From the NCBI GenBank assembly GCA_017469925.1, contig JAFUFK010000001.1:40229-104228 (forward strand): a stretch of 64,000 nt of DNA. Direction: 5' to 3'. How positions within the stretch are numbered: position 1 is the first letter of the stretch; every line of letters starts with the position of its first letter. The position numbers and the translations under genes are program-made. The DNA is from Bacteroidaceae bacterium. GTDB lineage: Bacteria > Bacteroidota > Bacteroidia > Bacteroidales > Bacteroidaceae. Under the pieces are notes generated by a model. It was not told where the DNA came from, did not search any database, and saw only the letters and a program-made list of their open reading frames with translations. Positions 1 through 64,000 of this stretch are shown here, piece by piece.

Positions 1-366
1 TACCACCTCGCGCCCGGCTTTCCAGTCGGTGGCAACGGCGCAATAGGGTATCGGCAAGTCTTCGATGGAGATGTCGGGCACAAAGTCCATGATGGCTTCA
101 ATGATGCGCGTGCCTTTGGCCAGATGGTTAAGGCTGAGCGAGAAGTCGGTGAGTTCCAGCATCTTCTTCCTGTCCACGGTCTTCATCCACTCGCGGAATT
201 CCTCCAACTTTCCGGCGGCATAGACTCCGCCGATGAGGGCTCCCATCGAACAACCGGCAAGTGAAGTAATGCGGTAGCCCTGCGCCTCAAGTTCCTCAAT
301 GGCGCCAATGTGGGCAAGTCCCCTTGCACCACCGCTTGACAATACTAATGCTACGTTCTTTTCCAT
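1..366 (-). CDS. Patatin-like phospholipase, N-terminal part (runs off the window)
   Basis: The first 122 residues of a patatin-family serine lipase/acyl hydrolase are present; the gene continues beyond base 1. The start begins MEKNVALVLSSGGARG, which carries the glycine-rich oxyanion motif GGARG. The nucleophile elbow GCSMG (GxSxG) follows about 25 residues later. The catalytic Asp lies outside the window. There is no signal peptide, so a cytoplasmic or membrane-associated enzyme acting on acyl lipids is likely. It lies 36 bp downstream of the zinc-ribbon lipoprotein gene on the same strand and may be co-transcribed with it. The family is clear; the substrate is not. Confidence 0.9.
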   Translation of the reverse strand, partial: MEKNVALVLSSGGARGLAHIGAIEELEAQGYRITSLAGCSMGALIGGVYAAGKLEEFREWMKTVDRKKMLELTDFSLSLNHLAKGTRIIEAIMDFVPDISIEDLPIPYCAVATDWKAGREVV

Positions 367-402
367 ATTTTTTTTGTTTCGTTTCTCGGGGGTTAATATC
401 TG

Positions 403-1362
403 TCAGTTTGCACCGCACTTGGGGCATCGGCCTCGCTCGTGGAGAGGGGCGTTACACTGGCCGCAACGAAAGTGGGCGCGATGGCGTCGCCAGTATTGGG
501 CGATAGCCAGGACGGCATAGAGCATCCAGAGGAAATAGCCGAGGAAGTATTGCGTGGCTACGGAGAAAAGAAGGTAGAGGACAGCAAGCATTGCCAGCAG
601 GGCAAGCGTATAGAGCAGGGCTTCGCCGGGGGGCAGGCAGCGACGGATGTCGTCGAGCGAGGCGAGAAACAGGATGACAATGAGCCACGCCAGACCGAGG
701 AAGAGCGAGAGCATACGTGGCAGGCCGAAGGGGTTGAGCGTGGGGTCGAAGTAGAATTGGGCCCACAAGTCGGGTACGAATATCTGGATGCTGGTATATA
801 GTACGGTGGCGGCTGAAAAACCGAGGCAGAGGAGCATCGGGTAGGGAGAGGGGATGTCGTCGATGTGGACGAGATGGAAGCGCTGTCGGCGCATGCGTCT
901 GATGAGCCATGCGGCCAGTGCAATAAAGCAGAGTGCAAGGGCCGCAACGACATGCCCGTCGGAGAAGAGGTCGATACCTTGTGATATGGGGTCGTCGGGG
1001 ACAACAGAGGCGAGAAGCGTTGATTCATGCACCCACCCCTGGGTCATCTGGTCGCGGGCCACCTTCACCCACACGCTATCGATGGAGTCCTCGGGGATAA
1101 TCTCGAACTGAGCCACCACGAGTGGGTCACCACGACGGACGGTCATGCTGTCGCTGGTCTCGGGGGCAATGAGCATGTGCATGGGGCGATCCTCCTGAAG
1201 GACGAGGCTGTCGGTCGTGAGCACGAAGTTATAATCTACGTCGTAGTGTCGCACTCCTCCTTCAGGCTTCGAGGCAGAGGGCTTGCATCCTGCCAGCAGC
1301 AGGAGGACGGCGAAGGAGTGGAGAAGCGGGGAAGCGAGGAAGTGAGGAAGTTTGTGTTTCAT
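403..1362 (-). CDS. Membrane lipoprotein with C-terminal zinc ribbon
   Basis: A 319-residue protein with a lipoprotein signal peptide (lipobox LLAGC near residue 26), an SH3-like region at about residues 35-125, several hydrophobic segments (about 135-155, 175-195, 220-300) and a C-terminal zinc ribbon with two Cys pairs (CGQC and CPKC). Such Bacteroidales proteins have no known function that I can name. An SH3-like domain on the outer side and a zinc ribbon on the inner side would suggest an envelope sensor or scaffold, but that is inference. It starts 23 bp after the U32 gene stop. Its signal-peptide codons consist largely of an 8-bp tandem repeat (1323-1354), so the reading frame could be unstable. 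Confidence 0.75.
   Translation of the reverse strand: MKHKLPHFLASPLLHSFAVLLLLAGCKPSASKPEGGVRHYDVDYNFVLTTDSLVLQEDRPMHMLIAPETSDSMTVRRGDPLVVAQFEIIPEDSIDSVWVKVARDQMTQGWVHESTLLASVVPDDPISQGIDLFSDGHVVAALALCFIALAAWLIRRMRRQRFHLVHIDDIPSPYPMLLCLGFSAATVLYTSIQIFVPDLWAQFYFDPTLNPFGLPRMLSLFLGLAWLIVILFLASLDDIRRCLPPGEALLYTLALLAMLAVLYLLFSVATQYFLGYFLWMLYAVLAIAQYWRRHRAHFRCGQCNAPLHERGRCPKCGAN
1323..1354. repeat. Octamer tandem repeat inside a signal peptide
   Basis: Four consecutive 8-bp units: GAAGCGGG, GAAGCGAG, GAAGTGAG, GAAGTTTG. They lie in codons 3-13 of the lipoprotein gene. Eight is not a multiple of three, so gain or loss of one unit would shift the frame. Confidence 0.85.
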
Positions 1363-1385
1363 AATCGATAGTTTTTAGCCCTTAA

Positions 1386-3191
1386 CTATTCTTCTGCATA
1401 GACTTCCATTAGGCATCGTTTACAATCGAAGTGCAGACGGAACCGACGCCCGTCGGCCAATCGGAGGAAGAGAGGCACTGCAGGTGCCTTATGGCATAGA
1501 CCCAACTCGTGCCGTATGCAGTAGCGGCAGGTCATAATAAGTGGCTGCGGGCCTGCGCTCTTGGGGTTGACCTCCATGGCCCAATCGACCCGTGTGGCCC
1601 CGTGGTCGAGGTAGAACTGGCGCGCCTCGTGGTTGGCAACGTTGGCAAGGTAGGAGAGGGACGAGGCCTGAGGCTTCGCCAGTTCAGAGTTCAAAATGCA
1701 TGGTTCATGGTTATCTGCATCTTGCACATTGAACTTTGCACCTTGCCGAAGCATCGCCTCTGCACAAATCCTCCTCCACTCTGCCAGTACGCTTCCGGGG
1801 ATGAACCAGTCCTGAGTCATGTCGATGTCGATGCCCATCGCCTCGTAGGGTGTGTCGCCGAGTCGCGAGAGTTGGCGCGTGATGGGTTCTGCTTGCGGAC
1901 TACGTGCCAATTCGTGTGGATAGGGGAAGGTCTCTTCCGTGGCGAAACCGTCCTCGCGCGTCAAACGTAAAAGAAAACCGTCGGGCACCTCCTTCAGGAG
2001 CCAGCGGACTCCCACCTTCCTCGTGGCAGTGGGCTTCGACAGTTGTTGCTCGAAGTCGTGGTCGTAGTTGCGGTAAAGCCCCCCTCTTGTCCCTCTGGGG
2101 AGGACTGCGCCATTAGCGAGATAAATCTTGTCGCCGTCCACGCGATTGACGCGGAAGCCCTCCAGCAGGCCTTCGTCGTTCAGGTAGCACAGGCCGTCGC
2201 CATTGTGCAACCTGCTCTGTGCGTCGAGGGGTTCTCCCATGCTCTTGGGCGTATAGATATTGGCCATGTCGGGCGTACGGCCGTGAAGGAAATAGTCGGT
2301 AAACAGGCGGTTGAAGGACTTCGCGGGGTTGGGCGTGAAGGTAATGGCCTCGTGTCCCAGGCTGCTGCGCCGGTATTCGGGACGCCGACGGAGAATCTCG
2401 TCGAGCCGCTGGCGATAGTAGGCCACGACGTTCTTTACGTATGAGACGTCCTTCAGCCGGCCCTCTATCTTCAGGCTGCTCACTCCGGCATCGAGCAAGG
2501 CCTCCAGGTCGTTACTTCGGTTCATGTCGCGAAGGGATAGCAGATGGCGTTGACGTTGCAGCACCTGTCCGTCTTCGGTCACGAGGTCGAACGGCATACG
2601 GCAGAACTGGGCACATTCGCCACGATTGGCCGAGCGTCCGAAGCAATATTGGGAAGCATAGCACTGGCCGTTGTACGAGACACAGATAGCCCCATGTACG
2701 AACACCTCCAGTCGTACGTCGGGCACCATTTCGTGTATCTCCCGAATCTCTTCCAGTGTCAGTTCCCTGGCCAGTACCACCTGCTCGAAGCCCAGGTCGC
2801 GCAGCCACCTGACCTTCTCCGCCGTGCGGTTGTCCATCTGGGTGGAAGCGTGCAGCCTTAATTGTGAATTATGAATTATGAATTGTGAATTGAGCAGTGC
2901 CATGTCCTGCACAATCAGGGCATCCACGCCAGCGTCGGCGAGCTGGCGGGCCAGCCGTCGTGCCTCGTCGAGTTCGTTGTCGTAGAGAATGGTGTTGAGG
3001 GTCACATATACCTTAACTTTATACGCGTGCGCAAAACTGACCAGTTCGGCGATGTCCTCCACCGAGTTGCCGGCAGCGGCCCGTGCACCAAACTTCGGAG
3101 CACCGACGTAGACGGCGTCCGCGCCGTGGAGGATGGCCTCCCGTCCCGTCTTCAGGTCGCGTGCAGGTGCCAGCAGCTCTATCTCCCTCAT
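1386..3191 (-). CDS. U32 family peptidase, RlhA/TrhP-like RNA hydroxylation protein
   Basis: A 601-residue U32-family protein. The start was set at MREIELLAPARD because the family begins there and a promoter box (TACCTTTG, 3224-3231) lies about 30 bp upstream; the longer open frame is not needed. The U32 signature with two cysteines (EVFVHGAICVSYNGQC) is at residues 162-177, and a Cys-rich C-terminal segment (CRYCIRHELGLCHK) is near residue 560. E. coli relatives of this length (RlhA) hydroxylate a 23S rRNA cytidine and shorter ones (TrhP) a tRNA uridine; which applies here is inference from length. The coding sequence carries three repeat-derived inserts (1682-1751, 2079-2105, 2860-2894), all in frame. 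It heads an operon with the two genes that follow. Confidence 0.88.
   Translation of the reverse strand: MREIELLAPARDLKTGREAILHGADAVYVGAPKFGARAAAGNSVEDIAELVSFAHAYKVKVYVTLNTILYDNELDEARRLARQLADAGVDALIVQDMALLNSQFIIHNSQLRLHASTQMDNRTAEKVRWLRDLGFEQVVLARELTLEEIREIHEMVPDVRLEVFVHGAICVSYNGQCYASQYCFGRSANRGECAQFCRMPFDLVTEDGQVLQRQRHLLSLRDMNRSNDLEALLDAGVSSLKIEGRLKDVSYVKNVVAYYRQRLDEILRRRPEYRRSSLGHEAITFTPNPAKSFNRLFTDYFLHGRTPDMANIYTPKSMGEPLDAQSRLHNGDGLCYLNDEGLLEGFRVNRVDGDKIYLANGAVLPRGTRGGLYRNYDHDFEQQLSKPTATRKVGVRWLLKEVPDGFLLRLTREDGFATEETFPYPHELARSPQAEPITRQLSRLGDTPYEAMGIDIDMTQDWFIPGSVLAEWRRICAEAMLRQGAKFNVQDADNHEPCILNSELAKPQASSLSYLANVANHEARQFYLDHGATRVDWAMEVNPKSAGPQPLIMTCRYCIRHELGLCHKAPAVPLFLRLADGRRFRLHFDCKRCLMEVYAEE
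1682..1751. repeat. Degenerate heptamer repeat inside the U32 gene
   Basis: Ten 7-bp steps beginning GTTCAGA, GTTCAAA, ATGCATG, GTTCATG and ending GCACCTT, GCCGAAG. The repeat is translated as a linker of about 24 residues (FNVQDADNHEPCILNSELAK) near residues 480-503, with low-complexity character and no obvious domain role. Confidence 0.75.
2079..2105. repeat. Short C/G palindromic element inside the U32 gene
   Basis: A CCCCCTCTTGTCCCTCTGGG-type sequence resembling one half of the dispersed palindromic element. It is translated in frame as LPRGTRGGLYR near residue 365. Confidence 0.55.
2860..2894. repeat. AATTATG heptamer repeat inside the U32 gene
   Basis: Five heptamers (AATTGTG, AATTATG, AATTATG, AATTGTG, AATTGAG) are read in frame as NSQFIIHNSQL at residues 101-111. 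The same heptamer family fills the intergenic stretch 61108-61163. Confidence 0.85.
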
Positions 3192-3223
3192 TGCTATTGT
3201 CTCAATGTTTTTCGATTTCGTTG

Positions 3224-3231
3224 CAAAGGTA
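3224..3231 (-). promoter_or_regulatory. Promoter -7 box for the U32 operon
   Basis: TACCTTTG matches the Bacteroidota -7 consensus TAnnTTTG. A weak -33 element (CTTG at 3252-3255) lies 20 bp upstream. The predicted transcript start is about 28 bp before the ATG at 3191. Confidence 0.7.
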
Positions 3232-3260
3232 CGATTAAGCGGGCGGAAATGCAAGGATTG

Positions 3261-3292
3261 TTTGCTTTTTTGCCCGTTTAGTGCTACCTTTG
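3261..3292 (+). promoter_or_regulatory. Promoter for the GH43 operon
   Basis: TTTG (3261-3264), a 20-bp spacer, then TACCTTTG (3285-3292): a full match to the Bacteroidota consensus. The transcript should start near 3297, about 20 bp before the GH43 start codon. It is divergent from the U32 promoter. Confidence 0.8.
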
Positions 3293-3317
3293 AGCCGAAA
3301 ACAAGCAATCAAACAAT

Positions 3318-5312
3318 ATGGAAACCCGCAAACCGAAAGCACGACAAGTGCGAGAGACGCTGTGTGGCATACTCCTCACTCTTCTCTTCTTCGCTCCCCT
3401 GACGGCGGAGGCACAGAACCCCATCATCCGCGACCAGTTTACGGCCGACCCGACGGCTCGCGTGTTCGACGGCAAGGTCTATCTTTATCCGTCGCACGAC
3501 ATTCTGTCCCCCGAGGAGCAGGAACGTAAGAACTGGTTCACAATGGCCGACTACCATGTGTTCTCTTCGGCCGACCTTGTCAACTGGACCGACCATGGCA
3601 TCATCCTCTCGCAGGAGCGTGTGCCTTGGGGCAATCCTAAGGCCTACTCGATGTGGGCGCCCGACTGCGTCTGCAAGGATGGCAAGTATTACTTCTATTT
3701 CCCCGACGCGCCGAAGTCGGGCCGCGGTTTTGCCGTAGGCGTAGCCGTAGCCGACCGCCCCGAGGGACCCTTTACCTGTGAACCCGAGCCCATGCCCGGC
3801 GTGACGGGCATCGACCCCTGTGTGCTGCTCGACGACGACGGCTCGGCCTACATCTATTGGAGTGGCATGGGCCTTCGGGGGGCTCGCCTGAAGGAGAACA
3901 TGAAGGAACTGGCCACCGAGTCGCAGGCTATGGAGGGACTGCCTGAAGGCTTCAAGGAGGGGCCCTTTGCCTTTAAGCGCGACGGGTGGTACTACCTCAC
4001 CTTCCCCTGGGTGCGCAAGCAGCAGGGTGGCACCGAGACGCTGGCCTATGCCATGTCGCGTTCACCGCTCGGCCCGTGGGACTTCAAGGGCATCATCATG
4101 GCCGAACACGCCAACCGTTGCTGGACCAACCACCACTCCCTCGTACAATACCAGGGCCAGTGGTATCTCTTCTACCACCACAATGACTTCTCTCCCCGCG
4201 ACGACAAACGTCGTTCGGCCCGCATCGAGCGGCTTGCCTTCAATGCCGACGGCACCATTCAGGAGGTTCGGCCCACCCTGCGTGGCGTGGGCATCAGCAA
4301 GGCCACGGAGCGCATCGACGTCGATCGCTACTCGGAGGCCGACGACGCTGTGGCGGTAAGCTATGTAGACAGCCTTAATCCCTTCCAGGGCTGGAGTGTC
4401 ATGCTCCCCCGGAAGGGCTCATGGCTTCGCTATGCCGATGTCGATTTCTCGGCCGTAAAGGACGGCTATCTCGTAGTCTGCGTCCGTGCCCATGCTAATA
4501 CGGAACTCCTCGTTCGCGAGCGGTCGCCTAAGGGGAAGGTCATGGCCCGGGTGCCCGTGACTGTCGTGAACGAGCGTGGTCCCTTCCGTCGCGACATGTC
4601 AGGCCAGTGGCTCACTCTGACGGCTCCCCTCGTCTTTGTGCCGCAGGGCACGGCCGACCTTGTACTTACCTGCGAAGGTGAGGGCGTGGAGGTCGATTGG
4701 CTGCAGTTCAAGAACCGCCCCGAGTACTTTGTTCCTGCGTCAGGGACCGAGGCACGGCCCGACGAGCGCGGCTTCATCCGTCGCTGGATGCTCCTGGAAC
4801 CCATTCGTCAGGACGTCCGTTCCAACGTAGTCTTCACGAACACCTGGCTGCGCGAAGCCTTCGGGAAGACCTACTTCAAGGACCAGATGACCATACGCCC
4901 AAAGGACGGCCAACGGGTCAAGGTCGGGCAGCAGACGCTTCGCTGGCACTCGCTCGACAGCCGGAACTATAACGTCAAGCTCTTCCGCTTTGCCGAGCGA
5001 TGGGGCGAGCAGACCTATGGTTCGCTCTTCTGGGGCGTCGCCCTTGTCGATAGCCCCGAGGAACTCACCAATGTCCGACTGGCTGCTGGCTCCAATGGAG
5101 CCTCCATGTGGTGGCTCAACGGCGAGGAGGTGCTCCTACTCGAGGGCGACCGCCGCATGGTGGAGGACGATGGCATGTCGGGGCGCCTGACGCTCAGGCA
5201 GGGACAGAACGTCCTGCGCTTCGCCCTTATCAACGGCCCGGGCCTGAGCGACTGCTGTGTCCGCTTCCTCGACGAGAAAGGCAATCCGATTACTAACATA
5301 ACCATCCGATAA
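3318..5312 (+). CDS. Secreted glycoside hydrolase family 43 protein with C-terminal binding domains
   Basis: A 664-residue exported enzyme. A signal peptide with a long basic n-region precedes the predicted cleavage (LTAEA|Q, about residue 32). The five-bladed GH43 catalytic domain (about 38-330) shows the expected acidic triad: Asp44 (FTADPT), Asp166 (GIDPC) and Glu214 (FKEGPF). Residues about 345-490 resemble a CBM6-like binding module, and the last 160 residues form a second beta-rich domain. Known GH43 activities include arabinofuranosidase, xylosidase and arabinanase; the exact one cannot be told. The next GH43 gene starts 3 bp after its stop, so the two are co-transcribed and probably act on the same arabinose- or xylose-containing polysaccharide in the periplasm or at the surface. 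Confidence 0.9.
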   Translation: METRKPKARQVRETLCGILLTLLFFAPLTAEAQNPIIRDQFTADPTARVFDGKVYLYPSHDILSPEEQERKNWFTMADYHVFSSADLVNWTDHGIILSQERVPWGNPKAYSMWAPDCVCKDGKYYFYFPDAPKSGRGFAVGVAVADRPEGPFTCEPEPMPGVTGIDPCVLLDDDGSAYIYWSGMGLRGARLKENMKELATESQAMEGLPEGFKEGPFAFKRDGWYYLTFPWVRKQQGGTETLAYAMSRSPLGPWDFKGIIMAEHANRCWTNHHSLVQYQGQWYLFYHHNDFSPRDDKRRSARIERLAFNADGTIQEVRPTLRGVGISKATERIDVDRYSEADDAVAVSYVDSLNPFQGWSVMLPRKGSWLRYADVDFSAVKDGYLVVCVRAHANTELLVRERSPKGKVMARVPVTVVNERGPFRRDMSGQWLTLTAPLVFVPQGTADLVLTCEGEGVEVDWLQFKNRPEYFVPASGTEARPDERGFIRRWMLLEPIRQDVRSNVVFTNTWLREAFGKTYFKDQMTIRPKDGQRVKVGQQTLRWHSLDSRNYNVKLFRFAERWGEQTYGSLFWGVALVDSPEELTNVRLAAGSNGASMWWLNGEEVLLLEGDRRMVEDDGMSGRLTLRQGQNVLRFALINGPGLSDCCVRFLDEKGNPITNITIR

Positions 5313-5315
5313 GAT

Positions 5316-6764
5316 ATGAAAAGGCTTTTTGCGATGCTGTTCACCGCTCAGCTCTCACTGCTCACCTCCATGGCTCAGGTGGGCCAACCCTACATCCACG
5401 ACCCCTCGACCATTGCCGAGTGCGATGGCCGCTACTACACCTTCGGAACGGGTGGGGGAGGACTCATCTCCGAAGACGGTTGGACGTGGCATGGCGGCGC
5501 CGAGCGCCCGGGCGGCGGTGCGGCTCCCGACGTGCTGAAGATTGGCGACCGCTACCTGGTCGTCTATGGTGCCACGGGCGGTGGTCTCGGCGGTGGCCAT
5601 AATGGCCGCATCCTGACGATGTGGAACCGTACGCTCGACCCCAAGTCGCCCGACTTCCATTTCACCCGTCCCATAGAGGTTTGCTCCAGCGACGGCATGG
5701 AGGACCAGGACGCCATTGACCCCGGTCTCCTGCTCGACCCCACGACGGACCGCCTGTGGGTAAGCTACGGGACCTACTTCGGCACCATCCGGCTCATCGA
5801 GCTCGATCCAACGACGGGCGAGCGCATGAAGGGGAACAAGGAGCGCGACATCGCCATCGACTGCGAGGCCACCGACCTCCTGTATCGCGACGGCTGGTAC
5901 TACCTGCTGGGCACGCACGGCACCTGTTGCGACGGGGTGAACTCGACGTACAACATCGTCGTAGGCCGCTCGCGCTCGGTCGAGGGGCCTTATCTCGACA
6001 ACGTAGGGCGTGACATGTTCCACGGCGGCGGTCGCATGGTCGTTGCTGCCGGCGACCGCAAGACGGGTCCGGGGCACTTCGGCCGTACCGTCATCGACGA
6101 GGGCGTGGAGGTGATGTCGTGCCACTTCGAGGCCGACCTCGACCGCAGCGGCCGTTCCGTGCTTGGGTTGCTGCCGTTGCTGTGGCGGAACGGTTGGCCT
6201 GTGGCGGGCGAAGCCGTCAAGGCCGGCACCTACGAGATACAGTCCGAGCGTCGTGGCTATAGTCTGGAACTGGCCGTTGACTTCATCCGCATGGAGCAGG
6301 AGCGCGAACGCTTCTGGGACATGGACCTCACGAAACCGCTCAAGGCCCTGCCGGAGCAGCGCCTCGAGGACGTCGTCGCCACGTGGCCCGAAGGCAATAT
6401 CCCCCTCCGCTGCGGCGACTACATGTTCCGTCCCCACCAGCATTGGACGCTCACGCCCGTGCCCGAAGCCGGTGGCACCCTCTGCGGGCCGCTCTTCACC
6501 ATACAGATTGCCGGCACACGGCGTGCCCTGACGGCTACGGCCAGTCTCGAGCTCACGACCTGCGACTTCCAGGGTCGGGACGGCCAGTATTGGCGCATCG
6601 AGCAACTCACCGACGGTACCTACCGCATCCTTCCCCACACCATTCCCGGCCAGAGCGGTCGCAACACGCGCTACTGCCTATACTCCGCCGGTGACAGCAC
6701 GCCCACCCTGGCCGAGTACGACTTCCACTCCGACAACTCGAAGTGGAATCTCCGGCGGCAGTAG
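5316..6764 (+). CDS. Secreted GH43 enzyme, arabinanase-like, with ricin-type C-terminus
   Basis: A 482-residue protein with a signal peptide (cleaved near SMA|Q, residue 21). The GH43 triad is visible: Asp29 in YIHDPS, Asp135 in DAIDPG and Glu184 in CEATD. A segment HGTCCDGVNSTYNIVVGRS resembles endo-1,5-alpha-arabinanases. Residues about 350-480 look like a beta-trefoil/ricin-like sugar-binding domain (ends YDFHSDNSKWNL). It lies 3 bp behind the other GH43 gene. Endo-arabinanase is my best guess, with exo-acting arabinosidase the alternative. No SusC/SusD pair is in view, so any larger utilisation locus is not visible here. Confidence 0.88.
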   Translation: MKRLFAMLFTAQLSLLTSMAQVGQPYIHDPSTIAECDGRYYTFGTGGGGLISEDGWTWHGGAERPGGGAAPDVLKIGDRYLVVYGATGGGLGGGHNGRILTMWNRTLDPKSPDFHFTRPIEVCSSDGMEDQDAIDPGLLLDPTTDRLWVSYGTYFGTIRLIELDPTTGERMKGNKERDIAIDCEATDLLYRDGWYYLLGTHGTCCDGVNSTYNIVVGRSRSVEGPYLDNVGRDMFHGGGRMVVAAGDRKTGPGHFGRTVIDEGVEVMSCHFEADLDRSGRSVLGLLPLLWRNGWPVAGEAVKAGTYEIQSERRGYSLELAVDFIRMEQERERFWDMDLTKPLKALPEQRLEDVVATWPEGNIPLRCGDYMFRPHQHWTLTPVPEAGGTLCGPLFTIQIAGTRRALTATASLELTTCDFQGRDGQYWRIEQLTDGTYRILPHTIPGQSGRNTRYCLYSAGDSTPTLAEYDFHSDNSKWNLRRQ

Positions 6765-6800
6765 GGGCATGTTTTTATCTAATATCAATCCCCCGAGACT

Positions 6801-7343
6801 GTGGAAAAGACAAGAGAATCGAAAGCCCGAAAAGTACGTGATAGGCTGAGGCTCAACCTGCCCTTGGCATTAGTTGCAGTGTTCCTCTATATCTTGCTGC
6901 ATGAGTTTGGCCACGTAATTGTGCTCTGGTCGGTCGAGGCCGACATCACAGAATTCAGCATCACGGGCGCCCATGTCAATTACATCGGAGGGCAATGGAC
7001 AAACACCTCCGACCTCTGGATGCAACTCAATGGCACTTTGTTCCCCCTCATTGTTGCCTTGGGTTGCATGTTCCTGTATCGGCGTAATGTGGAGAACCGC
7101 CTCTATCGCGTAGCTTCGTTTTTCCTGTCGCTGATTCCCATTGCCTCTCTGGTGGCGTGGATTGTCATTCCCTTTATGTTCATGTGTGGCAATGCACCCG
7201 AGGGCGACGATGTGTATAAGTTTCTCTATAACTTTACTTTCGACCATCCCGCATGGTTCGTCAGCCTTGGCGCAACCATTTTGATGCTCTTCTGCATCTT
7301 TGTGGCCATTAAAAAGGGACTCTTCCGTAACTTCCTCGACTAG
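6801..7343 (+). CDS. Integral membrane HExxH protein (putative M50-like metalloprotease)
   Basis: A 180-residue protein with an amphipathic basic N-terminus and four or five membrane segments (about 18-38, 75-95, 103-130, 150-172). The motif HEFGH lies inside the first membrane segment, as in M50/site-2-type proteases. A second zinc ligand is not obvious, so catalysis is uncertain. The start is GTG: an in-frame stop at 6780 and no upstream ATG leave no better choice. It is 36 bp behind the GH43 pair. The N-terminus (SKARKVRDRL) oddly resembles that of the first GH43 protein (PKARQVRETL). Its stop codon overlaps the stop of the convergent DUF389 gene. Confidence 0.65.
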   Translation: MEKTRESKARKVRDRLRLNLPLALVAVFLYILLHEFGHVIVLWSVEADITEFSITGAHVNYIGGQWTNTSDLWMQLNGTLFPLIVALGCMFLYRRNVENRLYRVASFFLSLIPIASLVAWIVIPFMFMCGNAPEGDDVYKFLYNFTFDHPAWFVSLGATILMLFCIFVAIKKGLFRNFLD

Positions 7344-8497
7344 TGTCGGTTTCCCTCTTCTTTTGCCTCTTTTGGTCGTAGACTATCTATTTCGTCCATG
7401 AGTTCCCGCAGTTGGCTCTCCAGTTCCATGATGCGGAGTTCCTGATTACGCAAGGCATGGTTCTTGTCGCTGCTCATCTGGTCGAGTCGGGCACCGAGCA
7501 TGATAAGGCTATCGGTCTGCGTGCCTTGAATCACCTGTAGCCGATAGTTTCCAAGATGGTAGTCGCCCATGCGCTGGCGACGCACTTCGATGCTATCCTC
7601 AGGAATCTCCAGCCCGACGGCAACGAGACGTAAGGTGCGCGTATCGATATCAGCATCATGGCTCACTATCTGAGTGCCTGAGATATTCCATTCGTCGTGG
7701 ACAAAGCTGGAGACATTGTTACGGAAAATGCTCTGACGAACGAGGCTGACCGTACCAATGGCCGCAGGAATCAAGGTGATTACGACCAATGTAATAAAAT
7801 AGTGCTGGACCTTGCGGGCTCGCTCCTGCGTGAGGTGTTGGTGACGGTGGAAACGTAGCAACTTCGTGCTGAGGAAGGTGGAGAGGGTAATGAATACGGT
7901 ATTGATGTAGAAGAGGTAGATGGCACCGAGGAAGTACATCCAGCGGCCCGTGGCCAGCCCGAAGCCTGCCGTGCAGAGGGGAGGCATCAGGGCGGTGGCG
8001 ATGGCTACACCGGGGATGACGTTGCCCTTGCCCCTTGTGGCCGTGGCCATGAACCCCGCCGCCCCACCGAAGAAGGCTATCAGTACGTCGTAGAGGGTGG
8101 GGGAGGTGCGTGCCAGAAGTTCTGACTGCACTTCGTTGAAGGGTGAGATGAGGAAATAGACGGTGGCCGTGAGGATACTGATGACGGTGGCCACAAGGAA
8201 ATTCTTGCCCGAGGTCTTCAGGAGAGACCAGTCACCGATGCCCACGGCCAGCCCCATGCCGATGATGGGGCCCATGAGGGGCGAAATGAGCATGGCACCG
8301 ATGATGACGGCAGTGGAGTTGACGTTTAGGCCCAGCGAGGCGATGAAGATGGCGAACACGAGCGTCCACAGTTGTGCGCCCCGGAACCTCACGCCGCTCG
8401 TGATGTTCTCGATGGTCTGCGCCTCGTCCTCCTTGTCCGGCAGAGGGTTGAAGTACTTCCGCAGTTCCTGTCGCAGTATGTCAAGCCAGGCTCGCAT
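7340..8497 (-). CDS. DUF389 / TIGR00341 family membrane protein
   Basis: A 385-residue protein. After about 30 residues comes a DUF389 core (about 35-220) rich in membrane helices with the family's glycine motifs (IGAMLISPLMGPIIGMG; GVAIATALMPPLCTAG). A soluble alpha/beta region (about 235-340) and a terminal coiled coil (about 345-380) follow. The family is widespread, with a suggested transport role but no established substrate. It lies 33 bp downstream of metA on the same strand. The spacer holds a CTTAACT heptamer repeat (8500-8526). The palindromic tetramer CTAG at 7340-7343 supplies the stop codons of both convergent genes. Confidence 0.85.
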   Translation of the reverse strand: MRAWLDILRQELRKYFNPLPDKEDEAQTIENITSGVRFRGAQLWTLVFAIFIASLGLNVNSTAVIIGAMLISPLMGPIIGMGLAVGIGDWSLLKTSGKNFLVATVISILTATVYFLISPFNEVQSELLARTSPTLYDVLIAFFGGAAGFMATATRGKGNVIPGVAIATALMPPLCTAGFGLATGRWMYFLGAIYLFYINTVFITLSTFLSTKLLRFHRHQHLTQERARKVQHYFITLVVITLIPAAIGTVSLVRQSIFRNNVSSFVHDEWNISGTQIVSHDADIDTRTLRLVAVGLEIPEDSIEVRRQRMGDYHLGNYRLQVIQGTQTDSLIMLGARLDQMSSDKNHALRNQELRIMELESQLRELMDEIDSLRPKEAKEEGNRH

Positions 8498-8499
8498 TT

Positions 8500-8526
8500 C
8501 TTAATTCTTAACTCTTAACTCTCTTA
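8500..8526. repeat. CTTAACT heptamer repeat
   Basis: CTTAATT, CTTAACT, CTTAACT and a partial fourth unit fill the gap between metA and the DUF389 gene. Confidence 0.75.
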
Positions 8527-8530
8527 ATCC

Positions 8531-9448
8531 CTAACCAATCTCTTCCAGATTGTACGGCGTCTCTTGATAAACGTAATAGTTAAGCCAGTTGGTGAAGAGC
8601 AGGGTGCCGTGGCCGCGCCAGGTGACGTTGGGGCGGCGCGTCGGGTCATTGTCTTGGTAATAATGCTGCGGCTTCTCGATGGGCAGGCCTTTCGAGAGGT
8701 CGCGTTTGAACTCTGTGTCGAGCGTCAGGGGCGAGTATTCGCTGTGGCCCGTGATGAAGAATTCGCGACCACCCCGAGCCATGACCATGCCCACGCCACT
8801 CTCCTCGCTCTCGGCAATCAGCATGAGTTCGGGCCGACGGAGGATATCCTCACGGCGCAGTTCCGTGTGTCGGCTGTGTGGCATGTTGAACTGGTCGTCG
8901 AATCCTCGGAAGATGGGCAGCGTCGGGTCGAGTATCTGCTGCGGGAAGATTCCGAACATCTTCTTCGGCAGCGCATATTTGGGTATGCCGTAGTGGTGGT
9001 AGAGACCAGCCTGTGCCGCCCAGCAGATGTATAGCGTACTGGTGACGTTCGTGCGGCTCCAGTCGAAGATTTCCTGCATCTCGTCCCAGTAGTTCACGTC
9101 CTCATAGTCGAGGTGTTCCAGCGGGGCACCCGTGATGATGAAGCCGTCGAACTTCTCATGCCGCATGACCTCGAAATCGCGGTAGAAGGCCCTCATGTGT
9201 TCCACGGGGGTGTTCTTGCTCGTGTGCGCCTTCACCTTCATCAGGTGAATCTCCAACTGCAACGGCGAGTTGGAGAGGATGCGCACGAGGTCGGTCTCAG
9301 TCGTTATCTTCAGCGGCATCAAGTTCAGTATGGCGATGCGCAGCGGACGTATGTCCTGGTGCCGCGCCCGCTCCGAGCCCATGACGAAGATGTTCTCCGC
9401 CTTCAGCAGTTCAATGGCCGGCAGTCTGTCAGGTAGGGTTAGTGGCAT
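8531..9448 (-). CDS. metA: Homoserine O-acetyltransferase (MetA family)
   Basis: A 305-residue enzyme of methionine synthesis that acylates the homoserine hydroxyl. The start MPLTLPDRLPAIELLK is the family's; upstream codons in the open frame belong to the end of the neighbouring gene. Cys142 (nucleophile, YICWAAQ), His235 and Glu237 (TGHSEY) fall at the positions of the E. coli enzyme. Residue 111 is Glu (GAPLE) where E. coli has Gly. In this family Glu111 has been linked to acetyl-CoA rather than succinyl-CoA use, so an acetyltransferase is predicted. The start is only 7 bp after the DUF1016 gene stop, so no promoter of its own is visible. Its first 48 bp are repeated at 10609-10656. Confidence 0.95.
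   Translation of the reverse strand: MPLTLPDRLPAIELLKAENIFVMGSERARHQDIRPLRIAILNLMPLKITTETDLVRILSNSPLQLEIHLMKVKAHTSKNTPVEHMRAFYRDFEVMRHEKFDGFIITGAPLEHLDYEDVNYWDEMQEIFDWSRTNVTSTLYICWAAQAGLYHHYGIPKYALPKKMFGIFPQQILDPTLPIFRGFDDQFNMPHSRHTELRREDILRRPELMLIAESEESGVGMVMARGGREFFITGHSEYSPLTLDTEFKRDLSKGLPIEKPQHYYQDNDPTRRPNVTWRGHGTLLFTNWLNYYVYQETPYNLEEIG
9401..9448 (-). repeat. metA 5'-end direct repeat, copy 1
   Basis: The first 16 codons of metA. Copy 2 is at 10609-10656. The two differ at a few positions and give MPLTLPDRLPAIELLK versus MTLTLPDRLPVIELLK. Identity stops sharply after codon 16. The pair flanks the DUF1016 gene. Confidence 0.9.
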
Positions 9449-9455
9449 AATAAAA

Positions 9456-10472
9456 TTATATTGATTCCAACATTTGCTTGAATTCTTCTTCGGTGGGCAG
9501 ATATAACTTGTATCTTGATGCGAATATCTGCTTGCCTTCACTCAATACAGAGTATTTCACGATGGCTTCACTCTTCTGTGAGCAGAGGATGATGCCAAGT
9601 GTTGGATTGTCATCTTTATTTCTGTAGAGCGCATCGAACATGCGGATATAACTGTCCATTTGTCCTACGTCTTCATGGGTCAGTTTACCTAGTTTAAGGT
9701 CAATCAGCACATGGCATTTCAAGATACTATGATAGAAAACCAAATCTACATAGAAATTCTCATCGTCATACTGCATTCGTTTCTGGCGCGCCACGAAGCA
9801 GAAACCACGCCCGAGTTCCAATAAGAACTGCTGCAAGTGGTCAATAAGTGCCTGTTCAATGTCGCTCTCGTGCAGTGCAGGGTAATCCTTCAGGTCAAGG
9901 AACTCCAGCACAAACGGGTCGTGGATGAACTGAGAAGGGGCGACATCTTTTAGTTTTTCCTTTGCTTCTGCTACCACCGACTCTTTTTCTCTGCTGGCAA
10001 GAAGACGCTCATAGTAGAGCGTGGATATCTGCCGATCCATTTGTCGTGTGCTCCAGGCGCTATTTGCTGCCTCGTCCATGTACCACAGGCGAGTCTTCTC
10101 ATCCTCTATGCTAATCAGACGACGATAGTGCGACCAAGTTAATTCGTGACGCAGTGTGTCACGAATTGGGAAACATCGGTAAAAGAGGCGCATGTAACGC
10201 AGATTACTTTCGTCAAATCCCTTTCCAAACTCATGGGATAGCCTTGCCGCCAGTTCCCTTAATATACCTTTGCCATAATCCGCCCTCGCTTCTCCGTGTT
10301 GCTCATGCTCAACTATTGTCTGACCTATCAGCCAGTAACTTTCGACCATAGCAAAATTTACGGCACTATACGCCCGTTGCCGTGCATTGGCCAAAATACT
10401 TCTGATGTCGGCATATAGATGTTCTACGCTTTGCAGAACTGGCTCTTTCTTGTCATTAGAATCTTTGTTCAT
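9456..10472 (-). CDS. DUF1016 / PDDEXK nuclease domain protein (YhcG-like)
   Basis: A 338-residue protein. The N-terminal DUF1016_N helical domain covers about residues 15-160 (VESYWLIGQTIVEHEQHGEA...YGKGILRELAARLS). The PD-(D/E)xK nuclease domain covers about 180-330, with NFYVDLVFYH followed by HVLIDLKLG supplying the Asp and the xxK of the active site. The family occurs sporadically in bacterial genomes, often near restriction systems; a DNA-cleaving role is inferred from the fold. The gene lies between metA and a partial copy of metA's first 48 bp, which points to insertion. Its stop is 7 bp before metA, so it may now drive metA by read-through. Confidence 0.88.
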   Translation of the reverse strand: MNKDSNDKKEPVLQSVEHLYADIRSILANARQRAYSAVNFAMVESYWLIGQTIVEHEQHGEARADYGKGILRELAARLSHEFGKGFDESNLRYMRLFYRCFPIRDTLRHELTWSHYRRLISIEDEKTRLWYMDEAANSAWSTRQMDRQISTLYYERLLASREKESVVAEAKEKLKDVAPSQFIHDPFVLEFLDLKDYPALHESDIEQALIDHLQQFLLELGRGFCFVARQKRMQYDDENFYVDLVFYHSILKCHVLIDLKLGKLTHEDVGQMDSYIRMFDALYRNKDDNPTLGIILCSQKSEAIVKYSVLSEGKQIFASRYKLYLPTEEEFKQMLESI

Positions 10473-10506
10473 AGTCCCATTGTTATTGAGGTTGTCTGTT
10501 CAACAT

Positions 10507-10656
10507 TCAATCATTCTTTTGCGTTATGCCATCATCGTTTGTCACGACCTCCTGACCTGTCCTCTCCAGTCGCAACTGCTTTATCTCTTTTTCCAGTCGC
10601 TCGAGCACCTTCAGCAATTCAATGACCGGTAGTCTGTCGGGTAGGGTTAGTGTCAT
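10507..10656 (-). CDS. 49-residue ORF: copied metA start fused to a coiled coil
   Basis: ATG at 10656, stop TGA at 10507. Residues 1-16 (MTLTLPDRLPVIELLK) duplicate the MetA N-terminus; residues 17-33 (VLERLEKEIKQLRLERT) form a short charged helix or coiled coil; the remainder is polar. It starts 3 bp after the stop of the upstream nuclease-like gene and lies 34 bp before the DUF1016 gene, so it sits in one transcript. It may be a relic of the former metA start left by an insertion, or a small protein made by fusion. Nothing supports a specific function. Confidence 0.55.
   Translation of the reverse strand: MTLTLPDRLPVIELLKVLERLEKEIKQLRLERTGQEVVTNDDGITQKND
10609..10656 (-). repeat. metA 5'-end direct repeat, copy 2
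   Basis: Near-identical to 9401-9448. It marks the far edge of the DUF1016 cassette and forms the first 16 codons of the 49-residue ORF. Confidence 0.9.
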
Positions 10657-10659
10657 AAA

Positions 10660-12156
10660 TTAATCTTTTGTATAGACATCCCAGTCGAGCTGGTCTTTAA
10701 TGAGTGGCAATATCTTAGAAATGATATCCTCTTGTGTCCATTGGTTGGAAACAAGGAATGCCTTGCCAAAGGAGTCGCGGAGAATGTCTTCAGGACTATG
10801 GAAATACCTATTTTGGGCATTTCCGTTCTTATCTTCCCATTCCTTTTGGGTAATAAGAGTTCTATTGTTATTTGAGCGTATAGGAAATTTCGCAAGGATT
10901 GTCTCATATGAATCTGATGGATGCTCTGTCACATATTTCCTCACAACGTCAAGAACAAAACGACGAAGTGAAGGATATGACATCCCATCAAGTGAATAGT
11001 TGCCTTGTCTCTTTTGTGTATCTATCTCAACTCTTCTATATGAAACGTTTTCTTTCTTATGTGCCGTACTAAACTTAGCTCCAAATTCTATTCCATTCTC
11101 ATCTTTCCATGATTTCCTGGCGTTCGTCGAACGTCCTGTACAAAACTGAGCGGATAGATTAGGGGTACCAGAGATTATTACTATATCTGTGAGCAAAATA
11201 TAACAGTCCGCTTGTACCTTAGCCGCTGAAATATCATGCAATATTTCCTCTCGTTTTTGAATGACATTATCATTGCATGACTCTTTTGTCTCTTTTGATA
11301 TTTTGCTGCCCTTTTTAATTATGTATTTGTTTTCCTGTGGGATATAACACATTGTAGCCTCCACGCCTTTCTTAGGAACTTTAAGATGGAAAATGAAGGA
11401 TGGCATATCTGCAGTGGGGATAGATACGGGATTGTCTGGATTAGTACGTGTACTGGCTTTCTTCTGCTCAATTATACGATTGGCAGATGTCACTTCATCC
11501 CGTTGAATATTGAGCCGCAATTTTGACCGGATCCGGTTCTTGAGTTCACTATTGAGTCTTGTTTCAGTTATGATAAACTCGTATAGTTTTTCTTTCCCTT
11601 CTTCCGAACACCAGTAAACCAATGCGTTATTGATGGCAATCTGTTCCTGGCAAAATTGTAATAATCGCTGGTTGGAGAAAGTATGGTTGCTATTTCGTAA
11701 TAGTCCGATAAGGCATTGTCCATCCTCGTTGTTCTTCTCAAAGGCAACAGAAAGTATAAGTTTGGGCGTTCTTATTGTTTGGCTGGAATCAATAAAATAG
11801 AGTTCCATCTTTTCTCCAAAGTATAAGCCAAAGCAACAATCCTTTTGCTTCATATACGTTCCTATTTGACGTACCTCCTCTTCTTTTTGCTTACGACTTG
11901 GCTTGTGGTTAGGCTTTTTAAGTTCGATTATAATCTCTGGGAATGTTCTGTCTCCCTTTTTGAATAAAGCAAAGTCTGCATACAGTGTTGTATTGGCGGC
12001 TTTAATTGGATATTGCTCAATCAAATTGTCTTCCCATTCAGACCATCCTAATCCTGATAGAAAATATTTCACCGTGTCTTTTTCGAATGCGCGTTCTGAT
12101 GTATTTGTTTTCCTGTCAGATTGAACTTTCTCACATAGTTTATTCCATGTTTCCAT
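10660..12156 (-). CDS. Orphan HsdR_N-type nuclease with DUF4357 domain
   Basis: A 498-residue protein. ATG at 12156 is preferred over a TTG four codons upstream. Residues about 30-165 form a type I restriction R-subunit N-terminal-like (HSDR_N) nuclease domain, with YADFALF and then IIIELKKP supplying the Asp and ExK residues. Residues about 265-365 match DUF4357 (KYIIKKGSKIS...SAQFCTGRSTNARKSWKDENG). The last 110 residues are unassigned. No helicase, methylase or specificity gene accompanies it. The gene is markedly more AT-rich than its neighbours, which suggests recent transfer. A promoter box (TATCTTTG, 12190-12197) precedes it. It probably acts in defence or nucleic-acid restriction, but this is inference. 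Confidence 0.72.
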   Translation of the reverse strand: METWNKLCEKVQSDRKTNTSERAFEKDTVKYFLSGLGWSEWEDNLIEQYPIKAANTTLYADFALFKKGDRTFPEIIIELKKPNHKPSRKQKEEEVRQIGTYMKQKDCCFGLYFGEKMELYFIDSSQTIRTPKLILSVAFEKNNEDGQCLIGLLRNSNHTFSNQRLLQFCQEQIAINNALVYWCSEEGKEKLYEFIITETRLNSELKNRIRSKLRLNIQRDEVTSANRIIEQKKASTRTNPDNPVSIPTADMPSFIFHLKVPKKGVEATMCYIPQENKYIIKKGSKISKETKESCNDNVIQKREEILHDISAAKVQADCYILLTDIVIISGTPNLSAQFCTGRSTNARKSWKDENGIEFGAKFSTAHKKENVSYRRVEIDTQKRQGNYSLDGMSYPSLRRFVLDVVRKYVTEHPSDSYETILAKFPIRSNNNRTLITQKEWEDKNGNAQNRYFHSPEDILRDSFGKAFLVSNQWTQEDIISKILPLIKDQLDWDVYTKD

Positions 12157-12189
12157 GATACCAGACAATTAAATATTTTGTTTCGTCCA

Positions 12190-12197
12190 CAAAGATA
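12190..12197 (-). promoter_or_regulatory. Promoter -7 box for the nuclease-metA transcript
   Basis: TATCTTTG, 34 bp upstream of the ATG at 12156. This is the only clear promoter seen for the nuclease, 49-residue ORF, DUF1016 and metA run of genes. Confidence 0.65.
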
Positions 12198-12319
12198 CGA
12201 AAAAGAATCCACAAGGCAAGCAAATAATTTTTGATTTCTCATGGGGGAGCAAATCATCTGTTATCCCGAAGTAGACCTATTTACTTCCTTGAGTGGGTGA
12301 AAGGGCAATAGGACACGAA

Positions 12320-12361
12320 TAAAAAAGCATCAGGACGTTGTGTTTGTAACGTCCTGATGCT
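12320..12361 (-). terminator. Rho-independent terminator after the M13 peptidase gene
   Basis: A 14-bp perfect stem (arms 12326-12339 and 12348-12361, AGCATCAGGACGTT) with an 8-nt loop. On the minus strand it is followed by a run of six T. Confidence 0.9.
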
Positions 12362-12404
12362 AAGTCGCCTTCAATATATTGACGGAGTTCTGACGATGCG
12401 CGTC

Positions 12405-14432
12405 TTACCAGATGGTTACGCGCTCTGCCTTGGGCACGAACATGGGGTCCTGCTCGGTGATGCCGAAGGCTTCGTACCAGGCATCGATGTGGGGCAGCTG
12501 GCCGTTGACGCGCCACTTGCCCAGCTCGTGGGGGTCGCTCTTCACGCGCTTGCGGATTTCCTCGTCGCGGATGTTCTGTCCCCAGACGTTGGCGTAGGCC
12601 AGGAAGAAGCGTTGCTCGGGTGTGAAGCCGTCGATGACGGGCAGGGGACTCTCGGCGGTTGCGCTCTTGAAGGCCTGGAAGGCCACCATCAGTCCGCCGT
12701 GGTCGGCCATGTTCTCGCCCAGCGTCAGGGAGCCGTTGGCGTGGAGACCGGGCAGCACCTCGATGCTGTCGTGGAAGGCCCGCATCACCTGTATGCGCTC
12801 CTGGAAGTTCCGGGTATCCTCGTCGCTCCACCACTGGCGCAGGTTGCCCTCCTTGTCGTACTGGGCACCCTGGTCGTCGAATCCGTGGGTCATCTCGTGT
12901 CCGATGACCACTCCGATGGCTCCGTAGTTGAAGGCGTCGTCGGCCTCCATGTCGAAGAAGGGCGGTTGCAGTATGCCGGCGGGGAAGCAAATCTCGTTGG
13001 TCGTCGGGTTGTAGTAGGCATTGACGGTCTGCGGTGTCATAAACCACTCGTCCTTATCGACGGGCTTGTTCAGTTTCTCTCGAATCATCTCCTTCAGTTC
13101 CCACTCGTTGCAGGCGAGCACGTTCTGGAGGTAGCTCTCGCCAATCTCCAGGTCGCTGTAGTCCTTCCACTTATCGGGGTAGCCCACCTTCACGTAGAAG
13201 GCATCCAGCTTGTCCTGTGCCACCTTCTTCGTTTCGTCGCTCATCCATTCCTGCACCTTGATGCGCTCACCCAGAGCCACTTGCAGGTTGGCTACCAGCC
13301 GTTCCATGCGCTCCTTGGCAGCAGGGGGGAAGAAGCGAGCCACGTAGAGTTGGCCCAGGGCCTCGCCGAGTCCGCCCTCGACGGCCGAGACGGCACGCTT
13401 CCAGCGCGGACGGTCCTCCTGCTTACCGCTCATCGTGGTGCCCCAGAACTGGAAGTTCAGGGCGCGGCTCTCGTCGTCGATGTACGAGGAGGCCATGTTG
13501 ATGGCGTGCCACAGATAGACGTTCTGCAGGGCTTCGGGCTTCTCCTCGGCGAGCACCTTCTCCGCCTCGTGGATGGCCAGGGGCTGACCCAGGCAGACCT
13601 CCCGGACGCCCTCGGCGCCGAGGTTCTGGAAATAGCCGTCCCAGTCGATGCCGGCGAACTGCTTCTTCAGTTCGTCGTACGTGAGTTTGTTGTAGTTGCC
13701 CTCGGGGTCGCGCAGTTCGGTCATGCTCTTGCTGGCGCGGGCCAGGCGGGTCTCGATGCGCATGACATCGGCCGACATCTTCTTGGCCATGTCTTCGCTG
13801 AGGCCTACGTGTTGGGCCAGGTCAACGATGAACCGGGCGTATGCCTCACGAATCTTCACGGTCTCGGGGTCACTCTCCACGTAGTAGTCCTTCTGGCCGA
13901 GTGTCAGTCCGCCCTGGAAGATGCTGACGAGGTTGTTCTTCGAGTCCTTCTCGTCGGCACCGATGTAGGCACCGAACAGGCCGCCGACACCCTGTCGCTG
14001 CATCCGGGGCCATACCTCGGCGAGCCACTGTTCGGCCGTCTTGCCTTCGCAGTCCAGGAACGCCTTCATCTCCTTGAGGCCTTCCCGGTTCAGGCGCACG
14101 CTGTCCATGGCCGAGTTGTAGAGGTCGGCAATCTTCTGTGCGATGCTTCCCTTCTCGTTCTTCTGTGCGGCCACGCTGTCGATGAGTTCGCGCAGCTGGC
14201 GGTTATTGTTCTCTTGCAAGACGTCGAACGAGCCGTAGCGGCTGTACTCGGCGGTCAGCGGATTGGCCACCTGCCAACCATGTGTTGCATACTCGTAGAA
14301 GTCGGTACCCACTTGGTACGTTGTGTCCAGGTTAGCCAGGTCGATGCCCGACTTCAGGGCTTTTTCGCCCATCTGGCAGCCCGTGAGGGTTGCGGCAAAT
14401 GCTGTGATTGCCATCAGTTTCAGTCCTTTCAT
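12405..14432 (-). CDS. M13 family (neprilysin-like) zinc metallopeptidase, lipoprotein
   Basis: A 675-residue lipoprotein: signal peptide with lipobox LTGC at about residue 19, M13_N domain (about 40-420) and M13 catalytic domain (about 480-675). The zinc motif HEMTH (VIGHEMTHGFDDQG) and the downstream ENMADHGG motif supply both His and the Glu ligand. The family cleaves short peptides; the periplasmic face is expected. Start MKGLKLMAIT was chosen because it gives a proper signal peptide. It begins 11 bp after the ABC-F gene and is the last gene of that operon, closed by a strong terminator. Confidence 0.93.
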   Translation of the reverse strand: MKGLKLMAITAFAATLTGCQMGEKALKSGIDLANLDTTYQVGTDFYEYATHGWQVANPLTAEYSRYGSFDVLQENNNRQLRELIDSVAAQKNEKGSIAQKIADLYNSAMDSVRLNREGLKEMKAFLDCEGKTAEQWLAEVWPRMQRQGVGGLFGAYIGADEKDSKNNLVSIFQGGLTLGQKDYYVESDPETVKIREAYARFIVDLAQHVGLSEDMAKKMSADVMRIETRLARASKSMTELRDPEGNYNKLTYDELKKQFAGIDWDGYFQNLGAEGVREVCLGQPLAIHEAEKVLAEEKPEALQNVYLWHAINMASSYIDDESRALNFQFWGTTMSGKQEDRPRWKRAVSAVEGGLGEALGQLYVARFFPPAAKERMERLVANLQVALGERIKVQEWMSDETKKVAQDKLDAFYVKVGYPDKWKDYSDLEIGESYLQNVLACNEWELKEMIREKLNKPVDKDEWFMTPQTVNAYYNPTTNEICFPAGILQPPFFDMEADDAFNYGAIGVVIGHEMTHGFDDQGAQYDKEGNLRQWWSDEDTRNFQERIQVMRAFHDSIEVLPGLHANGSLTLGENMADHGGLMVAFQAFKSATAESPLPVIDGFTPEQRFFLAYANVWGQNIRDEEIRKRVKSDPHELGKWRVNGQLPHIDAWYEAFGITEQDPMFVPKAERVTIW

Positions 14433-14443
14433 ATTTTCTTGAG

Positions 14444-16483
14444 TTAATGTAATGTATTTTTTTCCAGTTCCTCCATGGCCATGGCCCATTCGTCCTCGGC
14501 CTTGTTGAGTTGTTGCTTTAGGCGCCCGTGTTTCTCATAGAGCGACATGTCGGTAGCCCCTTCGGCCGTAAGCATCTGTGCCTCCAGTATGGCGATGGCC
14601 TGCTCCAGTTCGCCGACGGCCTGTTCGGCATCGCTGACGGCCTTCTCCAGTCGTTTTCGCTGGCGGGCCTGTGCCTTCTGCTCGGCCCAAGCAGAGTTCC
14701 CTGCCCCATCCCTATCGGACCCTCTCCCTAAATCCCTCCCCCCTAATTGGGAGGGACTTGAGGGTGGTGCTCCTCCCCCATTATGGGGGGAGGTTGGGAG
14801 GAGGGTCTGCAGATAGTCGTATATGCCTCCCAGATGCTCGCGGACGCGCCCGTCGGCAAAGGCATAGACGCGAGTGACGAGGCCGTCGAGGAAGTCGCGG
14901 TCGTGGCTGACGAGGATGACGGTGCCGTCGAAGTCGCGGATGGCCTGTTTCAGCACGTCCTTCGAGCGCATGTCGAGGTGGTTGGTCGGCTCGTCGAGGA
15001 TAAGCAGGTTCACGGGCTCCAGCAGCAACTTTATCATGGCCAGTCGGGTGCGCTCGCCGCCGGAGAGCACCTTCACCTTCTTGTCCGACTCCTCGCCGCC
15101 GAACATGAAGGCGCCGAGGATGTCGCGAATCTTGGTACGAATGTCGCCCCGTGCCACGCGGTCGATGGTGTCGAAGACGGTGAGCTCCGGGTCCAGGAGT
15201 TGCGCCTGGTTCTGGGCGAAGTAGCCTATCTCCACGTTATGGCCTATCTTCAGATGGCCGTCAAAAGGTATCTGCCCCATGATGCACCGGACGAGCGTGG
15301 TCTTGCCCTCGCCGTTGCGGCCCACGAAGGCCACCTTCTCGCCGCGGCGGATGGTCAGGTTGACGTGGCTGAAGACGGGGACAGACCCCCTTCCTAAATC
15401 CCTCCCCCATGATTGGGAGGGACTTGAGGATGCTCCTCCCCCATTACGGGGGGAGGTTGGGAGGAGGGTCTCATAGGTCTTCCCGACCTCGTCGCAAATG
15501 ATGGGGAAGTCGCCCGAGCGCTGGCTGCACGTGAAGCGGAGGCGCAGGGCCGAGTTATCGACCTCGTCCACCTCGATGGGGACGATGCGCTCCAGCGCCT
15601 TGATGCGGCTCTGCACCTGATTGGCCTTAGTGGCCTGGTAGCGGAAGCGTTCGATGAAGGCCTTGATGTCGGCTATCTCCTTCTGTTGGTTCTCGTAGGC
15701 GCGCAGTTGCTGCTCGCGGCGTTCGGCCCGCAGGCTGACGTACTCGTCGTACCGGACCCGGTAGTCGTAGATTTGTCCGCACGAGATTTCGATGGTGCGC
15801 GTGGTTACATTATTAATGAACGCGCGGTCGTGCGAGACCATGACCACGGCCCCCTGGTAGCCTTGGAGAAACTGCTCGAGCCACTGTATGCTCTCGATGT
15901 CCAGATGGTTGGTAGGCTCGTCGAGCAGCAGCACGTCGGGCCGTTGGAGGAGTATCTTGGCCAGTTCGATGCGCATGCGCCAACCGCCCGAGAACTCGTT
16001 CGTGGGGCGTTCGAAATCCGTCTGTCGGAAGCCCAGTCCCGTGAGGGTGCGTTCCAGTTCAGCCTGGTAGTTCTGTCCGCCCATCATGCGGAAGCGCTCG
16101 TCCAGGTTGGTGAAGCGCTCCACCAGTGCCATGTAGCCAGGGCTCTCGTAGTCGGTACGCTCGGCCAGTTCCCCGTTCAGGCGGTCCAGCTCGGCCTGCA
16201 TCTCGTGGATGTGGGCGAAGGCCAGTTCGGCCTCCTGGCGCACGGTGTGCTCGTCCGAGAGCACCATCACCTGCGGCAGATAGCCCACCGTCGTCTCATG
16301 CGGCATGCTGACCGTCCCGTCCGTGGGCTGCTGCTCGCCGGCGATAATCTTGAGCATGGTGCTCTTCCCGGCCCCGTTCTTGCCCACGAGGGCTATGCGG
16401 TCGCGGTCGTTGATGACATACGAAACCCCTGAAAACAGGGGTTTCGCACTGAATTCTACAAAAAGGTTGTCGATGGAAACCAT
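14444..16483 (-). CDS. ABC-F family ATPase (ribosome-associated)
   Basis: A 679-residue soluble protein with two ABC domains and no membrane segment. The first Walker A is GKNGAGKST (about residue 35) with signature EFSGGWRMR; the second is GRNGEGKTT with LSGGERTRL. The interdomain linker and C-terminal coiled coil are those of ABC-F proteins, which act on the ribosome (EttA/Uup group). Two in-frame inserts of about 30 residues (TLLPTSPRNGGG..., about 337-366; TLLPTSPHNGGG..., about 558-588) come from the dispersed palindromic element; both fall in interdomain linkers. Its ATG overlaps the previous stop (TGATG), implying translational coupling. Confidence 0.93.
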   Translation of the reverse strand: MVSIDNLFVEFSAKPLFSGVSYVINDRDRIALVGKNGAGKSTMLKIIAGEQQPTDGTVSMPHETTVGYLPQVMVLSDEHTVRQEAELAFAHIHEMQAELDRLNGELAERTDYESPGYMALVERFTNLDERFRMMGGQNYQAELERTLTGLGFRQTDFERPTNEFSGGWRMRIELAKILLQRPDVLLLDEPTNHLDIESIQWLEQFLQGYQGAVVMVSHDRAFINNVTTRTIEISCGQIYDYRVRYDEYVSLRAERREQQLRAYENQQKEIADIKAFIERFRYQATKANQVQSRIKALERIVPIEVDEVDNSALRLRFTCSQRSGDFPIICDEVGKTYETLLPTSPRNGGGASSSPSQSWGRDLGRGSVPVFSHVNLTIRRGEKVAFVGRNGEGKTTLVRCIMGQIPFDGHLKIGHNVEIGYFAQNQAQLLDPELTVFDTIDRVARGDIRTKIRDILGAFMFGGEESDKKVKVLSGGERTRLAMIKLLLEPVNLLILDEPTNHLDMRSKDVLKQAIRDFDGTVILVSHDRDFLDGLVTRVYAFADGRVREHLGGIYDYLQTLLPTSPHNGGGAPPSSPSQLGGRDLGRGSDRDGAGNSAWAEQKAQARQRKRLEKAVSDAEQAVGELEQAIAILEAQMLTAEGATDMSLYEKHGRLKQQLNKAEDEWAMAMEELEKNTLH
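14718..14808. repeat. Composite palindromic element inside the ABC-F gene, copy A
   Basis: A 91-bp element with ends GACCCTCTCCC and GGGAGGAGGGTC in inverted orientation and two internal palindromes (CCCTCCC...GGGAGGG and CCTCCCCCATTATGGGGG). On the coding strand only one of three frames is free of stops, and the gene uses that one. Confidence 0.92.
15384..15471. repeat. Composite palindromic element inside the ABC-F gene, copy B
   Basis: An 88-bp element nearly identical to 14718-14808, in the same orientation and the same reading frame. The main difference is a 3-bp gap, which keeps the frame. Confidence 0.92.
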
Positions 16484-17397
16484 CAGAACATCTTCTCGGG
16501 ATACTGGCCGTCTTGGTGCAGCTTAGCCAGTTTCTCTACTACGCCGGGACGGTCCTCGGGATACGTCACGCCGAACCACTTCGAGGTGGTGTCCAGCACT
16601 TCGCACGTGGCCTCGCCCGTCTTGATAAGGTGGTCCACCATCAGGGGGATGAAGAACTCAGCCTTCAGGTTCTCGATGTTCTTCGGGTCGCTGAGGAACT
16701 GCTTGAAGTACTCCTCGCTGTGCTCGAAGTAGTCGGGCGTGAAGCCCCAGAAGTTCATCGATACAGGCGTCGTGTCGGGGATGCTGACCCACTCTTCGTT
16801 CTCGTCCAGATACTGCACGGTACCCTGGCGGCGCTCAATCTTCGTGCGCTCCACCACGCCCGTCAGCAGGTGCGTCTGTTCGTCGTTCTCGCAGATGCCA
16901 CGGCTCACGGTGCCGCTGTCGGAGAGGGTGTTATCTACGCGGAAACCGACCATGGCATACCGGCCCTTCGAACCCTCGGGCAGTTCGGAGAGGAACTTAC
17001 CCATTACGCGGAAGGCATCGCGGTCGTAGAAGTCGTCGCAGTTCAGCACGGCAAAGGGCTCGCGGATGACGTCCTTACCCATCAGCACGGCGTGGTTCGT
17101 ACCCCAGGGCTTGATGCGGCCTTCGGGCACCTTGAAGCCCTCGGGCAGTGCGTCCAACGACTGGAAGCACAACTCGCAAGGCACGTGACCCTCGTACTTC
17201 GCGAGAATCTGGGTGCGGAACTGCTCTTCGAAGTCGCGGCGGATTACCCATACAATCTTGCCGAATCCGGCCTGGATGGCGTCGTAGATGCTGTAGTCCA
17301 TGATAGTCTCACCGTGGGGGCCCAGTCCGTCCAACTGCTTCAGACCTCCGTAGCGGCTGCCCATACCGGCTGCCAAAAGGAACAATGTAGGTTTCAT
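16483..17397 (-). CDS. Sugar-nucleotide-type nucleotidyltransferase
   Basis: A 304-residue protein with a nucleotidyltransferase Rossmann core. The N-terminal motif LAAGMGSRYGGLKQ matches the GxGxRxxxxK nucleotide-binding loop, and LNCDDFYDRDAF provides the metal-binding Asp. It resembles proteins annotated in Bacteroidales as NTP transferase domain proteins, possibly acting on sugar phosphates; the substrate cannot be read. Start MKPTLFLLAAG was chosen because the core begins there. It is the first gene of the operon with ABC-F and M13 peptidase, with a full promoter at 17438-17469. Confidence 0.82.
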   Translation of the reverse strand: MKPTLFLLAAGMGSRYGGLKQLDGLGPHGETIMDYSIYDAIQAGFGKIVWVIRRDFEEQFRTQILAKYEGHVPCELCFQSLDALPEGFKVPEGRIKPWGTNHAVLMGKDVIREPFAVLNCDDFYDRDAFRVMGKFLSELPEGSKGRYAMVGFRVDNTLSDSGTVSRGICENDEQTHLLTGVVERTKIERRQGTVQYLDENEEWVSIPDTTPVSMNFWGFTPDYFEHSEEYFKQFLSDPKNIENLKAEFFIPLMVDHLIKTGEATCEVLDTTSKWFGVTYPEDRPGVVEKLAKLHQDGQYPEKMF

Positions 17398-17437
17398 AAC
17401 GTTTAAGGTTTTTTGATGTTTGTAGGTTAACTGCACG

Positions 17438-17469
17438 CAAAGATACGATAAAGTGAGTAATAAAACAAA
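17438..17469 (-). promoter_or_regulatory. Promoter for the nucleotidyltransferase operon
   Basis: On the minus strand TTTG (17466-17469), a 20-bp spacer, then TATCTTTG (17438-17445). The predicted transcript start is about 35 bp before the ATG. Confidence 0.8.
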
Positions 17470-17557
17470 TTTTATTTGCGATATTCTGCGGGTGATAGGT
17501 GACGAGGGTAGAAGAACGGCCGATTCTCGCAGAAATGTAATGCACTGATTTTCAGAA

Positions 17558-17581
17558 GGAAACGAAGCGTTTTTCGTTTCC
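17558..17581. terminator. Possible terminator hairpin
   Basis: A perfect 9-bp stem GGAAACGAA/TTCGTTTCC with a 6-nt loop, in the 380-bp gap downstream of the helicase gene. The T-run after it is weak, so termination is uncertain. Confidence 0.4.
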
Positions 17582-17598
17582 TCTCGAAGGGGTGTTTT

Positions 17599-17713
17599 TA
17601 TGTTAAGTTAACCTACGTCCGTAAGTTATGTTAATCTGTGGCCCTAAGTTGAGTTAACCTAAGCCCGTAAGTTAAGTTTACCTGTGGCGATAAGTTATAT
17701 TAACCTCTGGCGA
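17599..17713. repeat. 23-bp tandem repeat array, locus 1 (5 units)
   Basis: Five consecutive 23-bp units at 17599, 17622, 17645, 17668 and 17691. Typical unit: TAAGTTATGTTAA followed by CCTGTGGCGA. It has an exact 23-bp period with no spacers. It lies in the gap between the helicase and nucleotidyltransferase genes, which otherwise holds only a promoter, a hairpin and one short palindromic element. Confidence 0.9.
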
Positions 17714-17721
17714 CAGGCTTC

Positions 17722-17743
17722 GAGCCCCTCCGCGAGAGGTCGG
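17722..17743. repeat. Half palindromic element downstream of the helicase
   Basis: CCCCTCCGCGAGAGGTCGG, closely matching (in reverse complement) the half element inside the helicase gene at 19345-19376. Confidence 0.6.
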
Positions 17744-17778
17744 AAAATGGCAGGGCAGGGGGCGGATTTTCCTCGCCC

Positions 17779-19635
17779 TTACAGCCCCTCGATGTACTCG
17801 AGCAGGCGGCGGTAGAAGGGGTGGTGGGCCAGTGTGGCGGCGTGGCCGATGATGATGAGTTTCATGCGGGCGCGGGTCATGGCCACGTTCATGCGACGGA
17901 GGTCGCTGAGGAATCCTATCTGGCCGTGTTCGTTGCTGCGCACGAGGGAGATGAGTACGATGTCGCGTTCCTGTCCCTGGAAGCCATCGACCGTGTTGAC
18001 GCTGATGGCGTGGCGCAGGGGGCGCAGGGCCTCGCTCCCCTTGAGCAGCGAGCGCAGGTACTGGGCCTGGAGGCGGTAGGGGGTGATGACGGCGACGTCG
18101 AGCCGTTCGGAGAGGAAGCGTTCGTGACCAATCTTCCCGACGTAGGCCTCGAGGGTCTGGAGGGTGAGCTGGGCCTCCTCGCGGTTGATGCGGCCGTGGG
18201 TGGTGCCGACGAAGGCTTCGGGCGAGGGACTATCGACCCAGAGGATGGGGCGGTCGAGTTCCAGGATGGAGCGGTGGCGCACGCTGGGGTGGGCCTGCAT
18301 CTGGCCGTGGTAGAACTCCTGGGAGGAGAATTGCATGATTTGTTCGTGCATGCGGTATTGCACCTGGAGCAGGGTGACCACCGAGGGCTGGTTGCGAACG
18401 ATGCGTTCCATCAGCGTCACTCCGAGTCCGCCCTGTTGGGCTTCGTAGCACTTGACGGTGGGCGGCAGCTGCTGGTGGTCGCCGGCCAGTATGACGCGTC
18501 CCGCGCGGCGGATGGCTATCCAGCAGGCGGGCTCGAGGGCTTGGGCGGCTTCGTCGATGAAGAGGGTGGAGAAGTGTTGGCCGACGAGCAGGCGGTGGCC
18601 GGCGCCGACGAGAGTGCAGGCCACGACACGTGCCTCGGCGAAGAGGGCCGAGTGGATGCGCATCTCCAGTTCCGCAGCGCGCTCGCGCAGGCGGGCCATC
18701 TTCTGGTGGGTGGACTCTCCTCGCTGGCGCTGCTCGCGCATCTGGCGCAGGGTCTTGCGCACGGCCCATAGTTCGGGGTAGTCGGGGTGGTCGGCGAAGC
18801 GACGTTCGTAGGTGAAGGAGAGCATCTTGTCGTTGACGCGTGTGGGATTGCCGATGCGCAGCACGGGGATGCCATGGTCGGTGAGTTGCTCGCTAATCCA
18901 ATCGACGGCCATGTTGCTCTGGGCGCAGACGAGGACTTGGGTCTCGCGGCGCAGGGTCTCGTAGATGGCCTCGACGAGGGTGGTCGTCTTGCCCGTGCCA
19001 GGGGGGCCGTGGACGATGGCGACGTCCTTGGCGCGGAGTACCTGGTTGACAGCCTCTTGCTGGGCCTCGTTGAGCCAGGGGAAGGGCAGGGGGCGGAAGG
19101 TGAAGTGCTGGGGCTTGAGTTGGCCTGCAAAGAGGTCGCGCAGGTAGGCCAGGCGGTCTCCCTTGGCCTTCAGGACTTCGTCGAGGGCTGCGAACATGGC
19201 GCGGAAGGAGGTCTCGTCGAAGTAGAGCTGGATGCCCAGCGACGTGGCGTTCTGGATGTCGATGAGGGCCTGCGACGAGGGCAGGACGACGACCATGCGC
19301 TCGCCATCGACGTAGGATACGCTGCAGACGTGGGGCATGGGGGCGGACCCTCCGACCTCTCCCGCGGAGGGGGCTGTGAAGAAGACGATGGGACGGCCGT
19401 ACTCGAACTGGTGGTCGATGTCCTGGGGCTCGGTCTGGGTTATCTCTACGACCAGTTGGTTGAGCGAATTGTGGTAGCTGCGCCCCACGGCGACGGGCCA
19501 CCAGCAGATGCCGCGGCGCACCTTGCGCTCGAGGCTCATCTGGCGGCTTGCGAGGTTGTACTCTTCGCGTTCGGCATCGTGCTCTATTTGCAGGAGCGAC
19601 CGCAGGCGCTGGAGGGGGAGTAGGGGGCTTTCCAA
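17779..19635 (-). CDS. Superfamily 1 DNA/RNA helicase (IGHMBP2/UPF1-like)
   Basis: A 618-residue helicase. Walker A GPPGTGKTTT is at about residues 210-219, the DEAA box (FIDEAAQALEP) at about 362, motif III GDHQQLPPT, the QYRMH motif, and the C-terminal VNTVDGFQGQERD and AMTRAR motifs. An N-terminal beta-barrel region as in IGHMBP2-type proteins precedes it. The start appears to be TTG at 19635: the first in-frame ATG would delete 32 conserved residues and no upstream ATG exists. A half palindromic element adds about 10 residues (TAPSAGEVGGSAP) near residue 88. The role is probably RNA/DNA unwinding or repair; the exact function is not known. Confidence 0.9.
   Translation of the reverse strand: MESPLLPLQRLRSLLQIEHDAEREEYNLASRQMSLERKVRRGICWWPVAVGRSYHNSLNQLVVEITQTEPQDIDHQFEYGRPIVFFTAPSAGEVGGSAPMPHVCSVSYVDGERMVVVLPSSQALIDIQNATSLGIQLYFDETSFRAMFAALDEVLKAKGDRLAYLRDLFAGQLKPQHFTFRPLPFPWLNEAQQEAVNQVLRAKDVAIVHGPPGTGKTTTLVEAIYETLRRETQVLVCAQSNMAVDWISEQLTDHGIPVLRIGNPTRVNDKMLSFTYERRFADHPDYPELWAVRKTLRQMREQRQRGESTHQKMARLRERAAELEMRIHSALFAEARVVACTLVGAGHRLLVGQHFSTLFIDEAAQALEPACWIAIRRAGRVILAGDHQQLPPTVKCYEAQQGGLGVTLMERIVRNQPSVVTLLQVQYRMHEQIMQFSSQEFYHGQMQAHPSVRHRSILELDRPILWVDSPSPEAFVGTTHGRINREEAQLTLQTLEAYVGKIGHERFLSERLDVAVITPYRLQAQYLRSLLKGSEALRPLRHAISVNTVDGFQGQERDIVLISLVRSNEHGQIGFLSDLRRMNVAMTRARMKLIIIGHAATLAHHPFYRRLLEYIEGL
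19345..19376. repeat. Half palindromic element inside the helicase gene
   Basis: GACCCTCCGACCTCTCCCGC followed by GGAGGGGGCTG. Read in frame as TAPSAGEVGGSAP. Confidence 0.75.
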
Positions 19636-19651
19636 GGTTGGTGATTGAGGA

Positions 19652-22285
19652 TTAGAACGGATAGCCGACGGCCAGGTGGAAACCGAGGGAGTCCCAGAAG
19701 CGGGTCATGTTGTAGTAGCCGCTCTTGCCTGTGTCGTAGGGGGCGTGGAGGCCGACGCCTACGTCGAAGCGGATGACGAGGAAGTCGAGGTCGTAGCGCA
19801 GGCCGAAGCCGGTGCCGAGGGCTATCTCGCGCCCCAGGCGGCTGAGGCTGATGTTGCCGCCGGGTCGGTCGGGGTCGGCCTTCATGAGCCAGACGTTGCC
19901 AGCATCGACGAAGAGTGCGCCGCCCAGGTTGCTGACGAGCGGGAAACGGTATTCGAGGTTTGCCTCGAGCTTGAGGTCGCCCATCTCGTCGATGTAGCTG
20001 TAGCCCGAGTGAGCAGGATGGTAGCTGCCGGGACCGATGCTGCGCACGCCGAAGGCGCGGATGGAGTTGGCTCCGCCGACGACGAAGAGGTCGCTGTAGG
20101 GGGCGATGGACGAGTTGCCGTAGCTATAGACCATGCCGGCGAAGACGCGGCCGGCCAGGTAGGTGCGCGTCTGGCGGATGCGGTACTTCTGGGTGAACTC
20201 GGCCGTCAGCTTGACGAACTGGGCGAAGGGTACGCCGAAGAGGTTCTTGTCCTGCCGCGAGAAGGGCTTGCCGCCCATCCGGTAGCCGAGACTGGTCAGG
20301 TTGCCTGCCTCCTTGACGGAGAGGGTCAGCCGCCGCTGGTGGTAGCGGCTGCGCGGGTTGGTCATCGTGAAGGTGTATTGGGCTGAGGGCACAAACTGGT
20401 TGCGCAGCGAGGCATAGAGGGCCTGGTTGTTCTGGATGATGCTGTCGAACTTGGCCGTCGTGTGGAGTTGCTTTTCGTAGTCGAGGCGGAAGGGCACTAT
20501 CTCGTGGAGGAAACGGGCCTGCCGCTGGTAGGTGTAGGCCACGCGGGCACCGAAGGATACGCGCGAGAAGTAGCCCGAACGATTGAGCCAGTCGGCACTG
20601 ATTTTGTACGTCGTCGTGGCCTTGGCGCGGCGGTTGAAGCGCTGGCCGAGACCGAGCAGGAGCAGGCGCGGATAGACGAGGTTGAGCGAGGTGCCCCACT
20701 CCCAGGAGTTCATGAGCGAGTGGTGGCCCTTCATCTGGGCACCGGTCATCCATTCGTACGAACCGTAGGCGTCGAAACTGAGCGTCTCGGCTCCGCGGAA
20801 TACGTTTTGCTTCGACATGGAGAAACTGACTCCGGGGCCTACGAGTCCGTTGCTCTTGGTGGCGATGTTGCCTTTGAACTCGGCATCGTAGGGTTTGTCG
20901 AGGCGCAGGGTGATTTCGGTGTCCAGCGTATCGCAGGTAGCCGTGGTGTCGCGCGGGGTCAGCCGTACGTTGGTCTGCGAGAAGATGCCCATCGAGGTCA
21001 GGTTGGTCTGCATGGCCTCTTGGGCCGAGAGGCTGTAGAGGTCGCCCATGCGGTAGGGAATGTAGCGGCGGATGGCTCCCAACTTCAGGGGTGGGCGCCC
21101 GGGCTTTCCGCTGTAGGCCATCAGCACGGAGCCGCGTCGGCGTGGGCGCTCGGTCGGGGAGAGGCCGCGCTGCTTCTGGTAGCGGGCGATGGCCTTGCGC
21201 ATGCTGCGGCTCATCTTCTCGGGACGGCGCAGGGTATCGACCAGTTCCTGGGCGCCGTACTCATAGACGTTGATGCGGGTGCGGCCCATGTAGTATTGGT
21301 GCTGTGCCTCGAGGGGGAACTCGGGAGAGGGTACGACCTGCAACTGGACGTGGAGCGGACGGGCCACCGTGTCAGCGCGATAGACGATGTATTCGGGACG
21401 GAAGTAGTAGAAGCCCTGGTTGCGCAGAATGGTGCTCAGGCGGGTGCGCTCCTCGTCGAGGTTGGGCACGCTGAAGGGGTCGCCCTTATGGAGCATGGTC
21501 TGCCGCATTGAGCCCTGAATCAGCGAGTCGGCCACCAGGGGGAAGCCGAGGTAGGCGATGGAGTCGATGTGGAAGAGTGGGCCAGGGTGAATCTCGTACG
21601 AGACCTTGGCCTTCTTAGGATTGCGCTGGGGCACCTCCTCGAAGCCTGTCTGGCCACGGAAGTAGCCGTAGTTGCGCAGGGTGTTCTGGGCCACCTGGGC
21701 ACGGATGCGCGGGTTGACGGTGGTCATGTAGATGGGCGAGGCGGCGAAGGTGTTGAACATCCACTTGCCAAAGCGCTTCTCGCTATAGACATATTTGTTA
21801 TAGGCCCACAGACCTACGGCCAGTGGCTGGCGGTAGTAGGACGAACCCATCAGCGAGTTGTTGGGAGCATAGGCCAGCACACCCTCGACCTCACTCTTGG
21901 CCGTGGCGTAGGCTTCCTTGTCGCGCTTCGAAACGTACCGGACGGAGTCGCGCTGCTGCCGGGTAAGGTTCTGGCTTTGCAGGGCCTCCAGCGCTTCGCG
22001 TGCCGAGGCGTCGCCTGTGAGCAGTCCCGAGACGGTGTTGTAGGCATTGCCAAGGGCCGTGATGACACCCGTCGTGTCGTTCGCGGCCTTCTGATTCTTC
22101 GGTGCCCGGTCGTAGGCCACTTCCTTAATACCGACGTAGAGGGTCTCGTCCTCGGCCAGGTTCTTGGTCTCGGAACAAGAACACAGGAGCAAAAGAAAGA
22201 GAAGAAGACTCACCCCCAACCCCTCTCTGTGAGCGAGGGGAGAGGTTACGTTCTTGATGTGTCCTATGTCGTTATGTTTTTTCAT
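19652..22285 (-). CDS. TamA/BamA-family outer-membrane protein (lipoprotein form)
   Basis: An 877-residue outer-membrane assembly protein. A lipoprotein signal (lipobox LLCSC) is followed by POTRA-like domains (about 45-420) and a C-terminal 16-strand surface-antigen/BamA-type barrel (about 480-877, ending in an aromatic-rich strand HLAVGYPF). In Bacteroidota such lipidated TamA-like proteins sit next to TamB, as here: the tamB gene ends 12 bp upstream. Together they are thought to span the periplasm and move proteins or lipids to the outer membrane. The N-terminal stretch VTSPLAHREGLGVS comes from a palindromic element inserted between the start codon and the signal peptide's hydrophobic core. 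Confidence 0.88.
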   Translation of the reverse strand: MKKHNDIGHIKNVTSPLAHREGLGVSLLLFLLLLCSCSETKNLAEDETLYVGIKEVAYDRAPKNQKAANDTTGVITALGNAYNTVSGLLTGDASAREALEALQSQNLTRQQRDSVRYVSKRDKEAYATAKSEVEGVLAYAPNNSLMGSSYYRQPLAVGLWAYNKYVYSEKRFGKWMFNTFAASPIYMTTVNPRIRAQVAQNTLRNYGYFRGQTGFEEVPQRNPKKAKVSYEIHPGPLFHIDSIAYLGFPLVADSLIQGSMRQTMLHKGDPFSVPNLDEERTRLSTILRNQGFYYFRPEYIVYRADTVARPLHVQLQVVPSPEFPLEAQHQYYMGRTRINVYEYGAQELVDTLRRPEKMSRSMRKAIARYQKQRGLSPTERPRRRGSVLMAYSGKPGRPPLKLGAIRRYIPYRMGDLYSLSAQEAMQTNLTSMGIFSQTNVRLTPRDTTATCDTLDTEITLRLDKPYDAEFKGNIATKSNGLVGPGVSFSMSKQNVFRGAETLSFDAYGSYEWMTGAQMKGHHSLMNSWEWGTSLNLVYPRLLLLGLGQRFNRRAKATTTYKISADWLNRSGYFSRVSFGARVAYTYQRQARFLHEIVPFRLDYEKQLHTTAKFDSIIQNNQALYASLRNQFVPSAQYTFTMTNPRSRYHQRRLTLSVKEAGNLTSLGYRMGGKPFSRQDKNLFGVPFAQFVKLTAEFTQKYRIRQTRTYLAGRVFAGMVYSYGNSSIAPYSDLFVVGGANSIRAFGVRSIGPGSYHPAHSGYSYIDEMGDLKLEANLEYRFPLVSNLGGALFVDAGNVWLMKADPDRPGGNISLSRLGREIALGTGFGLRYDLDFLVIRFDVGVGLHAPYDTGKSGYYNMTRFWDSLGFHLAVGYPF
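22209..22248. repeat. Palindromic element inside the tamA-like signal sequence
   Basis: ACCCCCAACCCCTCTCTGTG followed by AGCGAGGGGAGAGGTTAC, a hairpin-forming member of the dispersed element family. Translated as TSPLAHREGLGV. Confidence 0.8.
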
Positions 22286-22297
22286 TTCTTCTAGTAT

Positions 22298-25200
22298 TTA
22301 CTCCCCTCCATTCAGGGAGGGGGCGGGGGTGGGTTTGTTCTTCTTAAATATAAACAACTCACCAAGGCGGGTGCTCTTCTTGCGCAGGACGATACCCGCA
22401 CCCATCTCCGTCACTTCGCCCTCGAGCAACGACTCTGTGTTGCGGTCGTAATAGACTCGGACGTAGCGGGTGGCGCTCTTGTCGAGGCGGTACTCGATGG
22501 AGATGTTGTTGATGATGCTCTGTCCCGTGTTCTGTGCCTCGCTGCCCGAACTGACCTTGCCGCCGATGATGAGGCTGATGCGGTTGCCCCAGAAGCGTTT
22601 GGCAAAACTGAAGCTGTAGTCGGTCTGCGTGGCGCCCGTGGCCGTGTTGGTGTTATCGACGCCGAAGTTGAGGTCGATGGTGCTGAGGGCACGGTTCGAG
22701 ATTGCGGCAATCTGGGTTTGGAGGAACGAGTTCAGGGCATTGGTGGCGCTGAATCCACTCGTGCCGTTGCCGCCCTCGGTAAGGTACATGCCTGTGGCCA
22801 GCATGGTCACGGCCACCTTGCCGCGTTCTTCGGGACTCATGGAGGCCAATTGGTTCGAGATAGTCATGTCGGAGGGGGCCTCGAGGGTGAACTCCAGTCC
22901 CATGTTCTCGAGCGTCTGAGATACGGCCAGACCGACGTCGAAGTTGACGCTCCGTGGCACGTTGTCCTCATAGACGGTGGTCTTGACGCGCTCGCTGGCC
23001 GAGATGTTGAGCTTGGGATTCGAGATGTCGCCCGTAAACTCGACGTAACTGCCGTTCTGGATGGCAAAGTTCTTCAGGGCAACGACCATCAGCGAGTAGT
23101 TCATCAAGCCACTGACGATGGTGTATCGGCCATAGAGCTTCAGACCGTCCTGTGTCGTGTAGGTCATCGTCAGGTCGCCGCCACCCTCCAGTTCTATATG
23201 GTTCGTGCCGTCGGTGCTCAACAGACAGTGGACCTGGGCCGCCTGCTCGATACCGATGTCCATGAGCATGTCGATGTTCTGGGGCGAAGTCTTGACAACC
23301 TCTACGGCCGTGGTGTCGGAGAAATCGACGAAGGTCACGAGCTCGGCCAGATGGTCCTCGGCACTGAGGGGCGAGTCGGTGAGGACATAGGTCACGTCGG
23401 TGTCGCCAAGCACGTCGAGTTTGCCGCGCAGTATGAGGTCGTTGAGTGTGCCCGTGAGTCGTGCGCCCAGGTTGACATAGACTTTTCCATAGGCAACGGC
23501 CTTCTGGTTCTTCGGGGCATTGATGAGCTCGAAGTCGCGTGCCGACAGACTGAGGTTGAGGGCTATGCGGTCGGTGTTGCGGAAGTTGATGGTGCCGTCG
23601 AGTACCAGCGGATTGCGCCCTGTGGAGTAGGCCTCGATGCGGTTCAGGTCGAGATTGCTCTGGCGGATGGCGATGGTGTCGTCGGGGAAGCGTAGGTGCA
23701 GACTATACATCTCGCTGTTGAGGTACATCGAGTCGGTGGCGATGGTTCCGTTGAGGATGGGTTTCGAGACACTGCCCGTTACGTCCAACTCGCCAGTTAC
23801 GTAACCGTCGAGATAGGCCATTTGGTCGGGGATGAAGCCATTGGCCAACTCCAGAGGCAAGCGCTGTAGGGTGGCTTGTGCATCGATGGTGCCTTCGCCC
23901 TCGGGGTTGTAGGTGCCCGTGAGCAACATCACTTCACGATTGTTCTGACTGACGATTCCATCGACGTAGTGCGTGCCGTCGCTGTTGGGCAGATAGACGG
24001 CGTTCAGCCCGACATTGCCCATTCGGGCTCCTTCGTATGCCAGGTCGCGCACGTTGGCATCGACGAGGACGCTCATCGACTTTTCGTCCTGCACAAGGTG
24101 GAAGTCGCCGGCCAGCAGCCCCTCGATGTTTGGCATATAGGGCAGAATGGCAGAGAGCTCGCCCATGTTGAAGTCGTGGATGGAGAGCGTGATGTCCTGC
24201 AAGGCCTCTTCGTTGGGTATGGAGTAGAGCTTGAATCCCGTACCATCGTCGGCCAGCAGGTCAACGTCGGCCTCGATATGCTTGTCGTCGTGGAGCAGGA
24301 TGTAGTTATCCTTGTTAAGTGTGAAGTTGCGATAGGCAATGACGGGATTCAGCGGGTGCAGGTGTACGCGATAGCCGTCGTCTTCGATGATGAGTTGTGT
24401 GCCGATGTCAACACCCTTCTTGCCCTTGGCATCGTAGAATTGGATGGCTGCGTCGGCACCCGTTGGCGTCAGTTCGGCAGCAAGGTTCGACTCGAAGACC
24501 ACCTGTTTGTTGCGAGGTCCGTTCTTTACGCGGGCACCGAGTCGTACGACATTCGTGGTGTCCTGATAGACGTGCCACGAAATGGTGTCGAGCAGGATGG
24601 CACCAGTATTCAGGGCATGCAGATAGCCGTCGCCATTGATGCCCACCGTCGGGTCGCAGTCGAGATTAAGTCGCAGACGGTCGTAGGTGTAGCCCATGGT
24701 CTTGATAATCTGGGCCACGGTGTTGTCTGGCCCACTCTTTAGGCGCATGCTGAACTGGGGCAACAGGCTCTTCAGGGTATCCTGGTCGATGGCGTGTGCA
24801 GCGAACTGCCGTTGGGTTTCGTCGTAGAACTGGTTGAACTTTTTCATCAGTTCCTCCACACCCTCGTGCGATGCGGCTTGCAGGTCGAAGTCGCCCGACG
24901 TGATGTCGGCATGCAACGTGTCGGGGGCAAGGAGCACGGCAAGGTCGATGTCGGAGGGGTAGAAGGTACCCTCCTCCACGTCGAGTTGTATGGCCTTGAT
25001 GGTGCCGCGTGCCTCGTGGGTGTCGCGCAGGTTGGTGTTGCCGTCGATTTGCGTGTTCATGGCAATGCGCATAGGCTTGCTGGTAATGCCAAGAGCTTGC
25101 AGGTCGATGCGGCTTAGGGCGAGGTTGAAGTCGGCATAGGTCAGTTTCTTGTCTAGCCGCACGTTAGCACAGGCATCGGCTACGAGGATGTCGTTGTTGC

Positions 25201-26890
25201 TATAAAGGTTTATCAGCCCCTTGCCGTTGCGAAGGTCGGCTGTCAGTTGTATGTTGTCGAGGTCGTTGTGACCATAGCGCAGGTGGTCGATGTCGATATT
25301 GGCCTTCAGACGCGAGCGGGCCGACAGGAAGTCGGTCCCCTGCCCGCTGATGTGGGCCTTTCCCGTCAGGGTGTAGAGCGAATCCTTGGGTAGGAAGTTG
25401 TGGAGGTTGAGATTGCGAACGCTGACGTCGGCCTGGTAGGTCTCGCTGCGGGTGTCGTAGCTGCCGCGCACCAGTGCTACGCCACGTCCTTGCGTGAGGC
25501 GCAGGTCGGCGGCGTATTTCGACCCCTGCATGCCGGCCTTGCCCGATATCCCCATCTTAGGCAGACGCACGGAAGCGGGCAACCCTAGCATGTGACGTAG
25601 CAGCGAGAGGTCGAAGGTCTGCATGTTCATGTCGAGGTCGGCGCCCAGGTGGTCGGGATCGAGCAGATTGGTCAGGGTGCCACTGAACTCGGTATCCACC
25701 ATCGGGGAAACCATCAGGCGACCGCGTTCCACCTGCATGCGGTCCACGTTGCCACGTGCACGGGCCGATAGCGTAATGGGGTCGTTGGGGATGAGTTTGC
25801 GTTGTTCCTTGGTAAGATAGCGACCAACTATCGTAAGCAGGTCTTGCCGGCCAATGGTGGCGTCGAGGTCAACGTCCATGGTCCCGTGCTCGCCTGAGGT
25901 GAGTGACGACCAATCGAGATCTACATTGGCCTTGACTTGGCTGTGGGGCGTGACGAGTGCCAGGTCGGGCGATTGCAGGTGTGAGTCGTCGAGCCGTATG
26001 TTGCCCGTCAGCGACGAAATCTCCAGGCCGCTCTGCTCGCGGCCGCTACATTCCTTGACGTGGAGGCTCAAGTTGTTGCCTTCCTGCTGATAGAAGAGAT
26101 TTTCCACGTCGAGCCGTACCGGGCGCAGGGCAAGGTGGTTGTAGTCGAGTCCCTCGGCGATGCGTGGTTCGTAGGTGTCGTAGATGAGCGAGTCGGCGTC
26201 GAGTCGGAGGTGGTCAACCTTATAGATGCCTTGGGCAAGGTTGACGTCGCCCCCCTTGACGAGCAGTTCCTTTACCCCGGCCCTGACCGTAAGCGAGTCT
26301 CCGACGGTGTGGAAGGCTACACGCGTCTGGCGCGCCCCGATGTCGCCCAATCCGATACTCCACTCTATAGGGGAGGATTCGGTGGTATCGACCACCGTGG
26401 TATCGCGCAGGGCAATATCGACATCGCACTGGTCCAGTTGCAGTGTGGTGAGTTCTGCCCGTTTGTCGCGTAGCGAAATGTCGTTGGCATCGACGTGGAG
26501 GTTGCCCAGCCGGCCCTTGACACGGACGGTAGCAATGAGGTCGCGTGTGTCGAGCACGCCCTCTTGCAGGTCGAGGGCCTCTACGCCGATGTGCCGATCG
26601 AGCAACCTACGCAGGTTGAGATCGACGATGGCATGCTGCACCGAGAGCACCGTGTCGAGTGGGGTAGTGGCCGTAAGTTGCTGCAGGTCGAGGTCGAGGG
26701 GGAATTTGATGCGAATACGTTCGAGCCGTATGTCCATGCCTGTCTGTTCCGAGGCATAGGCCGCCACCTTCTGCACAGCCCACTGCTGGACAGGAGGCAG
26801 GTAAAAAAGTGCCACAAGGAGCAGGACAAGCACCACGGGGGTGAGCAAAATGCCTGCAATCCAAAGGCCAATTTTCTTCCGGCGTCGCAT
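22298..26890 (-). CDS. TamB-like AsmA-type translocation/assembly protein
   Basis: A 1,530-residue protein with a single N-terminal membrane anchor (about residues 7-30), a long beta-helical AsmA-like body full of short repeats, and a C-terminal TamB domain (DUF490; about 1080-1500, with NALNSFLQTQIAAIS and RFWGNRISLIIGGKV). Such proteins form a hydrophobic groove bridging the inner and outer membranes. The tamA-like gene follows after 12 bp, as expected. The last residues KPTPAPSLNGGE and the stop codon are supplied by a palindromic element (22300-22334), so the original C-terminus has been replaced or extended. Confidence 0.9.
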   Translation of the reverse strand: MRRRKKIGLWIAGILLTPVVLVLLLVALFYLPPVQQWAVQKVAAYASEQTGMDIRLERIRIKFPLDLDLQQLTATTPLDTVLSVQHAIVDLNLRRLLDRHIGVEALDLQEGVLDTRDLIATVRVKGRLGNLHVDANDISLRDKRAELTTLQLDQCDVDIALRDTTVVDTTESSPIEWSIGLGDIGARQTRVAFHTVGDSLTVRAGVKELLVKGGDVNLAQGIYKVDHLRLDADSLIYDTYEPRIAEGLDYNHLALRPVRLDVENLFYQQEGNNLSLHVKECSGREQSGLEISSLTGNIRLDDSHLQSPDLALVTPHSQVKANVDLDWSSLTSGEHGTMDVDLDATIGRQDLLTIVGRYLTKEQRKLIPNDPITLSARARGNVDRMQVERGRLMVSPMVDTEFSGTLTNLLDPDHLGADLDMNMQTFDLSLLRHMLGLPASVRLPKMGISGKAGMQGSKYAADLRLTQGRGVALVRGSYDTRSETYQADVSVRNLNLHNFLPKDSLYTLTGKAHISGQGTDFLSARSRLKANIDIDHLRYGHNDLDNIQLTADLRNGKGLINLYSNNDILVADACANVRLDKKLTYADFNLALSRIDLQALGITSKPMRIAMNTQIDGNTNLRDTHEARGTIKAIQLDVEEGTFYPSDIDLAVLLAPDTLHADITSGDFDLQAASHEGVEELMKKFNQFYDETQRQFAAHAIDQDTLKSLLPQFSMRLKSGPDNTVAQIIKTMGYTYDRLRLNLDCDPTVGINGDGYLHALNTGAILLDTISWHVYQDTTNVVRLGARVKNGPRNKQVVFESNLAAELTPTGADAAIQFYDAKGKKGVDIGTQLIIEDDGYRVHLHPLNPVIAYRNFTLNKDNYILLHDDKHIEADVDLLADDGTGFKLYSIPNEEALQDITLSIHDFNMGELSAILPYMPNIEGLLAGDFHLVQDEKSMSVLVDANVRDLAYEGARMGNVGLNAVYLPNSDGTHYVDGIVSQNNREVMLLTGTYNPEGEGTIDAQATLQRLPLELANGFIPDQMAYLDGYVTGELDVTGSVSKPILNGTIATDSMYLNSEMYSLHLRFPDDTIAIRQSNLDLNRIEAYSTGRNPLVLDGTINFRNTDRIALNLSLSARDFELINAPKNQKAVAYGKVYVNLGARLTGTLNDLILRGKLDVLGDTDVTYVLTDSPLSAEDHLAELVTFVDFSDTTAVEVVKTSPQNIDMLMDIGIEQAAQVHCLLSTDGTNHIELEGGGDLTMTYTTQDGLKLYGRYTIVSGLMNYSLMVVALKNFAIQNGSYVEFTGDISNPKLNISASERVKTTVYEDNVPRSVNFDVGLAVSQTLENMGLEFTLEAPSDMTISNQLASMSPEERGKVAVTMLATGMYLTEGGNGTSGFSATNALNSFLQTQIAAISNRALSTIDLNFGVDNTNTATGATQTDYSFSFAKRFWGNRISLIIGGKVSSGSEAQNTGQSIINNISIEYRLDKSATRYVRVYYDRNTESLLEGEVTEMGAGIVLRKKSTRLGELFIFKKNKPTPAPSLNGGE
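22300..22334. repeat. Palindromic element forming the TamB C-terminus
   Basis: ACTCCCCTCCATTCAGGGAG followed by GGGGCGGGGGTGGGT. It matches the element at 37470-37506 closely. It contains the tamB stop codon region. Confidence 0.85.
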
Positions 26891-26898
26891 AATTAGGA

Positions 26899-26906
26899 CA
26901 AAGATA
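26899..26906 (-). promoter_or_regulatory. Promoter -7 box for tamB
   Basis: TATCTTTG, only 9 bp before the ATG at 26890. With the usual spacing the transcript would begin about 4 nt before the start codon, making a nearly leaderless mRNA. Confidence 0.6.
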
Positions 26907-26950
26907 GAGATAAATTGGCAATTGCGAATTGAGATTTCGAAATAATTTCG

Positions 26951-26958
26951 TAAGTTTG
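26951..26958 (+). promoter_or_regulatory. Promoter -7 box for the cyclophilin gene
   Basis: TAAGTTTG, 20 bp upstream of the ATG at 26978. Divergent from the tamB promoter. Confidence 0.6.
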
Positions 26959-26977
26959 CCTAAAATTAGTGATAAAT

Positions 26978-27790
26978 ATGAGAAAACTGGGATTCATGTT
27001 GCTCGCTTTGTCGCTTTTGACGGCTTGCAGCGAGAAGAAAGAGAAGGAAACCGAAGCCTTGATAGAAACTTCGATGGGCGACATCCGCGTGCGCCTCTTT
27101 AACGACACGCCACGGCATCGCGACAACTTCATCCGTCTGGCCCGGGAGGGCGTGTTCGACGAGATGATGTGGCATCGTATCGTGCCCGGCCTGATGATTC
27201 AGACGGGAGACCCGACCCTGAAGCCGGGGGCGGCACCTGTGGCGGTGGATACCTCGGCCCTCCATTACACCGTTCCGCAGGAGATACGCTTCCCGAAATA
27301 CATCCATCAGCGTGGGATGTTGGCCGCGGCCCGTCAGCCAGACGACATCAACCCGAAGAAGGCCAGCAGCCCGACGCAATGGTACATCGTGACGGGCGAG
27401 AAATATACGCAGGAGTCGTTGGCGAACTTCTATCAGACATTGTACCAGGAGGCGGTGAATGCCCACTGGCGGAAGTTGCAGGACCAGTTTGCGGACCGTC
27501 TGGACCGTCTGGAGCGTAGCGACAAAGACGCGTATTATGACTTGCAGGACAGCATCCTGAGTGTGGCCGAGGTCGTTGTCTCGAACCATCCGCCACGTCC
27601 CTTCAACGACCAGCAGCGCCGGGCCTACACCACAGAGGGCGGTTGCCCGCACCTGGATGGCGAATACACCATCTTCGGCCAGGTCGTGGAAGGTATGCCC
27701 GTGGTGGAACGAATCGTGAACGTACCGACTGACGAGCGCGAGCGCCCCTTGCGCGAGGTCTTTGTGAAGCGCGTTACAATCCTTGACTGA
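26978..27790 (+). CDS. Cyclophilin-type peptidyl-prolyl isomerase, lipoprotein
   Basis: A 270-residue lipoprotein (signal MRKLGFMLLALSLLTAC, lipobox LTAC). The cyclophilin fold runs from IETSMGDIRVRLFNDTPRH to the C-terminal FGQVVEGMPVVERI. An insertion of about 85 residues in the middle (about 125-210) is typical of the Bacteroidales branch. It assists periplasmic protein folding by proline isomerisation. ATG at 26978 was preferred to a GTG three codons upstream. The last 17 bp overlap the convergent RluA-type gene. Confidence 0.9.
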   Translation: MRKLGFMLLALSLLTACSEKKEKETEALIETSMGDIRVRLFNDTPRHRDNFIRLAREGVFDEMMWHRIVPGLMIQTGDPTLKPGAAPVAVDTSALHYTVPQEIRFPKYIHQRGMLAAARQPDDINPKKASSPTQWYIVTGEKYTQESLANFYQTLYQEAVNAHWRKLQDQFADRLDRLERSDKDAYYDLQDSILSVAEVVVSNHPPRPFNDQQRRAYTTEGGCPHLDGEYTIFGQVVEGMPVVERIVNVPTDERERPLREVFVKRVTILD

Positions 27791-28448
27791 CGGCTTGCCA
27801 GAGGTGGTCGTCGGGCACTGGGGCCACGAGATCGACCGACTGGTGGGAGACGGGATGCTCGAACGCGATGCGACGGGCATGAAGCGATATGCTGCCGTCG
27901 GGGTTCGAGCGTGGAGCCCCATACTTCAGGTCGCCCTTGATGGGGCAACCAATCTTTGCCAACTGACAACGAATTTGATGATGCCGCCCAGTGTGCAGGC
28001 TGACCTCTACGAGCCAGTAGCGGTCGCTACAGGCCAGCAGGCGGTAGTCGAGAACGGCCTGTTTCGACCCCGGCACCTCGCGGTCGTAAGCCCGTGCCTT
28101 GTTGGTCCGCTCGTCGCGGGTGAGCCAATGGGTGAGGGTGCCCTCGGGCTGGGGTGGCTCGTGGGTGACGATGGCCCAATAGGTCTTCCGTACGGCCCGT
28201 GTGCGGAACATCTCGGAGAGCCGGCTGAGGGCCTTGCTGGTACGGGCAAACAGCACGATGCCGCTGACGGGGCGATCGAGCCGATGGACGACGCCCAGGA
28301 ACACGTTGCCAGGCTTCTGGTAACGCTCCTTCAGATACGACTTCACCGTCTCCGAGAGGGGGGTGTCGCCGGTCTTGTCGCCTTGGACGATTTCACCAGC
28401 CCTCTTGGAGACGATGACGATGTGGTTATCTTCGTAGAGAACTTTCAA
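27774..28448 (-). CDS. RluA-family pseudouridine synthase
   Basis: A 224-residue enzyme that isomerises uridine in rRNA or tRNA. The catalytic motif HRLDRPVSGIVLFA contains the conserved Asp, and the C-terminal LHTGRHHQIR motif is diagnostic. There is no S4 domain, as in the RluA/TruC-like short forms. The start is TTG at 28448, 6 bp after the fabG stop; no ATG fits the conserved N-terminus (KVLYEDNHIVIVSK). Likely the third gene of the tetR-fabG operon. The exact target uridine is unknown. Confidence 0.9.
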   Translation of the reverse strand: MKVLYEDNHIVIVSKRAGEIVQGDKTGDTPLSETVKSYLKERYQKPGNVFLGVVHRLDRPVSGIVLFARTSKALSRLSEMFRTRAVRKTYWAIVTHEPPQPEGTLTHWLTRDERTNKARAYDREVPGSKQAVLDYRLLACSDRYWLVEVSLHTGRHHQIRCQLAKIGCPIKGDLKYGAPRSNPDGSISLHARRIAFEHPVSHQSVDLVAPVPDDHLWQAVSQGL

Positions 28449-28454
28449 CTTATT

Positions 28455-29192
28455 CTACATATTCATGCCGCCATCGACCTGGATGACCTGGCCGCTGACG
28501 TACGAACTGAGGTCGCTGGCCAGGTACAGCGCCGTGTTGGCAATGTCCTCGACCTGACCGCCGCGGCGCAGGGGAATCTTCTTCTTCCACTCCTCGCGCA
28601 CGGTGTCGGGCAGGGCTGCCGTCATGGCCGTCTCGATGAAGCCGGGGGCAATGGCATTGGCACGAATGCCCTTGGGACCCATTTCCTGGGCGATGGACTT
28701 GGCCAGGGCGATGAGGCCAGCCTTCGAAGCTGCATAGTTGGCCTGTCCGGCATTGCCATGGACACCTACGACCGAGGCCATGTTGATGATGCTTCCGCCG
28801 CGCTGGCGCATCATGATGGGTACGCAGGCATGGATGAAGTTGAAGGCCGACTTCAGGTTGACGGCAATCACGGCATCCCACTGCTGCTCGCTCATGCGCA
28901 GCATAAGGCCGTCCTTCGTGATGCCGGCATTGTTGACGAGGATGTCAATCGAACCAAACTCCTCTTTGACCTGGGCCACCACCTGCTCCGTCTGCTGGAA
29001 ATCGGCAGCGTTCGACGCATAGCTCTTGGCCTTCACGCCCAGGGCTGCGATTTCTTTCTCAGTATCTTCGTTTACTTCGAGGTCGGTAAATGCGATGTTT
29101 GCACCTTCCTGGGCAAACTTCAAGGCAATGGCCTTGCCGATGCCTCGTGCCGCTCCCGTGATGAGGGCGGTCTTTCCAGTTAATAATCCCAT
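28455..29192 (-). CDS. fabG: 3-oxoacyl-[acyl-carrier-protein] reductase
   Basis: A 245-residue short-chain dehydrogenase of fatty-acid synthesis. The cofactor loop TGAARGIGKA, NNAG motif, catalytic Ser (near NMASVVG) and YAASK (Tyr and Lys) are all present, and the C-terminus GQVIQVDGGMNM is characteristic of FabG. It uses NADPH to reduce 3-oxoacyl-ACP. It lies 15 bp downstream of a TetR-family gene and 6 bp upstream of a pseudouridine synthase, so control by that regulator is plausible but not shown. Confidence 0.93.
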   Translation of the reverse strand: MGLLTGKTALITGAARGIGKAIALKFAQEGANIAFTDLEVNEDTEKEIAALGVKAKSYASNAADFQQTEQVVAQVKEEFGSIDILVNNAGITKDGLMLRMSEQQWDAVIAVNLKSAFNFIHACVPIMMRQRGGSIINMASVVGVHGNAGQANYAASKAGLIALAKSIAQEMGPKGIRANAIAPGFIETAMTAALPDTVREEWKKKIPLRRGGQVEDIANTALYLASDLSSYVSGQVIQVDGGMNM

Positions 29193-29207
29193 ATTGCTGT
29201 GTATTCG

Positions 29208-29819
29208 TTAGTATGTATTCTCTTCGTGTTCGTCGGGGCGGTCTATCTTGGCCATGGCGCGGTGGATGACCTGTTTCACCATGGGCCGGCTGGTGCTGAT
29301 GCTCGTCCCCAGGCGACCATAGATGTAGGGCACTTCGAGACCCTTGATGCAGAAGTGGATGATATCGACCGACAGGCGGATGTTTGTCACGTCGAACTTG
29401 CCCTGTCGGATGCCCTGCATGATAATCTGCGTGATGAGATCGACCTCGGTACGGTCGAACTCCTTGCGGACCTTCTCCACAAGCCAGATGTTGCGGAAGA
29501 ATTCGGCACGCAGGTTGCCGTTGCGCATCACGGCCTCCTTGATGAGGCTGAGGTGGGTGTAGATGAGCTGGACCAGCTTGTCCTCAGGCTCCAGGTCCTT
29601 GTCGGCCACCTGCCGCAGACGCTCGCTCATGCGCGCCATCTCCTCCTCGCTGACGGCGTAGAACATCTCCTCCTTGCTCTTGAAGTAGGTATAGAGTGTC
29701 CGGCGCCCTTTGCCAGAGGCCAAGGCAATGTCGTTCATCGTGGTGTCATCGACACCATTCTTGGCAAAAAGTTGCCGGGCGACGTCTATCAGCTTCTTTC
29801 TTGTCTTTATTGAACCCAT
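29208..29819 (-). CDS. TetR/AcrR-family transcriptional regulator
   Basis: A 203-residue regulator. The N-terminal helix-turn-helix (about residues 8-55: KLIDVARQLFAKNGVDDTTM...GKGRRTLYTYFKSKEEMF) is classic TetR. The C-terminal ligand domain has no identifiable effector. Start MGSIKTRKK was chosen because the preceding codons overlap a full promoter (TACCTTTG at 29828-29835, TTTG at 29856-29859). It lies directly upstream of fabG, suggesting control of fatty-acid genes, by analogy only. Confidence 0.9.
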   Translation of the reverse strand: MGSIKTRKKLIDVARQLFAKNGVDDTTMNDIALASGKGRRTLYTYFKSKEEMFYAVSEEEMARMSERLRQVADKDLEPEDKLVQLIYTHLSLIKEAVMRNGNLRAEFFRNIWLVEKVRKEFDRTEVDLITQIIMQGIRQGKFDVTNIRLSVDIIHFCIKGLEVPYIYGRLGTSISTSRPMVKQVIHRAMAKIDRPDEHEENTY

Positions 29820-29827
29820 ATCCGCTG

Positions 29828-29859
29828 CAAAGGTAGGTAAAAGTGGGCATTTCTGCAAA
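29828..29859 (-). promoter_or_regulatory. Promoter for the tetR-fabG operon
   Basis: TTTG (29856-29859), a 20-bp spacer, TACCTTTG (29828-29835). The start codon is only 9 bp from the -7 box, so the leader is at most a few nucleotides. Confidence 0.75.
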
Positions 29860-29906
29860 AGAAAAGCACTAATATATGCGGCAAACAGCATTTTCTCTCA
29901 CTTTTT

Positions 29907-29938
29907 TTTGGCCATATCGGATTTTCGACGTACCTTTG
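29907..29938 (+). promoter_or_regulatory. Promoter for the initiator tRNA gene
   Basis: TTTG (29907-29910), a 20-bp spacer, TACCTTTG (29931-29938). The transcript start is expected near 29944, about 10 bp before the tRNA. Confidence 0.8.
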
Positions 29939-29954
29939 CAGTCGCAAATGAGAT

Positions 29955-30027
29955 CGCGGAGTGGAGCAGTTGGTAGCTCGCCAGGCTCATAACCTGGAGG
30001 TCGCCCGTTCGAGTCGGACCTCCGCAA
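29955..30027 (+). tRNA. tRNA-fMet (initiator, anticodon CAT)
   Basis: A 73-nt cloverleaf beginning CGCGGAGTGGAGCAG with anticodon loop CTCATAA. Position 1 is C facing A in the acceptor stem (an unpaired 1:72), the hallmark of bacterial initiator tRNA. The acceptor stem otherwise pairs GCGGAG with CTCCGC. The 3' CCA is not encoded (CGA follows). It is followed by a terminator. Confidence 0.95.
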
Positions 30028-30033
30028 CGAAGC

Positions 30034-30069
30034 AAAATCCCCTGTGAGGAATACCTCGCGGGGGATTTT
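30034..30069 (+). terminator. Terminator after tRNA-fMet
   Basis: Stem AAAATCCCC / GGGGATTTT with an inner GAGG/CCTC pairing, starting 6 nt after the tRNA. Confidence 0.8.
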
Positions 30070-30107
30070 CTGTTATATACCTTAATATTTACGCATACAT
30101 GCGCGCG

Positions 30108-30222
30108 CAAGTTAACTTAACCTATGGCGACAAGTTGACATAACCTACGATGGTTGGTTAACTTAACCTGTGGCAATAGGTAAACTTAACCTGTGGCGAT
30201 AGGTTAACTTAACCCTTACGTC
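30108..30222. repeat. 23-bp tandem repeat array, locus 2 (5 units)
   Basis: Units at 30108, 30131, 30154, 30177 and 30200. The best unit reads TAGGTTAACTTAACC then TGTGGCGA. Each unit contains the near-perfect 13-bp palindrome GGTTAACTTAACC plus a 10-bp spacer. It lies between the tRNA terminator and the terminator of the large secreted protein gene. Confidence 0.92.
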
Positions 30223-30263
30223 CAACTTCCGGGCCTTCCCGGAGCGACCAGAGGATGCTTAAC

Positions 30264-30302
30264 ACGAAAAACCGCCTGCCCCCGGAATGGGGAGCAGGCG
30301 GT
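30264..30302 (-). terminator. Terminator after the 1,885-residue protein gene
   Basis: Hairpin with outer stem ACCGCCTGC/GCAGGCGGT (30271-30302), followed on the minus strand by TTTTTCG. The same outer stem is used after the PL11 gene at 46509. Confidence 0.85.
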
Positions 30303-30326
30303 AATAATTAGGATTGTCGATTAGTT

Positions 30327-30418
30327 ACTTAATCGCAACCTTGAGCTTACGCTCGAGCTTGCTCACGTTCGAACAAGCTCGAGCGAGCTCGGTTTGTTGC
30401 TCACTTAATCGCAACCTT
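30327..30418. repeat. 16-bp direct repeat flanking a GAGC/GCTC-rich palindrome
   Basis: ACTTAATCGCAACCTT occurs at 30327-30342 and 30403-30418. Between them lie 60 bp built from nested inverted repeats, including CTCGAGCTTG / CAAGCTCGAG. The inner copy encodes the present C-terminus VAIK-stop (TGA); the outer copy encodes the same residues followed by TAA. Confidence 0.85.
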
Positions 30419-33400
30419 CTTGCCGTTGATGATGTAGATACCACCCTTCACAGCCTTGCTGACGCGACGGCCGGCGAGGTCGTAAATCACAGCATTCTCC
30501 AGGTCAGCGTCAACAGCGTTGATGCCTACGGGGAAGTCGTAAGTCAGGTTGACCTTCAGGACAACTGCATCATTGGTCTCAGAACCGTCCTTGACGAATA
30601 CATAAGTAGCGGTGTAGCTTGCGGGTTCGCTGTTCTTACCCTCCATGCCACCGACCTCGTAAATCTGAGCACTCTCTCTCTCGAAGTCTGCCTTTACATA
30701 GAAGTATGCAGCATCGCCCCAATTCTGCCAGTCGCCGTCTGCATTGCGCCAGCCGTCGGTGGTACCGAGCTTGTAGTTGTCGTCGAGAGAACCATCGCTC
30801 ATGACAGCATAGATAGTCACGTCGTCAATACTTTCGACACCAAGAGTGGTGAGGATTTCGGCAATGTTGACGTCTGCCGTGAGGCCTTCGTATTGCTTGC
30901 CAGTCTCAGACTTCAGGTCAATTACCTGTTCGCCAACCTTGTTCAGGTCGTCGAAGGTTAGTTCGACGATGGGTTTCTCAACCATCTTCACGTTGATGGT
31001 GTAAACCACCTTCTTCTCGCCGTTGACCAGAGCCCACTTGAATGTGTAAACTGCGCCAAGCACATCGGCACTCCACTGGTCACATACGTCATAGCTTCCG
31101 CCCTCGACAGCCTGGAAGAACTTCACGCAGACACCTGGTGTGGAGGCAGCGTTCAGTTCAGACCACGTTGTAGCAGTTCCAGTTTCTGCAGCAAACCAGC
31201 CGTCGTACGTAGCGTAGTCGCTGATTTCGGTACCATCAGGATTAACGATGCGCAGCATGTCGGTAGTGACGGCTTCAACACCGAGGAATTCGGCTGCATC
31301 AGCAAAGTCAACCTTGAACTGCTGTGCACCATAGCCCTGACCAACATAGCGCTCAACGTCGAGAGTTAGCTCAAGCAGGTTCTCGTTGACAACGGGCAGG
31401 AGTTCAATCTTGAAGCTCTGCCATACAGTCCAGTGGTCGCCAGTGGTCTCGTCGGCCTTCAGACCGATTTCGATGTCACCAGCCTCCTCCATCGTGAAGA
31501 GAACCTCGTTCAGACCATTGCCGGCTGCGAACCAGTTGGAAGCCTGAGCACGGTTGTTGGCCGTGCCGCTGTCAACGCCAACAATCGTAGTCTGGTTCTC
31601 ACCAGCATATACGTAACCGGTCATGTCGGTACGCTGCAAGGCAGTAACGGTCAGTTTGTAGTCGCCTGCGGGCAGGGTAACAACCTGATGGAACGTAGCG
31701 GCCGACTTGTTCCAGTATTCGCAAACACCGTCAGAGGACGTACCGAAGGCGTCGCCTTCCCATCCGTCAATCTTCATCGGGGTCGGGTTCACAAGATAGA
31801 ACTCGGTAACGTCGATAGCCTTCACGGGAGTGATGCCTGCGAAGAAGGTGCGGGCAACAGCCTTCGTGCTTTCAATGGCCTCGGCGATAGCCTCTGCGGT
31901 GGTGTAGGTACCAGCCTTCAGGGCAGCCAGAGCCTCGCTGGCAGTTGCAGCAGCACCTGCCTTGTCGGTGTAGGTGTCGGTAGCGTCAACATAAGCCTGA
32001 ACCTTTGCAATCAGCTCGTCCAGAGCAGCCAGGTCGTCAACCAGAGCCTTCTGGGCAACGAGGACTGCAATCTGCTCGTCCAGAGCGTTGATAGCTTCTA
32101 CGTCGCTATCCTCCAGGTCGGTGTAGTCGGCAACACCCATGTAGGCAACAGCGGCATCGGTAAGCTCGTTGCTCGGCAGGAGATAGAACTCGGAGAACGT
32201 AAAGAACTTGTGTCCGTTAGCCTCGGTGGCACCGTTGTTGGTGTCAAGCACCGTGAAGCGGACATACTTGTAAGCCTCGCCCAGGGCAAGCTTGCCAGAG
32301 GTGTAGTCGAGAGGAGTAGCACCAGTGGGCAGACCCTCGGTCAGGGCGGTGATGTCCGTGAAGTTCTCGCCGTCCTGACTACCAGAAATCTGGATGTTGG
32401 TCGGACGGTTGTTGTCGTTCTGACTGCGCTTCTTGAAGTAAACGTAGAGGTCGGCAACGGGCTCCTCGATCTCGGCCTGCAGGTAGTGGTCGGCATCGGC
32501 ACCGGCACTCCATGAGGAGTGGAAGAAAGTAGTGTATTCGCCATCAAGCAGAGCGGCATAGGAGCCTTCCGTGCTTTCCTTAGCATTACTGGTGTACATG
32601 CTGGCATCCTGTACGAGACCCTCTACATCCTGCAACTTACCAGCCCAGGACTGAACCTTGGCAAATGCCTCGGGACGGTTGTCAACGTTCTCCTCAATCT
32701 GCCAGATGTAGTTCTGGTCGAACGAGTATTCTGCTACGGGGCCATTTTCGCCTTCGTTTACAGTCCAGAATGCCTTGGCTACCAGTGCCCAGCTGCTGTC
32801 GCCGCCAGGAGCGTTGGTTGCGCGCACGGCATACTTGCCATCCTTCAGGAAGAATACCTGAGCCTCCCAAGTGTCGCGGTTCTGGCTGACATTGGTATTG
32901 ATGTGACCTGAGTTCAGCACAGCATCATTGCCGCTCAAACCAGGATTCGTGAAGCAAACGCCTTCCATCTTGAAGCCATACTGATAAGCCTGGCCCTCTA
33001 CCTTGGCGAAGGTGAAGGTTGCAGCCTTCTTGGCCTCAGATACCAGATAACCGCTGGTGTTCAGGTAGTACTTTGTATCACCGACTTCCGTGAAGATGCG
33101 GTAGGTCTGGCCATCCTTCAGGGCAGCGAGAGCATCCTTATAGGCAGCCTCGTTGTCGTCGGCAGCATAATAAGAGAACTTGACGTTCTTGATAGCAACC
33201 CAGTTGAAGGTAGGCTCGGCGATGTTTACACCCAGCTTCAGGGCACCGTCTTCACCGACAATAGCCTTGAGGTTAACAGTCGTGTAGAGGCCCTTCATAT
33301 TGTTGTATTCAAACTTCTCGCCAACCTCAGTAAGGTCAACATTCTCCTCATTTGCAAAGAACTTGGCACCTGCTACGTCAGCACCGCTCTCGCTGTAAAC

Positions 33401-36058
33401 GCGAACCAGAGCAGAAACTTCGTAGATACCAGCCTTCAGCGTGCCGGGAACGGTGTAGGTGATGTCACCCTCGCCCAATGGGCCGGGCTTGCCTACCCAG
33501 TTCTCGATGAACGGAGTAACCATGCCAGAGGGGTCGTTTCCAGGGTTACCCTCTACCGACCACGTGTTGATGTGGAAGGTGTTGGTGTTGGTGCAAGTCC
33601 AGTGGTCGAGTGCGTCGTCGGGAACGATTCCGGTTACAACAACCTCGTTGTCCTTGATGGCCACCTTGGCAGCGTCGATAGCAGCCTGCAGGGTCTCAAT
33701 GGCGGTATTGTACTCTTCCTCGGTGGCCTTTTCGGCCTCACCGACAGCAATGGCTTCGTCCAGTGCAGTCTTCGTGGCTTCGGGAGCATACTCATCGGCC
33801 TTCAGCTCGTTGGCTTCGGCGATAAGTTCGTCAACCTTGGCAATCAGGGCTGCAAATTTGACAGCGTTGATGTCGGCGTCGGCACCGTAGTACTGAACCT
33901 GGAAGTTGTCCCAGATACACCACAGACTGGTGTTGCCCTCCAGCTTGGCACCAATGCTCAGCTGACCATCAGTTACTTGAACGTAGATGGGGTCGATGGT
34001 GTAGAGTCCGTTGGAGAACGATACAGAAGCATCGCTCATTGAATTTTCAGTGCCAGTCTTTAAGGGGAAGGTCTGGGTCTCGCCGTTTGCGAAGAATACG
34101 GGCAGGTTGTCGTTGTCGGTACCGTCCTGGCGATAGAAGCCCTGAGCGGTTACGGCATAGAGGCCGTTAGGAGCCTCGACGGTCTGCGTCAGCGTGAAAT
34201 TGGAGTGGTAAGACTCAGCGCAATTATTGGTGTTGTTACCACCAGACAGGTTCTTGTTGCTGGCCTCTATAGTCCACTTGCTTGAGTAGCGGTTGTTGCG
34301 GCCGAAGTTGAGGTCGTCGAACAACAGGCTCGCGTTCATGGGCTCAGTCTCCGTGGCATTAGCCAGGGCAGCCTTAGCGTCGTCGAGCGACAGGATGGCC
34401 CACTGTGCATTAGGATCATCGGCATCGGTCAGACCCTTGCCCAGCACTGTGCTGGTGCCATCATAGCCGTACAGCGTGCCGTCGCTAGCCAGAGCGATAG
34501 TGTAGTTGCCATTCTCCAACTTGGTGATGATGAGGGCTGCGGGGTTGCCATTGTCCATGTAGTCGCCATTGAAGTAGTACTGCGTACCGCCATTGTTGAC
34601 CTGAGACTCCAGTTTGTACTGGCCTTCGGGCATGTCGGTCGGGTCGAACTTCACGAACTCGGGGCTGACAATCAGCGATGCACGTGTGCCCCAGTCGTTG
34701 GCAGCACCCCAGTAGAGTCCGCTACCTACGTTCTTGACAATATACTTTGCATAGGCGAACTCAGGAACATAAGGAGCTACATACTCAGCAATGTCTTCCT
34801 CCTTGGTGGGATAGAGCTGAACAGTGCTATTATAGATGGTAACGAGACCAGCTACTTCGTATTCTGTCTCGGCTTCAACGCCGAACTCAACCACGAAATT
34901 GTTGCGGAGGACCAATGCGGTCTCACCTACGGTGAAGTTGATGTTAACCTTAGAAGCTACTTCAGCGTCTTCAGCAAACTTAGCGGGCTTAACCACTACA
35001 TACTGGCTGACATACTTCAGGGGGTTGGCAGCCAGTTCGGCAGCATCAACCTCAGTGGGAACTACTTCGTTTTCGCTGGATACCACTTCTACCTCAACGG
35101 TGGGGCTAGCCACTTCGGGCAGACCATTGTAGAGATAGAGCTGACCCTGTACGTAACCCGTTACCTTGTCGCCAGCGGTCAGGCCACTGTTGCCATAGAT
35201 AAGCATGGCGCCAGTGGCATCCTGAACGTAGCTGTTCGAGCCATTGACGTAAGTTACGAGAGCGTCAGTGAAGTTTACGCGTGCAACGACGTGGTCGTTG
35301 GTAGCAGCCTCATTGGCTGCAGCAAAACCTGCATAGACGGGACCAAAGGTAATGATGACCTTTGCCGTGCCACTCTTTTTCTCGCCAACCTTGGCATAAG
35401 CCTCGACGGTCGTGGTTTCGCTAACGGTGAAGGGAGCCTCGTACTTCTGCTCTTCTCCGCCATTCAGCGTGTAGTAAATCTCAGCGCCTTCTTCGGCAGT
35501 GATGACCACTTCCTGAGGTGCAAAGACTGTCGTCGGACCCGGCGTGATGACGGGCTTCGTTACTGCACCATCAGCAACCTCCTTGAACAGGATGGGAGCA
35601 GTCTGGCTGGAAGTGTAGCAAGCGAAGCGAGGGCTGTTTGCGTTGTACTGAAGTTTACGGGCAGGCGTAGCGACATTATTGATGTCAGCTGTACCGGTTT
35701 CCGTGAACGTTACAGTCCAAGAAGCACTTTCATCCAGAGTCTCAGAGGTCTTCAGGGAGTTGCCTGATGACCAAGCCAGATAGGCACCATCGGCGTTCTT
35801 GAAGCTGAACGTGCCATCTTCGGTGCCAGCCACAACGGTGAGTGGATAGACACCTGCTGGAGTTGTTGTGTAATCGACAACCTGACCAATGGTGGTGCCA
35901 CTGGTCGTGACAGTGCTCAATTCTTTGGTAACACTGCCATGGTTAACAGCTAACACAACAACGTCGCCCACTGCGATAGACGTGGTCTGTTCCCATGCTG
36001 CATTAGCAGAGAATACCGACATCACAAGCGCAATGAGAGAAAGTAAGAACTTTTTCAT
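30401..36058 (-). CDS. Giant secreted multidomain surface protein
   Basis: A 1,885-residue exported protein with signal peptide (MKKFLLSLIALVMSVFSANA). Visible parts: N-terminal beta domain (20-160); chitobiase-type CHB_HEX_C-like module (about 168-240, EIYYTLNGG); OB-fold-like region (about 255-430, SYVQDATGAMLIYG); carbohydrate-binding-like beta domains (about 560-720); helical FIVAR-like segments (about 733-800 and 1313-1409); discoidin/F5-8C-like domain (about 1146-1296); two beta domains resembling DUF4859 (about 1560-1843); and a C-terminal tail IYDLAGRRVSKAV...GIYIINGKK resembling surface-sorting tails of the type IX system. No catalytic domain is recognised; binding of glycans or host surfaces is likely. 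Promoter at 36121-36152. Confidence 0.85.
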   Translation of the reverse strand: MKKFLLSLIALVMSVFSANAAWEQTTSIAVGDVVVLAVNHGSVTKELSTVTTSGTTIGQVVDYTTTPAGVYPLTVVAGTEDGTFSFKNADGAYLAWSSGNSLKTSETLDESASWTVTFTETGTADINNVATPARKLQYNANSPRFACYTSSQTAPILFKEVADGAVTKPVITPGPTTVFAPQEVVITAEEGAEIYYTLNGGEEQKYEAPFTVSETTTVEAYAKVGEKKSGTAKVIITFGPVYAGFAAANEAATNDHVVARVNFTDALVTYVNGSNSYVQDATGAMLIYGNSGLTAGDKVTGYVQGQLYLYNGLPEVASPTVEVEVVSSENEVVPTEVDAAELAANPLKYVSQYVVVKPAKFAEDAEVASKVNINFTVGETALVLRNNFVVEFGVEAETEYEVAGLVTIYNSTVQLYPTKEEDIAEYVAPYVPEFAYAKYIVKNVGSGLYWGAANDWGTRASLIVSPEFVKFDPTDMPEGQYKLESQVNNGGTQYYFNGDYMDNGNPAALIITKLENGNYTIALASDGTLYGYDGTSTVLGKGLTDADDPNAQWAILSLDDAKAALANATETEPMNASLLFDDLNFGRNNRYSSKWTIEASNKNLSGGNNTNNCAESYHSNFTLTQTVEAPNGLYAVTAQGFYRQDGTDNDNLPVFFANGETQTFPLKTGTENSMSDASVSFSNGLYTIDPIYVQVTDGQLSIGAKLEGNTSLWCIWDNFQVQYYGADADINAVKFAALIAKVDELIAEANELKADEYAPEATKTALDEAIAVGEAEKATEEEYNTAIETLQAAIDAAKVAIKDNEVVVTGIVPDDALDHWTCTNTNTFHINTWSVEGNPGNDPSGMVTPFIENWVGKPGPLGEGDITYTVPGTLKAGIYEVSALVRVYSESGADVAGAKFFANEENVDLTEVGEKFEYNNMKGLYTTVNLKAIVGEDGALKLGVNIAEPTFNWVAIKNVKFSYYAADDNEAAYKDALAALKDGQTYRIFTEVGDTKYYLNTSGYLVSEAKKAATFTFAKVEGQAYQYGFKMEGVCFTNPGLSGNDAVLNSGHINTNVSQNRDTWEAQVFFLKDGKYAVRATNAPGGDSSWALVAKAFWTVNEGENGPVAEYSFDQNYIWQIEENVDNRPEAFAKVQSWAGKLQDVEGLVQDASMYTSNAKESTEGSYAALLDGEYTTFFHSSWSAGADADHYLQAEIEEPVADLYVYFKKRSQNDNNRPTNIQISGSQDGENFTDITALTEGLPTGATPLDYTSGKLALGEAYKYVRFTVLDTNNGATEANGHKFFTFSEFYLLPSNELTDAAVAYMGVADYTDLEDSDVEAINALDEQIAVLVAQKALVDDLAALDELIAKVQAYVDATDTYTDKAGAAATASEALAALKAGTYTTAEAIAEAIESTKAVARTFFAGITPVKAIDVTEFYLVNPTPMKIDGWEGDAFGTSSDGVCEYWNKSAATFHQVVTLPAGDYKLTVTALQRTDMTGYVYAGENQTTIVGVDSGTANNRAQASNWFAAGNGLNEVLFTMEEAGDIEIGLKADETTGDHWTVWQSFKIELLPVVNENLLELTLDVERYVGQGYGAQQFKVDFADAAEFLGVEAVTTDMLRIVNPDGTEISDYATYDGWFAAETGTATTWSELNAASTPGVCVKFFQAVEGGSYDVCDQWSADVLGAVYTFKWALVNGEKKVVYTINVKMVEKPIVELTFDDLNKVGEQVIDLKSETGKQYEGLTADVNIAEILTTLGVESIDDVTIYAVMSDGSLDDNYKLGTTDGWRNADGDWQNWGDAAYFYVKADFERESAQIYEVGGMEGKNSEPASYTATYVFVKDGSETNDAVVLKVNLTYDFPVGINAVDADLENAVIYDLAGRRVSKAVKGGIYIINGKKVAIK

Positions 36059-36120
36059 GTTGTTTGTTTTTGGTTAATAAAATAGGTTAATTAAAAGTGT
36101 GTTTTCACATGTAATCGGGG

Positions 36121-36152
36121 CAAATTTATTAAATAAATTTAGTTTCGCCAAA
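36121..36152 (-). promoter_or_regulatory. Promoter for the 1,885-residue protein gene
   Basis: TTTG (36149-36152), a 20-bp spacer, TAAATTTG (36121-36128). This leaves a leader of about 57 nt. Confidence 0.78.
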
Positions 36153-36163
36153 CTTTTTTGAAA

Positions 36164-37357
36164 TTACTTCACCAAGACCATGGTATCGAGGGCAATCATC
36201 AGCTCTTCGTCGGTGGGTATGACGCAGACGGTCACGCGACTGGTGTTCTTCGAGATGATGGCCTCGGTGGCACGGCAGGCGTGGTTCTTCTCAGGGTCAA
36301 CTTCGATGCCCATGAATTCCAGGCCCTTGGTGGCACCTTCGCGCACTTCCCACTGGTTTTCGCCGGCACCGCCGGTGAACAGGATAACGTCCACGCCACC
36401 CATGGCTGCGGCATACTGTCCGATGTACTTCTTGATGCGGTAGGTGTACATCTCCTTGGCCAGTCGGGCACGGTCGTTGCCTTCCTCGATACCCTTCAGT
36501 ATGTCGCGGAAGTCGCTGCTTCCACCGCTCACTCCGGCCAGTCCGCTCTGTTTGTTCAGCAGGTTCGAGATGCCGTGGGTGTCGAGTTGCAGTTTGTCCA
36601 TCATGAAGGTGACGGCCCCGGCGTCGATGTCGCCCGAGCGGGTGCCCATGATGAGGCCTTCCAGCGGAGTCAGTCCCATCGAGGTATCTACGCACTTGCC
36701 GTTCTTCACGGCGGCGATGCTGGCGCCATTGCCGATGTGGCAGGTGATGATGCGACTGCCTTCGGGCTTGATGCCCAGGTACTCGCAAACGCGCTGGCTT
36801 ACGTAGCGATGGCTCGTCCCGTGGAAGCCGTAGCGACGGATGCCGTGTTCCTTATACAGTTCGTAGGGCAGGGCGTACATGTAGGCATAGTCGGGCATGG
36901 TCTGGTGGAAGGCGGTATCGAACACGCCTACCTGAGGAATCTTGGGCAGCAATGCTTTCACGGCATTCACGCCCTTGATGTTGGCAGGGTTGTGCAGGGG
37001 TGCCAGTTCGTTGCACTCGGCAAAGGCCTTCATCACCTTCGGAGTGAGCAGGACGCTCTTGTTGAACTTCTCGCCTCCGTGTACCATGCGATGGCCTACG
37101 GCGTCCAGTTCGTCGAGACTCTTCAGTACGGCATAATCACCTTGGGTCAACACTTCGAAAATCCACTGCACACCGGCTGTATGCTCTTCGATGGGGCGTT
37201 CCATCTTATGCTTCTCGCCGTTAAGTTTTACAGTAATAAAACTATCGGGCAGACCGATTTTCTCGATGCCGCCGCTGGTGATGACGCTCTGGTCGTCCAT
37301 GTTGTACAGAGCGTATTTGATGCTACTGCTTCCGCAGTTCAAGACTAATATTCTCAT
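36164..37357 (-). CDS. ackA: Acetate kinase
   Basis: A 397-residue enzyme converting acetyl phosphate and ADP to acetate and ATP. The N-terminal LVLNCGSSSIKY phosphate motif, GHRMVHGG, HNPANIKG, GFHGTSHRYV, CHIGNGAS and FTGGAGEN motifs are all intact, and the length is normal for the family. It lies downstream of pta, from which it is separated by 150 bp carrying two palindromic half elements (37366-37400 and 37470-37506). The ATG at 37357 has no closer promoter, so read-through from pta is likely. Confidence 0.97.
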   Translation of the reverse strand: MRILVLNCGSSSIKYALYNMDDQSVITSGGIEKIGLPDSFITVKLNGEKHKMERPIEEHTAGVQWIFEVLTQGDYAVLKSLDELDAVGHRMVHGGEKFNKSVLLTPKVMKAFAECNELAPLHNPANIKGVNAVKALLPKIPQVGVFDTAFHQTMPDYAYMYALPYELYKEHGIRRYGFHGTSHRYVSQRVCEYLGIKPEGSRIITCHIGNGASIAAVKNGKCVDTSMGLTPLEGLIMGTRSGDIDAGAVTFMMDKLQLDTHGISNLLNKQSGLAGVSGGSSDFRDILKGIEEGNDRARLAKEMYTYRIKKYIGQYAAAMGGVDVILFTGGAGENQWEVREGATKGLEFMGIEVDPEKNHACRATEAIISKNTSRVTVCVIPTDEELMIALDTMVLVK

Positions 37358-37365
37358 AAGATTCA

Positions 37366-37506
37366 GACCCCCTCCCGACCTCCCCCTTAATGGGGAGGAG
37401 TAGTTACTTTCTCAGGAGTTATAGGGGTGTTTTTTTATATTCTTTTTATTTGTTTACCTATTTCTATTCACTCCCCTCCATAAAGGGAGGGGCTGTGGGT
37501 GGGTCT
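37366..37506. repeat. Split composite palindromic element between pta and ackA
   Basis: The left half (37366-37400) starts GACCCCCTCCCGACCTCCCC and ends TTAATGGGGAGGAG. The right half (37470-37506) starts ACTCCCCTCCATAAAGGGAG and ends GTGGGTGGGTCT. Together they have inverted GACCC...GGGTC ends, with about 70 bp of AT-rich sequence between the halves. Confidence 0.85.
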
Positions 37507-37507
37507 C

Positions 37508-38515
37508 CTATTTGGCGTCCATGGCCTGGCAGGCGGTGATGGCTACCATCTTGTAGATGTCATCGACCGAGCAACCGCGGCTGAGGTCGTTGACGGGGCG
37601 AGCGATGCCTTGCAGGATGGGGCCGATGGCATCGGCATTGCCCAGTCGCTGCACCAGTTTGTAACCAATGTTGCCCACTTCCAGGTTGGGGAATACGAGC
37701 ACGTTAGCCTGTCCGGCGATGTCGCTGCCCGGAGCCTTCTTCTGGCCCACCGAGGGTACGAGGGCTGCGTCGGCCTGCAGTTCGCCGTCAATCTTCAGTT
37801 CGGGATCCAGTTCGCGGGCCAGACGGGTGGCTTCCACCACCTTATCCACTACTTCGTGCTTGGCGCTGCCCTTCGTCGAGAAGCTGAGCATGGCCACGCG
37901 CGGGTCGGTGAAGCCAGCCACACTCTTGGCCGTCTGGGCCGTGCATACGGCAATCTGTGCCAGTTGGGCTGCATCGGGCATGGGGGTGACGGCTACGTCA
38001 CCTACTACCAGGATACCGTCCTCGCCGTATTGCGGAGTTTGGGTGATGAGCAGCATGGCACCGCTGACGCACGTGATGCCGGGGGCGCACTTGATGATTT
38101 GCAGGGCGGGGCGCAGGGTGTCGCCCGTGGTCGAGAGGGCACCGCTGATTTGTCCGTCGGCATCGCCGCTCTTGATGATGAGGCATCCGAAGTAGAGGGG
38201 GTCTTTCACCTTCTTCCAGGCCTCCTGCTGGGTCATGCCCTTGGCTTTGCGCAGTTCATAGAGCAGGTTGGCGTAGTCGTTGGTCTTCGGGCTGGTGGCG
38301 GGGTCGATGATGGTGGCACCTTCGACGTGCTGCAGTCCCAGTTCCTTGGCCTTGGCCAGGATTTCTTCGCGATTACCAATGAGGATGATGTCGGCCAGTT
38401 GGTCGGCAACGGCGCGGTCGGCGGCGGTCAGCGTGCGCTCTTCCAGTGATTCGGGGAGTACGATGCGTTGGCGGTTGGCCTTGGCGCGAGCGATGATAGA
38501 GTCAATTAAGTTCAT
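37508..38515 (-). CDS. pta: Phosphate acetyltransferase
   Basis: A 335-residue enzyme of the short, single-domain Pta type (PTA_PTB family) that interconverts acetyl-CoA and acetyl phosphate. Characteristic segments are RIVLPESLEERTL at the start, GDADGQISGALSTTGD and NIGYKLVQRLGNADAIGPI near the end. No DRTGG regulatory domain is present. It precedes ackA as the standard acetate-forming pair. The stop lies 2 bp from the palindromic element in the spacer. Confidence 0.96.
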   Translation of the reverse strand: MNLIDSIIARAKANRQRIVLPESLEERTLTAADRAVADQLADIILIGNREEILAKAKELGLQHVEGATIIDPATSPKTNDYANLLYELRKAKGMTQQEAWKKVKDPLYFGCLIIKSGDADGQISGALSTTGDTLRPALQIIKCAPGITCVSGAMLLITQTPQYGEDGILVVGDVAVTPMPDAAQLAQIAVCTAQTAKSVAGFTDPRVAMLSFSTKGSAKHEVVDKVVEATRLARELDPELKIDGELQADAALVPSVGQKKAPGSDIAGQANVLVFPNLEVGNIGYKLVQRLGNADAIGPILQGIARPVNDLSRGCSVDDIYKMVAITACQAMDAK

Positions 38516-38552
38516 GGTGTATAGGGTTTTAATAGAGTTTTACGGGATGGGG

Positions 38553-39338
38553 TCAGAAGCGGCCCTTCATGAGTATGGTCTCCAGTTCTTCGGCCGACAG
38601 GTGGCTGCGGAACTGGTCGTTGTGGGCTGCGGTGATGTTGCCTGTCTCCTCGCTGACGATGATGGCCAGGGCGTCGGTCTCCGACGTGATGCCCTTGCCG
38701 GCTCGGTGGCGCAGGCCGAACTCCTTCGGGATGTCGAGGTCGTGGGAGATGGGCAGGATACAGGCTGCTGCCACGATTTTGCCTTCCGAGATGATCATGG
38801 CTCCGTCGTGCAGGGGGCTGTTCTTGAAGAATATGTTCTCGATGAGGCGTTGCGTGATGCGGGCCTCGAGGCTTTCGCCCGAACGGATGTAGTCGGTCAG
38901 TGGGATGTCGTTCTCGATGACGATGAGCGCGCCCACCTTCTGCTTGCTCATGTTGATGCAGGCCATGACGATGGGGAAGATGATTTCGCGGTCGTAGCGG
39001 TACTCGTCGTTCAGGTTCTTCTTACGCTCGTTGCGGAACAGGCGCACGAAGCGTCTCGCCCGCTCGTGGGCGCCGAGGTCGTAGAAGAAGTGGCGAATCT
39101 CCTCCTGGAACAGTACGATGAGGGCGATGGCGCCGACGTTGACCAACTGGTTCAGGATGCCGCCGAGCAACTTCATCTCGAAGACGCGCGACACGATAAT
39201 CCAGAAACTGATGAAGATGAGCACGCCGTAGAAGATGTTGACGGAGCGCGAGCGCTTCATCACCTTGTAGCAGTAGTAGAGTATCACTGCCACCGAGAGG
39301 ATGTCTATGAAGTCTTTCAGTCCGAAGGAGAAGAACAT
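38553..39338 (-). CDS. cdaA: Diadenylate cyclase (CdaA type)
   Basis: A 261-residue membrane enzyme that joins two ATP into cyclic di-AMP. Three membrane helices (about 10-25, 36-56, 62-80) precede a DAC domain (about 115-250) with the catalytic DGA (178-180, SPLHDGAMI) and RHR (210-212) motifs. The first 22 bp overlap the end of folP, so the two are translationally linked, as often seen in Bacteroidota. c-di-AMP typically controls potassium and cell-wall homeostasis; its local targets are not visible. Confidence 0.95.
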   Translation of the reverse strand: MFFSFGLKDFIDILSVAVILYYCYKVMKRSRSVNIFYGVLIFISFWIIVSRVFEMKLLGGILNQLVNVGAIALIVLFQEEIRHFFYDLGAHERARRFVRLFRNERKKNLNDEYRYDREIIFPIVMACINMSKQKVGALIVIENDIPLTDYIRSGESLEARITQRLIENIFFKNSPLHDGAMIISEGKIVAAACILPISHDLDIPKEFGLRHRAGKGITSETDALAIIVSEETGNITAAHNDQFRSHLSAEELETILMKGRF

Positions 39339-40132
39339 TTTCGTAAGATTTTAATGACTTCCGTGGCCGCCCCGACGTCGTGGACGCGCAGGATGGATGC
39401 ACCCCGTTCGAGGGCCAGGGTGTGGAGCACGGTGGTGCCGTTGAGGGCCTCCTCGGGTGTGGTGCCGAGCAGGCGGTAAACCATACTCTTGCGCGATACG
39501 CCCACCAGCAGGGGCAGGCCGAAGGCGTGCAGGGCCTCCAGTTGGCCGAGCAGTTGGTAGTTCTCGTCGAGCGACTTGCCGAAGCCGAAGCCGGGGTCCA
39601 GGACGATGTCCTTTTGCCCCAGTTGCAACAGGGCATCGACGCGTTGGCTCAGGTAGCGCATCATGTCGGCGGGCGCGGCGTCGAGCGTGAGCACGTAGGG
39701 CAGGCCCCGACGGGCCACGGTGGCAAACATCTCGGGGTCCGCTCCGCCCGACACGTCGTTGACGATGACGGGACCGAACTCGTCGGCCACGTGCTCGGCC
39801 ACCCGGGCGCGGAACGTATCGACGGAGACGGCGGCCTCGGGCGCTTCGCGACGCACGACCGAAAGTCCCAGCCGCAGCCGGGCCAGTTCTTCCTCCTCGC
39901 CGACCTCTTGGGCCCCGGGGCGTGTGCTGTAGCCGCCCACGTCGATGATGGTGCCGCCCTCGCGCACAATCTCATGGACGCGCTGTGCTATCTCCGTCTC
40001 CGTCTGTCGCCGACTGCCGCTGTAGAACGAGTCGGGCGTGACGTTCAGGATGCCCATAACCTGAGGCTCAGACAGTTGCAACAACTGTCCGCCCAAGTTC
40101 AGTGAGTATGATTCTGTGCCTTCCATGTGCAT
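39317..40132 (-). CDS. folP: Dihydropteroate synthase
   Basis: A 271-residue enzyme of folate synthesis joining p-aminobenzoate to the pterin pyrophosphate. Signature motifs are MGILNVTPDSFYSG, GGTIIDVGGYSTRPGA, VSVDTF, NDVSGG, LDPGFGFGKS and VGVSRKSM. Either of two ATG codons (40132, 40126) could be the start. A -7 box TAATTTTG (40151-40158) lies about 20 bp upstream. Its end overlaps cdaA by 22 bp. Confidence 0.96.
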   Translation of the reverse strand: MHMEGTESYSLNLGGQLLQLSEPQVMGILNVTPDSFYSGSRRQTETEIAQRVHEIVREGGTIIDVGGYSTRPGAQEVGEEEELARLRLGLSVVRREAPEAAVSVDTFRARVAEHVADEFGPVIVNDVSGGADPEMFATVARRGLPYVLTLDAAPADMMRYLSQRVDALLQLGQKDIVLDPGFGFGKSLDENYQLLGQLEALHAFGLPLLVGVSRKSMVYRLLGTTPEEALNGTTVLHTLALERGASILRVHDVGAATEVIKILRKCSSPSD

Positions 40133-40150
40133 GTGCGCGCATAAACCTTA

Positions 40151-40158
40151 CAAAATTA
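40151..40158 (-). promoter_or_regulatory. Promoter -7 box for folP-cdaA
   Basis: TAATTTTG, 18 bp before the ATG at 40132. No good -33 element. Confidence 0.5.
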
Positions 40159-40370
40159 AGGAAAATTCTTGAAATACTAAAATCCTATCGACGAAATTTT
40201 CGTGCCGTCTTTCTTTGTGTAAAAGAAAAATGTTTACAAACTTCGGACCCCTCTCCCTCCCCCTTCCTGTCCCATCTCCTTCCTGTCCCCGATTTTCTGC
40301 GTGGAGGCGTAATTTACTGTTTCTTAACACATTGCGGGCCGATTTTCGCAGGGCACGGAACTTGCCTCTG

Positions 40371-40462
40371 AAGGTTATGTTAACCTATGGCCATGAGTAA
40401 TGTTAACCGGTTGCGATAAGTTATGTTAATCTATGGCGATAGGTTAACATAACTTGCGGCCG
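40371..40462. repeat. 23-bp tandem repeat array, locus 3 (4 units)
   Basis: Units at 40371, 40394, 40417 and 40440, e.g. TAAGTTATGTTAATC then TATGGCGA; the last unit contains GGTTAACATAACT. It lies in the 460-bp gap between divergent folP and murF. A GGCCGATTTTCGCAG motif (40337-40351) is shared with a position upstream of locus 1 (17518-17532). The rest of the gap is a CT-rich stretch (40247-40290) with no gene. Confidence 0.9.
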
Positions 40463-40566
40463 GAGGTTCTGAGAGGGTATCCGGGTGGTGGTAATAAATG
40501 TTTACAGAATGTCTGTTTCATCAAAAAATAATCCGTTTTACGCGCACGCATGTCGCGCAAATTCCT

Positions 40567-40574
40567 TATATTTG
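40567..40574 (+). promoter_or_regulatory. Promoter -7 box for murF
   Basis: TATATTTG, 20-26 bp before the murF ATG cluster. Upstream is a CGCGCACGCATGTCGCGC tract but no clear -33 box. Confidence 0.55.
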
Positions 40575-40593
40575 TAGCCGTATTTTGGTGAAA

Positions 40594-41892
40594 ATGATGA
40601 TGATAGAACAACTTTACGCCCTCTTTCGGCAGCATCCTGTGGTGACGACCGACAGCCGTCGGACGCCCCGTGGCTCCATGTTTTTTGCCCTGAAGGGGGA
40701 GACTTTCGACGGCAACCAGTATGCCCTGAAGGCCTTGGAGGCTGGTTGTGCCGTGGCCGTGGTCGATGACCCGCGTGTAGCCGTGGACGAGCGCTTTGTC
40801 CTGGTGGATGACGTGCTACGGACCCTCCAGCAGTTGGGCCACTACCACCGCGAGCAGATGCCCGGCAAGATGATTATCCAGATAACCGGCACGAACGGCA
40901 AGACGACCACCAAGGAACTCGTCGCCGCCGTGCTCAGTCAGATAGGCCCCGTCCAGTGGACCCAGGGCAACCTGAACAACCACATCGGCGTGCCCCTGAC
41001 CCTGCTGACGCTCCAGGACGACGACGGCTTCGGCATCATCGAGACGGGTGCCAACCACCCCGGCGAGATAGCCATGCTGTCGGACATCGTCGATCCCGAC
41101 ATGGGACTCATCACCAACGTCGGGCGGGCCCACCTGGAGGGCTTCGGCTCCTTCGAGGGCGTCAAGCGCACGAAGGGCGAACTCTATCGCTACATCCGGG
41201 AGCACGGGAAGATAGGCATCTTCCTCAACGCCTCCGACCCCGACCTCGTGAAGATGGCCGAGGGCCTGCCTGCCGTCCGCTACGGCCAGACGGGGACCCC
41301 GGGCGTCGAAGTCTGGGGCGAGGTCGTCGAGTGCAACCCGTTCGTCCGCTTCCGCTACCGGCAGGACCATGTCGGCTGGCAGACGGTGCAGACCCACCTC
41401 ATCGGCAGCTACAACATCCACAACCTGTTGGCCGCCGTCTGCGTAGGCGTGCAGTTCGGCGTCCCGTTCAGCCTGATAAACAAGGCCCTGGCCGACTACC
41501 AGCCCACCAACAACCGCTCCGAGTTCCGCGATACGGGGCGCAACCACCTCATCATCGATGCCTACAACGCCAACCCGACCTCCATGGCCGCGGCGCTGGA
41601 CAACTTCAGCCACATCCGGGCCGAACGGAAGATGATGATACTGGGCGACATGCGCGAACTGGGTGCCGATAGCGCCCAGGAGCATCAGCGCGTCGTGGAC
41701 CGTGCCCGCGAGAGTGGGGCAGAGGTGTGGCTCGTGGGCGAGAACTTCGGTCAGGCCCGCCACCAATTCCGCACCTTCCGCGATGTCGAGGAGGTGAAGG
41801 CCGAACTGCGCGAACATCCAGTCGAGGGGCGCACCATACTCATCAAGGGCAGCAACGGCACCCGCCTGTTCCAGTTGCCCGAGTTACTTTAA
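40594..41892 (+). CDS. murF: UDP-N-acetylmuramoyl-tripeptide-D-alanyl-D-alanine ligase
   Basis: A 432-residue Mur ligase that adds D-Ala-D-Ala to the peptidoglycan precursor. N-terminal substrate domain (TDSRRTPRGSMFFALKG), ATPase loop ITGTNGKTTTKE at about residue 95, central ETGANHPGEI, and C-terminal domain with YNANPTSM. Three consecutive ATG codons (40594, 40597, 40600) fit the start; the first is given. The promoter box is at 40567. In most bacteria murF sits in the dcw cluster; here it is alone, followed 30 bp later by the PL11 gene. Confidence 0.94.
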   Translation: MMMIEQLYALFRQHPVVTTDSRRTPRGSMFFALKGETFDGNQYALKALEAGCAVAVVDDPRVAVDERFVLVDDVLRTLQQLGHYHREQMPGKMIIQITGTNGKTTTKELVAAVLSQIGPVQWTQGNLNNHIGVPLTLLTLQDDDGFGIIETGANHPGEIAMLSDIVDPDMGLITNVGRAHLEGFGSFEGVKRTKGELYRYIREHGKIGIFLNASDPDLVKMAEGLPAVRYGQTGTPGVEVWGEVVECNPFVRFRYRQDHVGWQTVQTHLIGSYNIHNLLAAVCVGVQFGVPFSLINKALADYQPTNNRSEFRDTGRNHLIIDAYNANPTSMAAALDNFSHIRAERKMMILGDMRELGADSAQEHQRVVDRARESGAEVWLVGENFGQARHQFRTFRDVEEVKAELREHPVEGRTILIKGSNGTRLFQLPELL

Positions 41893-41922
41893 CAGAAAGA
41901 GCAAACAACTAACTACAAACAC

Positions 41923-44900
41923 ATGAAACGAACTATCTTCTTATTCGTGATGTGGCTTGCCGTACAGGCAGGCTTTGCCCAACGTGTGACCGACCGGCTC
42001 GACCGCGGGCTGGTGGCCGTGCCCGCTTCGTCGGGCAATCTGGTCTCGTGGCGCATCTTTGCCGAGGAATACTACGGCGTGACGTATAACCTCTATGCCA
42101 ACGGCACGCTCGTGAAGTCGGGCCTGACCGCTTCGAACTTCAACCACACGGCAGGCAACGCCTCGACGAAGTACCAGGTGACCGCCGTCGTGCGCGGCGT
42201 GGAGCAGGAGAAGTCGGCCGAGGTGACTCGCTGGAACGAGGGCTACAAGCAGTTTGCCGTGGCCAAGGTCCAGGACCGCAATGGCAACGACGTGACCTCG
42301 CAGTACATCATCAACGACATCTCGCTGGGCGACGTCGATGGCGACGGCGTGGTGGAGTTCATCGTTAAGCGCAACTACTCGGGCGACATCCGCAACTCCG
42401 CCAATACCACCTGCTTCCACCACTACGAGTGCTACAAACTCGATGGCACGCGCCTCTGGTGGATCGACCTCGGACCGAACCTCATGGCCGGACCCGACGA
42501 ACAGTGGGACATGGTCTTGTTCGACTGGGACCAGGATGGCAAGGCCGAGGGCCTGATGCGTGGTGCCGACAACATGATATTTCATGCTGCCGACGGCCGT
42601 GTCATCAACATTGGCAACATGAACTACGTGGCTCCGCGCGACGAATACACCCGCGAGGGAGCCGAGTATCTGCTCTACATCAATGGCCTGACGGGCGTAC
42701 CCTACGGCTGCGATGCCACGGCTACGGCCTTCACGCCGATGACCTACCCCCTCGCACGCTTCGAAACGGGCGAAGCTGCCAACCTGCTCAGTGCAACAGG
42801 TGCTGAGTACGAGAAAGCTTGGGGTAAGAACGATACGGGCCACCGCTCCTGTAAGCACTACTTCGGTGCGCCCTTCCTCGATGGACTGCATCCCAGCATG
42901 TTCCTGGGACGTGGCTGCTATACGCGTCACAAGATGGTGGCCCTGGACGTTGACCCCGTCACCCACCAACTGACCGAGCGCTGGCGCTGGGCCAACAACG
43001 GCGGATGGAGCGACCCATGGTTTGGTAATGGTTACCACAACTTCGGCATTGCCGACGTCGATGAGGACGGCCGCGACGAGATTGTCTTCGGCTCCATGAT
43101 TATCGACGACAACGGCCAGGGACTCTCCACAACGGGCCTGGGCCATGGAGATGCCCAGCACGTGGGCGACTTCGACCCCTATCGCAAGGGCTTGGAGTTC
43201 TTTGCCTGCAACGAGGACGAGCCGAACAACAACTACCGCAACGCCACGACCTCCAAGATTTACTACCGTTCGAAGGGTACCACCGACGACGGTCGCGGCC
43301 TGATGGGCAACTTCTCCAACTCGTTCCCCGGCTGCATGGGACGCAGCGTCAACTCGCCCCTTATCAGTTCCGTGGCCGACAAGGAACTCACGGGCAGCGG
43401 TGTTCCGAGCACGAGTGGCACGAACGACGGCCTCTACTGGAGTCACCTGAACAACCGCATCTACTGGACGGGCGACCTCATCGAGGGCATACTCGACAGC
43501 CCCGGCACCATGCGCGATGCCGTTGTCTGGACTACGACGGGAGGCCGCGTGTTCCAGTCCAATGGCTGCGCCCTGAACAACGACTCGAAGAACAATCCCA
43601 ATGCACAGGGCGACATCATTGGCGACTGGCGCGAGGAAATCGTAGTGCGCACGAGCGACAATGCCTACATCCGTATCTACACGACCCCGCTGTCCACCAA
43701 CTATCGCATCCCGACCCTGTGGCACGACCATCAGTACCGCAACGCCATGGTATGGCAGTGCGTGGGCTACAACCAACCGCCTCACAAGAGCTACTTCCTC
43801 GGCCCGCTGGAGGGCATCACCGTGGCACCTCCCCCATACACCATGACGGGTCGCACGGAAATCAAGAACGGTGGCACCATCTCGTCGGCCCACAACGACC
43901 AGCACGTGCTGGTGTGCGAGACCAACGACACGAAGATTACCGTCCAGAGCGGGGCCAGTCCCTACGTGGCTACCTTCAATGTCCCCTCTTGGGTACAGGG
44001 CACGAACAGCTCGAAGACCGACGGTACGGCTGTCATCAACTATACGTACTACACCTGCACGGTCGAAGGTGGCGCCTTCACGGGCGGCATGACGTTGGCC
44101 AAGCAGGGCGATGGCATCCTCTCACTGCCGAAGGTGGACATGACCTACACCGGCCCCACCAACGTATGGGCGGGCACACTTAACTTCGACGGTACGCTGA
44201 AGCAGAGCACGCTGTGGCTCAACCGCCACACGACGCTCAACAGCAACGGCGGTGCATTCCGCAGTATCAAGACCGACTACGGTTCGACCGTCTGCCCCAC
44301 GGGTACGGTTACGACCGACTCCCTGATGCTGGGCTTCGGTTCGCGTCTGAAACTGAATGCCTATAGCGATGGCCTGAAGATAGACCAGATAAACGCTAAA
44401 CTGCTGAACATCGATGCCAAGACCACTACCGTATGGCAGCAGTGGGGACCCCAGTACCTTACGCCTGTCATCGAGATTGTCGTACATGGCGAGGGCGGTT
44501 CCAGCCAACTGACTCCGGGCCGCTACCTGATTGGCGAGATGGAGACCGTCAAGGGCGATGTCAAGAATCTGAAGATTGAGGGCATCGCCAGCCAGAAGGC
44601 ACAATTGCAACTGGAGGACGGCAAACTCTACCTCAACATCGAAGGCATTCGCGATCCGGGCACGGTCTATTGGACGGGCTCCGAGAGTACGACCTGGAAC
44701 TACGCCGATGCCGAGAACTTCCAAAGTCTGGAGGGCGAGAAGGACATCTTCGTTACGGGCGATAAAGTCATCTTTGACGATGCTGCTTCGAAGTTTACCG
44801 TAGCCCTCACGGGCGACCTCGACCCCGACACGGTCATCGTCAACTCGTCGAAGGCTTACACCTTCAACGGCACAGGCTCCATTACGGGTGGCGCGTCACT

Positions 44901-46488
44901 CGTGAAACAGGGCACTGGCACACTGACCATTGCGAACGACAATACCTATACGGGTGCCACTATCATCAGTGGCGGAACCGTGAAGGTGAGCGTCCTCAGC
45001 AATGAGAATAAGGCTTATGGCAACCTGGGTGCCGTGAACACCTCGAACCAGAAGTTCATCATCGAGAATGGTGCCGTGCTGCAGACGACGGCTGCCGTAG
45101 AGACGGGCACGCCCATCCGCCTGCGTACGACCGAGGGTGGTGTCATTAACAACTCTGCCGACTTTGGGGCCGACAAACCTATCGTGGGCACCCTGCTCGA
45201 GAAACGCGGTGCGGGTACCTTGCTCTGCTTTGCCAACAACTCACTGACCCGCCTCGTCCTTACACAAGGAGCCGTGGCCGAGCGCAGTGGCAATGCAGCT
45301 TCGACCATCGAACTGCAAGGCGGTACGCTCTGGGACGATACCCAATCGACCACCCACGCCATCGTCGTGCCTAAGGGCAAGTCGGCTACGTGGCAACTTA
45401 CCAATACCTACTACACCAACTACACCAACAAACTGACGGGCGAAGGCACACTGACCGTCGTGCCGCGCAACACCGTCAGCCGTGTGCGCATCTCGGGCGA
45501 CTGGTCGCAATTCCAGGGTACCGTCAAGCACACGACTACCAACATCTGGCTACCCTTCGACTGCACCTCGGGCATGCCCCATGGTACACTCGACATCGCT
45601 GCCGGATGTGGCGTGACGAACGTGGCCAAGGCCATGACCATCGGTGCCGTGACGGGAAGCGGTTCGCTCAACCAGCCCGTAGCCAACTTCCAGAACAGCA
45701 GTGCCGTATCGGGTAACAACACCTGGAATATCGGTAACTCCGACGGCCACGACTTCACCTTCGCAGGTACGTTTACGGACAATGGTGCATCGAACAAGGT
45801 GCTCTTCAATAAGGTCGGAACCTGTAAGATGACCTTCACGGGAACCGGTACCTTCCAGGGGGCATGTCGTGTCAACGCTGGCGAACTCTGCCTCAATAGC
45901 ACCAAGACGGACATCATGCTGGGCAGCAGCACACTGAATGTGGCCAAGGATGCCATACTCTCTGGCCGTGGTACGCTGGGCAATACCACCACGACCATTG
46001 CCGCAGGCGGAACCATCCGCAGTGGTATCACCGAGACCAACGCACAGGGCAACCTGAACTTCGGTGGTGGTAACCTGACGGTCAATGGTACGGCGCAGAC
46101 CTACATCAGTACGAAAACCGCATTCAGCAAGTTCACGAACATCGGTACGCTGAAACTCAGCGGCACCCTCGTGGTTCGTGGAAAGGAGGGCTTGGCTCTC
46201 AGCGAGGGCGATGAACTGAAGATATTCGATGCCTCGACGATTACCTTGGGCAGCAACCTTCAGTACGACCTCTGCGAACCCAATGCCGCACTGGGCCTGA
46301 CGTGGGACACCAGTCGCCTTTCCGAGGGCATACTGGTCGTTGGACCTGCTCCTGTGGGCGTGCTCAGTATTCATGCCGACGAACTCGACAAGGCCGACAT
46401 CTACACCCTTCATGGGGTAAAGATGAAGCAGCGTCCCACACGTCCCGGTATCTACATTGTCAACGGGCGTAAGATGCAGTTGAAGTAA
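41923..46488 (+). CDS. Secreted rhamnogalacturonan lyase (PL11) with beta-strand repeat region
   Basis: A 1,521-residue exported pectin-degrading enzyme. Signal peptide (ends GFAQ), then a PL11-type catalytic domain (about 20-630; DRGLVAVPASSGNLVSWR, an eight-bladed propeller with Ca-binding loops DVDGDG, DWDQDG and DVDEDG). Residues about 640-1470 are a beta-helical stretch with autotransporter-associated repeats (e.g. LVKQGTGTLTIANDNTYTG at about 990). The tail LHGVKMKQRPTRPGIYIVNG resembles type IX sorting tails. PL11 enzymes cleave rhamnogalacturonan I by beta-elimination. The long repeat region is unusual for PL11 and may anchor or display the enzyme. A bidirectional terminator follows. 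Confidence 0.9.
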   Translation: MKRTIFLFVMWLAVQAGFAQRVTDRLDRGLVAVPASSGNLVSWRIFAEEYYGVTYNLYANGTLVKSGLTASNFNHTAGNASTKYQVTAVVRGVEQEKSAEVTRWNEGYKQFAVAKVQDRNGNDVTSQYIINDISLGDVDGDGVVEFIVKRNYSGDIRNSANTTCFHHYECYKLDGTRLWWIDLGPNLMAGPDEQWDMVLFDWDQDGKAEGLMRGADNMIFHAADGRVINIGNMNYVAPRDEYTREGAEYLLYINGLTGVPYGCDATATAFTPMTYPLARFETGEAANLLSATGAEYEKAWGKNDTGHRSCKHYFGAPFLDGLHPSMFLGRGCYTRHKMVALDVDPVTHQLTERWRWANNGGWSDPWFGNGYHNFGIADVDEDGRDEIVFGSMIIDDNGQGLSTTGLGHGDAQHVGDFDPYRKGLEFFACNEDEPNNNYRNATTSKIYYRSKGTTDDGRGLMGNFSNSFPGCMGRSVNSPLISSVADKELTGSGVPSTSGTNDGLYWSHLNNRIYWTGDLIEGILDSPGTMRDAVVWTTTGGRVFQSNGCALNNDSKNNPNAQGDIIGDWREEIVVRTSDNAYIRIYTTPLSTNYRIPTLWHDHQYRNAMVWQCVGYNQPPHKSYFLGPLEGITVAPPPYTMTGRTEIKNGGTISSAHNDQHVLVCETNDTKITVQSGASPYVATFNVPSWVQGTNSSKTDGTAVINYTYYTCTVEGGAFTGGMTLAKQGDGILSLPKVDMTYTGPTNVWAGTLNFDGTLKQSTLWLNRHTTLNSNGGAFRSIKTDYGSTVCPTGTVTTDSLMLGFGSRLKLNAYSDGLKIDQINAKLLNIDAKTTTVWQQWGPQYLTPVIEIVVHGEGGSSQLTPGRYLIGEMETVKGDVKNLKIEGIASQKAQLQLEDGKLYLNIEGIRDPGTVYWTGSESTTWNYADAENFQSLEGEKDIFVTGDKVIFDDAASKFTVALTGDLDPDTVIVNSSKAYTFNGTGSITGGASLVKQGTGTLTIANDNTYTGATIISGGTVKVSVLSNENKAYGNLGAVNTSNQKFIIENGAVLQTTAAVETGTPIRLRTTEGGVINNSADFGADKPIVGTLLEKRGAGTLLCFANNSLTRLVLTQGAVAERSGNAASTIELQGGTLWDDTQSTTHAIVVPKGKSATWQLTNTYYTNYTNKLTGEGTLTVVPRNTVSRVRISGDWSQFQGTVKHTTTNIWLPFDCTSGMPHGTLDIAAGCGVTNVAKAMTIGAVTGSGSLNQPVANFQNSSAVSGNNTWNIGNSDGHDFTFAGTFTDNGASNKVLFNKVGTCKMTFTGTGTFQGACRVNAGELCLNSTKTDIMLGSSTLNVAKDAILSGRGTLGNTTTTIAAGGTIRSGITETNAQGNLNFGGGNLTVNGTAQTYISTKTAFSKFTNIGTLKLSGTLVVRGKEGLALSEGDELKIFDASTITLGSNLQYDLCEPNAALGLTWDTSRLSEGILVVGPAPVGVLSIHADELDKADIYTLHGVKMKQRPTRPGIYIVNGRKMQLK

Positions 46489-46508
46489 CTCTCCTGCATA
46501 TCAATAAG

Positions 46509-46542
46509 AAACCGCCTGCTTCCCATTGGAGGCAGGCGGTTT
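46509..46542. terminator. Bidirectional terminator between the PL11 gene and lpdA
   Basis: Stem AAACCGCCTGC / GCAGGCGGTTT with T-rich ends on both strands, placed between convergent genes. Confidence 0.9.
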
Positions 46543-46562
46543 CCTTATCGCGATATGCTTGT

Positions 46563-47930
46563 TTATGCCTCGGCGGCAGCAAGCATAATCTCACTGAGCG
46601 AGGGGTGGGCATGGATGGTGTCGGCCAAGTCGTGGATGGTGGCGCCGAGTCGCATGGCCAGGGTTGCCTCGTGGATGAGGTCGCTGGCGTGTGCACCCAG
46701 GATGTGGCAACCGAGTATCTTTCCCGAAGCATCGGTCAGTATCTTCACCAGACCGTCGTCGGCTTCCATGGCCAGTGCCTTACCATTGGCGCGGTAGAAT
46801 GCCTTGTGTGCCTGATACTCTATGCCGGCCTCCTCCAACTGTTCCTCTGTCTGGCCCACCATTGCCGCCTCGGGCACCGTGAAGACGGCGGAGGGGATAG
46901 GACCCACCCCGTCCCTCCCTTGTAGGGAGGGGGAAAGGATGTGGTTCAGTGCCATACGCCCCTGTGCGCTGGCAGCGTGGGCAAGCTGGATGAGTCCGTT
47001 GACATCGCCAATGGCATAGATGCCCGGGACGTTCGTCTGCATGTGCTCGTCCACCACGATACCGCGTGGCGTGGTCTCGATACCGACGTCTGCGAGGTTC
47101 AGGCTGTCGAGGTTGGCAGCACGCCCCACGGCCATCAGCACAAGGTCGGCCTCTACGCTCTGCGTCTTGCCTTTCTCTTCGAACTCCACACAAAGACCTC
47201 CCTCCCCATTATGGGGGAGGGACGGGGAGAGGGTCTTTATCTCTTTGGCCGCCGCCCCGACGTGGAACTCGATGCCGCGCTTCTTCAGACTGGTGCGCAG
47301 GCGCTTAGCCAGGTCGCGGTCGAAGTTTGGCAAGACTTCCTTGCAGAATTCAATGACCGTCACCTGAGAGCCCAAGGCCTGGAAGATGCTGGCGAACTCC
47401 AGACCGATGACCCCGCCACCGATGATGGCCAGGCGCTGGGGCAGGGTAGTGAGGTTCAGCATTTCCGTGCTCGTCACCACGCCCTCAGCATGAGCGCCGG
47501 GTATGGGCAGGAACTTCGTCTTGCTGCCCGTGGCAATGATGATGTGCTTCGCCTCGTACTGTTCGTCGCCAACAGCCACGGTATGCTGGTCAATGAACCG
47601 TGCATCGCCCTCGACCAAGGTGATGCCGGGTGTCTTCATCAGTTGGGCCACGCCCGCCTTCAGTTTCTCCACCACTTCGTTCTTACGCCCAATGGCGGCG
47701 CGAAGATAGGCGTCAGCCTCCTCCCTCTCCATTACGGGGGAGGGCTGGGGAGAGGGTCTATCTTCTGCCGAATGGCATAAGCACTTGGTGGGAATGCAAC
47801 CAGCATTCAGACAGGTGCCACCCAGATGCTCCTTCTCTACAATGACCACCTGTAGGCCAGCCTTCGCTGCCCGCACCGCAGTTTCGTACCCGCCAGGGCC
47901 TGCTCCGATAATAATAAGGTCCGTGTTCAT
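46563..47930 (-). CDS. lpdA: Dihydrolipoyl dehydrogenase
   Basis: A 455-residue flavoprotein that re-oxidises dihydrolipoyl groups with NAD+. FAD motif IIGAGPGGYETA, redox disulfide GGTCLNAGC (Cys40, Cys45), NAD motif IIGGGVIGLEFAS, and C-terminal HAHPSLSE with the catalytic His. Three in-frame inserts from palindromic elements are present: RPSPQPSPVMEREE (about 57-71), LSPSLPHNGEGG (about 231-245) and LSPSLQGRDGVGP (about 330-343). All core motifs remain intact. The ATG overlaps the gcvPB stop by 4 bp (ATGA), making it the last gene of the glycine-cleavage operon and its L-protein. Confidence 0.95.
   Translation of the reverse strand: MNTDLIIIGAGPGGYETAVRAAKAGLQVVIVEKEHLGGTCLNAGCIPTKCLCHSAEDRPSPQPSPVMEREEADAYLRAAIGRKNEVVEKLKAGVAQLMKTPGITLVEGDARFIDQHTVAVGDEQYEAKHIIIATGSKTKFLPIPGAHAEGVVTSTEMLNLTTLPQRLAIIGGGVIGLEFASIFQALGSQVTVIEFCKEVLPNFDRDLAKRLRTSLKKRGIEFHVGAAAKEIKTLSPSLPHNGEGGLCVEFEEKGKTQSVEADLVLMAVGRAANLDSLNLADVGIETTPRGIVVDEHMQTNVPGIYAIGDVNGLIQLAHAASAQGRMALNHILSPSLQGRDGVGPIPSAVFTVPEAAMVGQTEEQLEEAGIEYQAHKAFYRANGKALAMEADDGLVKILTDASGKILGCHILGAHASDLIHEATLAMRLGATIHDLADTIHAHPSLSEIMLAAAEA
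46901..46939. repeat. Palindromic element in lpdA, copy 3
   Basis: GACCCACCCCGTCCCTCCCT followed by TGTAGGGAGGGGGAAAGGA. Translated in frame as LSPSLQGRDGVGP. Confidence 0.85.
47195..47236. repeat. Palindromic element in lpdA, copy 2
   Basis: GACCTCCCTCCCCATTATGG followed by GGGAGGGACGGGGAGAGGGT. Translated in frame as TLSPSLPHNGEGG, the same reading frame as in the ABC-F gene. Confidence 0.88.
47717..47759. repeat. Palindromic element in lpdA, copy 1
   Basis: CCTCCTCCCTCTCCATTACG followed by GGGGAGGGCTGGGGAGAGGG. Translated as RPSPQPSPVMEREE, a different frame from copies 2 and 3. Confidence 0.85.
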
Positions 47931-49423
47931 AAAGCCTTAAACGTAAACTTTGGTTCCTTCACGGCCTTCACGTCGTCCATGCGGCGGACGGGGGTGTCGT
48001 GGGGAGCGGACTTCAGCAACTGCGGGTCGGCCTTGGCCTCCTCGGCGATGCGCTTCATCACGGCGATGAAGGCGTCCAGCGTCTCCTTGCTCTCCGTCTC
48101 CGTGGGCTCAATCATCATGGCCTCGTGGAAGAGGAGGGGGAAGTAGATGGTGGGCGCATGGAAACCGTAGTCGAGCAGGCGTTTGGCTACGTCGAGGGTG
48201 GTGACGTGCTCGGGCGAGTGGTGGTCGCCTCCGTACTCCTCGCGCAGGCCGTCGAACACGAACTCGTGCTTGCACACTGTGTCGATGGGCAGTTTGTAGT
48301 GACTGCGCAGCGACTCCTTGATGTAATTGGCGTTCAGTACGCTTAGTTTACCAGCCATGGGGATGTTCTCCTTGCCGAGGCTCAGCAGGTAGGCATAGGC
48401 ACGGACAATGATGGCAAAGTTACCAAGGAAGAACGACACGTAGCCCAGCGATTCCTCGTCGCAATGCAGTTCGTAGGCTTTAAGGTCCTTAGTGTCCTTA
48501 AGGTCTTTAACGATAACCTGTGGATTAGGCAAGAACTGCTCCAAACCCTTGCGGACACCCACGGGACCACTGCCGGGACCGCCACCGCCGTGAGGCGTGG
48601 AGAACGTCTTGTGCAGGTTGATGTGCATCACGTCGAAGCCCATGTCGCCCGGGCGGCACACACCGAGCATCGGGTTCAGGTTGGCACCGTCGTAGTACAT
48701 CAGACCGCCGCACTCGTGTACCAGTTTGGCAATCTCAGGAATCCGGGTCTCGAACAGGCCCAGCGTGTTGGGGTTGGTCATCATCATGCCGGCGATGTCG
48801 GGACCGAGTAGGGGCTTCAGTGCCTCCACATCGACGGTACCATCGGCCAGCGACTTCACCTCCACGATTTGCAGTCCGCAGACGGCTGCCGAGGCAGGGT
48901 TGGTGCCGTGAGCCGAGTCCGGGACGATAATCTTCGTACGAGCCACGTCGCCACGGCTCATGTGATAACTGCGGATGACCATAAGGCCCGTCAGTTCACC
49001 GTGTGCACCGGCATACGGGTTCAGCGTGAAGCGGCTCAGACCGGCTATCTCGGCCAGTGTCTTCTGCACCTCGTCATAGAGTTTCAGGCTGCCCTGTGCA
49101 AACTTGGCAGGCGTCAGCGGGTGCTGGTTGAAGCCAGGCAGCGCGGCCAGCTCCTCGTTCAACTTCGGGTTGTACTTCATCGTACAACTTCCCAGGGGGT
49201 AAAAGCCCGTATCGACGCCGAAGTTGTTGTTCGACATGTTGGTATAGTGGCGCACGACGGTCAGTTCGTCGGCTTCGGGCAGGATGGTTCCCGTCTGGCG
49301 CAACTGAGTCTCGCCTAATTCAACCAGGCTGTAGCCCTCAAACTCGTTCTTGGGCAGCGAGTAGCCCTTTCTTCCGGGTTGCGAAAGTTCGAATATCAAC
49401 TTTCCATAGTATTCTCTGTTCAT
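47927..49423 (-). CDS. gcvPB: Glycine dehydrogenase (decarboxylating) subunit 2
   Basis: A 498-residue C-terminal half of the P-protein. The PLP lysine is in HINLHKTFSTPHGGGG (about residue 272), and the N-terminal segment ends NNNFGVDTGFYPLGSCTMKYNP, typical of GcvPB. With GcvPA it decarboxylates glycine and passes the aminomethyl group to lipoyl-GcvH. A 9-bp repeat (TTAAGGTCC, 48479-48514) adds the residues KDLKDTKDLK at about 306-315. It overlaps lpdA (ATGA) and lies 61 bp downstream of gcvPA, from which it is separated by AT-rich repeats. Confidence 0.95.
   Translation of the reverse strand: MNREYYGKLIFELSQPGRKGYSLPKNEFEGYSLVELGETQLRQTGTILPEADELTVVRHYTNMSNNNFGVDTGFYPLGSCTMKYNPKLNEELAALPGFNQHPLTPAKFAQGSLKLYDEVQKTLAEIAGLSRFTLNPYAGAHGELTGLMVIRSYHMSRGDVARTKIIVPDSAHGTNPASAAVCGLQIVEVKSLADGTVDVEALKPLLGPDIAGMMMTNPNTLGLFETRIPEIAKLVHECGGLMYYDGANLNPMLGVCRPGDMGFDVMHINLHKTFSTPHGGGGPGSGPVGVRKGLEQFLPNPQVIVKDLKDTKDLKAYELHCDEESLGYVSFFLGNFAIIVRAYAYLLSLGKENIPMAGKLSVLNANYIKESLRSHYKLPIDTVCKHEFVFDGLREEYGGDHHSPEHVTTLDVAKRLLDYGFHAPTIYFPLLFHEAMMIEPTETESKETLDAFIAVMKRIAEEAKADPQLLKSAPHDTPVRRMDDVKAVKEPKFTFKAL
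48479..48514. repeat. 9-bp repeat inside gcvPB
   Basis: TTAAGGTCC, TTAGTGTCC, TTAAGGTCT, TTAACGATA. Nine bases is a multiple of three, so the frame is kept; translated as KDL-KDT-KDL. Confidence 0.7.
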
Positions 49424-49429
49424 AGCATA

Positions 49430-49505
49430 ATTTCACGATTTTACAATTTCACGATTTTACAATTGGCTTCGCAAGGCTAAATTGTCAAATTGTCAAATTG
49501 TTCAA
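49430..49505. repeat. AT-rich tandem repeats between gcvPA and gcvPB
   Basis: Two 16-bp units (AATTTCACGATTTTAC), then octamers AAATTGTC x2 and a variant AAATTGTT. The octamers run into the gcvPA gene and encode its last residues (QLNNLTI) and stop. Confidence 0.8.
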
Positions 49506-50816
49506 TTGTCTAATCAGTTCGTCAATCTCCTGTCGGCTGCGCTGCTCGGTGCTGGCGATGGTCAGGCAACCGTCGCAGAACAGGGTGGGGGCACCCAGCA
49601 GGTAGCCCTCTTCGGCCAGTGCCATGCGCAGGGCCTTGGCATCGCCCTTGTAGCGGAGCGTGAACTCATTTAGGAAGGAACCGTCGAATACTTCCTCGAA
49701 GCGGCCCGTCTTCAGCAGTTCATCGTGTAGATAGTGGGCAGAGGCATAGCTCAGTTCGTTCACTTCCTTCATCCCCTCGGGGCCCATCAGGCTCAGGTAA
49801 GCGGCTACGTACAGGCACATGAATCCCTGTGCGGTGCAGATGTTCGAGGTGGCTTTCTCGCGACGGATGTGCTGCTCGCGGGCCTGCATGGTCAGGACGA
49901 ACGTGCGCCGTCCGTCGGCATCCGTCGTGGCACCCACCAGTCGGCCGGGCATCTTACGCACGAGGGCTTCCTTTGTGCAAAGGTAACCGATGTACGGACC
50001 GCCGTATCCTACGGGAATACCCAGACTTTGGGCATCGCCGCAGGCAATGTCGGCCCCCCATTCGCCCGGACTCTTCAGCACGGCCAGTGCCGATGCCATA
50101 GTGTTCACGGCCAGCAGAGCCTTGTGTTCGTGGCACAGGTCGGCCAGTCCCGTGAAATCCTCAATCAGACCGTAGCGGTTAGGCTGGGCGACGATAAGGC
50201 CTGCCACATCGTCCTTCTCTATCAGTTCACGGGCGGCCTCCTTGTCCATCACACCGTTCTTCTCCGGTACGCAGACGAGGTCCACGCCGTGGAACTTGGC
50301 GTAGGTCTTGCACACAGCCATGACGGCAGGCTGAATGGTCTGGGAGATGAGCACGCGGTTGCGCTTTTGGGCCGCGGCCATGCACATCATCATGGCCTCG
50401 GCGGTGGCGGTCGAGCCGTCGTACATCGAGGCATTGGAGATGTCCATGCCCGTCAGGTCGGCCATCATCGTCTGGTACTCGAAGATGTATTGCAACGTAC
50501 CTTGGCTAATCTCGGCCTGATAAGGCGTATAGCTGGTACTGAACTCCGAGCGGCTGGCCAGGAAGGGCACCACGCTCGGTGTGTAGTGGTCGTAACTGCC
50601 TGCACCGGCGAAGCAAACCAATGGCTTGTTCATGGCGGCCAGGCCCTGGATGATGCGTCGCACCTCTATCTCCGACTTCTCGCTCGGGATGTCCAGTTCC
50701 CGGTGGAGCTTAATCTCCTCGGGAATCTCGGCATACAGGTCGTCCAAAGTGCGAACGCCGATGACGTCGAGCATCTGCTGTACGTCATCGGCGGTATGTG
50801 GAAAGTACTTAAACAT
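49485..50816 (-). CDS. gcvPA: Glycine dehydrogenase (decarboxylating) subunit 1
   Basis: A 443-residue N-terminal half of the P-protein. Start [16 protein letters not shown] is the family's; [15 protein letters not shown] and [22 protein letters not shown]-type segments are conserved (the latter reads [11 protein letters not shown] here). It forms the heterodimer with GcvPB. It lies 6 bp behind gcvH. The final residues and the stop codon fall in an AAATTGTC octamer repeat, so the C-terminus is repeat-derived. Split P-proteins are known from several phyla; many Bacteroidota have a single-chain form instead. Confidence 0.95.
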   Translation of the reverse strand: [443 protein letters not shown]

Positions 50817-50822
50817 GGGTCT

Positions 50823-51200
50823 TTATTTACAGATTTTGGTGTAAGCCTGTGCGTCGAGCAGGTCGTCCAACTCTTCGGGAGCACTCAACTTCACCTTGAT
50901 AATCCAGTTCTCGAAGGCATCCTTGTTGATGAGTTCGGGCTCGTCCTCCAGGGCCTCGTTCACCTCGACGACCGTACCGCTGACGGGACTGAACAGGTCG
51001 CTGGCGGCCTTCACGCTCTCCACGGCGCCAAACTCTTCGCCGGCCTCCACTTCGTCGTCCACCTCGGGCATATCCACATACACAACATTACCCAGTTGCT
51101 CCTGGGCAAAGTCGGTGATGCCGATGTAACCGAACTCGCCTTCCACTCTCACGTACTCGTGGCTCTCTGCGTAGTAGAGCCCTTCAATAACTTTTGCCAT
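50823..51200 (-). CDS. gcvH: Glycine cleavage system H protein
   Basis: A 125-residue lipoyl carrier protein. The lipoylated lysine is Lys64 in AVESVKAASD; the surrounding fold (VEGEFGYIGITDFAQEQLGNVVYVD) is typical. It shuttles the aminomethyl group between the P, T and L proteins. The palindromic pair at 51207-51354 separates it from gcvT. The lipoyl group would have to be attached by a ligase such as the LplA encoded at 58375. Confidence 0.96.
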   Translation of the reverse strand: MAKVIEGLYYAESHEYVRVEGEFGYIGITDFAQEQLGNVVYVDMPEVDDEVEAGEEFGAVESVKAASDLFSPVSGTVVEVNEALEDEPELINKDAFENWIIKVKLSAPEELDDLLDAQAYTKICK

Positions 51201-51206
51201 AAATCG

Positions 51207-51354
51207 GACCCCCTCCTAACCTCCCCCTTAATGGGGAGGAACGCCATATGGGGCATGGGCGTTTTATTATTATTACTATTACTTATTATATAATTTAGTA
51301 TCTCTCTGCCCCAAGTCCCTCCCAATTAAGGGGGTGGGATTTAGGGAGAGGGCC
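51207..51354. repeat. Split composite palindromic element between gcvT and gcvH
   Basis: The left half (51207-51240) begins GACCCCCTCCTAACCTCCCC; the right half (51306-51354) ends TTTAGGGAGAGGGCC. About 65 bp between them include a small hairpin (51240-51263, AACGCC/GGCGTT) and ATT runs. It parallels the pta-ackA arrangement. Confidence 0.82.
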
Positions 51355-51355
51355 T

Positions 51356-52447
51356 TTATTTCTTGTAGTTCTTGTCGTAGAAACGTTTCTTGATGACCAC
51401 ACCGGGCTGCAACTTCTTGTGGATGCGCACCTCGACGGGTGTCCCCAACTTCGTATAGTCAATGTCGAGCAAGGCCATGCACACGCTCTTTCCCGTCGAG
51501 ATGCTGTTGTAACCCGTAGTCACGTGTCCGATAACCTTGTCGTCGGCCACCACCTCGTAGCCGTGGCGCGGAATGGCGCGGCCTTCCAGCTCTATGCCCA
51601 CAATCTTGCGCGTGACGCCTTCGGCCTTCTGGCGAGCCACCACCTCCTTGCCGACAAACTCCGGCTTATCCACCTTCACGAACATGCCCAGGCCGGCCTC
51701 GATGGGCGAGAGCTCGTCGGTCAGTTCGTCACCGTACAAGGGCAGTCCCACCTCGAAGCGCAGCGTGTCGCGGCAACCCAGTCCGCAAGGCTTGGCCTCG
51801 CCGCTCTCGATAAGTTTGTCCCACATCCGCTGGATGAGGCCGTGCGAGGCATACACCTCAAAACCGTCCTCGCCCGTGTAACCCGTGCGGCTGATGATGA
51901 TGGTCTCGCCCTCCACGTCCATCTTCTTGAACGTATAGAACACCAGTTCCTGGCAGGGCAGCTGGAGCACATTCTCCACCACCTCCTCGGCCTTCGGGCC
52001 CTGGATGGCCAACTGACCATACAGGTCGCTCTGGTTCTCGGTCACTACGTCGAACGCCTTGGCCTGCTCGCTTATCCAGGCGTAGTCCTTGTCGATGTTC
52101 GCCGCGTTGATGACGAGGAAGAATCTCTCGTCCCCCTCTTTATAGACCAGCAGGTCGTCGATGGTGCCACCGTCCGGGTGCAACATCATGCCATAGAAGA
52201 TTTTGCCCACCGGGGCACCTGCGATGTCGTTCGTAAAGATGTGCTGGACGAAGCGTTCAGCCTCGCGTCCCGTCACCAACACCTCGCCCATGTGGCTCAC
52301 GTCGAACACGCCGCAGGCCGTGCGGACGCTGACGTGCTCGTCTGTGATGTCGGTGTACTGGATGGGCATCTCGAATCCGCCGAAGCTCACCATTTTGGCG
52401 CCCAGCTGGATGTGCCTCTCGTAGAGGCAAGTTCTTTTGTCGCTCAT
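51356..52447 (-). CDS. gcvT: Aminomethyltransferase (glycine cleavage T protein)
   Basis: A 363-residue enzyme that transfers the aminomethyl carbon to tetrahydrofolate and releases ammonia. Motifs: FGGFEMPIQY, ACGVFDVSHMGE, RTGYTGEDGFEVY and CRDTLRFEVGLPLYG. It is the first gene of the gcvTHPAPB-lpdA operon, with promoter TATTTTTG at 52476-52483 and TTTG at 52503-52506. No glycine riboswitch was recognised in the leader of roughly 23 nt; the leader is too short to hold one. Confidence 0.96.
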   Translation of the reverse strand: MSDKRTCLYERHIQLGAKMVSFGGFEMPIQYTDITDEHVSVRTACGVFDVSHMGEVLVTGREAERFVQHIFTNDIAGAPVGKIFYGMMLHPDGGTIDDLLVYKEGDERFFLVINAANIDKDYAWISEQAKAFDVVTENQSDLYGQLAIQGPKAEEVVENVLQLPCQELVFYTFKKMDVEGETIIISRTGYTGEDGFEVYASHGLIQRMWDKLIESGEAKPCGLGCRDTLRFEVGLPLYGDELTDELSPIEAGLGMFVKVDKPEFVGKEVVARQKAEGVTRKIVGIELEGRAIPRHGYEVVADDKVIGHVTTGYNSISTGKSVCMALLDIDYTKLGTPVEVRIHKKLQPGVVIKKRFYDKNYKK

Positions 52448-52475
52448 AGTATGTGGTTAAAGTTAATTCGTGCTC

Positions 52476-52506
52476 CAAAAATACGAACTTTTTCGGACAT
52501 GACAAA
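52476..52506 (-). promoter_or_regulatory. Promoter for the glycine-cleavage operon
   Basis: TTTG (52503-52506), a 19-bp spacer, TATTTTTG (52476-52483). Confidence 0.72.
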
Positions 52507-52672
52507 AGAAATGCCCTCCTTTCTTACGAACGTAGGGTGAGATTTTTGTTGGTGTTGTCTTATGTGTGCGCATGCGTATATTATTAATTCTTATTTAGAT
52601 GTATGGTGCCATAAATAATATATTCTTTTTCAAATTCTTGGGTTAAATATATAAGAATTCAAGATAAATGCT

Positions 52673-52680
52673 TATATTTG
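52673..52680 (+). promoter_or_regulatory. Promoter -7 box upstream of the small ORF and XRE gene
   Basis: TATATTTG. The predicted transcript starts near 52686 and would carry the 28-codon ORF before the XRE gene. No clear -33 element. Confidence 0.5.
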
Positions 52681-52711
52681 CAGCGTCTTCCGAGAGAAAC
52701 CGGGAGCAGCG

Positions 52712-52798
52712 ATGGCGTACAGCGTTCGTCCTTACTATCGAAATCGCCAGTTTCAAAGCCAAAGGATGAGTACTGATTATGCACGCTTTGTGTATTGA
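52712..52798 (+). CDS. Possible 28-residue leader ORF
   Basis: ATG preceded by GGGAGCAGCG; product MAYSVRPYYRNRQFQSQRMS and eight more residues. It lies 26 nt after the predicted transcript start in the 496-bp gap between gcvT and the XRE gene. The rest of the gap is AT-rich with no other gene. Translation is unproven. Confidence 0.35.
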   Translation: MAYSVRPYYRNRQFQSQRMSTDYARFVY

Positions 52799-52943
52799 CG
52801 TGTGATGCAGAACGGCTGCATTCAGGTCATATACGGCGTGGGGTAATTGTATTCGATTCATTTTGGCAATGGTGTTTGGCGATACCAGATAGTAGATGAA
52901 TGGAAGGCCCCTCGCTTTTGTGTTCGTAAAAGCCCCCAATCGC

Positions 52944-53285
52944 ATGGAACATAAGGACTATAAAGACATCTACATTGGTCAGCTCATCCAGAAAAAGGTG
53001 GATGAAAGCCAAATGAGTTATACCGAGTTTGCCCGCCAGATTCACGTGGCCCGTACCAGTCTCTATCGCATCTTCGAGAGTAAGAGCATCGACGTAGAGC
53101 GTCTGCTCCTTATCTCCGAGGTCCTTGACTATGATTTTATTCATAAGGTATATATTGGGGGGGAAGAAGAAGCGACAACTGGAACACACCTTTCTCTGCC
53201 TATACACAAGGGACACGTGTATATTGACGATCTACCTCCTGCCATAATCAACTGGCTCCGAGAAGCATTGGACAAGTCACATTGA
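52944..53285 (+). CDS. Small XRE-type helix-turn-helix regulator
   Basis: A 113-residue protein. A Cro/C1-type HTH covers about residues 8-65 (IGQLIQKKVDESQMSYTEFARQIHVARTSLYRIFES, then DVERLLLISEVLDYDF). The remainder (about 75-113) is short and of unknown role. Start MEHKDYKDIY was chosen because it opens the HTH. It sits before three envelope protein genes on the same strand and might regulate them, which is inference from position. Confidence 0.75.
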   Translation: MEHKDYKDIYIGQLIQKKVDESQMSYTEFARQIHVARTSLYRIFESKSIDVERLLLISEVLDYDFIHKVYIGGEEEATTGTHLSLPIHKGHVYIDDLPPAIINWLREALDKSH

Positions 53286-53365
53286 CTCAAAGGGTGTTGC
53301 AAAAAGTGACGATTCCTGTCTTAAAATGTGACGCACCTAATTGTTGTGGGAATATAGATAAATAT

Positions 53366-53373
53366 TAATTTTG
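53366..53373 (+). promoter_or_regulatory. Promoter -7 box for the envelope-protein genes
   Basis: TAATTTTG, 35 bp before the ATG at 53408, with a weak GTTG -33 box 19 bp upstream. Confidence 0.55.
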
Positions 53374-53407
53374 CACAACATTGTATAATACTTAAATATT
53401 ATTTTAG

Positions 53408-53899
53408 ATGAAAAAGATTCTACTTTCGATGACTGCAATGTTATTTGCAGTGAGCAGTTTTGCCCAAAAGACAACAACAACCTATCGTTATGAGGACACT
53501 CAGGCCCGTGCGCTCGATATGGTTGCCAAGGGCTACGTGAAGCCTTTGACCGTAGAGGTGAAGGTGGATGCTACCAAGGGCCGTCAACATTTCTCTTACG
53601 ACATGGCCAAGGATTTCGTAGAAATCGACATGAAGGGCGATGTCTACAACGTACGTTCTTACGGTCTCTTCAAGGCAACGGATGAGGCTAAGTGCGACAT
53701 CATCGTGGCTCCTACGTTTCACCTCTTCACCAACGAGAAGGGTGGTTACACACTGGAGATAGTTGGTTTTGCAGGAAACTTTATCAACTGGCGTACCATG
53801 TCCAACGAAGACCTTCAGTGGATTAACTCTACTCAAGTGCACACTACGGGTGACCGCCAGCAGATTGATGCCGTGTTGAAGCCCACGTCTAACAAGTAA
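53408..53899 (+). CDS. Hypothetical exported protein
   Basis: A 163-residue protein with a signal peptide (MKKILLSMTAMLFAVSSFAQ, cleaved before KTT). The mature part is a mixed alpha/beta domain with no motif I recognise. It is 37 bp upstream of an outer-membrane barrel gene and probably co-transcribed with it. Base composition is more AT-rich than the metabolic genes on either side. No function can be assigned. Confidence 0.6.
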   Translation: MKKILLSMTAMLFAVSSFAQKTTTTYRYEDTQARALDMVAKGYVKPLTVEVKVDATKGRQHFSYDMAKDFVEIDMKGDVYNVRSYGLFKATDEAKCDIIVAPTFHLFTNEKGGYTLEIVGFAGNFINWRTMSNEDLQWINSTQVHTTGDRQQIDAVLKPTSNK

Positions 53900-53936
53900 T
53901 CAACATAATTAACACAAATAACTAAAACTAATTATT

Positions 53937-54752
53937 ATGAAGAATTTCGCATTAGCTCTGCTTGCAATGGCTTTTTCTGCAAGTATCGCTCAGGCACAGA
54001 TTGTTTCGTCTAAAAACAGCCGCATCACGGTAAACAAGGAAGTTGTTGCCCACAACTATGAAAACTACAACCGCATCTCTTTCGGTCTGGCAACTGACAA
54101 GTTGAAAAGCAGTGATGAAAAAGTATTCAACTTCAAAGACTTGGACTTTGATAAGAAGAGCATTACCTTGAAGGGAATTGACCTCAACTATCTGCGTGGT
54201 ATCAGCCTAACCCAGAAGTTCCCTTTGTACTTGGAAGTCGGTGGTCGTCTTACCTACGATACTTACAAGTATGAGGATAGTGACTACGACGAAGGTAGCT
54301 ATTATACTTACAATGAATCCTGGTCAGATCGCCTGAATCTGCTGAGCCTTTCGATTCCCGTAAACGTTACTTATAAATACACTTTCTCCAATGGTTTCTA
54401 TATTGCTCCTTTTGCAGGAATCCATTTCCGTCTGAATCTCTTGGCAAATGATAAGTGGGAATGGGAAGAAACTGAAATTGACCGATATGGTGACGTAGAC
54501 GTGGATAAAGAGGATGGAACAATGAGTTTCTTTAAGGCTGACGACGAAGATGATGATGCTTTCTTTGATGATGGTGTAGATACAGCAAGGCGTTTCCAAT
54601 TTGGTGGGCAAGTTGGTGTAAACCTTGGTTATAAGGCGTTCAATTTTGGCTTTGCTTATTATTTCGACTCTCCCATCTACAAGTATGATGAGCGTGTTGA
54701 CTTCAAAGTTAAGACTGGTGGCGTTTCGCTGACTATTGGCTATAATTTCTAA
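53937..54752 (+). CDS. Outer-membrane beta-barrel protein
   Basis: A 271-residue exported protein: signal peptide (about 1-20, IAQAQ), then alternating amphipathic beta strands with aromatic girdles (YLEVGGRLTYD, YIAPFAGIHFRLNL, FQFGGQVGVNLGYKAFNFG) ending in VSLTIGYNF, a typical final barrel strand with terminal Phe. An acidic loop (EDDDAFFDDG) lies near residue 205. It resembles OmpA/PorT-like eight- or ten-stranded barrels in Bacteroidota; the ligand is unknown. A terminator hairpin follows at 54785. Confidence 0.8.
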   Translation: MKNFALALLAMAFSASIAQAQIVSSKNSRITVNKEVVAHNYENYNRISFGLATDKLKSSDEKVFNFKDLDFDKKSITLKGIDLNYLRGISLTQKFPLYLEVGGRLTYDTYKYEDSDYDEGSYYTYNESWSDRLNLLSLSIPVNVTYKYTFSNGFYIAPFAGIHFRLNLLANDKWEWEETEIDRYGDVDVDKEDGTMSFFKADDEDDDAFFDDGVDTARRFQFGGQVGVNLGYKAFNFGFAYYFDSPIYKYDERVDFKVKTGGVSLTIGYNF

Positions 54753-54784
54753 CAACTGCTAAATACATCATTAATTTCATTTTT

Positions 54785-54826
54785 GGAGGCATGGTCGCAG
54801 TGATGTGATGCGCCTCCTTTCTTTTA
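54785..54826 (+). terminator. Terminator after the barrel gene
   Basis: GGAGGC (54785-54790) pairs with GCCTCC (54812-54817), followed by TTTCTTTTAA. Confidence 0.6.
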
Positions 54827-54852
54827 ATCGGATTTTCTAAAAAGCAAACAAT

Positions 54853-55308
54853 ATGGAAAAGAAATTATTTAAGATTTTTGCCTTCTTGCTGATGGTGGGC
54901 CTGGGTATAGGCTTTGTTGCCTGCAGCGACGATGATGATATTCCCGGCGGCACAGAGAAACAGGCAGCGGCCAGTCTTGCAGGTACATGGTACTGCACAT
55001 TCCAGCAGTGGACGGAAGACGGTGAGACAGAGTCCGAGACTTACGAACCCTCCTCTGAGTATTGCATTGTTTTTGAGTCTGACGGAACAGGTTATATGGT
55101 CAGTGGCGATGATGAACTCTTTGAAATAGGAACTCATGGGTATAAATATTTTGAGTGGTACGTCTATCAGAAGAGTGGCTACAATTGGGTACATACGAGC
55201 GTATATGGTGGTGAGGACTATCGCATAAATAAGTTGACAGCTACTACTTTAACCATGATATGGCGAGACGAAGATTATAGTATCACCTGTACGTTTGAGA
55301 GACAATAG
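54853..55308 (+). CDS. Lipocalin-like lipoprotein
   Basis: A 151-residue lipoprotein (lipobox FVACS at about residue 24, acidic DDDD linker). The body LAGTWYCTFQQWTEDGETES...YCIVFESDGTGYM is the opening of a lipocalin-like beta barrel common in Bacteroidales surface lipoproteins. The acidic residues after the cysteine may act as a surface-export signal. Ligand unknown. It is followed by a 540-bp gap containing a terminator hairpin and the edge of the hipBA cassette. Confidence 0.75.
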   Translation: MEKKLFKIFAFLLMVGLGIGFVACSDDDDIPGGTEKQAAASLAGTWYCTFQQWTEDGETESETYEPSSEYCIVFESDGTGYMVSGDDELFEIGTHGYKYFEWYVYQKSGYNWVHTSVYGGEDYRINKLTATTLTMIWRDEDYSITCTFERQ

Positions 55309-55460
55309 AGTTATCCGATGAGGGGTAGGAGTTGCTCTCCAGTCCCTTTCGGAACTGATGTCCCTGCGAAGATACATTAAGAATAAGTTCGACCTTTGTA
55401 GCAGATGATTCGCGATTCGCAAATCGCGAATAGAGCATGTAAATGTAGGGTGAATGAATT

Positions 55461-55505
55461 GTAAAAAGTTACGGAGAATTTCCACTTTCTCCGTAACTTT
55501 TTACA
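55461..55505. terminator. Strong bidirectional terminator
   Basis: A long stem GTAAAAAGTTACGGAGAA pairing with TTCTCCGTAACTTTTTAC around a short loop, T-rich on both strands. Confidence 0.88.
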
Positions 55506-55560
55506 TATAGATGCTTGTGGAATAAAGAAAAGTTCGTAGTATCGCAAATACTAATTTATG

Positions 55561-55593
55561 CTTGTCTTTGGTCATTCACGCACACGCGCGTTT
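55561..55593. repeat. lplA downstream-region repeat, copy 1 part A
   Basis: CTTGTCTTTGGTCATTCACG onward matches 58341-58375 (just after the lplA stop) apart from one substitution and a 2-bp gap. Confidence 0.88.
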
Positions 55594-55596
55594 GAA

Positions 55597-55662
55597 ACCA
55601 GTGACTGGTTAAACGGAAACCAGTATATGGATGAAAATAGACCAGTGACTGGGTCGTGGAAA
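55597..55662. repeat. Three 22-bp iterons upstream of hipB
   Basis: Units start at 55597, 55619 and 55641, each opening ACCAGT. Unit 1 contains ACCAGTGACTGGT, a perfect 6+1+6 inverted repeat; unit 3 repeats ACCAGTGACTGG. The spacing of two helical turns suits a DNA-binding protein. They lie in a 76-bp insertion (55594-55669) that splits the copied lplA end exactly at the stop codon. Confidence 0.85.
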
Positions 55663-55667
55663 AGTTG

Positions 55668-55766
55668 CTACTCCGTGAGGAGGCTCATGAGGTCGGCCTC
55701 GGAGAGTCCGCGCAGGGAGCGTTCGGGGTGGTGCTCAGCAAAGAATATGCAGGCATATTTCTGCAT
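55668..55766 (-). pseudogene. Fragment of the lplA 3' end
   Basis: 55670-55741 matches 58377-58448 at all but four positions. In the lplA frame it still encodes AEHHPERSLRGLSEADLM and then SLLTE-stop. With nine unrelated residues in front (MQKYACIFF) it forms a 32-codon open frame. It is the far edge of the cassette holding hipB, hipA and the ADP-ribosylglycohydrolase gene. Confidence 0.85.
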
Positions 55767-55780
55767 TCGCTGCTCCAAAA

Positions 55781-55812
55781 TTTGGTATTTTGCTCGCTTA
55801 TTCGTACCTTTG
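55781..55812 (+). promoter_or_regulatory. Promoter for hipBA
   Basis: TTTG (55781-55784), a 20-bp spacer, TACCTTTG (55805-55812): a full consensus match, 38 bp before hipB. The iteron array ends about 120 bp upstream of the -33 box. Confidence 0.8.
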
Positions 55813-55849
55813 CAAATAATAATATATTGGTAGTTTTATTACAAAAGGG

Positions 55850-56185
55850 ATGAATAGTGATAATATATTATCAGTTCTTGACAGTTTCGTATTGGAGAAT
55901 GCTGAAACCATTGCAAGGAAACTGGCAGACGATTTCCGCCATAGGCGAATAGAAAAAAACATGACCCGTGAACAGGTTGCCAAGAAGGCAGACATTGCCG
56001 TGAGTAATGTTATACGGTTTGAGCAAAAGGGACTGATTTCGTTGAGCAACTTGATAGCACTGGCTATGTCTATGGGCTATACGGCCGAGGTGGCCAACGT
56101 CTTTGCCCAACCGAAGTATTCCACAATGGAGGAACTGACACAAATCCGCAAGAATGCAGGCAAAAAGAAAGCGTACGGAAAATGA
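55850..56185 (+). CDS. hipB: HipB-like antitoxin, XRE helix-turn-helix
   Basis: A 111-residue protein. N-terminal helix (1-30), then an XRE HTH at about residues 35-90 (RRIEKNMTREQVAKKADIAVSNVIRFEQKG...LIALAMSMGY) and a short basic tail (KNAGKKKAYGK). It overlaps hipA by 4 bp (ATGA), the standard coupling of antitoxin and toxin. HipB-type proteins bind operator DNA and restrain the kinase; the 22-bp iterons upstream are candidate operators. Confidence 0.88.
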   Translation: MNSDNILSVLDSFVLENAETIARKLADDFRHRRIEKNMTREQVAKKADIAVSNVIRFEQKGLISLSNLIALAMSMGYTAEVANVFAQPKYSTMEELTQIRKNAGKKKAYGK

Positions 56186-57306
56186 AAAAGATAGAAAGAC
56201 TTACCATCGCTTATCGAGAAAAGAAGGTGGGGACACTCTCTCTTACCCCCGACAACCGGTTGTGCGCCTTTGAGTATGACAGAGGTTGGCTGAACGAGGG
56301 TTTCAGTATTTCGCCACTGGAACTTCCGCTTCGGGCAGGTGTCTATGTGGCCAAGCCTGAGCCGTTTCGTGGTGCGTTCGGCATTTTTGAGGATAGTTTG
56401 CCCGATGGTTACGGACGCTACCTACTTCACAAGGCATTGTTGCGCGAAGGAGTCAATGACAGCAACCTGTCGGCACTTGACAGGTTGAGTCTGGTGGGCA
56501 GTGGAGGCATGGGGGCACTGACATATCAGCCAGAGACATCCCTTACGAAGGGAGAAGATATTCGCGATTTTGACATGTTGCAGGAGAAAGCCCTGGAGGT
56601 TCTGAGAGAACAGCAGGACACGGACGCGGGCTTACTGCTTTATAATAGCGGGAACAGTGGTGGGGCACGTCCAAAGGCCATATTCTCTGATGCCGAAGGG
56701 CACTGGCTTGTAAAGTTCCGTCACATCTATGACCCGCAGGACATTGGAAAACAAGAGTATCACTATAATGAGGTGGCAAGACGTTGCGGAATTACTGTGC
56801 CTGATTTCAAACTGATAAACGGCAGATATTTTACAACCCGACGTTTCGATCTTACTCCTCTTGGAGAGCGACTGCATACGGCAACGGCTGGCGGGTTGCT
56901 TTGCGTATCGCTATCGACACCTGTACTCGACTATGGCAATCTGTTGGCACTGACGGGCTATCTCACGCAGGATGTGGATGCAGTAGAGGAGATGTATCGC
57001 CGGATGGTGTTCAACTATCTGACGGATAACAAGGATGACCATTGCAAGAACTTCAGTTTTTACGTGGAGGATGACAATCAAGGACACTTCGGGTGGCATT
57101 TGGCACCGGCATACGACCTCACGCTATGTAGTGAAGGATACAATGGAGAACATGCCACGTCTGTGAACGGGACGGGGCATCCTACACTTCGTGACATGAT
57201 TGCCGTGGGAACGAAAATAAATATGAAGGAACGGCGTTGTCTGGAACTTTATGAAGAAGTGAAGACCGGTTGTGGCGACCTGTTGCTTAATCGGATAGAG
57301 GAATAG
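56182..57306 (+). CDS. hipA: HipA-like serine/threonine kinase toxin
   Basis: A 374-residue kinase. HipA N-terminal subdomain (about 8-100) and HipA_C kinase domain (about 150-320). Substrate/P-loop segment SGNSGGARPKAIF with Lys165; catalytic DNKDDHCKNFSF (about 282-293); metal-binding PAYDL (Asp312). All active-site residues appear intact, so it is likely active. E. coli HipA phosphorylates glutamyl-tRNA synthetase and causes growth arrest; the target here is unknown. Shorter than the 440-residue E. coli protein. Confidence 0.9.
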   Translation: MKKIERLTIAYREKKVGTLSLTPDNRLCAFEYDRGWLNEGFSISPLELPLRAGVYVAKPEPFRGAFGIFEDSLPDGYGRYLLHKALLREGVNDSNLSALDRLSLVGSGGMGALTYQPETSLTKGEDIRDFDMLQEKALEVLREQQDTDAGLLLYNSGNSGGARPKAIFSDAEGHWLVKFRHIYDPQDIGKQEYHYNEVARRCGITVPDFKLINGRYFTTRRFDLTPLGERLHTATAGGLLCVSLSTPVLDYGNLLALTGYLTQDVDAVEEMYRRMVFNYLTDNKDDHCKNFSFYVEDDNQGHFGWHLAPAYDLTLCSEGYNGEHATSVNGTGHPTLRDMIAVGTKINMKERRCLELYEEVKTGCGDLLLNRIEE

Positions 57307-57357
57307 CCGTACTGATTTCTCATTTCATACTTTGCAACAATATAATAAATAAAGAAC

Positions 57358-58197
57358 ATGAAAAACCTGGAAATGTTAGGAGCCTTGGCTGGTGACATTA
57401 TTGGTTCCGTATATGAGTTTAGAAATTCGAAGTCTGTGGACTTCGAACTGTTTACTGACGCTTCCACTTTCACCGACGACAGTGTGATGACGCTGGCCGT
57501 GTCCCGATGGTTGATGGAAGATGAGGCTCACACGCTCCAGGCTCTGGTGCGCTGTATGCAGGAACTGGGGAACGTGCATCCTGATGCCGGGTATGGGGGA
57601 AGTTTTATGCTATGGCTGGCCAGCGAAGAGCCAAAACCCTACGATAGTTGGGGCAACGGCGCAGGTATGAGGGTGAGTCCCGTGGGGCTGTATGCAAAGA
57701 CCATAGATGAGGCTCTTGCCCTTGCTGCCATCTCGGCCTCGGTCAGCCACAATCATCCTGAAGGCATCAAGGGAGCGCAGGCCATTGCATCGTGTGTGTT
57801 CCTTTGCAAACGAGGAAAGAGCAAGGCAGAGATAAAGGAGTACGTGAAACGAATGTTCGGGTATGACCTCGACCGAAAGATTGAAGATATACGGAAGTGG
57901 TATGAGTTCGATGTGTCTTGCCAGGGCAGTGTGCCAGAGGCCATCATCGCATTCTTGGAGGGGAATTCCTTCGAGGAGGTCATTCGTCTTGCTGTTTCCC
58001 TTGGCGGTGATTCTGATACCATCGCCTGTATGGCAGGTGCCATTGCTTCCTGTTGCTATGAGATTCCTGCTCCTATAGCCCAGAAGTGCAACGAACTTCT
58101 GACGGACGACTTGCGTGAGATAAAGGACACCTTCATCACCTTCGTAGATAAAAGAGAACGTTTTTATCAGCGGATAGAAAGTTGGATAGGGTATTGA
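57358..58197 (+). CDS. ADP-ribosylglycohydrolase (DraG family)
   Basis: A 279-residue enzyme expected to remove ADP-ribose from proteins or nucleic acid, or to cleave related ADP-ribosyl compounds. The two metal-binding motifs are present: FTDDSVMT near residue 39 and LGGDSDTIA near residue 219, together with GALAGDIIGSVYE at the start. It follows hipA by 51 bp; a partial promoter (TACTTTGC near 57329) may exist in the gap. Its place in the cassette suggests a link to HipA or to an ADP-ribosylating toxin, which is inference. It ends 177 bp before the lplA stop, convergent. Confidence 0.9.
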   Translation: MKNLEMLGALAGDIIGSVYEFRNSKSVDFELFTDASTFTDDSVMTLAVSRWLMEDEAHTLQALVRCMQELGNVHPDAGYGGSFMLWLASEEPKPYDSWGNGAGMRVSPVGLYAKTIDEALALAAISASVSHNHPEGIKGAQAIASCVFLCKRGKSKAEIKEYVKRMFGYDLDRKIEDIRKWYEFDVSCQGSVPEAIIAFLEGNSFEEVIRLAVSLGGDSDTIACMAGAIASCCYEIPAPIAQKCNELLTDDLREIKDTFITFVDKRERFYQRIESWIGY

Positions 58198-58340
58198 GAG
58201 AATTCTGTTAGGACCAAACCACTAAAACTTTTCCTTGACGTAGAAAACATCCCTCCGGCTGTGCCGGGACTGCGTTTCGGGTAGGGCCATGAGGTAACTG
58301 TCGGCATGTCGCGACGCACCGAGGGGGATTGTGTCTATTG

Positions 58341-58448
58341 CTTGTCTTTGGCCATTCACGCACACATGCGCGTTTTACTCTGTGAGGACGCTCATGAGGT
58401 CGGCCTCGGAGAGTCCGCGCAAGGAGCGTTCGGGGTGGTGCTCGGCAA
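58341..58448. repeat. lplA 3'-end repeat, copy 2 (intact)
   Basis: The last 72 bp of lplA (58377-58448) plus 35 bp downstream. Copy 1 at 55561-55741 is the same segment split by a 76-bp insertion. The two copies flank the hipBA/ADP-ribosylglycohydrolase cassette. The remainder of the 58198-58374 gap holds nothing else recognisable. Confidence 0.9.
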
Positions 58449-59394
58449 TGGCCTGGCGGAGGCGTTCGGGCGTGAAGGGTAGGCCGAGGAGGGCGTCGGA
58501 GAAGTTTTGCTGGGCCTGGCCGAGGTCGAAGAAATCGCCACGAAGTTCTACCGAACTGATGAGGCTGCCCTGGAGACGGAAGTGGAGTTCTACGAGTCCG
58601 CATCCGGGGATTCTGGCCGAACGGACGACGTCGGCCCGGGCCGAGGAGCCATAGAAGTACTGAGGGTCGTAGTAGCGTTGTTCCAGCGTCTCGATGTGGC
58701 GGACGTCGTCGGCCGTGAGTGTGACCGTGCGGTCGGTGAGCAGGAGGCGAAGCCTGTGGCGAAGTTCATCGACACCGAAGGGTAGGTAGTCCTTGAGCAG
58801 CCCGATGCGGCTGCGTACGCTTCGGACGCCTTTCTGCTCCAACTTGCTGACGTCGGGCCGGAGGGCACCCTCCATCAGTCGGGGGTTGGTGTCGTAGAGC
58901 ATGGTGCCGTGGGCAATGCAGCAGTTGACCTTTTGGTAGAAGGCGTTGCCGCAAACCTTAAAGGACCCTCCGTCCTCGAGTACGATGTCGTTGCGGCCTG
59001 AGACGATGGCCGGTGCCCCGAGTTGGCGCAGGGCCTGGGCTACGGCTTCGGCATACTCTTGGAAGAGTGGTTCTACGGGGACGCTCTCGGTGATGAGGCT
59101 GGTCATGATGTTGCGCTCGTCGGCAAAGATGGCTCCGCCACCCGAACGGCGGCGTATGACGTCGATGCCCTCGCGACGGCAGAAGTCGAGGTCAACCTCC
59201 TGGTGGGCTACTTGGTTGCGGCCCATGACTACGGTGGGCCGGAGTTGCCAGGTGAAGAAGTAACTGCCCGTGGGCAGGGCTTCGGCCACATACTCTTCGG
59301 CGGCCAGATAGAAAGCCGCCCTCCGGCCCTCTGTCTCGGGAGGGAGTTCCACGAAACAGGCGGGGAAGTGCGGCTTGTGCTGAGACGTTTCCAT
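58375..59394 (-). CDS. lplA: Lipoate-protein ligase A family protein
   Basis: A 339-residue ligase that attaches lipoate to carrier proteins. The signature RRRSGGGAIFADERNIM is at about residue 80-96, with GRNDIVLEDGGSFKVCGNAF following and a C-terminal accessory domain (about 245-339). Substrates would include GcvH (Lys64) encoded at 50823. Promoter: TTTG (59447-59450), 20 bp, TACTTTTG (59419-59426). Its 3' end is duplicated at 55670-55741. Confidence 0.93.
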   Translation of the reverse strand: METSQHKPHFPACFVELPPETEGRRAAFYLAAEEYVAEALPTGSYFFTWQLRPTVVMGRNQVAHQEVDLDFCRREGIDVIRRRSGGGAIFADERNIMTSLITESVPVEPLFQEYAEAVAQALRQLGAPAIVSGRNDIVLEDGGSFKVCGNAFYQKVNCCIAHGTMLYDTNPRLMEGALRPDVSKLEQKGVRSVRSRIGLLKDYLPFGVDELRHRLRLLLTDRTVTLTADDVRHIETLEQRYYDPQYFYGSSARADVVRSARIPGCGLVELHFRLQGSLISSVELRGDFFDLGQAQQNFSDALLGLPFTPERLRQAIAEHHPERSLRGLSEADLMSVLTE

Positions 59395-59418
59395 GTGCGT
59401 TTGACTTTAATCGAGACC

Positions 59419-59450
59419 AAAAGTAGTGCTTTTTCCCGAAATGGCCAAAC
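59419..59450 (-). promoter_or_regulatory. Promoter for lplA
   Basis: TTTG (59447-59450), a 20-bp spacer, TACTTTTG (59419-59426), about 25 bp before the ATG. Confidence 0.75.
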
Positions 59451-59460
59451 GAAACGGGGA

Positions 59461-61101
59461 TTATTCTTTCCTGCCGGTCCAGGGCCACGACTTCATGTAG
59501 AGGGGGCGCATGCGGCTGAGCATCTCGATGCCGAAGACGGGCCAGTAGGGCATCTTGCGCGTACCGGAGCGTACGGCAGGGATGTCGAGCAGGAAGAAGC
59601 CGAGGGTCATGAACCCGCTGACCCAGACGACGATGCCATAGACCTGTTTCAGGGCTACGGCCATCATGGAGTGGATGTATTGTGGCATGAAGTCGGAGAA
59701 TCCCGAAAAGTCGGAGATGCGGCTCAGGGTCAGTTGGTTGCCGTAGCGCGCGATGTCGTCGTTGAGGTAGTGGGAGAAGAGGGTCGTATAGATGCCGAAG
59801 CCTGCGGCACCGGCCAGGTACATGTGGAAGATGTTGAAGATGAATAGGCCCATGAAGAACTCTTCGAGGTCGTGGATGGACTCGTGGAGCGACCACATGA
59901 GCGTCGAGGCCAGTATGGCATAGGCACATCCGCGCAAGACGATGGCGAGGCGGTACTGCTCGATGTTGACTTGCATGTCGATGGTCGAGTACATCAGCAG
60001 GGCATAGCACAGGATGCAGCCGAAGCCGATGCCGAAGAGTTTCCAGACCTTCCACTGCTTCACCTTCAGCCAAAGGAGGCTGATGACGACGCCCGCATAG
60101 ACGCCCGGCAAGGCCCATATCATTAGGCGTTCCTTGGTCAGTTCCTCCAGGCCGTGCACCTCGGTGTAGAGAATCTCCTCCAGCGTGTGCTCACAGCCGA
60201 GCAAAAGTTCGCCCATAGCCGTGACGAAGAGGATGGGCAGCACGTTGCGGTAGGAGAAGATGCGCAGGGAGATGTAGGGATTGCTGACGTGCGAGAGACG
60301 GTGCAGGATGACACCCGTGAGGAAGATGGAGACGCCCAGCAGCAGGCGCAGGTTGCGGCTCGACAACCACATGCGGTAGTCGCCATAGACCATGATGTAA
60401 CTGACCATGAGCATGAGCAGGCTGATGAGCAGCCCCGAAAGGAAGTCGATGCCGCGCAGGGGAAGACGCTGCGGCATGGGGCAGAAGGGACGGCACAGTG
60501 TGAGCTGGGTGAGCAGGATGAACGACATCGTTCCGACCGTAAAGATGTGCATCATCTGCCACGTGAAGTGGTGGGCAAACCAGGCGGCCAGCAGGCCGCT
60601 GCCCTCGATGGCCGTCAGCAGCACGATGTGGAGGACGGGGAAGAAGACGGCAAAGTCGCGACGGGGCGTTATCCATAGTTGGATGTTCGACATGCACTCG
60701 AAGGTGCCCTGAATCTTGGCCATACCGGCGACGAAGCAGACGACCAGGAGCAGGGGCATCGACGTCGTGTGCATGGTGATGAGGTTACACAGGCCGATGC
60801 TGATGGCTGCCCCGCAGAGCAACTGCTGGTTGGTGAAGCGGAACTTCATGCGAAAGAGCAGGGGGAAGTAGATGGCCATGCCTGCCAGCCCTGCGTAGAG
60901 GAGCATCAGGAGGTCTTCTATCATGAAGTCGGTGGTGCCTCGGATGGCGTCGAGCGCACCCAGATAGATGCCACTGGTGAATTGCACGCAAAAGACCGTG
61001 ACGACGTACATCCAGGGCTGTAGCCGCTTGGGCACCCAGGGCCGGAACATGGGCATCATGAATCCCATCTTCGCTGGTGGGGGAGGGGGGAAGGGAAGCA
61101 T
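59461..61101 (-). CDS. MFS efflux transporter (DHA2/EmrB-like)
   Basis: A membrane protein of about 546 residues with 14 predicted segments, as in the drug:H+ antiporter-2 group. It is the third gene of an efflux operon with HlyD and TolC partners. ATG at 61101 gives a proline-rich start (MLPFPPPPPAK); ATG at 61068 (MGFMMPMFRPWVPKRLQPW) is an equally possible start, and the proline codons may come from a C/G repeat. Substrates (drugs, bile salts, fatty acids) are unknown. The gap to hlyD is filled by AATTCAT heptamers. Confidence 0.85.
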   Translation of the reverse strand: MLPFPPPPPAKMGFMMPMFRPWVPKRLQPWMYVVTVFCVQFTSGIYLGALDAIRGTTDFMIEDLLMLLYAGLAGMAIYFPLLFRMKFRFTNQQLLCGAAISIGLCNLITMHTTSMPLLLVVCFVAGMAKIQGTFECMSNIQLWITPRRDFAVFFPVLHIVLLTAIEGSGLLAAWFAHHFTWQMMHIFTVGTMSFILLTQLTLCRPFCPMPQRLPLRGIDFLSGLLISLLMLMVSYIMVYGDYRMWLSSRNLRLLLGVSIFLTGVILHRLSHVSNPYISLRIFSYRNVLPILFVTAMGELLLGCEHTLEEILYTEVHGLEELTKERLMIWALPGVYAGVVISLLWLKVKQWKVWKLFGIGFGCILCYALLMYSTIDMQVNIEQYRLAIVLRGCAYAILASTLMWSLHESIHDLEEFFMGLFIFNIFHMYLAGAAGFGIYTTLFSHYLNDDIARYGNQLTLSRISDFSGFSDFMPQYIHSMMAVALKQVYGIVVWVSGFMTLGFFLLDIPAVRSGTRKMPYWPVFGIEMLSRMRPLYMKSWPWTGRKE

Positions 61102-61106
61102 TATCA

Positions 61107-61163
61107 ATTCACAATTAATAATTCATAATTCATAATTCATAATTCATAAGTCATAATTGACAA
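61107..61163. repeat. AATTCAT heptamer array
   Basis: About eight 7-bp units (AATTCAC, AATTAAT, AATTCAT x4, AAGTCAT, AATTGAC) between the HlyD and MFS genes of the efflux operon. The same family occurs inside the U32 gene at 2860-2894. Confidence 0.85.
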
Positions 61164-62198
61164 TTAGTACTTCACTTTGCATTCTACATTGTAGCCGGCG
61201 CGCAGGCGGCTGAGCAGATTGGCATCGTTGCCGTCGAGGGAGATGCGCACCGTCACACGCTGTTCCACCTTCACGAAGTTGCCCGTGGCATTGTCGATGG
61301 GGATGAGTGAGAAGGCCGAACCCGTGGCGTCGGAGATGCGCTCTACGGTTCCCGTGTACTCGACATCGGGCACGGCATCGGCCTTGATGACGGCCTTCGA
61401 ACCGACCTGGATGTGTGGCAGCTGGCTCTCCTTGTAGTTGGCCTCGACCCACATCTCTCCGCCATCGACGATGTTGACCATCGTCTGGCCGGGCTGTACG
61501 AGTTGGCCTTCCTGTATGTCCTTCGTGCCCAGCACGCCGTCGCACGTGGCGATGATGGTACAGTACGAGAGATTTAGCCGGGCCAGGTCAACGGCTGCCC
61601 GTGCCAGTTCCAGTGTGGCATTGGCGGCCGAGAGGTGGTGGCGTTGCTCGTTCTTCACCATGTGCTGGGCGGCTCGCGAGCGTTGTACCTGTTCGTAACG
61701 TGCCTTGGCGGTCAGGTAGGCCGTGTGTACGTTGTCGTATTGCTGTTGGGTGACGGCGTCCTCGCTCAGGAGTTTGCCGAAGCGGGTGTCTTCGCGACGG
61801 GCGTTCTCCATCTGGGCACGGGCCTCCTCGATGCCGGCTTCTGTCACGGTGATGTTGGTCTCCGTGGTCTGGATGCTGCTGCCTGTGGCCTTACTGCCTT
61901 GTTCGGCACGGGCCAGGTCGGCTTCGGCCTGGGCCAGGCGCAGGCGGAATTCGGCGTCTTCGATGACCACCAACGTGTCGCCCTTCTTGACGGGCTGGAA
62001 CTCTTCGAAGCGAATCTCGCGGATGAAGCCCTGCACACGGGTGCTTTGCGGAGTGATGTGCTGCCGTACGCGGGCGTTGTCGGTAAACTCTACGTGTCCG
62101 AAGTGGGCAAACTGAAGGAAGACGATGATGGCGCCTGCAATCAGGAAGCAGACGATGACGGTGTTGTAAACGAGGCTAATGATTCTATGCTTTTCCAT
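61164..62198 (-). CDS. HlyD/EmrA-family membrane fusion protein
   Basis: A 344-residue adaptor. N-terminal membrane anchor (about 10-28), lipoyl/barrel-sandwich half motif (QGFIREIRFEEFQPVKKGDTL), long coiled-coil hairpin (about 80-205), second half motif and beta barrel (about 210-340). It connects the MFS pump in the inner membrane to the TolC channel. It starts 2 bp after the TolC-like gene. Confidence 0.9.
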   Translation of the reverse strand: MEKHRIISLVYNTVIVCFLIAGAIIVFLQFAHFGHVEFTDNARVRQHITPQSTRVQGFIREIRFEEFQPVKKGDTLVVIEDAEFRLRLAQAEADLARAEQGSKATGSSIQTTETNITVTEAGIEEARAQMENARREDTRFGKLLSEDAVTQQQYDNVHTAYLTAKARYEQVQRSRAAQHMVKNEQRHHLSAANATLELARAAVDLARLNLSYCTIIATCDGVLGTKDIQEGQLVQPGQTMVNIVDGGEMWVEANYKESQLPHIQVGSKAVIKADAVPDVEYTGTVERISDATGSAFSLIPIDNATGNFVKVEQRVTVRISLDGNDANLLSRLRAGYNVECKVKY

Positions 62199-62200
62199 AA

Positions 62201-63532
62201 TTAAAGGGTTCCGGTTAAGTATTTGAGTTGATAATAGTTATAAAGCACTTTGATGCGACTGTTGACCAGCGAAAGCTGGGCGTCGAGACGTTGGTTGGCG
62301 GCGTCCACCATGTCGGTGACCAGGGCCAGTCCGTTCTGGTAGCGGTTGCCTACGACGTCGTAGTTCTGTTGGGCCAGTTCCACACTCTTCTGGCTTGTTT
62401 CCAACTCTGTGAACGAGGTCAGGTAATCGGTGTAGGCTGCCTGTACGGCGTTTTCGATGCTCTCCGTCAGGGCCACATGCTGGTCGTGGGCTGTCTGGGT
62501 GGCAAGTTGGGCTTGTCGCACCTTCTTGTTGTTCTTGTAGAGCGAACCGAAGTTGTACTTGACGCCTACGCCGACGAAGAAGTAGTTCATGTTCTTGTTC
62601 AGGTTTGGGATTTCGATGGTGATGGGACCGTCCAGGTGTTCCTCGGCCACTACGGCCACGGTGGGGCGACGGGCGCTCTTCTCCAGTCTTACCTTTTCCT
62701 CGCTCATCTCTATGCCCAGTTGCGATTGTCGCAGGGCGGGTGCGTTTTGTGTGGCTTCGCCTTGCCAGAAACTTTCCGTCTCTTTAGCCTTCTCGGCATT
62801 CTCCGTGCCCTCGAAGGCCTCGGTGGGCAGGATTTCGATGTCTTGGTCGATACCCAGTGCCGTCAGCAACTGGTGGTTGATGATTTTGGCCTGATTACGG
62901 ACTTGCGTGCGTCCCAGTCGCAGGTTCTCCAGTTGCAGTTCGTAGCGCGTAATGTCGTTTTTCAGCACGACGCCCTCGCTTTGTCGCTTCTGCGTGTGGG
63001 AGATGAGGGTCTCGGTCAGGTTGATGTTCTCGTCGAACACGCGCTCTTGGTTCCTCAGGTTGTGCAGTTGCAGGTAGTAGCCCGTCAGCAACATACGCAC
63101 GCGTTGGGTGTTGTCCGTGGCGTTGGCCCGTGCCAGGTCGGCCGAAAGACGGCTCAGATTGATGCCGCTTTGGATGGCTCCGCCCGTATAGATGGGCATC
63201 GAAGCCGTCAGCGCCAGGTTGTTGCCATAGTGGGGAATGTGTACGCCAAATCCGTTTGTGAAGTTGCGGTCGGTGATGCGCCCGCCACCCAGGTACGAGA
63301 AGGATAGCGAGGCACCAACGTCGGGCAACCGTTCGGCCTTGGCCACGTCGATGCCTGCCTCGGCTTCGCGTATGGCAGATTGAAAACTCTTGATGGAGGT
63401 GTTGTGCTCGTCTGCCGTGCGGAAGAGTTGTGCAAGCGACATGCTCACGACTTCACTTTGCGCCACAGCCTCCCGTGGTGTGCCCATGATGGCTATCAGC
63501 ATAACCACCACGAGCAAGGTCTTTTTGCTCAT
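62201..63532 (-). CDS. TolC-family outer-membrane efflux channel
   Basis: A 443-residue exported channel: signal peptide (ends REAVAQ), then two repeated OEP domains of long helices and beta strands (about 30-230 and 235-443). First gene of the tripartite efflux operon. Promoter box TACCTTTG at 63725-63732, leaving a leader of about 185 nt that carries a palindromic element and a 28-codon ORF. Confidence 0.9.
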   Translation of the reverse strand: MSKKTLLVVVMLIAIMGTPREAVAQSEVVSMSLAQLFRTADEHNTSIKSFQSAIREAEAGIDVAKAERLPDVGASLSFSYLGGGRITDRNFTNGFGVHIPHYGNNLALTASMPIYTGGAIQSGINLSRLSADLARANATDNTQRVRMLLTGYYLQLHNLRNQERVFDENINLTETLISHTQKRQSEGVVLKNDITRYELQLENLRLGRTQVRNQAKIINHQLLTALGIDQDIEILPTEAFEGTENAEKAKETESFWQGEATQNAPALRQSQLGIEMSEEKVRLEKSARRPTVAVVAEEHLDGPITIEIPNLNKNMNYFFVGVGVKYNFGSLYKNNKKVRQAQLATQTAHDQHVALTESIENAVQAAYTDYLTSFTELETSQKSVELAQQNYDVVGNRYQNGLALVTDMVDAANQRLDAQLSLVNSRIKVLYNYYQLKYLTGTL

Positions 63533-63567
63533 TATGTGTTTAGATTAAAAATAAATTAAAAGGGAAT

Positions 63568-63598
63568 GTCGGACTTCTCCCCTAAAGGAGAAGGGTAG
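63568..63598. repeat. Palindromic element in the tolC leader
   Basis: CTTCTCCCCTAAAGGAGAAG: a hairpin-forming, shorter member of the dispersed element family, 36 bp before the start codon. Confidence 0.75.
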
Positions 63599-63608
63599 AA
63601 AGCGTCTG

Positions 63609-63695
63609 CTAATGCTGACAACTCCGCCCCCACTTATGAAAGGCATGAATGGGGTTGACCTGATGAATCTCTAAATTGTGGTATCGGAGTGCCAT
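63609..63695 (-). CDS. Possible 28-residue ORF in the tolC leader
   Basis: Product MALRYHNLEIHQVNPIHAFH and eight more residues. ATG at 63695 lies about 25 nt after the predicted transcript start. It could be a regulatory upstream ORF for the efflux operon; translation is unproven. Confidence 0.35.
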   Translation of the reverse strand: MALRYHNLEIHQVNPIHAFHKWGRSCQH

Positions 63696-63724
63696 TATAA
63701 AGATGCTTTTTGCTTTTGCGGGTA

Positions 63725-63732
63725 CAAAGGTA
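63725..63732 (-). promoter_or_regulatory. Promoter -7 box for the efflux operon
   Basis: TACCTTTG, predicted transcript start near 63719. Confidence 0.6.
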
Positions 63733-63856
63733 CGAAAAAAAAGCGAAATAGCATCCCCGAAATGTGAATTTGTTCTGTCCTCCTCGCGCGCCCGAAAATA
63801 TAATATGGTATAAAGTATGGCTATTGAAAATATTTTGAAAAAAGTCGGTGTATAAT

Positions 63857-63887
63857 TTTGCCAGTTCGGAAATAGTCCGTACCTTTG
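63857..63887 (+). promoter_or_regulatory. Strong promoter for a gene beyond the window
   Basis: TTTG (63857-63860), a 19-bp spacer, TACCTTTG (63880-63887). The remaining 113 bp hold no recognisable gene, only a leader with a perfect hairpin AGAATCGA/TCGATTCT (63970-63989). The downstream gene is not visible. Confidence 0.7.
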
Positions 63888-64000
63888 CACCCGCAAATGA
63901 GGGAGCACCCCTGTTTTGCAATCGTTATTTGACATGATTCCATAGACAAGAAAGTAGTACAGGCAAAGAGAATCGAACCGTCGATTCTGAAACAAAAGGA

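Follow-up and report, generated by a model that had tools for sequence, protein, structure and literature searches.

A hipBA-like gene cassette between direct copies of the lplA 3′ end in a Bacteroidaceae genome, with similar gene-end duplications at other genes

Bacterial chromosomes often carry accessory genes between core genes without any mobile element nearby. In the minimal mobile elements of Neisseria, differing gene sets that lack mobility genes occupy the space between the same two conserved genes, and we know of no gene-end scar, that is, a fragment of the adjoining gene left on the far side of the insert, among the features of these elements. Such scars would preserve a legible trace of the route by which accessory genes arrive, and counting them across strains could tell the common uptake route from rarer ones and reveal if certain DNA elements favour it.

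An arrangement of this kind has been described at E. coli lacZ, where linear DNA that had re-closed left an integrase-free insert between duplicated gene ends of 109–950 bp; according to the available part of that paper (PMC3240628), a duplication PCR product was obtained from 56 of 60 clones, with 14 sequenced, and the authors conclude that integration was by a single crossover of a circle from which some of the homologous sequence had been lost. Homology-facilitated illegitimate recombination combines homology on one side with a short overlap at the other joint. In the stacked immunity genes of Vibrio T6SS loci, new modules lie beside old ones and leave remnants, among them the 3′ end of an effector gene that has been displaced (PMC5361080, accessible portion), and in HipBA type II toxin–antitoxin systems the gene for an HTH protein overlaps a HipA-family gene. 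The locus described here shares these traits and departs from each case: the lacZ insert was a laboratory plasmid under selection, whereas this one is natural and its copies are about 5% apart; the Vibrio arrays are confined to one kind of locus, whereas scars here lie at unrelated genes; and, unlike in HipBA systems, an ADP-ribosylglycohydrolase gene follows hipA. The partly available literature on gene-end duplication hotspots, on gene fragments with insertion in Bacteroides, on transformation in Prevotella and on extragenic palindromes in Bacteroidetes offered nothing on point.

The locus lies in a 64,000-nucleotide stretch of the genome (the window), in which lplA (58375–59394, minus strand; Pfam LplA-B_cat and Lip_prot_lig_C) borders a three-gene cassette. 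The 3′ end of lplA, together with 36 bp downstream (58339–58448), is duplicated at 55559–55593 and 55669–55741; lplA itself is whole, and the cassette is bounded on its far side by a fragment of the gene's 3′ end. Comparison of the window with itself gave a direct repeat of 73 nt at 94.5% identity (55669–55741 versus 58376–58448, the part of lplA repeated in the scar; E = 2e-25) and another of 32 nt at 91% (55559–55590 versus 58339–58370), whose extension to 55559–55593 versus 58339–58375 needs a 2-nt gap. The repeat around the cassette claimed in a sequence-only reading of this DNA is thus confirmed as real, and it is above chance, since 864 kb of the same genome hold 22 direct and 0 inverted pairs of repeats (40–600 bp, at least 80% identity, 300–6,000 bp apart). 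With the lplA tail alone as a query at E ≤ 1e-3, a search of 139 genomes sampled from the genus, this one included, reported a hit in this genome only.

The two copies are not identical. The left copy is interrupted by 75 bp (55594–55668, plus strand), a degenerate copy of a dispersed palindromic array, AACCAGTSACTGGTT, that is missing from the right copy; the region downstream of lplA accordingly occupies 55559–55593 on the left and, array-free, 58339–58374 on the right. The lplA-tail fragment itself (55669–55741, minus strand) differs from intact lplA at 3 of 66 bp. At its inner end, the scar meets an element upstream of hipB (55734–55814, plus strand) that consists of a hairpin followed by a promoter-like sequence found genus-wide. 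Positions 55734–55741, CTCAGCAA (CTCGGCAA in lplA), both end the left copy and open the hipB promoter element; because these last 8 nt of the 73-nt match can be assigned just as well to the 5′ end of that element, 65 bp remain as the lplA tail proper. The resulting overlap, CTC(A/G)GCAA, matches at 7 of 8 positions and was examined at the lplA joint alone; random 8-mers of the window match as well with p = 0.0006, a value for a hand-picked joint that is uncorrected for the choice. We rejected the promoter-like sequence at 55778–55814 as the end of the cassette proper, since it is found genus-wide.

The cassette genes all lie on the strand opposite lplA, as the sequence-only reading had it. A putative HTH antitoxin gene, hipB (55850–56185, plus strand; Pfam HTH_3), precedes hipA, which encodes a HipA-family kinase-like putative toxin (56182–57306, plus strand; Pfam Couple_hipA and HipA_C, with a match to E. 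coli HipA). Because HipA N- and C-terminal domains occur together with an HTH partner upstream, as in HipBA systems, the pair is predicted to be a toxin–antitoxin system. The third gene (57358–58197, plus strand) belongs to the ADP-ribosylglycohydrolase family (PF03747, ADP_ribosyl_GH; 131 bits against a Pfam gathering threshold of 26.2), and its closest solved relatives are ARH3 enzymes; its earlier assignment to the DraG family does not hold beyond the superfamily level, the DraG model TIGR02662 giving 52.9 bits, below its cut-off of 337.05. Pfam and NCBIfam detected no integrase or transposase in the three cassette genes, as had been claimed. Published literature pairing hipBA with an ADP-ribosylglycohydrolase was searched for and none was found, and hipBA plus the glycohydrolase was rejected as a travelling unit, because, among the matches listed, the genus loci examined have hipBA relatives and glycohydrolase relatives in different locations. 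HipA relatives occur in 646 plasmid records, including 16 from Bacteroides and 12 from Parabacteroides, with identities of at most 43% among the 8 matches listed and one further record in the 60–80% band. Four phage records match HipA (best 41%); viral contigs yielded no HipA relative and 5 glycohydrolase relatives at 41–48%. The cassette may have been carried on a plasmid.

Next, we compared the lplA loci of 22 relatives, with genomes taken one per species. In 15 of them gcvT directly follows lplA at a distance of 24–307 bp; three carry other inserts in this interval (G127, G133 and G043), and in the remaining four gcvT was not found within the examined stretch. The cassette is absent from lplA–gcvT in 22 of 22, so an ancestral, conserved cassette is rejected, and gene order in the relatives indicates that the cassette is derived relative to an lplA–gcvT order in which gcvT (51356–52447, minus strand; NCBIfam GcvT) is the ancestral downstream neighbour. 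In the window 5.9 kb separate the two genes, and the block delimited by the sequence-only reading was incomplete: a second block, uncounted there, runs from gcvT to the left scar (52546–55558; G+C 0.39–0.48) and holds an HTH ORF (52896–53285), a 163-aa ORF (53408–53899), an OMP-like ORF (53937–54752) and a 151-aa ORF (54853–55308), with a MITE-like element beside gcvT (about 52715–52935). This block has a partial relative elsewhere in G110, and Pfam found no mobility genes among the 7 ORFs, three of the cassette and four of this block. Gene content between lplA and gcvT differs among the window, G127, G133 and G043, a likeness to the minimal mobile elements of Neisseria; unlike in those elements, the variation is seen between species, not strains. 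The lplA-end repeat is absent from all three other inserts.

Similar scars were found at other genes. In the window, the 5′ end of metA is duplicated (9400–9450 and 10608–10658) around a YhcG/DUF1016 gene; the insert is present in 0 of 29 relatives and the far neighbour of metA likewise in 0 of 29, so this locus yields no empty site. Elsewhere in the same genome, a serB-like 3′ end is duplicated at 98% identity around Bro-N, ECF sigma and 411-aa ORFs. This serB insert was not found at any of 29 serB loci examined in relatives with 1.5 kb of flank; in 5 of the 29, the gene found here on the right of the scar lies 0–104 bp after serB, and in a sixth it lies 1.35 kb after it; because that gene adjoins serB in relatives, the serB locus does have an empty site. 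The same genome also carries a flippase-like 3′ end duplicated around a metallophosphatase gene and a gyrB upstream region duplicated around an AlbA_2 gene. The relative G103 has two such cases, a TPR gene end repeated on both sides of trkA–trkH and a segment of an OMP-like gene repeated on both sides of a 133-aa ORF.

In the census, 14 direct pairs of this genome enclose a whole ORF, and 3 of them read as gene-end scars (lplA, metA and serB). The other 11 were set aside by reading: six at L260, one at L259 (low complexity), one at L265, two at L296 and one paralog pair. Of the two L296 pairs, the one that encloses a 650-aa ORF (129 bp, 90%) could yet prove to be a scar, since similarity between its neighbouring genes is confined to 35 residues. 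The six L260 pairs are repeated intergenic stretches around accessory-looking genes. In relatives, the census gave 3 direct pairs enclosing a whole ORF, of which L269 was set aside as it looks like a common dispersed repeat, and a single inverted pair, formed by two coding ends that resemble each other. Three cases, those at the flippase gene, gyrB and L235, stand outside the census, their loci having been chosen for other reasons. E. coli K-12 provides no contrast: 320 kb of it held no scar, against about 1.3 expected if scars were as frequent there as in this genome.

These observations allow us to propose how the lplA scar was formed. Foreign DNA carrying the cassette and about 100 bp of lplA-end homology (65–66 bp of the gene and 36 bp downstream) would have entered the cell, closed into a circle at CTC(A/G)GCAA, where the lplA tail meets the hipB promoter element, and integrated in the lplA end by one homologous crossover. 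The layout predicted from this is far flank, gene-end copy, insert, gene-end copy and intact gene, which is the layout seen here, with the homologous segment directly duplicated around the insert. Against a single crossover, homologous recombination is not expected to be efficient over as little as about 100 bp, and a MITE-like element is observed within the 5.9 kb between lplA and gcvT. We regard circularisation followed by a single crossover as the best of the explanations considered, possible and close to probable without reaching it. Given the similar scars elsewhere in this bacterium and in one relative, the lplA insert has the look of ordinary gene uptake and not of a new mobile element.

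Homology-facilitated illegitimate recombination, in which a linear fragment homologous at the lplA end would have been joined illegitimately at its other end inside the resident lplA tail, yields the same final layout. The short 7/8 overlap at the lplA joint is in keeping with the 3–10 bp of micro-homology at most such joints in the available text of PMC3240628, and a process akin to it has been proposed for the Vibrio immunity-gene arrays (PMC5361080, in part) and, in the same or a like form, for small variable segments (PMC2884548, in part). However, the process generally deletes resident DNA, to about the size of the insert, whereas at lplA the gene is whole and resident DNA appears to be duplicated; the accessible part of PMC3240628 also describes the process as very rare in E. 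coli and reports no homology at the joint in 3 of the authors' own 4 clones. We consider this route unlikely.

Alternatively, the lplA end could have been duplicated in tandem, or copied by replication template switching, with later deletion and divergence and arrival of the cassette in between. The sample from this genome holds direct repeats only, and since each lplA-end copy holds sequence resembling the array leader, the array could predate the duplication. This sequence of events requires extra steps, however, and leaves the inner end of the scar falling at the start of the cassette promoter element, which makes it distinctly unlikely.

A decayed genomic island that entered the lplA 3′ end site-specifically, by an integrase since lost or supplied in trans, would account for direct repeats at a gene end, one of them completing lplA, and for the lplA–gcvT gap being occupied not just in the window but also in 3 of the 22 loci of relatives; it is improbable, given that the cassette has no integrase, that other inserts at the site lack a shared repeat, and that scars at other genes carry other sequences, one at a 5′ end. 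The earlier reading of the locus as a gene-end insertion therefore stands as to the tail copy beside a whole gene, and its implied site-specific targeting is unsupported, because the three other inserts are repeat-free, scars lie at unrelated genes, including the metA 5′ end and the gyrB upstream region, and the joint overlaps a promoter element.

The copies at lplA are about 5% apart and differ in the array, so the insertion is not fresh; the copies may descend from separate alleles or have diverged by drift. When six scars are pooled, third codon positions hold 12 of 22 differences (p = 0.03), an excess that hints at diverged working alleles. Overall, the fragments are no closer than the intact copies to other species' genes: for metA, none of 29 relatives is closer to the fragment and 24 are closer to the intact copy; for lplA the split among 11 relatives is 5 versus 2 (fragment versus intact), and for serB, among 29, it is 16 versus 11, resting on one difference. 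The two tests of origin thus pull apart.

The hairpin pattern (at most 3 mismatches) occurs at exactly 4 sites in this genome, all at three structures of an insert with a duplicated flank: lplA, the flippase-like gene and gyrB (both copies). Of 20 loci fetched from other species, 18 hold a copy of the hairpin region and 19 a match to the promoter core; L235 is the sole one with the right kind of flanking duplication, the duplicated item being a terminator, once tandem promoter repeats, L245 (promoter-like repeats 3 kb apart) and L247 are excluded. The hairpin was rejected as a general cause of scars on that count, and a dedicated, undescribed process of this lineage, in which the hairpin would guide blocks of genes into gene ends, is highly improbable. 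Rfam gave a single chance-level match, to an inverted repeat at 55460–55507. The palindromic array was likewise rejected as their cause, just 2 of 18 array loci showing a scar; left out of that count is a repeat pair at L218 (9786–9831 and 10507–10552) that flanks a 202-aa ORF. By eye, the L247 repeats resemble a CRISPR array adjoining a Cas2-like ORF.

Self-comparison of the window confirmed that the 3′ end of lplA and the stretch downstream of it are duplicated around a hipBA–glycohydrolase cassette, as the sequence-only reading had proposed. The right copy (58339–58448) is uninterrupted and extends into the intact lplA gene, and the left copy, or scar, consists of two halves (55559–55593 and 55669–55741) with a degenerate array of the palindromic repeat AACCAGTSACTGGTT between them. 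The in-gene match between lplA and the scar comprises 65 bp plus 8 bp common to the hipB promoter element. Because the lplA-tail copies have diverged (3 differences over the 66 bp compared), the insertion event is not fresh. hipB, hipA and the ADP-ribosylglycohydrolase gene sit between the copies, all on the + strand, and have a G+C content of 0.44–0.51, against 0.63 for lplA and 0.56 for the window. The gap between lplA and gcvT, its ancestral downstream neighbour, is 5.9 kb in the window and is made of at least two parts: a first block beside gcvT (an HTH ORF, a 163-aa ORF, an OMP-like ORF and a 151-aa ORF), followed by the scar and cassette. A relative of part of the first block is located elsewhere in the related genome G110.

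Comparison with related genomes (one per species, mostly incomplete assemblies) bore out the view that the cassette is not ancestral: among 22 relatives' lplA loci, lplA and gcvT are contiguous in 15, separated by an insert in 3 and without gcvT in reach in 4. In the genus sample, LplA had a match in 103 genomes besides this one, and wide stretches were examined for 16 of these, mostly the best-scoring. In 12 of the 16 gcvT was found, 24–111 bp after lplA in nine and after 3.1–4.0 kb in three (G127, G133 and G043); it was not found in the remaining four within the 3.8–10 kb searched, and in two of them the searched sequence stops at a contig end. Eleven loci came from named Prevotellaceae, Bacteroidaceae or Bacteroidales metagenome assemblies; five of these were, judged by length, already among the genus-sample contigs, and the six added to the count carry gcvT 35–307 bp after lplA. 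Read by eye, the ORF lists of the three relatives' inserts suggest genes for sugar modification, a TonB-dependent receptor accompanied by one other gene, and a glycoside hydrolase; the lplA-end repeat was not found in these inserts.

A census of 864 kb of this genome (the window and 40 stretches of 20 kb) revealed 22 direct repeat pairs and no inverted pair. A whole ORF lies between the copies in 14 of the 22, and we took three, at lplA, metA and serB, as gene-end scars; twenty stretches (400 kb) from three relatives gave eight direct pairs, one inverted pair and two scars, both in G103, all scar counts depending on how we read the repeat pairs. At metA, in the same window as lplA, the opening 51 bp, around the start codon, are present twice (9400–9450 and 10608–10658, 90%), on either side of a YhcG/DUF1016 nuclease-like gene (9456–10472). 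At the serB-like gene (stretch L302, 9808–12660, G000:C19), 47 bp out of the final 49 are repeated (98%); the insert carries Bro-N and ECF sigma genes and then, at its far end, a 411-aa ORF with which the copied 3′ end is in frame. Stretches around array and hairpin loci of this genome yielded two more structures: the last 63 bp plus 6 of a flippase-like gene (labelled by eye, with no Pfam match) recur after a metallophosphatase gene (90%), and the gyrB upstream region is repeated in pieces (93–98%) around an AlbA_2 gene. In stretch L260 (7655–12878, G000:C20), several intergenic segments up to 368 bp long are repeated (91–93%) around accessory-looking genes.

With flanks of about 1.5 kb, the metA and serB inserts were each absent from all 29 relatives' loci examined, drawn from 126 other genomes with a metA match and from 75 with a serB match, many of the latter weak. 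The gene right of the serB scar lies within 0–104 bp of serB in 5 of the 29, and a sixth locus has it 1.35 kb away; this is the arrangement expected of an empty site. Neighbours of metA mostly differ among the relatives; its far neighbour occurs in 0 of 29 loci, and so no metA empty site was seen.

The best explanation, which we put forward tentatively, is that a circle carrying a short gene-end piece recombined with the chromosome by a single crossover, which would duplicate the gene end around the insert and leave the gene whole. A 7-of-8 overlap at the joint of the lplA tail and the hipB promoter element is what end closing could leave. In an E. coli study (PMC3240628), the duplication product was obtained from 56 of 60 clones, with 14 sequenced and sizes of 109–950 bp, and its authors conclude that the integrating circle lacked part of its homology, most likely through partial degradation and subsequent re-closing; the lplA repeat is of about the same size as these duplications. 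Support for a single crossover is slightly weakened by the loci without gcvT and by the lack of a metA empty site. Homology-facilitated illegitimate recombination would yield the same layout but, according to PMC3240628, generally deletes resident DNA. A site-specific island is less likely, because the repeats differ from scar to scar and no integrase was found. Over six scars, 12 of 22 differences fall at third codon positions (p 0.03), which hints that the two copies come from diverged working alleles; contrary to this hint, the scar fragments are no nearer to the genes of other species.

The hairpin at the start of the hipB upstream region (window 55734–55814) recurs in stretches L224 and L210 and at 18 loci of other species, upstream of promoter-like sequence, and also stands before gyrB and, by eye, rpsO. 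Its sequence varies while its arms still look complementary and its flanks are constant; its z-scores for folding are weak, averaging −1.1 over 22. The pattern occurs at four places in this genome, all at duplicated-flank structures, and the reversed pattern at none; among the 18 loci of other species with a copy of the region, one shows a duplicated flank of the right type. Exact sites of the AACCAGTSACTGGTT repeat number 53 in this genome, and the other 138 genus-sample genomes searched contain none. The arrays (window 55594–55668 and 17 other loci of this genome) have a 22-bp period and a GC-rich leader, lie between genes at the loci examined, and are within or adjoining two of the scars. 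Pattern searches detected neither hairpin nor array at the metA and serB joints.

Alignment with E. coli HipA revealed that the D-x-x-x-x-N stretch and YD, which we take to be catalytic positions, are kept in the cassette HipA. The third gene, previously read as DraG-family, belongs to the ADP-ribosylglycohydrolase family, but its score lies far below the DraG cut-off, and the best match of its product among solved structures is ARH3. Relatives of hipBA and of the glycohydrolase lie at separate places in the genus loci examined. A terminator-like inverted repeat, perfect over 19 bp and with a loop of 8 bp, occupies window 55460–55505; sequence resembling it occurs in G095, some 4 kb from a glycohydrolase gene. 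Beside gcvT, in the first block at window ~52715–52935, is a MITE-like dispersed element with inverted ends that has matches in 19 other genus-sample genomes.
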